Both the position numbers and the translations under genes were made by a program. The notes under the pieces are model-generated. The model did not search any database and was not told the origin of the DNA. It saw only the letters and a list, made by a program, of their open reading frames with translations. Positions 1 to 29,541 of a DNA stretch of 29,541 nt are shown here, one piece after another. The DNA comes from a virus. Numbering within the stretch: position 1 is the first letter of the stretch; every line of letters starts with the position of its first letter. The stretch lies in IMG/VR virus record IMGVR_UViG_3300047470_000091, positions 1 through 29,541 of that record; one strand, 5' to 3'.

Positions 1-62
1 CCGGGCGTTTCAGCCCTTGAGACCTCTTTGCCTGGCATCTGATACCCCTCTGTCTCTGTCAT
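1..62 (-). CDS. Possible 5' end of a gene cut by the window edge
   Basis: A minus-strand ATG at 62 opens a frame that stays open to the window edge (20 codons, beginning MTETEGYQMPGKEVSRAE). A second in-frame ATG at 38 has a better Shine-Dalgarno-like sequence, GAGGGG, seven bases upstream, so MPGKEVSR may be the true start. The frame begins 68 bases after the stop of the SprT-like gene on the same strand. The sequence is too short to recognise a family and is less GC-rich than its neighbours, so it may not be coding. Confidence 0.28.
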   Translation of the reverse strand, partial: MTETEGYQMPGKEVSRAETP

Positions 63-129
63 GGTCGGTCGCCAGCGTACCGATAGTACCTCCCGCGCTT
101 CTTAGAGTGGTCCAGTCCTTCGTAACGGA

Positions 130-783
130 TCAGGCAAACCTCTGTCCGCACACTCCGCAGGTGATCGGGCCGGCGGACATGGCAGTCTGGGAGATCCGAA
201 TCAGGCGCGGTGGGTCGCACTGACAGCGCGCGGTTAGTCGCTCAGTGCGCCTCGTCGACTGGGATTGAGGGATGACTAGGTGCGGCAGAGCCTGAGGGAT
301 CACATCCTCCAGGGCCTCCAGATCCGGCGCGTGTCGGCGTAGCGCCGCCTCTGTCAGCCGCGGGTCGACGAACCCGCGCGTCGATGATCTCTCCGCGTCG
401 GCCGGCCACTCCAACCCGACCTCCTCCGCGGCCGTCAGGTATTTAGCGTTGTGGTAGGCACCTCGCATAGTGGTGTCCTGGATCCCACGGACCCAGGAAA
501 GTAGGTGGGCAGCGTCGTGCAGAACGGCAGCGAGGACGGGCACGGGGCCCTGCTCCAGCGTCTCCGCGCTGACGACGAGGCCTGTTACAGCTCCGCTGTC
601 CCCCTTCGTCCACCGCTCCGGACCGTGGTCCGCGCGCAGTGCCGTTGGGGTGACGGCGATAAGGACGTCCGGGAGTTCCGGTACGTCCGCCCTTAGGCGA
701 TCCCATAGCCCGCCCAGGGCCTCTAGTAGTACGCCAGGTGAGGTCGGCATGGGCGGAGCGTACGGGTATGTGGTGGTCCCCAC
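130..783 (-). CDS. SprT-like zinc-metalloprotease-fold protein with HDAAH in place of HExxH
   Basis: The 217-residue product has an alpha-helical core around residues 83-125 (VLAAVLHDAAHLLSWVRGI, then YHNAKYLTAAEEVGLEW). This matches the SprT-like domain arrangement seen in many actinobacterial phage and conjugative-element proteins. There the helix normally carries HExxH, followed by a YHN segment and an AEELGLE-like helix. Here the motif reads H89-D90-A91-A92-H93, so Asp replaces the catalytic Glu; GAC is clear in the DNA. The C-terminus has cysteines at 187, 189, 209 and 212, suggesting a zinc ribbon. The start is GTG at 783; an in-frame ATG at 750 is an alternative and neither has a strong Shine-Dalgarno. 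The gene lies beyond the late-operon terminator, so it is probably transcribed separately. Family assignment is by pattern; activity and substrate are unknown. Confidence 0.72.
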   Translation of the reverse strand: MGTTTYPYAPPMPTSPGVLLEALGGLWDRLRADVPELPDVLIAVTPTALRADHGPERWTKGDSGAVTGLVVSAETLEQGPVPVLAAVLHDAAHLLSWVRGIQDTTMRGAYHNAKYLTAAEEVGLEWPADAERSSTRGFVDPRLTEAALRRHAPDLEALEDVIPQALPHLVIPQSQSTRRTERLTARCQCDPPRLIRISQTAMSAGPITCGVCGQRFA

Positions 784-902
784 AACTCGCGCGTCAGTCG
801 ACTAGCGCAGGTGTATAACGCATGAAAGCGCCCTCTACACCCTTGATCAGGTATGACGCGTAGTTAGGGTGCGAATAGTGAGTTGCGTCACAGGATCGAA
901 AC

Positions 903-948
903 ACAAAAAAAGGCCCCGAAGCCTCCACTTAGGGAAGCTACGGGGCCT
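903..948 (-). terminator. Intrinsic terminator of the late operon
   Basis: On the minus strand an 8-bp GC stem (AGGCCCCG at 911-918 pairing with CGGGGCCT at 941-948, extendable inward past one mismatch through AGC/GCT) is followed directly by a run of seven T residues. It begins 15 bases after the holin stop codon. This is the strongest rho-independent terminator in the window and the natural 3' end of the packaging-structural-lysis transcript. Confidence 0.9.
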
Positions 949-962
949 CGGGTTACTCGTGG

Positions 963-1238
963 TTACTCGTTGTCGCTCTTGCCGTCGACTGGCGTCACCC
1001 TGTCCCGGGCGGACTCGCCAGCCAGGGCCACGATCGCCGTCAGACCGACGCCCGCTATGACGTTGGCGACGTTCTCCTGCGCCAGGGCAGGAACGACGGC
1101 ACCAGCCAGGATGACGGCCGACGTCAGGAGGGCTCTCGCCCGGACAGGTTCCGTGACCAGGAAGACCGTCAGCGCCGCTACCGCCCTCGCGTAGAGCGCG
1201 GAGGCGAAGGCGCGTGCCTTGCTGAGGAAACTCTTCAT
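963..1238 (-). CDS. Putative holin, two transmembrane segments
   Basis: This 91-residue protein has a basic N-terminus (MKSFLSKARAF) and two hydrophobic segments, about residues 33-53 (ALLTSAVILAGAVVPALA) and 58-75 (VANVIAGVGLTAIVALAG). The tail is charged and ends KSDNE. Size, topology and a position four genes after the endolysin fit an actinophage holin, which makes timed lesions in the cytoplasmic membrane so that the amidase reaches the wall. The ATG at 1238 has GAGAGG nine bases upstream. It is the last gene before the operon terminator and starts 16 bases after the kinase stop. The additional N-terminal hydrophobic stretch (about 18-28) could raise the TM count to three. The family name is inferred from context and topology. 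Confidence 0.75.
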   Translation of the reverse strand: MKSFLSKARAFASALYARAVAALTVFLVTEPVRARALLTSAVILAGAVVPALAQENVANVIAGVGLTAIVALAGESARDRVTPVDGKSDNE

Positions 1239-1254
1239 GCGTGTGTGCCTCTCG

Positions 1255-1851
1255 TTAGTAGCTCCGGCCGTACTGCCGGCGGGATTCGATGTTGTAGACG
1301 TCGTCGACGATGGCCTGAAGCTCGATGTAGAGCCCGGACAGGGATCCGCAGTTGCTGAGGCTGTAGTCCGCGTCTGCCGACGTCAGGGCACCTTCGGACT
1401 CGTGGTCCAGGTGCGGGACGCCGGGTCGGGAGACGTAGATCAGGTGGAATCCGGCCCGACGCAGGCTCTCCGCCTCGTTGGGGTACCGGACGTCCGTGAT
1501 GACGACGGGTGAGCCAGCCTCGTTCGCGGCCGTGACCTTCTTCAGCGCCGCCCGGAGCCAGAAGTCCTCATCGATGTCGCGGATAGCGGCGCCGAACGCC
1601 TGAAGGAAGCGGCGGACTTCAGGGATCTCGTCCTTTGCCCGCTCGTAGCTACCTTCGCCAGTGATGTTGTCCGACCACCGTCGCTGCGGTCCGAAGAAGT
1701 CGGCCCGGGTGATTGGGTCGATCTTCCACGCCGCGAGCTTCAGCAGGTCCGCGAAGCCGACCCGCTCATATCCGCGGTTGTCGACGAGCCACTTCCCCAC
1801 CGTGTCCTTGCCCACCCTCGCGCGGCCGATGATGCCGATGTTGCCGGCCAT
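1255..1851 (-). CDS. Deoxynucleoside monophosphate kinase-like protein (P-loop)
   Basis: The 198-residue protein begins MAGNIGIIGRARVGKDTVGKW, a P-loop of the GxxxxGKDT type at residues 9-17 that is characteristic of phage dNMP kinases related to T4 gp1. Further family-like segments are FLQAFGAAIRDIDEDFW (about 83-99) and VVITDVRYPNEAESLRRAG (about 115-133). Such enzymes phosphorylate dNMPs to dNDPs in the cytoplasm to feed viral DNA synthesis. The ATG at 1851 is preceded by a strong AAGGAGG nine bases upstream. It sits between the tail fibre and the holin, an odd place for nucleotide metabolism, but co-oriented with both. The exact substrate range cannot be read from sequence. Confidence 0.85.
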   Translation of the reverse strand: MAGNIGIIGRARVGKDTVGKWLVDNRGYERVGFADLLKLAAWKIDPITRADFFGPQRRWSDNITGEGSYERAKDEIPEVRRFLQAFGAAIRDIDEDFWLRAALKKVTAANEAGSPVVITDVRYPNEAESLRRAGFHLIYVSRPGVPHLDHESEGALTSADADYSLSNCGSLSGLYIELQAIVDDVYNIESRRQYGRSY

Positions 1852-1893
1852 GCCCTCACTCCTCCTTGTTGCTGTTGGAGGAGTTATGGGTAC

Positions 1894-1921
1894 GAGGCGC
1901 CCCCTTGTGAGGGGCAGCCTC
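1894..1921 (-). other. Imperfect stem-loop between tail fibre and kinase genes
   Basis: GAGGC and GCCTC arms enclose a CCCC/GGGG inner helix just after the tail-fibre stop. There is no T run, so it is more likely an mRNA 3'-end stabiliser or partial pause site than a full terminator. Confidence 0.35.
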
Positions 1922-1935
1922 GCTAGTGCCTCACG

Positions 1936-4350
1936 TCACACGGAAACCCAGTTGCCGCCGGACGAGACGACGGTCACGGACGCGCCAGCCGCGACAGTCT
2001 TCGTCGCCGAACCGTCGATCGTCTCGCTTCCCGCCGCCGCTACCGTCAGGGTGTTCGTCCCGGAGTTCTTGAGCGTGTACACGTTCGGCGTGTTCGCCGC
2101 GGAGATCAGGGTGACGGTGAAGCCAGCGCTGGTCGTGTTGCAGACGAGGTATCGGTCAGTGACGCGTACCGTCGCCGTTCCGGTCAGGCCGCGGACACCG
2201 GTCGGGTTCTGCCCGTCGATGATCGTCAGGCCCGTCGTGTGCCCCGACGTGCTCAGGTTCGCCACCGTGTAGAGGCCCGTCAGCTTGATCGTCCCCCGCG
2301 CAGCCGCCAGGCCAGTGCCCGACGTGGTGTCGGCGAAGGTGGGCGTCGACGTCTCGGTGTCGAGTTGATCGATGTCGATGAACGGCCCGATTCCTCCGCT
2401 CCCAACGCCCACAATTAGGACGTTGTTCGTGCACGCCTCCACGCTGAGCTGAGCCGCCTTGATCGCGTGCGTGGCGCCCACAGAACCGAAGTAGAGGCCG
2501 ACGACGCAGAACCCCGACCAGCAGTAGAGCAGCCGCATCGTGTCAACTACGGTGTGCTCCGTCGCGTAAAACGCGTACGTGTAGCCACCGTGCACCGACA
2601 CGTTCTTGACGATGCAGTAGTCGTTGTTCCCGGCGGCCGGCATGAGAGCGCCGATCGAGAGTCCGTTCGCGAACTGGTTCGGGGAGGCGAAGTCGCCGCT
2701 CGGTACCGTCCCCGTTGTCCCGATCGCGATGTTCTCCACGTGGGCGTTCGCGATGCCGGAGAAGTCGAACGCGGTGTACGTCAGGCCGTAGAGGCTGTAC
2801 GCCGTCAGGATCGAGAGATCCTTCAAGCTGATCAACATGTTCGAGAACACACCGGGCGCCACACCGTAGCCGCCGGGCTGCGCAGGGCCTCCCAGTACGG
2901 CGGGGTTGCCGTTCGCGGTGATCGTCGACGACTGCGCGCTCACGCCCGAGTTGACGCCGAAGCTGACGATCGTGGAGCCCGACGTCTGCGGGACCGTCTG
3001 CTCCCAGTGCTCCAGAGCGGCGCCGTTCGTGATCCCCTCAATCGTCAGCACGACCTTCCGCGCCGTCGACGAGACGACAGGGATCGTGAGCTGCGAGTTC
3101 CCCAGCGTCGTTCCGCCAGTGACACGCGCGCCTCCCACGCCGTAGAAGCCGCTAGAGGCGGGGATGAAGACTCGGGCGGCGCCGGAGTTGTTCAGCGCCC
3201 ACGAAACGGCGGCATTGATCGCCGCCTGAATCGCCGACGTGTCATCCGTCGCCCACATGACGATCGCGCCGGACACCGTCGTCGACGCGGATGCGCCTAG
3301 CGTGACGTGACCGGAGTCCGTGAACGCCGTGATCGTGGTGACGAGGGTCGTCACGCCCGTCGCAGCCGCGCCCTTGACCATGACGACCTTGCCGACGTCA
3401 GTCGACGCAAAGGGCGTCGACGTGGCGCAAGTCAGCGTTGCGGACCCCGACGTCATGGCGCCGTCCGACCTCACCTTGCCGTCGCCCTTGGCGCCGTACG
3501 CGGCCTTCACGTTGAACACCCAGTCGCCCGTGTCGGCCTTGCTCAGCGGGGAGTAGGTCGACGCTGCGTCGCTCGTGGAGAGAGCCCCGATGGCCGCTGG
3601 AGTGACGCCCAGGTTCGTCCGCGCGACAGCCGGGTCCGTCAGTTCGGAGAGATTCCCCTCCGCCTGCAGGTAGGCGGCGTCAGCGCGCGTCACCTCCGCC
3701 GAGATCTTCGTGTCCGTGTAGGTGTGGGCAGACGTCAGGGCCGTTGCAGCAGCTCCGGCCTGATCCGCGCCCACGTTCGAGTAGTTCAGGGTGACAGCGC
3801 CAGTGAAGCCGTTGACCGACGCCACGGCGCCGCCGCTACCGAGCGCGTGACCCGACGGCCAGGCGCCGGACGCCTTCGGGCCGTAGATCGTCCACGCCAC
3901 GTAGTCGAGCCAGTAGTCCCCGTTCGTGCCGTCACCCGACGTCGGGGCAGTCGTCCCGGAGAGGATCGTCTTCCCCGCGGGGCCTGCGACGAGGACGAAG
4001 TCACCGGGCGCAGACGCAGCCGGCGCGATGTCCGCGAGGTCGATCGTCCCGGACGCCTCCGGCAGCGCGATGTAGTAGGTGCGGGTGCTGATGTCGGTCA
4101 ACACTTCCGTCACCGTGTACGTGAAGTTCGTGGGCCGCGCGTCGGTGTTGTCCGTCGCGATCAGGACGACGGAGAAGGCGCCGTTCGTGTCGAGCGTCAC
4201 CGTCACGGCGCCCACGGACGTCGTGTCAGCGCCTGGAAGACGCACGTAGTCCGGGGCGGCGAACCGGACGGTACCGGTCAGTGGCGTCCCGTCGGGACGG
4301 ATGTAGCGACCGGTCAGTGTCACGGTCGTGATGCCTGAAGGCATGGTCAT
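1936..4350 (-). CDS. Tail fibre / spike with pectate-lyase-type beta-helix
   Basis: The start chosen is the ATG at 4350, which overlaps the upstream stop as ATGA and has GAGAGG nine bases upstream; this gives 804 residues. A longer frame to 4413 adds a low-complexity Arg/Pro lead and is unlikely. Residues 1-120 look like a beta-rich attachment domain. Residues about 172-215 (GSGGAVASVNGFTGAVTLNY) and 230-270 resemble phage fibre linkers. FNVKAAYGAKGDG at 279-291 and DDTSAIQAAINAA at 369-381 are the two halves of the usual pectate-lyase-3 entry motif, here split by about 77 residues. A beta-helix-like Ser/Thr/Gly-rich body follows. The C-terminal 100 residues (TLKNSGTNTLTVAAAGSETI) resemble a domain common at phage fibre ends. 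Probable role: receptor binding or surface-polysaccharide cleavage. Catalytic residues were not identified. Confidence 0.82.
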   Translation of the reverse strand: MTMPSGITTVTLTGRYIRPDGTPLTGTVRFAAPDYVRLPGADTTSVGAVTVTLDTNGAFSVVLIATDNTDARPTNFTYTVTEVLTDISTRTYYIALPEASGTIDLADIAPAASAPGDFVLVAGPAGKTILSGTTAPTSGDGTNGDYWLDYVAWTIYGPKASGAWPSGHALGSGGAVASVNGFTGAVTLNYSNVGADQAGAAATALTSAHTYTDTKISAEVTRADAAYLQAEGNLSELTDPAVARTNLGVTPAAIGALSTSDAASTYSPLSKADTGDWVFNVKAAYGAKGDGKVRSDGAMTSGSATLTCATSTPFASTDVGKVVMVKGAAATGVTTLVTTITAFTDSGHVTLGASASTTVSGAIVMWATDDTSAIQAAINAAVSWALNNSGAARVFIPASSGFYGVGGARVTGGTTLGNSQLTIPVVSSTARKVVLTIEGITNGAALEHWEQTVPQTSGSTIVSFGVNSGVSAQSSTITANGNPAVLGGPAQPGGYGVAPGVFSNMLISLKDLSILTAYSLYGLTYTAFDFSGIANAHVENIAIGTTGTVPSGDFASPNQFANGLSIGALMPAAGNNDYCIVKNVSVHGGYTYAFYATEHTVVDTMRLLYCWSGFCVVGLYFGSVGATHAIKAAQLSVEACTNNVLIVGVGSGGIGPFIDIDQLDTETSTPTFADTTSGTGLAAARGTIKLTGLYTVANLSTSGHTTGLTIIDGQNPTGVRGLTGTATVRVTDRYLVCNTTSAGFTVTLISAANTPNVYTLKNSGTNTLTVAAAGSETIDGSATKTVAAGASVTVVSSGGNWVSV

Positions 4351-4661
4351 GTGGTGTCGCCTCTCTGCTGGCGGCTCAGAAGCAGGTGTTCGGCGTCGTG
4401 GCCGGCCTGCCACTCGCGCACGCGCGCTACGTCCTCGCGGAGTTCGCCGACGTCAGAGCGCAGCTCGTCCTTCACGCCGTCGATGCGGGCGCCCAGGACG
4501 TCGCCCAGGGCGGTCAGTTGGTCTCGGGTAGCCGCGCCGTCCGCCTCAACTGCGCCGCGATGGCGACGCAGGATGGCCAGGACAGCGGGAACGGCCCCGA
4601 TCAGGGCGGCGCCTAGGACAGCGCAACCACCGATCAGGGCCGCCAAGATCTCCGGTCCCAC
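4347..4661 (-). CDS. Single-TM coiled-coil protein of the lysis region
   Basis: The 104-residue protein has one N-terminal hydrophobic segment, about residues 6-31 (AALIGGCAVLGAALIGAVPAVLAIL). A basic stop-transfer stretch RRHRG and a long charged helix with heptad-like spacing (DQLTALGDVLGARIDGVKDEL and onward) follow. It resembles the small TM-plus-coiled-coil proteins (DUF2746-like) found beside endolysins in actinophages, sometimes annotated as second holins. It starts at GTG 4661, one base after the endolysin stop, and ends in ATGA overlap with the tail fibre, so translation is likely coupled. A role in lysis (holin partner or wall-spanning factor) is inferred from location only. Confidence 0.68.
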   Translation of the reverse strand: MGPEILAALIGGCAVLGAALIGAVPAVLAILRRHRGAVEADGAATRDQLTALGDVLGARIDGVKDELRSDVGELREDVARVREWQAGHDAEHLLLSRQQRGDTT

Positions 4662-4662
4662 G

Positions 4663-5574
4663 TCAGGCCTTCACGGTCCAGCCGTGGCGCGCGCCCAGCT
4701 TCGTCAGCGAGGCCTTGCCCGGTATGCCGTCCGCGGCGGAGCCCGTGAACGAGCCGCCCGCCCTCGACTTCTGCCAGGCCTTGTACGCGGCGACGGTCTT
4801 CGTCCCGAAGCTTCCGTCCGCGTACTTCGACGCGAGCAGCCCTTCCGCTACGAGGGCCTTCTCCACGAGCAGGACATCCGCCTTGTGCGTCGTCTTCCCC
4901 TGCGCGAGCTTCGGGTCCTGCTTCGCGGCCGAGACGACATTGCTCAGGTCGACGACCGGCTTCGCCGGGGTGGAGGGCTTCGACGTCACGGGAGTCGTGA
5001 CGGTGACCGGGGCCGCCGCGAAGAGCTTCGACTTGTCGATGTTGCCCGGGTCCCAGTGGTCGTTGCCCGGGATGTTGCAGTGCCCGTAGTGCCCGCCCTT
5101 CGTCATCCACGTCGTGCGGGGCCGGTTGTCGGCGTCGGCGTACGACGTCGCCAGGGATCCGGCGGGGAAGACGTCGGGGACGCCCCAGCTCCGTATGGCG
5201 CGCATCAGGGCCTTGAAGTTCTTCCCGGGCGTCCAGTAGCCCGTGAACGGCTTGCCAGCGCGGCCCAGGACTTCGATCTGTATGCAGGCCTTACCGACGC
5301 GGTTCGTCCTCGTCGACCCGTCGTTCCGCAGCGCGCGGGCGGACTCCGTCATCGGGCCGAACTGACCGATGCGGTCCGTCGTCGGGTCGTAGAGGAAGTG
5401 GGGCTCCGTCGCGTTGTTGATCAGCACCTTCGCGACGGCGTTGAACGCGGCGTCCCCGGCTCCGCTCTCCGTCGTGTGCCAGACGACACGGGCGGGCGCG
5501 CTCGGGTAGTCCATGGCGCCGCCTATCGAGCCGTCACCCAGTCGCGCGGCCTCAGTCAGCCATATTTCCGACAT
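4663..5574 (-). CDS. Endolysin: N-acetylmuramoyl-L-alanine amidase with C-terminal wall-binding domain
   Basis: The start is the ATG at 5574, seven bases after GGAGGGG; the frame extends to 5691 but that stretch crosses a terminator. The product has 303 residues. The amidase-2/PGRP fold covers about residues 20-180, with VVWHTTES (zinc ligand H33) and GHYGHCNIPGNDHWDPG (histidines 165 and 173 as candidate ligands). A Thr/Pro linker (about 188-210) joins a peptidoglycan-binding-like domain (about 228-303; KADVLLVEKALVAEGLL, DGSFGTKTVAAYKAWQ). The enzyme cleaves the bond between muramic acid and the stem peptide. It has no signal peptide, so it needs a holin. The gene is separated from the tail genes by an intrinsic terminator at 5597-5620. 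Confidence 0.93.
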   Translation of the reverse strand: MSEIWLTEAARLGDGSIGGAMDYPSAPARVVWHTTESGAGDAAFNAVAKVLINNATEPHFLYDPTTDRIGQFGPMTESARALRNDGSTRTNRVGKACIQIEVLGRAGKPFTGYWTPGKNFKALMRAIRSWGVPDVFPAGSLATSYADADNRPRTTWMTKGGHYGHCNIPGNDHWDPGNIDKSKLFAAAPVTVTTPVTSKPSTPAKPVVDLSNVVSAAKQDPKLAQGKTTHKADVLLVEKALVAEGLLASKYADGSFGTKTVAAYKAWQKSRAGGSFTGSAADGIPGKASLTKLGARHGWTVKA

Positions 5575-5596
5575 CTGCTGTCCCCTCCAGGGCATG

Positions 5597-5620
5597 AAAA
5601 AAGCCCCGACGCTGCGGGGC
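5597..5620 (-). terminator. Internal terminator between tail and lysis modules
   Basis: GCCCCG (5603-5608) pairs with CGGGGC (5615-5620) around a six-base loop, followed on the minus strand by six T residues (5602-5597). It lies between the receptor-end tail gene and the endolysin, whose Shine-Dalgarno begins only about ten bases downstream. It should reduce or time transcription of the lysis genes. Confidence 0.82.
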
Positions 5621-5645
5621 GTGAATGAGTGGTGCTGCGTGTCGG

Positions 5646-6278
5646 TTAGTCGCCGGCAGGGCTGAACTGGATTCCGTCGAGTGCGAACCACGCCGGGTTG
5701 TCAGACGCCCCGGCAGCACTACCAAATTCGGCGTTGTAGAACAGCCCGCCGTCGGTGTGAACCTCAAGACGCACGGTGTAGCGAGTGACGCCGTCGGACG
5801 TGGACCGTGTTGCCGCCCCCATGAAATAGCGGATGGCCGCGGGAGCGTAGGCGGACGGAATTGAGGCGAACTTAACGGCCGATCCGTCGTCAGTGAATCC
5901 GAGCCCGTTGGACTTCCGAATACGGCCGCGCAATTCGATTCCGCCGCCAGCCTTGAGCCTCCAGCCGGGGGAACCGCCCATCGCGATGTATCCGGAAACG
6001 TACGTCAACGACTGCCACGGACCGTCGGACATCAGCATCCATGTACCGTCGGCCTGATATCCCTCCCACCGGTCTTCGGCAATCAGGTAAGTGACCATCC
6101 CCGGAACGAGCTTGACGGTTGTTCCGAAGGCAGCAGCGCGGGAGTTGGCGTTGGCGAACTTCATGACGACCAGCGGAACGACGCCGTTTACCAGCGTCTT
6201 CATCGCCGTTTCGATGTTTGGCGTGTCAGACAGGAGCGGGTATTGAACGCCCTGTGCGTAGTCGTCGCCCTTTGACAT
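5646..6278 (-). CDS. Minor tail / receptor-end protein
   Basis: The 210-residue protein has an N-terminal helical stretch (about 1-45; NIETAMKTLVNGVVPLVV). A short beta segment (VPGMVTYLIAEDRWEGYQADGTW) resembles the entry region of many actinophage tail-tip proteins. The C-terminal beta domain (about 105-210) begins GGGIELRGRI and ends PAWFALDGIQFSPAGD. The ATG at 6278 has GAGAGGG seven bases upstream. It is the last gene before the internal terminator and follows the tail-hub genes, which supports a tip or host-recognition role. No enzymatic motif is visible, and the family is not named with certainty. Confidence 0.68.
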   Translation of the reverse strand: MSKGDDYAQGVQYPLLSDTPNIETAMKTLVNGVVPLVVMKFANANSRAAAFGTTVKLVPGMVTYLIAEDRWEGYQADGTWMLMSDGPWQSLTYVSGYIAMGGSPGWRLKAGGGIELRGRIRKSNGLGFTDDGSAVKFASIPSAYAPAAIRYFMGAATRSTSDGVTRYTVRLEVHTDGGLFYNAEFGSAAGASDNPAWFALDGIQFSPAGD

Positions 6279-6305
6279 GGCGGTATCCCTCTCGAAGTGT
6301 CTGGG

Positions 6306-6563
6306 CTAGGAAGTGGCTAGGGCGCCGACGACGACCCAATTCCCGTCGGAGTTCGTCATGACGACCACGTGGTCATTCACGGCCGGCGACGTGTACGACT
6401 TCAGGCGTCGCACGGATGCCACGGAGCCGTGCGCCGTGGCGATGTCGACCGTGCCGTCCGTGTGGGTAGCCGTGACGGTCGCCAGACGCCACCCAGCGGC
6501 CTCCTGCGTCACTGCGCGGCTGGCAGCCTGTCTCACGGCGTAAGCGAGCCTCTGAGCGGTCAT
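6306..6563 (-). CDS. Small OB-fold-like tail protein
   Basis: The 85-residue product has a helical N-terminus (MTAQRLAYAVRQAASRAV) and then a compact beta domain. Its pattern, WRLATVTATHTDGTVDI, VASVRRLKSY, VNDHVVVMTNSDGNWVVVGAL, fits an OB barrel of the kind found in tail hub and spike proteins. The start overlaps the stop of the preceding DUF5047-like gene as ATGA, so the two are translationally coupled. The probable role is as a small component of the baseplate or tail tip; the fold call is by pattern only. Confidence 0.65.
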   Translation of the reverse strand: MTAQRLAYAVRQAASRAVTQEAAGWRLATVTATHTDGTVDIATAHGSVASVRRLKSYTSPAVNDHVVVMTNSDGNWVVVGALATS

Positions 6564-7669
6564 GAGTCGTCCTCCTTGCCGCCGCGCAGGCTCACCGAGA
6601 ATGAGCCGTCTGCCGTCAGCGGGATCGACGCGGACTGGAGGATGAAAAGCTCCTTCCGGTCGGCGTAGGAAATGCGCAGACAGTCCCCGCCGTCGAGCGC
6701 CGGGTTAGGAATCGAGTCAATGGAGGTCGCCACGTTAGGCGCTATCGCGTCGAAGAGCGCGTACTCCGCCGCCGCTTGGCACGCTCCGACCGTCGTCCAG
6801 AGGGACGAGGAAATGAACTTTGGCACCTTGCCGAACGGTCCGCCCCACACGGTCGGGCTCAGAGGGTCGTCATCGTAGACAACGGCGCTGACGGGTGCGA
6901 TGTTAGAGGCCGTGTTCTCGCCGGACGCTACAACGGCGTTGTAAACAGCCGTTCTTGACATCTGACGCGCGGCGGACATCAGCGTTCCGCCCTCTCCTTC
7001 CGCGATGTCCCAAACAACACGGGAGGACAACACTTCCGGAACATCAGCAATCACGAAACGGTCCAGGGCATCGACGTAAATCTCCGCCTGCATTGCTAGG
7101 GCTATTTGCTGAACGGCGTCCCAGCGGTCCGCGTTGGCGTCCCACGTCGTGATCGCACACGCTGGATTACGGCTGTCGGACGTTGAGTTGACGATTACGG
7201 AATCCGGTAGAGTTTCCCGGATCAGGGCCGTAATGGCGTCAACGCACGTCGAGTAACCCCGCGTTGTCTTGGGCGTGAGAAACTTGTCGTCGATGATGTA
7301 GCACTCCGACGATTTGCCCGTCAGGGTTACCGGTCCAAAGTGCACGTCCCCTTGCGGCTCGTCGATCCGGAAAGTTCCTAGGGGAACCTCCTCCACGACT
7401 CCGCCGGAAAAGCGGATACCTCGTGTGATGACGAGCGACTGCCCATAAGCAGCCAGCGGGTCGAGCGGATTCCACGGCAGATACTTCGGGTTGCTGACCG
7501 TCAGCGAAAGAGAGCGACGGACCTTCGACCCACGGTCAACCGTCACCGACCCGTCCTGAATCGGGAGGTCGGCAACGGTGAGCGCACCTTCGTAAAAGGC
7601 CTGCGCGCGGACGGTGATGGAGTGCGACGTCGTCAGAGCCTGTAGGAACCGAGCAGATACGGCGTACAT
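6560..7669 (-). CDS. DUF5047-like minor tail (hub) protein
   Basis: The 369-residue protein begins MYAVSARFLQALTTSHSITV, followed by IQDGSVTVDRGSKVRRSLSLTVSN. This opening matches the actinophage DUF5047 tail family. The middle (about 60-215) resembles tail-hub folds, including LGTFRIDEP and GKSSECYIIDDKFLTP. The C-terminus (about 310-369; NPALDGGDCLRISYADRKELFILQSASIPL) looks like the gp27/Tal-type closing domain. It starts in TGATG overlap with the upstream minor tail gene and ends in ATGA overlap with the OB-like gene. It probably forms the ring at the tail tip below the tape measure. Confidence 0.8.
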   Translation of the reverse strand: MYAVSARFLQALTTSHSITVRAQAFYEGALTVADLPIQDGSVTVDRGSKVRRSLSLTVSNPKYLPWNPLDPLAAYGQSLVITRGIRFSGGVVEEVPLGTFRIDEPQGDVHFGPVTLTGKSSECYIIDDKFLTPKTTRGYSTCVDAITALIRETLPDSVIVNSTSDSRNPACAITTWDANADRWDAVQQIALAMQAEIYVDALDRFVIADVPEVLSSRVVWDIAEGEGGTLMSAARQMSRTAVYNAVVASGENTASNIAPVSAVVYDDDPLSPTVWGGPFGKVPKFISSSLWTTVGACQAAAEYALFDAIAPNVATSIDSIPNPALDGGDCLRISYADRKELFILQSASIPLTADGSFSVSLRGGKEDDS

Positions 7670-9906
7670 CAGCCCCCCTGTACTCCGGTGTAGACGTCAA
7701 GCCAGTTGTCCGCGCTCGCGAGCACCGACAGCCAGTCGGTGTTGCCGTCAAGGACGTCTTGCCATGTCCGGTCGGCGGACCCCGTGATGCCGTTGATCGG
7801 CCGGTCCACCTCCGTCAGAGGAACGCTCCACGCTCGGTCGCGGTACCCGGCGTACTCCGCGAGGTGGGCCTCCGTGACGTCGCCCACCTGGACATAGACG
7901 TCACGCTCGCCCCACTCCGACGGCCACTGGATCAGGAGTGTGTTCCCGGTATCCAGGAGCCACCACATGGTGTCGAGATCGTCCTGAGTCTCAGTGACGA
8001 GACTCAGCGTCCCCGCTCGCGATGTGCGGACGTCGCTGATGACTACGGGGCGGGCGCGTCCTCGTACCGGGTTGACGCCCTGCCTCGCGGACCTCGTCCA
8101 GTCCGGCATGCCGCCCCGGGCGACGACAGCTTGCGTCCACCGTGCCGGCAGCGACGGATCCTTGATGACGACTTCCGTGTCACCTGGCTCCGGGATGACC
8201 ACAGCCTCCGACGTGGTCGCCAGGTAGGCCGACCCCGTCCACACCTTCAGGTAGTAGCTGATGCGGGCGCCTAGCGGAGCCTCGTAGTCCTCCGCAACGG
8301 CCAGGTCCGACGTGATGGCCACTAGGTCCAGGTCTCCGCTGCTCCCGCGTACGGGAGTCATGGAGCCGTCCTCCAGCATCCGCCAGAGACCCCACGAGGT
8401 GTAGCCGTTGGTCGTCAGCCCCTGCATGCTGATCGCCGTGCCGTAGACGCCGTCAATCAGGTCCGCGATCACGCCTAGGCCGCCTGCTGCGACGAGGACG
8501 CTGTCCACGTTGAACACGGCGCCGGTAGCAGCTCCGACGACGCGGATTCCTGCGCGCATGCTTGCGGCGTTGGCCGGCGCCACGGCGCTGCCGATGGGTG
8601 CGTACCAACCGGCGGCGGCGCTCGTCGTCCATCGGCTGTAGTTGCTCTCCAGGATCACGCCGTCTGCGTCGAACCACGTGAAGAGCATGTCCACGACTAC
8701 GGCCGCCGTGGCGGTGGCGTGGTAGACGTTGGGGACGATCTTGTATGCCTGGCGTGGGGTGACTGGCACAGTCCCGACGAGGCTGACCGTCGGGTCGGAT
8801 GCCCCAGTCGCCGTTACCTGCATGGAGGCCACACCCCCGACAGCCCGGGTCGTCGTCCGCGCGATGGTGCAGCCGGACGTCGCGCTCCAGGCGGTCACGT
8901 CCGCCTCGAAATCCTGCGCGTTGTACCCGAGCAGGTTCCCGGTGAGGATCGGCGATGGCATGAGTGCCATCTGGTCGAACCACCAGTATTCGCCGCCCGT
9001 GATCGTCACGAACTCCAGCACCAGACGAGCAGCCACGGCGCCCGCGGGAGCGACGCCGATTGCGGCGCATCTCGTCCACGTCGACGCAGTGGTGATCGTC
9101 GAAGTCTGCGAGGTGGACGACAGCAGCGTGTCAGTCGAGTCGTACCAACGGATGCTCATGTGGAACTCCGCGTTGCTCCGCGGTACATACGCCCACGCGT
9201 AGCCCAGATACTCCGTCCCCGCCGTTACGGCAACTGAGGTCACCATGCCGGCCCGGACAGCTCCCGTGACGGAGCCCGTCAGTTTGAGCGAATACCAACC
9301 CTCGTACGACTGCTCCGCCGACCGGACTTGGGTCGTCTGCCAGAGGTTTTGCCATCCCGAGATGCTGACCTCGCTGCCCTGCGTGTTGTACGGCAGGAGG
9401 TTCCCAGCGAGCGTGTTCGGGGGTCCGAAGCTGATCACGTCCGCGTATACGACGGCGCTCGCGCTGAGTCCGGCCACGGTGATCGTGACAGCCGCGTACG
9501 TGGCTCCAGCCGGCGCCGACGCGATGAGAATCGGGGGCGGAGTTAGCCAGGCGGTGGACGACGTCGGCAACGAACCGAGAGGGCTCGTCGACGTCGACAG
9601 CGCCGTTCCGCCCGTCACCGCTGAGTACCACGACACGGACACGGACGCCGTGCGTCCCGCCGTGGCTGTGGCCTGAGAGAAGTACGCGTAGGCCGTGTAC
9701 TCCGCTCCAGCGGTCACCGGGACGCGGGCTGATGTGGTCGCAGCCACAGCCCCCGACGCCGTCGCAGTGAGCTGCAGCGACGCCGGGGTGATGTAGTAGC
9801 GGCTCGTCGTGCGGGCGATGGTCGTGTTGCTGCCTGCAGTCCAGCCGCTTACGTCGGTGTCCAGTCCCGCCGTGTTCGCGGGCAGGAGATTCGTACTGAC
9901 GCTCAC
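7669..9906 (-). CDS. Large minor tail protein with three carbohydrate-binding-like repeats
   Basis: The 745-residue protein has three tandem diverged beta-sandwich modules, each opening with NLL(P/G)xN and a GW/AW a few residues on: about residues 6-163, 169-320 and 324-475. Each carries the pattern of an AxxY-initiated strand, a WYD/WFD turn and a final DxV/M-rich strand expected of CBM4/9-like domains. Residues about 500-745 differ (WTQAVVARGGMPDWTRSARQ, WWLLDTGNTLLIQWPSEWGE) and may anchor it to the tail tip. The modules suggest binding to wall glycans or teichoic acids. GTG at 9906 overlaps the stop of the preceding 39-residue gene. A distal-tail-like role for the C-terminal part is possible but not shown. 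Confidence 0.75.
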   Translation of the reverse strand: MSVSTNLLPANTAGLDTDVSGWTAGSNTTIARTTSRYYITPASLQLTATASGAVAATTSARVPVTAGAEYTAYAYFSQATATAGRTASVSVSWYSAVTGGTALSTSTSPLGSLPTSSTAWLTPPPILIASAPAGATYAAVTITVAGLSASAVVYADVISFGPPNTLAGNLLPYNTQGSEVSISGWQNLWQTTQVRSAEQSYEGWYSLKLTGSVTGAVRAGMVTSVAVTAGTEYLGYAWAYVPRSNAEFHMSIRWYDSTDTLLSSTSQTSTITTASTWTRCAAIGVAPAGAVAARLVLEFVTITGGEYWWFDQMALMPSPILTGNLLGYNAQDFEADVTAWSATSGCTIARTTTRAVGGVASMQVTATGASDPTVSLVGTVPVTPRQAYKIVPNVYHATATAAVVVDMLFTWFDADGVILESNYSRWTTSAAAGWYAPIGSAVAPANAASMRAGIRVVGAATGAVFNVDSVLVAAGGLGVIADLIDGVYGTAISMQGLTTNGYTSWGLWRMLEDGSMTPVRGSSGDLDLVAITSDLAVAEDYEAPLGARISYYLKVWTGSAYLATTSEAVVIPEPGDTEVVIKDPSLPARWTQAVVARGGMPDWTRSARQGVNPVRGRARPVVISDVRTSRAGTLSLVTETQDDLDTMWWLLDTGNTLLIQWPSEWGERDVYVQVGDVTEAHLAEYAGYRDRAWSVPLTEVDRPINGITGSADRTWQDVLDGNTDWLSVLASADNWLDVYTGVQGG

Positions 9907-10022
9907 AGGCTTTCACCGCTCGCGCCAGGCTCGCCCCGACGGGGCTGGACGTCAGGGTCGGGCTCCGGCGTCACGACCGGGGCCGTGAAGACAGGCGCCT
10001 CGCCGTCCTGGTCGTCGGCCAT
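9903..10022 (-). CDS. 39-residue acidic/proline-rich tail-region peptide
   Basis: A short frame begins at the ATG in a TGATG overlap with the tape-measure stop and ends with its TGA overlapping the GTG of the large minor tail gene. GGAAGG sits about eight bases upstream of the ATG. The product starts MADDQDGEAPVFTAPVVTP and is rich in Asp, Glu, Pro and Gly. Perfect coupling at both ends and a good ribosome-binding site argue it is translated. No family was recognised. It may be a small tail-tip assembly factor or serve mainly to couple translation. Confidence 0.6.
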   Translation of the reverse strand: MADDQDGEAPVFTAPVVTPEPDPDVQPRRGEPGASGESL

Positions 10023-13000
10023 CAGATCACCCTTCCTGTGAGAATCGCCGAAGCGGAGGAGTCTTCGCGCGCGACGACTTCCGTGCGCACGATGTCCGTG
10101 ATCTCGCGGTCGCCGACGTAGACCTTCACGTCGGCCTGAATCGTCGGGCTGCCGGTCTTCGCGGTCCGGATGTCGTCCCACTGCCCTGTCGTGAGAACGG
10201 GCTCGGGCTTGCCGGTCCCGTTCGCAACAAGGTTCATGCCGGGCTGCAGGTAGCCACCGTCGTCGTAGAGCTTCGCGCCCATGGCGGGGGCGAATCCGTA
10301 GTGCGCCGGGAACAGCGGGTCATTCCATCCGCGGGCGCCGGATCCGACGATCACGCCCCGTCCGCCCCTGGATTCGACGTTGACGCCCGCGAGCGTGCCG
10401 GCCGTGTGGCCGACTCCTGCGTTGGTCACGCCGATACGGAACGGCGAGTTGAGGTTCTTCACCCAGCCTGCCGGGGCGTTGCTGCCCTGGAAGCTGGCCG
10501 TCGACCAGACGCGGCCCAACGGGTTCAGTCCCTCAATGACCTTCTGAATCGACCCCATGAAGCCCGAGCAGTCGAAGGAGGGGTTCCCCGCTCCTCCCCA
10601 CTGGTACGGCTTGCCTGCCTGCGTGCGAGCCCAGAGGAGGGCTCGACCTACGCCGCCTGTTGCGGGTCCGGTAGGCGTGCCGTCAGAGCCACCGAAGATG
10701 GAATTCTTCAGGCTCTTCAGCATCCCGACGGGGATGTCCGTCGCCATCTGCCCCCACTTGGAGGACGCGAATTTGTGCATGACGGACTGAATCCACTTGG
10801 ACGCGGAGTTGAACACCTTGTCGGGGTTCGTGATGAAGTCCGCTGCACCCGAAACGCCGTCGGCGATCGTCCCGCCAGCCGCCTTCAGACCGCCCCAGAT
10901 GTCGTCGACGACGCCGCCCAGCGAGAACGCAGGCATTCCGTCACCGATGGCACGCTGAACGCCACTGACGCCGCCTGAACGGGCTGCTGCGTTCCACGAG
11001 TTGATCCGGTCTGCGCCGACTGCGCGCGTCCACTCCGGCCGCATGACCGCTTCGCCGCCACCGACTGCGATTACGCGGTCATCACGTCCGGGGGAATAGC
11101 CGGAAAGGACGCCGCCGGTTGCGAACCCTTCCAGGTCCATCTTCTTCAGCTTGTGGGCACCGGTGATCCCAGCGACCCGGTTCCACAACGGGACAATGCC
11201 ATTGTTGTAGACGTGATCGATGATGAACTTGATCGGTGTCTTGGCAATCGACTTCAGCGCGTCCCACTGCGTTTTGATGTTGTCCTTTGCCGACTCGAAG
11301 GCGTCGGCGACGAGGCTGACGCCCTTCTTCAGCAGATCGAACCACGGCTTTACGCCGTACTTCCACAACACCTCTGCGCCGTCAGCGATCCAGCCAAATA
11401 CCGGCTTCAGGGCGTGCTTCCAGAGCCAGGAACCCGCGTCCCCCAACGCGTGGAAGATCAGTTTCATGGCCGTGAATTGGGGCTTCACGACGTTCGTCCA
11501 CAGCCACCCGATCTTGTCTCCGATCCAACCGAGGACCGGCTTCAGGAAGTTGTTCCAGAGCCCTAGCGACGCCTTTCCTATCCAGCCGAACGCGGGCCTG
11601 AAGGCGTGCGTCCAGAGCCACAGGGCGACTGCTCCCAGCACCTTGAACCCCAGGTACATAGGGCCGATGACCAGGATAATCAGGATCGTCGCGAGGATCT
11701 TTGCCGCTTCCCAGATCAGGCGGAAGGCGGGTCCGATGGCGTGCTGCCAGAGCCAGACAGCTATGTCGCCTATCTTCTTCATCGCCCACCAAATGCCCTC
11801 GAACGCGGGCTTCAGGACGAAGTTCCAGAGGAAGAGCGTTGCGACCTTGATGCCGGTCCAGGCGCCGTCGACGGCAGCCTTGAACCAGCCGACGTGCTTG
11901 TAAGCCTCGATGATTCCGATTACCAGTGCTGCGACCGCCAGGACAATCAGCTCGATCAGCGGGACAATGCCCGTCGCCTGGATAGCAGCCGCCCACGACC
12001 ACGTTTCTCCAGCAGCTCCAGCGACGGCCCCGGCGTAAATGACCATCGCCGCCGCCCAGAGAGGCGCCGCGAGGGCAATCACCTTGTTGACCGTGTACAG
12101 GCCCCACAGGAGCTGTACGGCCTCAGGAACGTTGGTAGCGATCCACGCTATCCCGTCGATAATCGGGTTCAGAACGCCGAACATCGCCGTCGACAGCGGA
12201 GCAAGGGACTTCGAGACGTCAGCAACGGCGCCCAGGATGTTTCCCAGGAACTCCGCCAGCTTCGGTGAGTTGTCCTTGACGTACTTCAGGAAGTTCTCGA
12301 ACTCCGGCGAACCCTTCAGGTTCTCGCTCCACTTGGCGAAGCGGCCCGTGATCCGCTGCATCGTCAGGGAGATGCCATCCATGTGCGGGAGGAAAGCGTC
12401 CACGACGCCGGCCATGCCCTTGATCAGGTTGCCGAAAGAAATGCCCAGCCCGACAATCGCAGGCTCCGCGCTGTTCGCGATGTCGTCCTTGAAACCCTGC
12501 CAGAACGGGGACTTCAAGCTCACGCTCGCGCGGTCCATGAGCGTCTTCACGGCGTCCGCTGCAGCGTGCACGAGCGGCGTCAGTGTCGGCAGGGTGTTCT
12601 TCGCCCCGTCGACGCCTTGCGTGAAGAGCGGGAGAACGTCCGGCTGCAGCGACGTCGACCACGTCTTGAACGCTGCGCTGATCCCCTTCGGGCCGGCGAT
12701 GGCGTCGTACAGGTCACGCGCTGACGGGCTGAGTTTGTCCAGGGCCTTGCGGTACGCGTCGGCCTTCGTCGCCGCCTTCGCCGTGGTCGTCATCCCCGAC
12801 AGGCGGGCCGACTGGAGTCCGCGCTCTGCGGACGTGATCGATTCCGCTGCAGCAACCTGCGCGTTGGCGGCGTTCCGAACGGCGTCAGCTACTCGCTTCT
12901 GAGCGTCGATGACTGCCTGAGCTTGGTCCTTGACGTTCCGCTGAGCGTTGGCCAGCCGGTCCGTCGCGGCCTTCACGGCGTCGTTGCCGTCGACGCCAGC

Positions 13001-14305
13001 CTTCTTCTGCGCCGCCGCGGACTTCTGGAGGTCGGCGTACGACTGCTTCTGTTCCTTCTGAGCCTGGAGCGCCTGATCAAGCGTGAGTTGCGCCTGATCG
13101 CGCTGTAGCTGCGTCGCCGTGGGGTTCGCGAGGACGGCGTTCAGATCCTCTTGCGCCGCCGTGACGCGGAGGGTCGCCTCGCGCTGGCTCAGGGATCCGT
13201 CTTCGAGCTGGTTGTCCAGGTCCCGGAGTTGCTTCGTGGCGTCGGCCCGTGCCTGCGTGAGGTCGTCCTCCGCCTGCTTCGCTGCCTTCTTCGCGTCCGT
13301 CAGGGAGCGCTCAGCGGTCGTGACGGCGCGCTCTGCCTGCGCTACCTGATCGCTGGCAGCGCGGATGCTCTGAGCTGCGTTCCGGTGTGCGGCGGCGAGA
13401 GCCTGCTGAGCGCCGGCCATGGCTAGGGCCCGCTGCTGCGCCTGGACCGCTGCGTTGACGCCGGACGACGTCGCGGTTGTGCTCTCCTTCTCCGCCGCCG
13501 TCTTCGCCTGCAGAGCCGTTGAGATGCCCTTGATAGCGGGGATGGCGACGAGCGCCAGGGATCCGACGCCAGCGGCTGACGCGATGGCTGCGGAGCCGAT
13601 GGCGCCGATACCTGCAGCCAGCACCGGGACGGCAGGGATCGCCGTCAGGACGCCGATCTGAATCGCGAGCGCAAAGAGTGCGCCCTCAGCCTGCGAGGTG
13701 TCCGCCTTGACGCGCACCACGGGGTCTCTGGCGTCTACCGCGTCGATCTCCGCGCGGAACTCCGCCAGTGCGGCACGGGCAACAGCAGTGTCCGCCCGCA
13801 CGGCTATGTTGGGGTGCTTCGCGCCCAGAGCCGTCAGCTTGGCTTCGATCTCGTCGACCTGTGCGCGCGCCGTGGCGGCGTCAATGTCGATCCCGATGCG
13901 CTTCCGGCTCAACTGCTCCAGCTTGGCGCGGAGTCGGGCTAGTTCGGCGTCAACGCCCGTGTCACTGAGCTTGACGTCAAGCTTCGGCATCGCGCGGAAC
14001 GCGGCTTCGAGCTTGGCCTTCAGGCTGCGCGCGAACGCGCCTCCGGTCTGCTCGCCCTGTCGGACGGCTGACTTCTGCGCCACTCCCCCGGCAACGGTGA
14101 TGGCCGAAGAGATCGCGTTCGGCAACTTGGCCCGCAGGACGGCGCCGATGGACTCCGCCATCTTGTCGCCCATGGCCTTGCCAGCCTCCGCGCCGACCTT
14201 GTCGGCGATGGGCAGGACGATGGTCTTGAGCTTCGTGTGGAAGTTCGGAATCACCGGTACGACGTCGACACCGACGCCGCCCACAATGTCCAGATCGCCG
14301 GCCAT
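10022..14305 (-). CDS. Tape measure protein with C-terminal NlpC/P60-like domain
   Basis: The ATG at 14305 (TGATG overlap with the chaperone stop, AAGGAGG just upstream) gives 1,427 residues; a GTG one codon earlier is the alternative. Visible parts are hydrophobic segments at about 208-260 and 744-806, a long Ala/Gln/Lys-rich coiled coil at about 285-510, and a Trp-rich periodic region at about 815-1040 with repeated LW(x)nKPxF and FGWI units. Near the C-terminus YQWGGAGNPSFDCSGFMG supplies a candidate catalytic Cys (about 1246) and VGHTAG a His (about 1300), as in NlpC/P60 cysteine peptidases. The protein sets tail length (at about 0.15 nm per residue, roughly 200 nm), forms part of the DNA passage, and the peptidase domain may locally open the wall. 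Confidence 0.93.
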   Translation of the reverse strand: MAGDLDIVGGVGVDVVPVIPNFHTKLKTIVLPIADKVGAEAGKAMGDKMAESIGAVLRAKLPNAISSAITVAGGVAQKSAVRQGEQTGGAFARSLKAKLEAAFRAMPKLDVKLSDTGVDAELARLRAKLEQLSRKRIGIDIDAATARAQVDEIEAKLTALGAKHPNIAVRADTAVARAALAEFRAEIDAVDARDPVVRVKADTSQAEGALFALAIQIGVLTAIPAVPVLAAGIGAIGSAAIASAAGVGSLALVAIPAIKGISTALQAKTAAEKESTTATSSGVNAAVQAQQRALAMAGAQQALAAAHRNAAQSIRAASDQVAQAERAVTTAERSLTDAKKAAKQAEDDLTQARADATKQLRDLDNQLEDGSLSQREATLRVTAAQEDLNAVLANPTATQLQRDQAQLTLDQALQAQKEQKQSYADLQKSAAAQKKAGVDGNDAVKAATDRLANAQRNVKDQAQAVIDAQKRVADAVRNAANAQVAAAESITSAERGLQSARLSGMTTTAKAATKADAYRKALDKLSPSARDLYDAIAGPKGISAAFKTWSTSLQPDVLPLFTQGVDGAKNTLPTLTPLVHAAADAVKTLMDRASVSLKSPFWQGFKDDIANSAEPAIVGLGISFGNLIKGMAGVVDAFLPHMDGISLTMQRITGRFAKWSENLKGSPEFENFLKYVKDNSPKLAEFLGNILGAVADVSKSLAPLSTAMFGVLNPIIDGIAWIATNVPEAVQLLWGLYTVNKVIALAAPLWAAAMVIYAGAVAGAAGETWSWAAAIQATGIVPLIELIVLAVAALVIGIIEAYKHVGWFKAAVDGAWTGIKVATLFLWNFVLKPAFEGIWWAMKKIGDIAVWLWQHAIGPAFRLIWEAAKILATILIILVIGPMYLGFKVLGAVALWLWTHAFRPAFGWIGKASLGLWNNFLKPVLGWIGDKIGWLWTNVVKPQFTAMKLIFHALGDAGSWLWKHALKPVFGWIADGAEVLWKYGVKPWFDLLKKGVSLVADAFESAKDNIKTQWDALKSIAKTPIKFIIDHVYNNGIVPLWNRVAGITGAHKLKKMDLEGFATGGVLSGYSPGRDDRVIAVGGGEAVMRPEWTRAVGADRINSWNAAARSGGVSGVQRAIGDGMPAFSLGGVVDDIWGGLKAAGGTIADGVSGAADFITNPDKVFNSASKWIQSVMHKFASSKWGQMATDIPVGMLKSLKNSIFGGSDGTPTGPATGGVGRALLWARTQAGKPYQWGGAGNPSFDCSGFMGSIQKVIEGLNPLGRVWSTASFQGSNAPAGWVKNLNSPFRIGVTNAGVGHTAGTLAGVNVESRGGRGVIVGSGARGWNDPLFPAHYGFAPAMGAKLYDDGGYLQPGMNLVANGTGKPEPVLTTGQWDDIRTAKTGSPTIQADVKVYVGDREITDIVRTEVVAREDSSASAILTGRVI

Positions 14306-14757
14306 CACGCCTCCTTCGGCTGGTTCCTCAGCCGCGGGTCAAGTACGCGGCGCTGCTCATCCGTCAGCGACTTGCGCCCAGTGGATGCGTTCTTCGGCGG
14401 AATGCCGGGGCGTGGAGTGGGCGTGAACTCGCCGGGCTTACCTCCGGCGGCTGCGATGGCTACGGAGGTGTTCAGCCGAACCGCGTCCAGGAGGGCCGCG
14501 AGCAGCATCTCTGCGCCGGACCACGGCGCCAGGTCCGGGCGGGCGTCTTCCGTCGCCTGCGCCATGTCGGCCGGCGGGGCGGCGCGGCGCATTGCCGTCT
14601 TCGTGTGCGACTCGGGCGGAAGATGCTCGATCAGGATTCGCAGCCGACGGAGCGACATGCGTCCGCGGTAGACGTCCAGAACGTCAATGCCGCGGAACGC
14701 GAGGTCCGCCTCTACCGCTTCCGCGTGCTCCGTGAGCGTGCGGAGGGTCGCCCAGAC
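14305..14757 (-). CDS. Tail assembly chaperone, frameshifted (T-like) extension
   Basis: This is the part of the long chaperone product read after a -1 shift at 14757-14763. The first shifted codon is GTC at 14757. The extension then reads VWATLRTLTEHAEAVEADLAFRG and so on through MSLRRLRILIEHLPPES to a TGA that overlaps the tape-measure start. The extension has 150 residues, and fusion to the 93 residues before the shift gives about 243. Long and short chaperones together coat the tape measure during tail-tube polymerisation (established for lambda G and GT). An internal ATG at 14658 would give 117 residues, but the coding signal clearly continues upstream of it to the slip site. Confidence 0.88.
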   Translation of the reverse strand, partial: VWATLRTLTEHAEAVEADLAFRGIDVLDVYRGRMSLRRLRILIEHLPPESHTKTAMRRAAPPADMAQATEDARPDLAPWSGAEMLLAALLDAVRLNTSVAIAAAGGKPGEFTPTPRPGIPPKNASTGRKSLTDEQRRVLDPRLRNQPKEA

Positions 14758-15035
14758 TTTCCCGGGGTCTCCCCGGCCTGCTCCATGGCCTCCGCAGTGA
14801 AGGCGTTGATCTCCCCGAAGGTCGCGTCAGCGTCGATGAAAGCGGCGACGTCGTCAGGGTGGAGGGTGCCCTCCGCCCACTTGTCGTAGTCGCCCTCACG
14901 CAGGGCGCGGAGGTACGACGGGCGCCAGCTCAGAATGGTCTTCACGCGGAGCGACTTGCCGGCCAGGCTGGCAGTCACGTACTCCTCGGTGGCTTCGGTC
15001 TCCTGCGCCTCAGCGGGGGTCTGCTCAACGGTCAT
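14712..15035 (-). CDS. Tail assembly chaperone, unshifted (G-like) product
   Basis: The 107-residue protein has a disordered acidic start (MTVEQTPAEAQETEATEEY). A compact domain follows (about 20-85; SLRVKTILSWRPSYLRALREGDYDKWAEGTLHPDDVAAFIDADATFGEI) that is typical of actinophage chaperones between major tail protein and tape measure. After the slip site the zero-frame tail is low-complexity Ser/Arg (KSGRPSARSRSTRKR) and ends at TAG 14714-14712. That ending is typical of a minor zero-frame extension beyond a frameshift site. It follows the major tail gene after a 110-base gap holding a strong hairpin. Confidence 0.9.
   Translation of the reverse strand: MTVEQTPAEAQETEATEEYVTASLAGKSLRVKTILSWRPSYLRALREGDYDKWAEGTLHPDDVAAFIDADATFGEINAFTAEAMEQAGETPGKSGRPSARSRSTRKR
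14757..14763 (-). promoter_or_regulatory. -1 ribosomal frameshift slippery heptamer GGGAAAG
   Basis: In the zero frame the minus strand reads CCG GGA AAG, giving the heptamer G GGA AAG, the same slip sequence used in the lambda G/T genes. Slipping back one base moves P- and A-site pairing to GGG AAA and continues at GTC in the frame of the downstream extension. Frame arithmetic is exact: zero-frame codons start at positions congruent to 2 mod 3, the extension at 0 mod 3. Confidence 0.92.
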
Positions 15036-15104
15036 GCGCGCGGGTCTCCTATGTCAGGTGGGGGGTGCCCATGGCGGGCGGGTGCGCGGGTCACTAGCGG
15101 TGTA

Positions 15105-15140
15105 AGCGGGGCCCGGACCCGCGCAGATACGGGCCCCGCT
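15105..15140 (-). terminator. Strong hairpin between major tail and chaperone genes
   Basis: An exact 11-bp inverted repeat (AGCGGGGCCCG at 15105-15115 and its complement at 15130-15140) with a 14-base loop starts six bases beyond the major tail stop codon. It lacks a T run. It could be a partial terminator or a 3' stabiliser that lets the major tail protein be made in excess over the chaperones. Confidence 0.55.
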
Positions 15141-15145
15141 GGTCA

Positions 15146-15730
15146 TCACGCGGGGAAGAAGTCGGAGACGTCGATGCCGCCGTACTTGATCGTCCGCTTC
15201 ACGGCCGCGCTGGACGCGCCCTTGTAGAACTTGAAGGTCATCTGGACGTTCATGACGTCGGTGGTCTGCGGCTGCTCGTCGCCCCGCTCCGTGACCTTGC
15301 CGTTCGGCATGTAGAGCCGCATCCGCTTGTCGCCATCCATCGAATCGAAGATGAAGGCGTAGCGGAGGTCGCTGGGCTTGTCGGGCAGGGAGTAGGTCGC
15401 GATGTCGGTCGTCGGCTCCAGGGCGTCCACGGCCACGTTGTCGTAGAGGGAGCGGACAAGCGGGTTCAGACCCTCCAGGAAGGTCACCTGAACGCTCTTC
15501 GTGCTCTTCGTCATCAGGGTCCGGATCGGCTCCAGCGAGCCGGCCGCTTCGACATCCTTCGACTCTTCGTCGATCTTGAAGAGTCCGCCGTCGGTCGTGA
15601 TCCAACCGAGGTTGGTCCAGCCGGTCGCGGGGTCAGTGAAGCCCGTCGGGCTCGCGGTGTTCTTGGCCGCGAGGTAGACGAGGAAATCCGTTGCGCCGTA
15701 GGTCAGATCCGCATTGCGGGTGTCCGCCAT
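15146..15730 (-). CDS. Major tail (tube) protein
   Basis: The 194-residue protein starts MADTRNADLTYGATDFLVYLA and has the tube-protein pattern of alternating beta strands: LGWITTDGGLFKIDEESKDVEAAGS, SVQVTFLEGLNPLVRSLYDN, DLRYAFIFDSMDGDKRMRLYMPNGKVTERGDEQPQTTD, VQMTFKFYKG. The segment around SMDGDKRMRLYMPNGKV is typical of actinophage major tail proteins. It polymerises into the hexameric tail tube. The ATG at 15730 has GGAGG five bases upstream. Its position between the tail terminator gene and the chaperones is the canonical one. Confidence 0.9.
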   Translation of the reverse strand: MADTRNADLTYGATDFLVYLAAKNTASPTGFTDPATGWTNLGWITTDGGLFKIDEESKDVEAAGSLEPIRTLMTKSTKSVQVTFLEGLNPLVRSLYDNVAVDALEPTTDIATYSLPDKPSDLRYAFIFDSMDGDKRMRLYMPNGKVTERGDEQPQTTDVMNVQMTFKFYKGASSAAVKRTIKYGGIDVSDFFPA

Positions 15731-15752
15731 GATGCCTCCAGGGCATGCGAAG

Positions 15753-15771
15753 GGCCCGCGGGTAGCGGGTC
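15753..15771 (-). other. Short hairpin upstream of the major tail gene
   Basis: Seven-base arms (15753-15759 and 15765-15771, one mismatch) flank a five-base loop, placed 22 bases before the major tail ATG. With the hairpin at 15105-15140 it brackets the gene. Its function is not evident. Confidence 0.35.
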
Positions 15772-15787
15772 AAAGGTCAGGGGGTGT

Positions 15788-16156
15788 TCAGGCGGCCCGG
15801 AGGCTGACTGTGTACTCGGCTCCGCGACGTCGAACGGAGTCGTTCGCCCACGGTCGGGAAGTCGGCAGGGAGTCACACCGGACGCCGCGAACCACAGCGG
15901 GGCCGGCGACGCCGTCCAGGAAGACAAGCGCCTCGTGGACCTGTGCGGCGAGCGTGCGGGCCTCGTCGTCGTCAGCCGCGAAGACGTCGACGGACACTCG
16001 TGGGTGCTGACTGAAGCGTCCGCCAGACCCTCCGCCGGCCCGAACGCGAATCACCGGGAGTCGCTGCTCCAGGTCGTCCGGAGTGGACGCGCAGGAGAAG
16101 ACACCTAGCGTCGCCTCCAGCCACGGCGCGAGGACGGTCTCAACGTCAGGAGCCAC
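15788..16156 (-). CDS. Tail terminator-like protein
   Basis: The 122-residue product begins at GTG 16156 (MAPDVETVLAPWLEATLGVF). It contains DLEQRLPVIRVRAGGG, RVSVDVFAADDDEARTLAAQVHEALVFL and a C-terminal strand RRRGAEYTVSLRAA. The helix-strand layout (short helix, strand, long helix, strand) is that of tail terminator proteins, which cap the tail tube and dock it to the neck. Location immediately before the major tail gene supports this. It overlaps the upstream gene by 11 bases. Assignment is by pattern and synteny. Confidence 0.7.
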   Translation of the reverse strand: MAPDVETVLAPWLEATLGVFSCASTPDDLEQRLPVIRVRAGGGSGGRFSQHPRVSVDVFAADDDEARTLAAQVHEALVFLDGVAGPAVVRGVRCDSLPTSRPWANDSVRRRGAEYTVSLRAA

Positions 16157-16511
16157 CGTGCAGCACCTTCAGAATGTCGATGGTGTCGCGGGCGATTCCG
16201 TACTCCGGCGTCTTGCCGTTGCCGTACTCCACGATGCGGGAGTGCGGAGACCGGTTGACGATCGTCGCCGTGTGACGCCACCCAGGCTGACCGCGGAACT
16301 TCTTATTCTTCAGCCCGTATTCGACCTTCCACATCGCGCGGTACTCGCCGGGATGTGGGTCCTCCCCCGGTGTACCAACCGGGGAGATTTCCTGCGCGAC
16401 CGCCACGCCACGATGAGCCACAGGCAGTACGGCTTGGAGCATCCACGGGCGCTTCAGCATGGAGCGCATGCCGGAATACCGGCCTCTGTAGGTGCTGCGA
16501 TACGTCGTCAA
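16146..16511 (-). CDS. Neck / tail-completion protein, HK97 gp10-like position
   Basis: The 121-residue protein is basic at the N-terminus (MTTYRSTYRGRYSGMRSML). Its centre carries GEYRAMWKVEYGLKNKKFRGQPGWRHTATIVNRSPHSRIVEYGNG. The pairing of an aromatic-rich strand with the ATIVNRSPHSRIVEYG segment resembles HK97 gp10-type tail-completion proteins, in which a V-N-x-xPYA-x-xVEyG motif is usual. It joins the tail terminator and stopper genes with short overlaps on both sides. The name is inferred from this motif and the order of genes. Confidence 0.68.
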   Translation of the reverse strand: MTTYRSTYRGRYSGMRSMLKRPWMLQAVLPVAHRGVAVAQEISPVGTPGEDPHPGEYRAMWKVEYGLKNKKFRGQPGWRHTATIVNRSPHSRIVEYGNGKTPEYGIARDTIDILKVLHGGS

Positions 16512-16870
16512 CCGGTCACCTCCTGGAGGGATGCCTCTACGTGTGCGAGGGACGTTGCCGGGAACTCCAGCGGTAGCCCGATGACCTGATAGGTCCGACT
16601 GCCGTGGATGACGCGATCCTCCGCGCGCACGTCCGTCCCTGGCGGGGCGAAGAGCACGCGGCGAGTCACTACGGTCTGCTGCCCGTCGGTGTACTCCGAC
16701 GAGCTACCGACCACCACGCCATAGGGGTTCAGAACTCCACAGTTCTCCACGGTCGTCTGTGTGGCAGGCCCCGGCTTCAAGGTGCCTGCGGAGTCGCGTA
16801 CCGGCGTACCGGGACGCTTGATGATGACCGTCTCGTTCATCACGGCCCCGAGCAGGCTCACGGTGACCAC
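16508..16870 (-). CDS. Head-tail stopper-like protein
   Basis: The 120-residue protein has a small beta-barrel pattern: ETVIIKRPGTPVRDSAGTL, TVENCGVLNPYG, QQTVVTRRVLFAPPGTDVRAEDRVIHGSRTYQVIGLPLEF. This is typical of head-closure/stopper proteins that plug the connector after packaging. GTG at 16870 overlaps the upstream gene by 13 bases; GTG 16861 and ATG 16840 are alternative starts that would shorten the N-terminus. The synteny (connector, stopper, completion, terminator) is standard. Confidence 0.7.
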   Translation of the reverse strand: MVTVSLLGAVMNETVIIKRPGTPVRDSAGTLKPGPATQTTVENCGVLNPYGVVVGSSSEYTDGQQTVVTRRVLFAPPGTDVRAEDRVIHGSRTYQVIGLPLEFPATSLAHVEASLQEVTG

Positions 16871-17241
16871 CTGCGGTAGTAACGCGAGTCGACTGACGGG
16901 TCCGGCCCGATGTTCAGTGTGCCCGCCTTCGTTGACAGGCCCACTGCGCGTCGGAGCCGACGGCGCTCGTCCTCCGACAGCGCGACGCCCGTCTGAGCGT
17001 CCGCGTAGGAAACGAGCATGCCGCCGGCCTGCTCAGACCGGACGCCCGAGGGGTTGGTCAGCATCCGCGCCGCCATGGCAAGGGCCACGGAGCCGACGCC
17101 AGGCTGCGGGGGATCCGTCAGACGGTCCCCCACTTCGCCAGTGATGACGTCGAGCACCGTGTCTTGCGCAAGGCGGGCTTGCGCGTCGGTCAGCGGTCGC
17201 CCCAGAAGCGTCCGGAGGTCTTCAGCCGTGAACAGTGCCAC
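16858..17241 (-). CDS. Head-tail connector (adaptor) protein
   Basis: The 127-residue, mainly helical protein begins MALFTAEDLRTLLGRPLTDAQARLAQDTVLDVITGEVG, the usual opening of gp6-like adaptors. It continues with VALAMAARMLTNPSGVRSEQAGGMLVSYADA, typical of the family's second helical region and its G-x-x-S-x-x-Y segment. The C-terminus ends SVDSRYYRRWSP. Adaptors bind the portal and extend the DNA channel. GTG at 17241 lies within the end of the upstream gene and is preceded by GAAGGCGG. Confidence 0.8.
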   Translation of the reverse strand: MALFTAEDLRTLLGRPLTDAQARLAQDTVLDVITGEVGDRLTDPPQPGVGSVALAMAARMLTNPSGVRSEQAGGMLVSYADAQTGVALSEDERRRLRRAVGLSTKAGTLNIGPDPSVDSRYYRRWSP

Positions 17242-17467
17242 CGTCCGCCGCCTTCCGTCGCGCCGGAGCGCGCTTGACGGGTGCCTTCTTCACCGGGGCT
17301 GGCTCCGTCAGTCGACTGACGTGGATGTCCGTCCGCGGCGGCTCCGCCCACGCCTTCGGGTTCGTGATGAGGGCCTGTGCCCAGTCCGGGACCTCGTCAG
17401 CGGGGCCGAACACGTGGGCCGTGCCCTCTGCGTCCGTCACGTGGACGTGCGTTGTCAGGGTCGCCAT
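17222..17467 (-). CDS. Small hypothetical protein after the capsid gene
   Basis: The 81-residue protein has a short beta N-terminus (MATLTTHVHVTDAEGTAHVFGPADEVPDWAQALI). Its basic, Ala/Pro/Lys-rich tail (VKKAPVKRAPARRKAADGG) is possibly disordered and nucleic-acid or capsid binding. Position between major capsid and adaptor matches a small conserved open frame in many actinophages. It ends 20 bases inside the next gene, so translation is coupled. No function is assigned. Confidence 0.68.
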   Translation of the reverse strand: MATLTTHVHVTDAEGTAHVFGPADEVPDWAQALITNPKAWAEPPRTDIHVSRLTEPAPVKKAPVKRAPARRKAADGGTVHG

Positions 17468-17490
17468 GCGTGGATGCCTCGCGTTTCAGG

Positions 17491-18507
17491 TCAGAGTACG
17501 TCGGCCTGGAAGGTCAGGTCCGGGGCCGCGACGACGGGAAGCGCGATGGCCACGGCGCGGGTCCACACGGTCTGTGGGTCCTCCGACTTGTACGAGCCGA
17601 CGGCGATGCCGGCCTCGTCGCCAGCCAGCCCGTAGCGCGGGTCGTCCGCCTCCACGGGGACGCCCCACAGGGTCTGACCCACGGCGTCGCCGAACTCCGG
17701 CAGGAACAGGATCTTGTCCACGGGCGTGACTCGCGTGGCGACGCCGGAGACGTTCACCTGCGCGTCGTAGATGATCACGGGCGGGATGTCGTAGTCGCCG
17801 AGGACGGTGTTCAGTCCCTCGCGCGTCAGGACAGTGGGCGGGTTCTGCGTGTTCGCGAGCTTCGTCAGCCCCGTGTTCCGGCGCAGCCAGTTGTAGGCCG
17901 TGCGCGACATCAGGGTGTACGCCGGCAGGCGACCGTTCGTGGTGTTGTAGACGTCGAGCCAGCTCGACAGGTCACCGTAGGCGTCCGCGGTGGCGAAGGT
18001 GCTCCACGGGGTCGACGCCGTCACGGAGTGCGAGGCACTACGGCCGAAGTCGACGCTGGCCTGAACACCGTTCTCGTTCAGGGTCACAGCACCGGAGAAC
18101 AGTGCCTCGCCGCGAGCGAGTTCGAGACGGGCTTCGATCTGGCGGGCCAGGCGAACGCCGTCCGCAAGCATGGCGTCGCGGATCTCCGCGTTCTGCGTGT
18201 CGACGTTCCGGCGCCGGATCCGCTCGTACTCGCCGACGGGGATCTTCCGCGAGATGGGCGGCAGTTCGCCGCTCACGCGCGCACCGCCGGGACGGACAGC
18301 GACGTCGGAGCTGGCGTCGTAGGCACGGAAGTTCGCGGCCTCCGTCAGGCCTCCGCCACCCCGGGTGAACCGGTAGCTGAGGTCGTTGACCGTGTCGTTG
18401 GGGAGCCAGCGGTCCAGCGTCTCCGCGTTCTCCGGGCGGTCGGCGAGAGCCGCCCGCGCGTACCCGGTGAGTTCCGCCGGGGTGGCGAACTCGTCAATGA
18501 GCTGCAT
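17491..18507 (-). CDS. Major capsid protein, GpE family
   Basis: The 338-residue protein fits the lambda GpE-type HK97-fold capsid family. Characteristic parts are the N-terminal segment with RWLPNDTVNDLSYRF, EAANFRAYDASSDVAVRPGG and ELPPISRKIPVGEYERIRRR. A long helix AMLADGVRLARQIEARLELARGEALFSG leads into the P-domain, and the C-terminal part reads WTRAVAIALPVVAAPDLTFQADVL. It builds the icosahedral shell with the decoration protein encoded just upstream. ATG 18507 has GAGAGGT nine bases upstream. Confidence 0.93.
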   Translation of the reverse strand: MQLIDEFATPAELTGYARAALADRPENAETLDRWLPNDTVNDLSYRFTRGGGGLTEAANFRAYDASSDVAVRPGGARVSGELPPISRKIPVGEYERIRRRNVDTQNAEIRDAMLADGVRLARQIEARLELARGEALFSGAVTLNENGVQASVDFGRSASHSVTASTPWSTFATADAYGDLSSWLDVYNTTNGRLPAYTLMSRTAYNWLRRNTGLTKLANTQNPPTVLTREGLNTVLGDYDIPPVIIYDAQVNVSGVATRVTPVDKILFLPEFGDAVGQTLWGVPVEADDPRYGLAGDEAGIAVGSYKSEDPQTVWTRAVAIALPVVAAPDLTFQADVL

Positions 18508-18520
18508 GGGTGGTTACCTC

Positions 18521-18919
18521 TCAGATGAAGATGACGCGGGCGCCGAGATCGACCTTGCCGGCGGCGTCGACGGCGACGGGAAGCTTGGCCTCCCGGATCA
18601 CGCAGTGGATGAGCATCGACGCGACGGCGGACGTCAGGGTCGCGCCCCGCCGGGTGACGACCTCCACGCCCGTGAAGAGGAAGCCGACGCAGGTCTGACG
18701 ACCGTCGGTCGCGGCGTCGCTGTACAGGCCGTACTTACCGCCGGACGTGATCTTGCCGAGCGGGATCCCGCTCTTCACGTAGCCGTCCGGGTAGTGGGTG
18801 CCGGCGGTGAAGGTGGAGACGTCGAGAGTCACGCTCTGGACGATGTCGGTGCCGTGCTCGCTGCCGAGCCAGTCCCGCCGATCCTGCGTGAACGACTCAG
18901 TGATGAGTCCGAGGTTCAT
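18521..18919 (-). CDS. Head decoration protein, lambda gpD-like
   Basis: The 132-residue protein has the decoration pattern: FTAGTHYPDGYVKSGIPLGKITSGGKYGLYSDAATDGRQTCVGFLFTGVEV, followed by a predicted loop and SAVASMLIHCVIREAKLPVAVDAA. Lambda D-like proteins bind as trimers to the expanded capsid and stabilise it. The gene lies directly before the major capsid gene, with a 13-base gap. GGAGG is placed close to the ATG. Confidence 0.88.
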   Translation of the reverse strand: MNLGLITESFTQDRRDWLGSEHGTDIVQSVTLDVSTFTAGTHYPDGYVKSGIPLGKITSGGKYGLYSDAATDGRQTCVGFLFTGVEVVTRRGATLTSAVASMLIHCVIREAKLPVAVDAAGKVDLGARVIFI

Positions 18920-18940
18920 GGGTCCTCCGAGGGGAGTAGG

Positions 18941-19576
18941 TCAGTTCTTGGCGTGGCGCTCGCGGTACAGCGCGGCACCGGTCGCCGTGGTCTTCTTGCC
19001 GTCGCCCGCGTCGTCACCACGAGGTCCGCCGGAGCGGGGGGCGCCGCTACCTGCGTTCGTGGTGCCGAACTCCGCCTTCAGTGCGTCGGCGTCGGCCTCC
19101 AGCTCCTCCTTCGTGGAGCCCTGGAGACGCTTCGCCTGCGCAACGGTCAGGCCCTTGTCGGCCGCGACCTGGACGCGCAGGAGTTCTGCCGTAGCGGCTG
19201 CAGCCGTCGCGGCGTTGGTCGCAGCCAGCGCCTTAGCGTCGTCAGCCTCCTTCTGGAGTCGCTGCGTCTCGCTCAGCTCAGCGGCCTTACGGGTGTTCAG
19301 CTCCGTCTCAGCCGCGCGCAGACGCTCCAGCTCCGCGGCGTCCGGGGCGGCGTTGGCGCGCGCCTCGTGCTTGCGGGAGTGGTGCCTCCAGTACGCGACC
19401 TGCTGCGCCGGGTCCATCTCCGCGACGGGCTTGCCGTCGGGATAGCCGTGCTCGTTGACGGTCGTCCCGCCTCCGCCGCCGCCTCCCTGGTCACCCGGGG
19501 GCGCGTCGAAGAGGTTCCACGGCTGCGCGGAGAAGGTGAGGAGCGCGTTACGGCGCGCGAGAGTGCGACGGTTCAT
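18941..19576 (-). CDS. Scaffold-like protein
   Basis: This 211-residue, highly charged, alanine-rich protein has a glycine run (about 31-37) followed by VAEMDPAQQVAYWRHHSRKHEARANAAPDAAELERLR. A long predicted coiled coil (about 75-135; TELNTRKAAELSETQRLQKEADDAKAL) ends in a Gly/Lys-rich tail. The AYWRHHSRKHE segment recurs in actinophage scaffold proteins. Scaffolds guide procapsid assembly and are then removed. No protease gene is visible next to it, so processing may be absent or supplied differently. Confidence 0.8.
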   Translation of the reverse strand: MNRRTLARRNALLTFSAQPWNLFDAPPGDQGGGGGGGTTVNEHGYPDGKPVAEMDPAQQVAYWRHHSRKHEARANAAPDAAELERLRAAETELNTRKAAELSETQRLQKEADDAKALAATNAATAAAATAELLRVQVAADKGLTVAQAKRLQGSTKEELEADADALKAEFGTTNAGSGAPRSGGPRGDDAGDGKKTTATGAALYRERHAKN

Positions 19577-19617
19577 GCGGTGTTCCCCTGTCGGGAGTCG
19601 TCAGCCCATGCCGGGCG

Positions 19618-20430
19618 TCAGGTCGGAAGGTGAATGTCGTTGGGGCCCGTGAATCGCTGGCCCTTGAAGCCCAAGACGGGACCGATCTCTCCGTGCTCGT
19701 GGGCGATGATCAGCTTTCGGTAGTCGACGGCGCGCGCTCCGCGGTCGAAGGTTCCGAGCGCCGCCTCTACGGCTGCGTGGATGGCCTCTAGCTTCGCCTC
19801 GTCGACGACCTGGCCCGGGTCAAAGTCCGACCTGACCGTCTTCACGAGGCAGTCACAGCCAGGGTGGATCGGGAGGAGGTTCTTCTTCCGGTAGCGCTGC
19901 GTCGACGCGATCAGGCAGAGCGCGCAGTTGTGCTCTCCGATCGGCTCACGGATCGTGTATTCCACGCCGGGCTGATCGTCGGTGACCTCAACCACGGTGT
20001 GCGTGCGCGTGAGCTGCAGGTCCGTCTTCACAAGGCTGTTCAGCCGGTTGGAGCCACGCTCCACGGCGACGTCAAGTGGCTCGTCCTTCGACAGCGCGAG
20101 CCACACCTCTTTGAACGGGCGCTCGTAGACCTCCGCCGGCTCCACGCCGTTACGGATCGCGGCTCCGGTGACCTTGTCGAAGTCCAGGTCCACACGAGAC
20201 GACTCGTCGGCTATCTCGCGGTACAGCCGCTCCAGGTAGGTGGTCGTGAGACTCGCTACCTGTCGCTGGCCGGCGACGAGGATCGGCAGGGCCGACTTCT
20301 GGAAGCCGTCGACGTCAGAGCCACGCCAGGACTTCAGCCCGGACCACTGACGCGTCATGTTTCCCAGGACGCTCGTCCACACGCGCCGGACCGACGCGTC
20401 GTAGCGGAGGTCAAGCGGCGTTAGCGTCAC
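19618..20430 (-). CDS. MuF-like minor head protein
   Basis: GTG at 20430 (GAGGGA seven bases upstream, 20-base overlap with the portal) is preferred and gives 270 residues. The frame extends to 20493 but that adds low-complexity sequence inside the portal gene. The motif EHNCALCLIASTQRYRKKNLLPIHPGCDCLVK (about 170-205) combines CxxC with HPGCDC and matches the C-terminal region of MuF-domain head-morphogenesis proteins. The N-terminal helices (WRGSDVDGFQKSALPILVAGQ) probably contact the portal. The protein is probably ejected or structural inside the head. No toxin domain is seen at the C-terminus. Confidence 0.82.
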   Translation of the reverse strand: MTLTPLDLRYDASVRRVWTSVLGNMTRQWSGLKSWRGSDVDGFQKSALPILVAGQRQVASLTTTYLERLYREIADESSRVDLDFDKVTGAAIRNGVEPAEVYERPFKEVWLALSKDEPLDVAVERGSNRLNSLVKTDLQLTRTHTVVEVTDDQPGVEYTIREPIGEHNCALCLIASTQRYRKKNLLPIHPGCDCLVKTVRSDFDPGQVVDEAKLEAIHAAVEAALGTFDRGARAVDYRKLIIAHEHGEIGPVLGFKGQRFTGPNDIHLPT

Positions 20431-21898
20431 TGCCGGTCCCTCGTCCGATCGTGGCCCGCGGGTCCGTGGCTGGTGGCTGCTTGCCGTTCGCATCAGTGAT
20501 CGGCGTGACGGAAGCCGTCGGAGCGAGCAGAGCGTCCGCCGCCCGGTCGACCTCCATGCGGTCGATCTCCTGCGGTGTGTATCCCATGTCCTCCATGCGC
20601 TGACGCCAGGGGACTCCGGCCGCGTCCTTCTTCACGGCAGCGTCCGCGAGTTCGCTGATGCTGCGGGACTCCGGGTCACGCCAGACGGTCTCAGCGTCGA
20701 AGGCGTTAGCGCGTTCCTCGTCGCCCAGGACGGTGAAGGCCAGGCGCATCACGCGCTCCCAGCTTTCGCCAAAGTTGCGCTGACGGTCGCGGACCTTGGA
20801 CACGAGTCCGGTCTCCGCGGCTTTCAGGGCGTCGCCGGAGACGTTGACGATCTGCCCCGTCAGGTAGTGCGGGGGCGTCCGGGAGATAGCAGCCAGGTCA
20901 GCAACAGCGGATTCCACTGCGCGCACGTACGGCATGAGGTCCGTGGCGGAGAACTCGCCGAACTTGACCTCGTTGTCGTCGACCGTCCACAGAGACTTGA
21001 TGTCCAGTTTGAACGGTTCGAGCTTCTTCCCCGTGATGGGGTCTTCGTCGACCTCCAGGCCCGCGGCCCATCGCTGCCGGAACGCGCCGTAGCGCATGGC
21101 AGCAATCAGGTTGATCAGCGACAGATTGATGCGGTCCTGAATCGCGAGGATGTCTTCGTGCTCCGCGAACCCTGCCGGCCGACGGTTGCGACGGTTCGTG
21201 AAGACGCCGAACGGGACGGCGCGCAGCTCGTTACTGGCGCTTCCGTCCGTGGCGCTGGGAAGCGTCATCGCATCCCACGTACGGACGTGGGCGAAGTTCG
21301 GGCGCTCCGTCTTCGTGGTGAAGTAGTGGATCGTGTCCGGCGTCCAGAGCGTCGCCCGCGTCTGCCCGGTCCAGTCGTCTCGCCAGAGCTTCATGCCAGC
21401 AGCCAGCTTGCGCCGGTTGCCCTGCTCGTGCTCCACGGCAACCTGTCGGGGCGTCTCGTGCGTCAGCACTGGTCGGCCGTCGTCGCCCTTTTCGACGAGG
21501 ACGAAGGCACGTCGCTGGGACGCGGCACCGTAGTGCACGAGGTCCGCGTCCGCGTCCATGCTGTTCTCTTGCCAGATTCGGTTTGCGTCCTCGTCAGCAG
21601 TCTTCGCCTTGCCCTTGCTGGACGCCTTGCCGAAACGAAAGCCGTCGACGTGCATGCGCTCTGTCATGGAGTCGATGACGAGGCCCGTCCAGTTGGCGCG
21701 GGCGACCTTCATCCACTCGTGTGCCTCGCGTGGATCAACTCCGGGAACCGATGGGAGCGGCGGACAACCGTCGGCGTACCGCTGGAGGAGGTCCAGCCCG
21801 GGGCGCTCGTCGTCGCCCTCGCGCTCGTCCAGGATCTTCTTCCCCAGACGTTGCAACCACCATCCCGGGGACTCGGGCTGACTGGCGTCGATGGCCAT
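20411..21898 (-). CDS. Portal protein, SPP1 gp6-like
   Basis: The 495-residue protein begins MAIDASQPESPGWWLQRLGKKILDE and carries family-like segments ARANWTGLVIDSMTERMHVDGFRF, AVPFGVFTNRRNRRPAGFAEHEDILAIQDRINLSLINLIAAM and SRTPPHYLTGQIVNVSGDALKAAETGLVSKVRDRQRNFGESWERVMRLAF. Together these identify a gp6-type portal, the dodecameric ring through which DNA enters and leaves. The C-terminus becomes disordered (ITDANGKQPPATDPRATIG). It begins 17 bases after the terminase stop, with AAGGGGG at a long 11-base spacing. Confidence 0.93.
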   Translation of the reverse strand: MAIDASQPESPGWWLQRLGKKILDEREGDDERPGLDLLQRYADGCPPLPSVPGVDPREAHEWMKVARANWTGLVIDSMTERMHVDGFRFGKASSKGKAKTADEDANRIWQENSMDADADLVHYGAASQRRAFVLVEKGDDGRPVLTHETPRQVAVEHEQGNRRKLAAGMKLWRDDWTGQTRATLWTPDTIHYFTTKTERPNFAHVRTWDAMTLPSATDGSASNELRAVPFGVFTNRRNRRPAGFAEHEDILAIQDRINLSLINLIAAMRYGAFRQRWAAGLEVDEDPITGKKLEPFKLDIKSLWTVDDNEVKFGEFSATDLMPYVRAVESAVADLAAISRTPPHYLTGQIVNVSGDALKAAETGLVSKVRDRQRNFGESWERVMRLAFTVLGDEERANAFDAETVWRDPESRSISELADAAVKKDAAGVPWRQRMEDMGYTPQEIDRMEVDRAADALLAPTASVTPITDANGKQPPATDPRATIGRGTGSDANAA

Positions 21899-21915
21899 AG
21901 ATGACCGGCCCCCTT

Positions 21916-23622
21916 TCAGAAGGCTACGAGCTTGGAAGACTTCTTCTTTCGCTTCGTGATGCCGGCAGCGACAGCGTCAGCGCGGCACTCGTAGGCGAGA
22001 ATCGCCGACATGGCGGCGTCGATCTTCTTCGGAGACTTGGCGTGCTCCTTGCCGATCCCCATGTGGTTGCGGCCCATCTCCTTGCGGCGGGCGTTAAGGA
22101 CGTGGCGGGTCAGCCTCGCGCCGTTGCGCGCGTAGTCCGTTTCGTCGTCGTCCAGCGTCTCCGCGTGTGACAGGCCCTTGTCCTGAACGGCGTCGTGGAA
22201 CCGGTTGATCGCCTGCTCCATGGCCGTGGGTCTGTTGGTCCACCACTCCAGCGGGCGTGCCTGAACCGCTCGGACGCGGAGGTCGTTGCCGAAGTCGGCG
22301 GTCCAGCGGTCTACGTAGTCCTGCCAGTGCGGCGGGTCGCAGTAGAACCCGGCGACGTCGAAACGCTCGAAGGCACGGGCGACAGCACCGTCAACCGACT
22401 CGCGGTCGACTTGCCAGCCTTCGCCTTCGGGTCCTTCTGGCTTTTCCCATACGCCCAGGAGCTGAAGGTGACCGTCGGAGACGCGGCACGCTGTGAGCGC
22501 CGTGGCGTCGTCTCGGATCGAGCCGTCGAAGCCCAGCGTGATCAGCTCGCCTGCTTCGAGTTCCTCGTCCCGTCGGCACAGAGCCCAGCTATCGGGATCC
22601 ATCCACGCGTTAGAGGCGACGGTCCGCGAGTTGAGGAAGTAGCGCCGACCGTCAGCAGAGTCGTTGCGGGTGTCGTAGAAGTCGTCGACCAGCGACTCCA
22701 GGTCCATCCACTCCATGGCGTCGCCGTAGGCGTCCAACAGAGCGTCCCGGAGGGCGTCCTCGTCCTTCAGGTCACGGCACTCGCCCCAACGGTGGTCATA
22801 CATGAGGCGTGCGCGTCCGCGCTTCTTACGACCCTCGCGGATCGCCTCCGCCTCGTCGTACGTGCGCTCAGCGACGGAGTCCTGCCCGGGGGCGAACATG
22901 GTCGTGGTTTCGAGGTACCACGTCTGCGCGCCGCGCTTCCTCTTGCGGAGGTTTCGGGTCACCGTCGCGTACATCCGACGCAGCTCGGGCGTGTTGTAGA
23001 GGTGGGTCTCGTCGAAGCAGACCCACGTTTCCTTACCGCCGTCCTTGGACGAGCTGGAGGCGGTCGACGGCATGATCTCTCCGCCGTCAGGGAGGTTGAT
23101 TCGGGTAATCCCGACGTCCACGCCGGGAATGTGGCTGAGTGGCGACGCCTCGTCAGTCAGGTTGAAGTAGATCGTGTCGAAGACGTTGCCGGTCTGGCCT
23201 TCTTCCGTGGCCATGATCCGGAGGTACGGCACTCTGACGGGCTGGCCCATTGGTTCGCCAGGCTCGTAGACGTACTCAAAGCCCAGTCCCCACGGGTCCG
23301 TGTAGACCTCGCCGCCCTCTGCCCAGCCAGCGAACCGCGCCGGCCCGAAGGCTTCGAAGAGGCCTATTCGGGCGCCCAGTCCGCTCTTGTCGCAGCCCTT
23401 CGGGCGGCTGAAGAACGCTGAGTCGTAGAGGAGACGGCCCTCGTCATCGTCGACCGCGTAGCAGTCCACGATGAACCCGGTGTACTCGTCACGATGCCGT
23501 ACGGGCTCGCCCTGGACGTCGCCAGGGCCGTGTACGACGAAGTACTCCATCCATGCGACCGCCAGCCACCCAAGAGAGCGGCTGCGGTCGTGACCCGGGG
23601 CGCGCACAAGGGCGCGCGGCAC
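21916..23622 (-). CDS. terL: Terminase large subunit
   Basis: The 568-residue protein has an ATPase half with SRPKGCDKSGLGA at residues 72-84, a non-classical Walker A (KGCDKS rather than GxGKS). Walker B is ETWVCFDETHLY (D204, E205). The nuclease half carries ITLGFDGSIRDDATAL, VAGFYCDPPHWQDY and KKIDAAMSAILAYECRADA, supplying the acidic triad. The C-terminus is basic (KRKKKSSKLVAF). The protein pumps DNA into the procapsid and cuts concatemers. GTG at 23622 has AGGAG five bases upstream and lies eight bases after the small-subunit stop. With an HNH gene nearby, cohesive-end packaging is likely, but no cos site was identified. Confidence 0.94.
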   Translation of the reverse strand: MPRALVRAPGHDRSRSLGWLAVAWMEYFVVHGPGDVQGEPVRHRDEYTGFIVDCYAVDDDEGRLLYDSAFFSRPKGCDKSGLGARIGLFEAFGPARFAGWAEGGEVYTDPWGLGFEYVYEPGEPMGQPVRVPYLRIMATEEGQTGNVFDTIYFNLTDEASPLSHIPGVDVGITRINLPDGGEIMPSTASSSSKDGGKETWVCFDETHLYNTPELRRMYATVTRNLRKRKRGAQTWYLETTTMFAPGQDSVAERTYDEAEAIREGRKKRGRARLMYDHRWGECRDLKDEDALRDALLDAYGDAMEWMDLESLVDDFYDTRNDSADGRRYFLNSRTVASNAWMDPDSWALCRRDEELEAGELITLGFDGSIRDDATALTACRVSDGHLQLLGVWEKPEGPEGEGWQVDRESVDGAVARAFERFDVAGFYCDPPHWQDYVDRWTADFGNDLRVRAVQARPLEWWTNRPTAMEQAINRFHDAVQDKGLSHAETLDDDETDYARNGARLTRHVLNARRKEMGRNHMGIGKEHAKSPKKIDAAMSAILAYECRADAVAAGITKRKKKSSKLVAF

Positions 23623-23630
23623 GGGGTCTC

Positions 23631-24098
23631 CTAGCCTGTTAGACGGGCACGGCGGGACGAGATGTCAGTGACGTTCTGGGAGGCCGCGTGAGGGGCACTC
23701 GTGGGCTTCGCGGAGGGGTCGTCGACCTTCAGCTTCAGGCGGGCTCTGTCCTCCGGCGTGGCGCCGAACTTGGCCGCTCTGAGCCGTACTTCGGCTGCTA
23801 GCGTCCACTGGCCCTTTCCCCACATGGAGTGGTGCATCAGGGCCGTGTCGATGAGGAACGCCCAGTCCGTGTCAGTGAACGTCTGAGCCTGCGGGGAGCG
23901 ACGCCAGGTGTCCCACCACGCGTGCGTCATGGGATGCCACTCGTACGGGTCGCCGTCCTTGTCTTCTCCTAGCACCCCCTCCGGAAGCTCCGGTCCGCGA
24001 AGCTCGTCGTCGGGGACGACCACCGTCTCCGCGGGTCCGTCAGCGTTGCGCCGACGTCGCTTCGTTGGGTCCTTGGGGGCGGGTCCACGTCCGGCCAT
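23631..24098 (-). CDS. terS: Terminase small subunit, P27-like
   Basis: The 155-residue protein starts MAGRGPAPKDPTKRRRRNAD, the signature opening of P27-type small terminases. It is followed by an acidic linker (about 28-48) and a helical core (HPMTHAWWDTWRRSPQAQTFTDTDWAFLIDTALMHHSMWGKGQWTLAAEVRLRAAKFGATPEDRARLKLKV) and a Ser/Ala-rich tail. It recognises the packaging site and recruits the large subunit. The GGGAGGT Shine-Dalgarno eight bases before the ATG lies in one arm of a predicted hairpin (24107-24146), so its translation may be restrained. Confidence 0.9.
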   Translation of the reverse strand: MAGRGPAPKDPTKRRRRNADGPAETVVVPDDELRGPELPEGVLGEDKDGDPYEWHPMTHAWWDTWRRSPQAQTFTDTDWAFLIDTALMHHSMWGKGQWTLAAEVRLRAAKFGATPEDRARLKLKVDDPSAKPTSAPHAASQNVTDISSRRARLTG

Positions 24099-24106
24099 GC
24101 GGGTAC

Positions 24107-24146
24107 CTCCCGGGGTTGAGGACGTCAGCGCGTCCCCTGCCGGGAG
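24107..24146 (-). promoter_or_regulatory. Hairpin overlapping the small-terminase ribosome-binding site
   Basis: On the minus strand CTCCCGG (24146-24140) can pair with CCGGGAG (24113-24107), with an inner helix GGACG/CGTCC. The downstream arm contains most of the GGGAGGT Shine-Dalgarno of the small terminase. Folding would hide the site unless ribosomes ending on the upstream gene open it. Confidence 0.45.
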
Positions 24147-24149
24147 TAG

Positions 24150-24752
24150 CTACGTCAGATCAGCAATGACCGCGGAGAGGTCCGCGAGGGTCGACGGGCA
24201 AGAGCCGTGTCGGCGGCCCGTCATGGCGATGTAGCGGCCCGTGCCGTAGATCTCCACGGCGGTACCGTCGGGGCGTCGAATACGGCGTCCCTGTCGGACG
24301 GTCGCGTAGCCCCAGATGTGCAAGCCGTCCCCGGAGGGCGACACCTCTACGTAGGTGGCGCCGGCCTTGCGGAGAATGGCCGCGGCCCACGGCGCCAGGT
24401 GGCCCGTGAGCGGGTTCAGACAGTGGTCCAGGTCGATGCACACAACGTCGTCGACGTCGCTGAGCACGAAGCCCAGACCGACACCGACCGTCGAAGCGGC
24501 GGCATCCTTGTAGCTGCTCCAGGTGCGTCGGTCGGTGCTGCTCGCTGCCGTGGCGGCATTCGTCAGCGGAACCTTCGTCGTGCTGCGCCGGACCCACCTG
24601 TCGCGGGTCGTCAGCTCCAGCGGGAGCGGGTTGTCCTTCCGCGCCCGGAACGCCTTCGAGCGGCACCGCGTATCGCAGTACCGCGCGTGCTGACGAGCCA
24701 TCAGCGGGAGGGGTTCCCCGCAATGCTCGCACGTTCCGGGTGAGGTCTTCAT
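24150..24752 (-). CDS. Small zinc-finger primase-polymerase-like (AEP) protein
   Basis: The 200-residue protein opens with a zinc-binding module, C8-x2-C11 and C26-x3-C30 (CEHCGEPLPLMARQHARYCD), common in actinobacterial mobile-element proteins. An AEP core follows: motif I VVCIDLDHC (D107, D109), motif II SPSGDGLHIWG (H145) and motif III AVEIYGTGRYIAMTG (E167). These match the bifunctional primase/polymerase N-terminal domain, but no helicase or C-terminal primase domain is attached. It may prime or fill in DNA, or be a regulatory derivative. It is the first gene after a good promoter (24760-24789) and leads the packaging operon. The ATG lies eight bases from the -10 box, so the transcript may be leaderless. 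Confidence 0.82.
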   Translation of the reverse strand: MKTSPGTCEHCGEPLPLMARQHARYCDTRCRSKAFRARKDNPLPLELTTRDRWVRRSTTKVPLTNAATAASSTDRRTWSSYKDAAASTVGVGLGFVLSDVDDVVCIDLDHCLNPLTGHLAPWAAAILRKAGATYVEVSPSGDGLHIWGYATVRQGRRIRRPDGTAVEIYGTGRYIAMTGRRHGSCPSTLADLSAVIADLT

Positions 24753-24759
24753 GTGGTCT

Positions 24760-24789
24760 ATCCTATCGGCCGCGAACGCTTTTAGTCCA
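24760..24789 (-). promoter_or_regulatory. Candidate sigma-70-type promoter for the late operon
   Basis: On the minus strand -35 TGGACT (24789-24784) and -10 TAGGAT (24765-24760) are separated by 18 bases. TAGGAT matches the Streptomyces TAGRRT consensus exactly, and TGGACT matches four of six TTGACA positions. The -10 ends seven bases before the ATG of the primase-polymerase-like gene. Confidence 0.6.
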
Positions 24790-25008
24790 CTGACCTGCGG
24801 GTATTCGTTTGAGTCTGCGACTGGATCCGTGTGCGCCCGTGTGCCGATTCGGACCCTCCAGCACCCCGGAAGGGTGCGGTTCGGGCCTCCAGCCGGCTCG
24901 CGTGGACGCCTAGAGCCAAGTCCCCAGACCCGTACAGACAGCGAGGCCCAGCACCTTAACGGTTCCCATACTCAGCGTGACGGGGTTACCCCCCTGGGTT
25001 ACGGTACG
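24790..25008. other. Noncoding leader upstream of the late promoter
   Basis: No coding frame is convincing here. A small hairpin (GCACCC 24861-24866 with GGGTGC 24872-24877) is present. A phage regulator would be expected to act here, but no clear operator was found. Confidence 0.4.
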
Positions 25009-25281
25009 TCACTGCAGGTCAGAGGCCTGATCGCTCGCCGTGAAGCCGAAGCCCTTGCCCTCAGCCGGCACGTCATCGCCCCTGATCTCCAGGCGCGAGG
25101 GGACGAGCGTCAGAGTCACCGTTGCCATGATCCCTTTGGCGTCACCAGTGCGGACCTTAGGCGGCTCAGCGAGCCTGCCAACGTCGACACCGTTGACCAC
25201 CACGCGCGTGACTATGACGCCTTCGCCTGGCGTGTGCTCGTCCTCCACGATCTCCACGTGTGCGCCCTCAGGCTGGCTCAT
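25009..25281 (-). CDS. Conserved-looking hypothetical phage protein
   Basis: The 90-residue protein begins MSQPEGAHVEIVEDEHTPGEGVIVTRVVVNGVDVG. It continues as a beta-rich domain ending VTLTLVPSRLEIRGDD plus a short tail. Strong strand periodicity and GC-rich third positions indicate a real gene. The ATG at 25281 has only a weak GGTGAT ribosome-binding site. It sits between the HNH gene and the late promoter, on the same strand as both. The composition resembles small proteins seen near actinophage terminases, but I cannot name a family or function. Confidence 0.7.
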   Translation of the reverse strand: MSQPEGAHVEIVEDEHTPGEGVIVTRVVVNGVDVGRLAEPPKVRTGDAKGIMATVTLTLVPSRLEIRGDDVPAEGKGFGFTASDQASDLQ

Positions 25282-25405
25282 GCGGGATCACCATCCACGT
25301 CACGCGGGTGTGTGCTGCCACGCTCCACCCACCTACGGCCGGCGTAATACACCCACCTTGCTTCTGTGGAGGGGGTCTCAGAAGGTGCCTGCGTAGTGGG
25401 CTCCA

Positions 25406-25711
25406 TCAATCCTCCAGGGCAGGGTGTGTGAGCTTCGGGCGTGTGGTACTTACGCGCTTAGCGGCGCTTGCTGAACCGCCCTCAGTGCCGCTCTTACGCC
25501 CGTGGTGCCACGTGCACAGGAGCCGTAGGTTCTCGTCCCTGTGGTCGTCTCCAGGGACGATGTGGTCGACGTCAGTACCGGACTGATCGCAGCGCCGGCC
25601 GTCGGACATGAGCCACGTACAGACGCCCGAGTCACGCCGGATGATGCGGCGTCGGATGCGGGGCCAGTCCCGCGGGAGGCGGGATCGTCGTGTGCTTCCT
25701 GCCCACGCCAT
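25406..25711 (-). CDS. HNH endonuclease
   Basis: ATG at 25711 is seven bases after GAGGAGGT and gives 101 residues; the longer frame to 26092 runs back through a tRNA and is rejected. A basic helical N-terminus (RRSRLPRDWPRIRRRIIRRDSG) precedes the HNH core: VDHIVPGDDHRDENLRLLCTWHHGRKSG, with D49-H50, N61 and H69/H70, and cysteines 31, 41 and 66. HNH proteins beside terminases nick DNA and are required for cohesive-end packaging in several siphoviruses (established for HK97 gp74). The gene is divergent from the plus-strand gene at 25739. Confidence 0.9.
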   Translation of the reverse strand: MAWAGSTRRSRLPRDWPRIRRRIIRRDSGVCTWLMSDGRRCDQSGTDVDHIVPGDDHRDENLRLLCTWHHGRKSGTEGGSASAAKRVSTTRPKLTHPALED

Positions 25712-25738
25712 GGCGCCACCTCCTCTACGCTCTCCCCC

Positions 25739-26002
25739 ATGGGGATGAAGGAATGGGCCAGAAGCAACATGACCAAGGGCGCGCGCCGGGCTTACGACCG
25801 TGGCGACCCGGTCTACATACACAGCCTGGCCAACGTGCAGCCGGCAGCCGTCAGCAACTGGATAAAGATGATCGAATCCGTCGGCTGGCACTTCGAGCAG
25901 CAGCAACAGAGCGTTGCCCCGTGGCCCAACAAGGGCCAGATCCGATGGACGTTGACGTTCCGCCGTGTCGAGACGTCGGCCGACGCCGTCCATCAGAAAT
26001 AG
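25739..26002 (+). CDS. Plus-strand hypothetical protein, divergent from HNH
   Basis: This is the one convincing plus-strand gene. It encodes 87 residues from MGMKEWARSNMTKGARRAY, through IHSLANVQPAAVSNWIKMIESVGWHFEQ, to IRWTLTFRRVETSADAVHQK. Helix-helix then strand pattern and GC-rich third positions (about 75%) support coding. No Shine-Dalgarno precedes either possible ATG (25739 or 25745), suggesting leaderless translation. The start lies 27 bases from the HNH start on the other strand. A hairpin terminator follows the stop. It resembles short actinobacterial proteins of unknown function; a regulatory role is possible given its lone orientation. Confidence 0.78.
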   Translation: MGMKEWARSNMTKGARRAYDRGDPVYIHSLANVQPAAVSNWIKMIESVGWHFEQQQQSVAPWPNKGQIRWTLTFRRVETSADAVHQK

Positions 26003-26005
26003 CTC

Positions 26006-26043
26006 AGCCCCGGTCACGGGAGGTCGTCCTCCGCGCCGGGGCT
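26006..26043 (+). terminator. Terminator-like hairpin after the plus-strand gene
   Basis: AGCCCCGG (26006-26013) pairs with CCGGGGCT (26036-26043), with an inner GGGAGG/CCTCC helix. It starts four bases after the stop of the plus-strand gene, with a weak T-rich sequence (GCGTCTTGTC) after it. It also separates that gene from the convergent tRNA cluster. Confidence 0.65.
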
Positions 26044-26051
26044 GCGTCTTG

Positions 26052-26124
26052 TCGGGATAGCAGGACTCGAACCTGCGGCCCTCCGCTCCCAAAGCGGAAG
26101 CTCTTCCATCTGAGCTACATCCCG
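26052..26124 (-). tRNA. tRNA-Pro(TGG)
   Basis: The 73-nt cloverleaf is complete: acceptor CGGGATG/TATCCCG, D-arm GCTCAGATGGAAGAGC, anticodon stem TCCGC/GCGGA with loop TTTGGGA (anticodon TGG, codon CCA) and T-arm GCAGGTTCGAGTCCTGC. The discriminator is A; CCA is not encoded (the sequence continues CA). It is the last of the tRNA cluster in transcription order. Confidence 0.9.
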
Positions 26125-26129
26125 TGGAG

Positions 26130-26196
26130 TCGACAGCGAAGGAATCGAACCTCCGTCTCCGGACCCTTAGTCCGGTGATCTCACCCCTAGCAGTCA
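26130..26196 (-). tRNA. tRNA-like element with reduced D region (anticodon loop AAG)
   Basis: The 3' half is tRNA-like: anticodon stem CCGGA/TCCGG with loop CTAAGGG (T33, anticodon AAG), then AGAC, T-arm GGAGG-TTCGATT-CCTTC, and acceptor 3' strand GCTGTCG plus A. The nearest 5' acceptor strand (TGACTGC, ending at 26196) pairs with one T-T mismatch. It leaves only 14 bases before the anticodon stem, too few for a normal D-arm. A better-matched 5' strand (CGGCAGC then TA and a GG-containing D-like arm) lies at 26285 but would imply an 80-base insertion. AAG would be a leucine anticodon, yet there is no long variable arm. It is probably a degenerate or noncanonical tRNA. Confidence 0.45.
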
Positions 26197-26437
26197 GTCC
26201 CGCAGGCGAGTGCCATGGTCAACCCTGCGGCGAGATGCGTAGCGGTACGGCCCCGTTGCCGGGGTCGCCATTGATCTAGCTGCCGAGAACAAGACCCTGG
26301 CCACAAGGGACAGGGTGAGTTGTGCTGCCCGGGTCCCGCCGTCGGACAGCGTCGCGGAGGATCGCCCAGGCAGCCAATACCTTGCTCATCCGCTACTTCG
26401 GGCGCGCGCTGCGCAGTCGCACACGGGACGCCCCTTG

Positions 26438-26510
26438 AGCCTCCGGCAGGGTTCGAACCTGCGACCGTCGCCTTACGAGGACGCTGCTCTACCAACTGAG
26501 CTACGGGGGC
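26438..26510 (-). tRNA. tRNA-Thr(CGT)
   Basis: The 73-nt cloverleaf has acceptor GCCCCCG/CGGAGGC (one C-A mismatch at pair 4-69), D-arm GCTCAGTTGGTAGAGC, and anticodon loop CTCGTAA (anticodon CGT, codon ACG). The anticodon stem is closed except for a terminal G-A pair, and the T-arm is GCAGGTTCGAACCCTGC. CCA is not encoded. The two mismatches suggest a phage-drifted but probably functional tRNA. Confidence 0.85.
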
Positions 26511-26551
26511 GAGACAGCAAGTGGGGATTGCTCCCGGGTCGCTGCTCGTGG

Positions 26552-26623
26552 CTCCTCACACAGGATTCGAACCTGTACTTACCCACTCCAGAGGCGGGCG
26601 TGCTGCCGTTACACCAGCGAGGA
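26552..26623 (-). tRNA. tRNA-Gln(CTG)
   Basis: The 72-nt cloverleaf has acceptor TCCTCGC/GTGAGGA with one G-T pair, D-arm GTGTAACGGCAGCAC, anticodon loop CTCTGGA (anticodon CTG, codon CAG) and T-arm ACAGGTTCGAATCCTGT. The discriminator is G and an encoded CCA follows at 26551-26549, unlike the Pro and Thr genes here. Confidence 0.9.
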
Positions 26624-26801
26624 AACGACGTCGAGCCAGCCCGCGGCCCCTCCGGTTATCCCGGTAGCGTGCGGCATCGACGTGCTAGGGGAGGTGGATT
26701 TTCCTGCCGGAGCAGCCCCATACCTGTTGAGTCCGTATGCCTCCTCCCCGCCGTACGGGGCGCAAGTGGACTCGCCGCGGACCGACAAGGCCCGGGAAGT
26801 T
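26624..26801. other. Noncoding sequence rich in inverted repeats
   Basis: No T-loop motif and no supported gene are present. Paired segments include GAGTCC/GGACTC (near 26730-26772), CGGCA/TGCCG (near 26671-26714) and CCCCG/CGGGG. These suggest structured RNA or decayed tRNA genes. Confidence 0.4.
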
Positions 26802-26879
26802 GTCAGCAGTGCCGGGGATCCCATACCGGCAAGGGGAGTGCGTGCCCCTCGTAGCCCAAGCTTTAGGGTCGCTGCTGAC
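26802..26879. ncRNA. Cloverleaf-like inverted-repeat element without tRNA motifs
   Basis: An 8-bp outer helix (GTCAGCAG 26802-26809 with CTGCTGAC 26872-26879, plus a T-G pair) encloses three successive stem-loops. They are GCCGG/CCGGC (26811-26815, 26826-26830), AGGGG/CCCCT (26832-26836, 26845-26849) and GCCC/GGGT (26854-26857, 26866-26869). The 78-base layout mimics a tRNA, but no T-loop or D-loop consensus exists. It ends five bases from the next tRNA-like element. The strand is unknown. Confidence 0.4.
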
Positions 26880-26883
26880 TCCG

Positions 26884-26996
26884 TGATCACGACCGGATTT
26901 GAACCGGCGTCTACCCATGGGCTGCCACTTGCCGTCGAGACGGCGGGACTCGATCCCTACTCCGTGGGGCGTGCTAGGCCGCTGCACTACGTGACC
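26884..26996 (-). tRNA. tRNA-like element with intact acceptor, D- and T-arms but no normal anticodon arm
   Basis: The minus strand gives acceptor GGTCACG/CGTGATC (seven pairs, one wobble), D-arm GTGC-AGCGGCCTA-GCAC, T-arm GCCGG-TTCAAAT-CCGGT and discriminator A. Between D-arm and T-arm are 62 bases where a class I tRNA has about 23. I checked every 5-bp stem with a 7-base loop in this stretch and found none with T at position 33. Inside are GCCGTC/GACGGC and CCCATGGG inverted repeats. It is either a tRNA with a roughly 40-base insertion in or near the anticodon loop, or a pseudogene. Confidence 0.5.
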
Positions 26997-26997
26997 G

Positions 26998-27048
26998 CCC
27001 TCCCCCGTCCGGGCTTCGATCGGGTCGAAGTCCCATGCACCGGGAGGG
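26998..27048. other. Extended hairpin beside the tRNA-like element
   Basis: CCCTCCC (26998-27004) pairs with GGGAGGG (27042-27048). Inside, GGGCTTCGA and TCGAAGTCCC form a second helix with one bulge. It begins two bases from the 5' end of the tRNA-like element and may be a processing or termination structure. Confidence 0.4.
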
Positions 27049-27246
27049 GAGACGAAGATGGCCGGCGTGCTGCGACCACGCTTCAACCCGGAGGAGAGTG
27101 CGGGGAACGCGGGAGCATCGCCGACCATCATGAGGGAGAGGTCCGTCCGCCACTCGCGACGGTCGCTCGTCCTCCCTCTACTGTTGTTATGGGTATGGCG
27201 TGAGGGGTAGCCGCTGGAGCGTCCTCCGAGGCCCCTGGTCGAAGTG
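27049..27246. other. Gene-poor stretch
   Basis: No supported gene was found. A minus-strand frame from 27131 has a coding-like first 50 codons but no ribosome-binding site and then runs through the tRNA-like region. The rest is without recognised features. Confidence 0.35.
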
Positions 27247-27317
27247 TCAAACTAGACCCCTATTTTCTATTCCTCTTAACACGTGTTAGAAGGGCTAGAA
27301 AATAGGGGTTAGTTTGA
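27247..27317. repeat. Near-perfect 71-bp AT-rich palindrome
   Basis: Arms at 27247-27282 and 27283-27317 are complementary over about 35 positions with one bulged G and a few mismatches near the centre, meeting at CACGTG. Shared arm segments include TCAAACTA, ACCCCTATTTTCTA and TAACACG. The arms are clearly more AT-rich than the surrounding sequence. There is no T run on either side, so it is not a standard terminator. It may be a replication or partition site, a cruciform, or a binding array for a dimeric protein. Confidence 0.9.
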
Positions 27318-27380
27318 GCTTTTAGCACCCTGCAGTGACTCTGCGTTCAACTGCGAAGCCATGACGGTCACTTGCCGTAG

Positions 27381-27401
27381 TTATCCACAGGTGCCTGTGG
27401 A
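27381..27401 (+). other. DnaA-box-like inverted pair
   Basis: TTATCCACA at 27381-27389 is an exact DnaA box. Eight bases of it join a perfect inverted repeat (TCCACAGG and CCTGTGGA, 27384-27401), and the opposite strand reads CCGTCCACA, seven of nine against the Streptomyces form TTGTCCACA. It lies 63 bases from the large palindrome in a stretch without a convincing gene. Confidence 0.55.
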
Positions 27402-27511
27402 CGGGGCCGCAGCTCCGGTCGACGTCAGCGGAGGCGGAAGAGGGCCAAACTCGCCCGCGGGCGCCGCCTGGAGTGCCCAGAAGACGCCCACAAGCGTTAT
27501 CAGTCCGTTAC

Positions 27512-29164
27512 CTACAGCGTGGCCTGATGGAGCGCTTCCTCCAGTGCAGCCGCCTCCGGATCCGGCTGGTTCGCGTAACCCATGCTGAACGCCATGCGCG
27601 ACTCGTCCAGCGACCGCCATCCGCCAGAGACGCCCTTGCGGACGCTGACGCGGACGCCCGCGTTCATGAGCATCTGCCGGCGCTCAGCAGCGTCGATGAG
27701 CTGTCGCTCCTCCTCCGGCGCGTCGACGAGCGGCCCCCACTCGTCGGCGTACGTCCGGTCTGTCGGGATCTCGACGCGGCTTGGCTCGATCTTCGGCGTG
27801 GCCTCCAGCTCCGCCATGCGGGCATCAAGCGCGTCCGCTCTGGCCTGCCATGCTGACTGCCCGGCTTTGGACTTCTGGCGCCCCTCCTGCGCTTGATGCT
27901 CGGTGAATTCCTCGATCGTGGCTTCCAGTTCCGGTGTCGGGTCGTAACCGGTCGTCTCGATAATCTCGACGACGCGCAGCGGTCCGGCTCGCATCAGGAA
28001 TTCGCGCTCTACGTACGCCTCCGCCCACTCCTGCTTTACCACCGTGGGCTCAGTGCAGGTTCCTTGACGCTGACGCGCTCCGCACTTGAACGACGCCGGT
28101 CGACCGCCCTGTTTGGACAGGTACATAGCGCCGTCACATCCTGCGCACGTAAGGATGTGCAGCAGCCATGAATCAGTGTCCCGACGAGGTCCGTTGTTGA
28201 ACGCCCTGTCGTTGAGTTTCTTCCCGATGAGGTCGAACTCAGGTCGGGTCAGGATGGGCTTTGTTGTCGCCAGTACGGGCCGACCTTCGCCGTCTCGGAC
28301 TGGATTACCCCGATGCGTCTTCCATCCGAGGAGGGTGACGTTCCGGAGCATGGCCGTAATGGCAGTTCCGCTCCAAAGGAATCGCTCGCGGGTCTCTTGC
28401 CGACGAGTGCTCTTAGGGCCCGTCGACTTACCGCCGTCCTCCCGCCCCTTCTTCCGGGACCAGTAGTCACGGGGAGACGGAACACCCGCTCCGTTCAGTT
28501 CGATGGCGATGGTCGTCGGGCTCATCTTTCCGTCGAGTAGCGCCTTGATGATCCGCTCAATGACCTTGACCGCATCAGGGTCGGGGACGAGGGTCCAGCC
28601 TGCGCCGCCGTGCTCTTTGGGCATGGGCTCCGGCGTGTACCCGTAGGGCGGACGAGAGCCACGCCAGCGGAGCGGCATCTTGCGAATGGCTGCCTGCGCG
28701 CCCATCACCCGGTCGCGGATGCTCATCGCTTCGACCTGTGCGGCGAAGGCGAAGAAGACCATCATCAGTTCCGCGATGGGGTCCAGCGGGTTGCGGAAGT
28801 CGAACGTCAGGGTCGACCCGCCGCCGATGCCCTCAGCGAAGACGAGCAGCTTGCGATGCGTTCGTGCCCACTTCGCCAGCTCGTACATGTCGGCCATGGA
28901 ACGGATGGCACGGTCGAACCGCCACCAGACCAGTGCGTCGTACTCCTCCGGCCGGCGCAGCCACTCCCCTAGCTGCGGGCGCTCGAACGGCGAGGTTTTG
29001 GAGGCGCTGACGTCTAGGTCTTCCGCCTCCCTGTCGCCGAAGTCAATGTTCAGTTCGTCGGCCGCACGGTCGTCGGCTTCCCGCTGACGATCTGGGCTGG
29101 TGGTCTCGTCGGTGAGTACGCTGAGGCGAATACAGCGCACGCCACGAAGTCGTTTTGCTGCCAC
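27512..29164 (-). CDS. int: Large serine integrase
   Basis: The 550-residue protein starts at GTG 29164 with AAGGGG upstream. The resolvase domain carries RCIRLSVLTDETTSPDRQ with catalytic Ser15, later WRFDRAIRSMADMYEL and VEAMSIRDRVMGAQ. The recombinase domain begins near RGSRPPYGYTPEP (169-180). A zinc ribbon uses C340, C343, C361 and C370 (LTCAGCDGAMYLSK), and a coiled-coil region lies around 410-455. This is the phiC31/TG1/Bxb1 type, which recombines attP with attB using short palindromic sites and no host factor; excision needs a directionality factor not identified here. A candidate attP lies directly upstream. Confidence 0.95.
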   Translation of the reverse strand: MAAKRLRGVRCIRLSVLTDETTSPDRQREADDRAADELNIDFGDREAEDLDVSASKTSPFERPQLGEWLRRPEEYDALVWWRFDRAIRSMADMYELAKWARTHRKLLVFAEGIGGGSTLTFDFRNPLDPIAELMMVFFAFAAQVEAMSIRDRVMGAQAAIRKMPLRWRGSRPPYGYTPEPMPKEHGGAGWTLVPDPDAVKVIERIIKALLDGKMSPTTIAIELNGAGVPSPRDYWSRKKGREDGGKSTGPKSTRRQETRERFLWSGTAITAMLRNVTLLGWKTHRGNPVRDGEGRPVLATTKPILTRPEFDLIGKKLNDRAFNNGPRRDTDSWLLHILTCAGCDGAMYLSKQGGRPASFKCGARQRQGTCTEPTVVKQEWAEAYVEREFLMRAGPLRVVEIIETTGYDPTPELEATIEEFTEHQAQEGRQKSKAGQSAWQARADALDARMAELEATPKIEPSRVEIPTDRTYADEWGPLVDAPEEERQLIDAAERRQMLMNAGVRVSVRKGVSGGWRSLDESRMAFSMGYANQPDPEAAALEEALHQATL

Positions 29165-29183
29165 AGGCCCGCCCCTTTCAGAT

Positions 29184-29229
29184 GTGGTAGTTCAGAGTAT
29201 CCGGAGATCCGGAGATATGAGACTACCAC
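29184..29229. other. Candidate attP (or integrase operator)
   Basis: This 46-bp imperfect palindrome has exact 8-bp outer arms (GTGGTAGT and ACTACCAC). The inner symmetric segment is TCCGGA-GA-TCCGGA, leaving a non-palindromic central dinucleotide GA at 29206-29207. Size, symmetry and position 19 bases from the start of a serine integrase gene match known attP sites. A repressor operator is the main alternative. Confidence 0.6.
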
Positions 29230-29263
29230 CTCTGTACACGCAGTCCCGCTGACCAGCAGACAC

Positions 29264-29304
29264 GACGAAGCCCCCTCCGCTCACGGGAACGAAGGGGGCT
29301 CGTC
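29264..29304. terminator. Long hairpin upstream of the integrase
   Basis: GACGAAGCCCCCT (29264-29276) and AGGGGGCTCGTC (29293-29304) pair over 12 bases with one bulged A. There is no T run on either strand. It may insulate the integrase from upstream transcription. Confidence 0.5.
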
Positions 29305-29312
29305 AGCGGTCA

Positions 29313-29343
29313 CCCGACGAGGCCGACCTCACCGGTCGTCGGG
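29313..29343. other. 8-bp inverted repeat
   Basis: CCCGACGA (29313-29320) and TCGTCGGG (29336-29343) flank a 15-base loop. It is the second of three consecutive hairpins in this spacer; its function is unknown. Confidence 0.4.
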
Positions 29344-29399
29344 TGCCGCCGTCATCCGCGCGCCGCCAGGGAGTTGGAGGACGTCGCACGGGCCTTGCA

Positions 29400-29444
29400 C
29401 CGCTCCGGCTAGCTGACGCCGTCAAAATCCAGCAGCCGGAGCGG
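29400..29444 (-). terminator. Hairpin directly after the right-edge gene
   Basis: CCGCTCCGGCT (29400-29410) and AGCCGGAGCGG (29434-29444) are exact 11-bp inverted arms, starting three bases after the stop of the partial gene at 29448. The loop contains TGACGCCGTCA. It lacks a T run but its position fits a 3'-end element. Confidence 0.55.
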
Positions 29445-29447
29445 ATC

Positions 29448-29541
29448 TCAGGTGGCCGTGGTCTTCTGCGCCGCCAGGGCGTCGGCCGCGGAGTCGAGGA
29501 TCTGGGCAAGCTGCTTCACGGGGCTGACGTGTGCGCCGCCC
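29448..29541 (-). CDS. 3' end of an unidentified gene cut by the window edge
   Basis: The minus strand is open from the window edge to TGA at 29450-29448 and reads GGAHVSPVKQLAQILDSAADAL then AAQKTTAT. The helical, GC3-rich ending looks coding, and a strong hairpin follows. Only 31 residues are visible, so no family can be named. If the att candidate is an attL or attR boundary this gene would be bacterial; otherwise it is a phage gene. Confidence 0.55.
   Translation of the reverse strand, partial: GGAHVSPVKQLAQILDSAADALAAQKTTAT

Follow-up and report, generated by a model that had tools for sequence, protein, structure and literature searches.

An AT-rich palindrome between the integrase and tRNA genes

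The stretch of DNA analysed here in full (the window) is a viral record of 29.5 kb. It is evidently a fragment, in which the early region is missing, so that the primase gene lies outside it. A palindrome at positions 27247-27317 is flanked on one side by a large serine integrase gene (27512-29164, minus strand; Pfam PF00239, PF07508 and PF13408), whose 3' end is ~195 bp away, and on the other, towards the terminase genes, by a tRNA cluster (26051-26623, minus strand; ARAGORN and Rfam tRNA). An additional minus-strand match to Rfam tRNA at 26884-26996 (43 bits over 113 nt) was missed by ARAGORN, and this tRNA-like gene holds an insertion of ~40 nt. Closer to the palindrome is a promoter-like element of the tRNA/late region (27186-27204, minus strand), with CATAAC at 27186-27191 and a CTCACGCC block upstream. 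The minus strand at ~27000-27190 also holds a non-coding block (CTCTCCTCCGGG...GCGCGG) that is conserved in relatives after the promoter of the corresponding copy; it matched no Rfam family and could represent a structured leader RNA for the late region. On the integrase side, a DnaA-box-like TTATCCACA (27381-27389), the sole TTRTCCACA of the window, overlaps a small inverted repeat CCACAGGTGCCTGTGG (27385-27400), together occupying 27381-27400 on the plus strand. The DnaA-box-like site is retained beside the corresponding copies of relatives, with one mismatch in Streptomyces phage Samy.

The first-pass annotation had described this locus as an inverted repeat centred on CACGTG, with nearly perfect arms of about 35 bp, a composition unlike its surroundings and no T runs. 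The inverted repeat is real: its axis falls at 27282/27283, within CACGTG (27280-27285), and its ungapped palindrome score of 15 is above the 13 reached at most when the whole window was dinucleotide-shuffled 25 times. The contrast in composition was also borne out, with a GC content of 38% against 66% for the window, the lowest of all its 71-mers. Neither a terminator-like T-run nor an intrinsic terminator was found near the palindrome. The arms are imperfect: a long inverted repeat, reaching TCAAACTA(G)ACCCC...GGGGTTAGTTTGA, does exist once a single 1-bp bulge is allowed, but several mismatches lie close to the centre, and the ungapped arms are 27 nt long with 85% complementarity. Compared with its own reverse complement, the 71-bp palindrome matches at 86% (E=1e-17). 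Its single-strand folding z-scores are -4.6 as DNA and -5.4 as RNA, values that no shuffle equalled.

Within the palindromic core, which has no assigned strand, the conserved blocks are CCCCTATTTTC and GAAAATAGGGG, and the innermost units are TCAAACTAG (27247-27255) and TTAGTTTGA (27309-27317). Alignment with 15 homologues delimits a whole element at 27223-27342 (minus strand), comprising the palindrome and weak outer inverted units. These outer units of ~9 bp are clearest in three related records (G003, G008 and G009), while the window shows the poorest iteron clarity, its palindromic core dominating.

Two copies of the palindrome in Samy and its relatives

Streptomyces phage Samy carries a homologous palindrome at the same location as that of the window. 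Scanning viral contigs with the pattern CCCCTATTTTC-N-GAAAATAGGGG returned seven related contigs, and a looser scan returned two more (L055 and L070). In all, ten or more related phage records have the Samy-type palindrome at homologous positions, and the exact pattern occurs in 0 of 393 Streptomyces genomes. A covariance-model search of three Streptomyces genomes gave no match either. Hairpins containing CCCCTATTTTC in L026, in G004 (terminal repeats of a 132-kb phage record) and in low-GC contigs were judged unrelated, and an 83-bp inverted repeat by a resolvase-like gene of a Streptomyces echinoruber sequence (L011, 4599-4681) has a sequence unrelated to that of the window palindrome. The suggestion that the palindrome is recently acquired DNA is contradicted by its homologous positions in these phage records, and by the analogous element found there in phiC31 and others.

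Seven genomes, Samy and six more, hold two copies about 28-32 kb apart, a spacing that amounts to 44-53% of record length in six records of 58-64 kb. The 'end' copy is flanked by int and the tRNA/late region, whereas the 'mid' copy lies before the first early gene; the window fragment has the end copy only. In nine of ten cases the mid copy stops 132-137 bp short of the start codon of an exonuclease gene (AGVSTIKRG), and in one record (G001) the second copy matches in the opposite orientation. In three Streptomyces chromosomes that carry a related integrase, just one copy per chromosome was detected; a primase homologue went undetected in two of the three, and these loci are perhaps remnants.

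Palindrome identity is 82% within a genome versus ~76% between genomes, whether the same or the other position is compared. We conclude that the two copies evolve together, and the sequences behave as if both copies were tracking one phage protein. Compensatory changes occur at 7 of 16 consensus pairs of the arms, although such covariation is not enough to establish a structural role, since quasi-palindrome correction during replication could give the same pattern. Two copies that are so alike might also be those of a selfish mobile palindromic repeat with no phage function. We regard this as highly improbable in view of the fixed homologous positions across many genomes, the absence from the 393 Streptomyces genomes and the maintenance of arm pairing by covariation.

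The centre of the palindrome varies, being TAACGCGCGTTA, with alternating CGCGCG, in several homologues and CACGTG in the window; in the clearest copies of the Samy/window type the core reads TTTCTCTCTAACGCG on both strands. The TAACGCGCGTTA centre, set in a nearly perfect palindrome, prompted us to consider the target of a protelomerase, which would form a hairpin telomere. Samy, however, is of the cos type and its prophage is integrated (PMC11302927), and no protelomerase is among its annotated genes. As the centre is itself not conserved and phiC31-type relatives do not have the palindrome, we give a hairpin telomere almost no credence.

Serine integrase attP sites are imperfect palindromes, and the palindrome adjoins such an integrase, as its attP might. 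In Samy, however, attP lies upstream of int: a vector carrying Samy 56,510-58,494 integrates, and this interval excludes the palindrome at 58,654-58,759 (PMC12924846). The type of element is also uncoupled from integrase lineage, as the window integrase is 53% identical to that of phage Vash and 25% identical to that of Samy, yet the window palindrome is of the Samy type. Moreover, there are two copies per genome, and phages that have no integrase retain the element. We therefore reject an attP at the palindrome, on Samy's mapped site and this uncoupling, as extremely unlikely. By analogy with the Samy attP, a candidate attP of the window phage is the inverted repeat GTGGTAGT...ACTACCAC at 29184-29229 (no strand assigned), just upstream of the integrase and away from the palindrome.

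A wider family of twin elements in phages with the phiC31 replication module

Self-BLAST detected a distant intergenic twin, in the form of direct repeats of 103-247 bp at equivalent positions, in 12 of 12 tested phages sharing the phiC31 replication module: Samy, phiC31, phiBT1, TG1, Vash, Euratis, phiSASD1, CallinAllBarbz, ObiToo, GardenState, Quenya and Abigail. With Arthrobacter as host for CallinAllBarbz and ObiToo, and Microbacterium for GardenState, Quenya and Abigail, the family spans Streptomyces, Arthrobacter and Microbacterium. The twin of phiSASD1 is weak (E=2e-4), and the controls, three only (R4, Turj99 and VWB), have no distant intergenic twin. The phage group of Samy has four common protein clusters, a primase and a polymerase among them (PMC11302927). 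Quenya and Abigail keep the twin without an annotated integrase or repressor, and their cluster has been reported to be without either (PMC7302621). The element is thus not about lysogeny.

In the usual anatomy, a core rich in AT and in pyrimidines has two to three iterons, each 8-9 bp long, on one side and inverted iterons on the other, so arranged that the repeats face inward. Iteron types differ, and within the TGACG type their positions are nearly fixed: +11, +19, -87 and -95 in phiC31; +17, +25, -94 and -102 in phiBT1; and +16, +24, -93 and -101 in Vash. Other types are the AGGGC-type of Quenya and Abigail, inverted GTCCCA in phiSASD1, and GGTGTTGAGGGTG arms in a Streptomyces termitum sequence (L004). 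Inverted iterons around an AT-rich core were seen in phiC31-type, Arthrobacter and Microbacterium members, as well as in phage P4.

The twins of phiC31, phiBT1, TG1 and Vash resemble the window element in occupying the same two genomic positions, which in phiC31 are int/tRNA and repressor/gene 1 (repeat at 21.65 and 40.44 kb), in their similar size and in their AT-rich core. They differ from it in sequence, with TGACG-type iterons, an asymmetric core and no giant palindrome. The two types are linked by a Streptomyces atratus sequence (L007), which combines TGACG iterons of the phiC31 type with the Samy-type core TTTCTCTCTAACGCG. Most relatives have the iteron-core-iteron array, the long hairpin being absent. 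From this comparison we infer that symmetrisation of the family's common core gave rise to the giant palindrome. phiC31 thus carries an equivalent pair; the literature searched, which did not include the main phiC31 genome paper, contained no earlier account of the twin element in phiC31 or other phages.

This comparison also bears on whether the palindrome is a bidirectional transcription terminator, as a long stable RNA hairpin placed after one gene and ahead of the following transcription unit might be. The phiC31-type equivalents have arms ~60-70 bp apart and form no terminator hairpin, and Samy has a separate GC-rich hairpin directly after int. The palindrome itself has no T-run, is not a GC-rich hairpin at 38% GC, and is conserved in its sequence beyond what pairing would demand. 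We reject termination, mainly on the missing T-run and the phiC31-type equivalents, and rate it very unlikely.

The neighbouring promoter-like element and a possible control function

A regulatory element would be expected upstream of promoters, and both copies do lie there. In 13 of 16 copies the CATAAC promoter-like element was found ~65-97 bp from the near edge of the 52-bp palindrome block, or 117-149 bp when measured from where that block starts. Together with the narrow range of distances between mid copies and the exonuclease start codon, and with a sigma-factor-like gene common to most of the group, this arrangement would suit a twin control element, at which a phage or host regulator co-switches the adjacent early and late promoters, or which insulates the lytic operons from upstream genes. 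Several observations argue against such a role. In Samy, the same promoter occurs at no fewer than three further sites without a palindrome. TGACG iterons are common to phiC31-type and Arthrobacter-type phages despite extremely diverged sigma-like proteins, and Quenya and Abigail have other flanking genes and no lysogeny genes. Judged by sequence, the promoter-like CATAAC element is separable from the palindrome. We consider transcriptional control, the main rival to the reading favoured below, possible but unlikely.

Samy (L037) also has a dispersed promoter-like repeat, GCGTCACAT-N16-ACGACATAACCC, at 23688, 26539, 32045 and 44762, which is probably the phage's own promoter class.

P4-family primases and putative twin replication sites

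The primases of 12 of 12 twin-bearing phages, and that of Streptomyces phage BayC, score above the curated TIGR01613 threshold ('phage/plasmid primase, P4 family'); the primase-helicase is gp9a in phiC31 and SAMYPH_63 in Samy. In seven IMG/VR records with a Samy-type palindrome, the encoded primase is 66-77% identical to that of Samy. Iteron type is concordant with the C-terminal part of the primase for Samy and Quenya and discordant for phiSASD1, whose primase C-terminal part is 59% identical to that of phiC31, yet whose element has no TGACG iterons.

Phage P4 requires both ori and crr in cis, and its annotated record is consistent with this, labelling crr 'cis required region for replication'. 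In that record, one strand of the crr unit has 8-bp repeats at 4314 and 4323 and the opposite strand has them at 4366 and 4384, with a repeat period of 9 bp and a pyrimidine-rich core of 31% GC, and the ori-crr distance is 43% of the genome. P4 therefore resembles the twin family in having two far-apart cis sites, inward repeats around an AT- and pyrimidine-rich core and a TIGR01613 initiator. In contrast to the twins, the two P4 sites are not duplicates of each other, and crr is a 120-bp tandem pair; unlike the window element, neither P4 site is a long palindrome, and the P4 repeat sequence, GGTGAACA, differs.

The winged-helix domain of P4 alpha binds origin repeats, and unwinding and priming follow (PMC4234260). 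The Sulfolobus plasmid pRN1 has a 100-bp stem-loop, its putative origin, that is needed for replication (PMC4234260). It shares with the window palindrome a long structured element, the integrity of which is required for replication in pRN1, where the replication protein has an SF3 helicase (PMC4234260); it differs in its archaeal-type primase, in its single site downstream of the replication gene and in its unrelated sequence. BayC (L051) has three inverted-arm intergenic copies of 250-330 bp (7322-7648, 19625-19876 and 41958-42285), one of which adjoins the gene for its primase, a diverged P4-family member; multiple origins are a possible explanation of the three elements.

In view of the P4-family primases, the P4 crr plan, the P4 alpha and pRN1 precedents and the BayC copies, we favour, as probable though well short of certain, a pair of matching sites that resemble ori and crr and onto which the P4-family primase-helicase would load. 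The palindrome would form the core of one of them, a core that would have become a giant palindrome in this lineage. The lack of a distant twin in the three controls, the greater likeness of copies within a genome, the covarying arms and the S. atratus sequence also speak for this reading. The computed basis consists of the paired copies, their conserved positions, the iteron-core-iteron anatomy of relatives, a P4-family primase in every examined relative and the absence from host genomes; that the primase binds the element, opens its core and initiates there is what we infer. Assignment to a P4 ori/crr-like class is a prediction of function, made from the family of the primase and from how the element is built in relatives. 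Of the functions raised in the first-pass annotation, an origin or strand-initiation site, with a phage protein recognising it, has the best support on the strength of the paired copies, iteron anatomy and primases. Points against this reading are the placement of both copies upstream of promoters, the discordant primase of phiSASD1, the single copies in the three Streptomyces chromosomes, the opposite orientation in G001, and the weak iterons of the window together with its missing primase gene. GC and AT skew did not locate an origin: the Samy minimum lies near the mid copy, and the phiC31-like switch follows gene class.

In the proposed mechanism, the phage's P4-family primase-helicase would bind the short inward-pointing repeats that flank the core. 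The AT-rich core would then be opened, and in this lineage that core is a long palindrome that could extrude as a hairpin. The primase-helicase would load as a helicase and prime synthesis. The second site lies ~30 kb off, before the first early gene. A more elaborate form of this mechanism, in which the origin is paired and read by its structure, the core extruding as a cruciform, the twin copies about half a genome apart cooperating, and an iteron origin turning into a hairpin origin by core symmetrisation, is speculative, and we regard it as rather improbable.

As short origin candidates, the twin elements would be available in at least 12 sequenced phages of three host genera. The Samy-type palindromes would represent a natural case of an iteron site becoming a hairpin site. 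Few Streptomyces phages are as widely used as phiC31 and its relatives, and a description of their replication origin was not found in the literature searched. The phiC31 genome also has repeated CCTACTCACGTGAGTAGG palindromes; these are separate from the twin and are probably its repressor sites.
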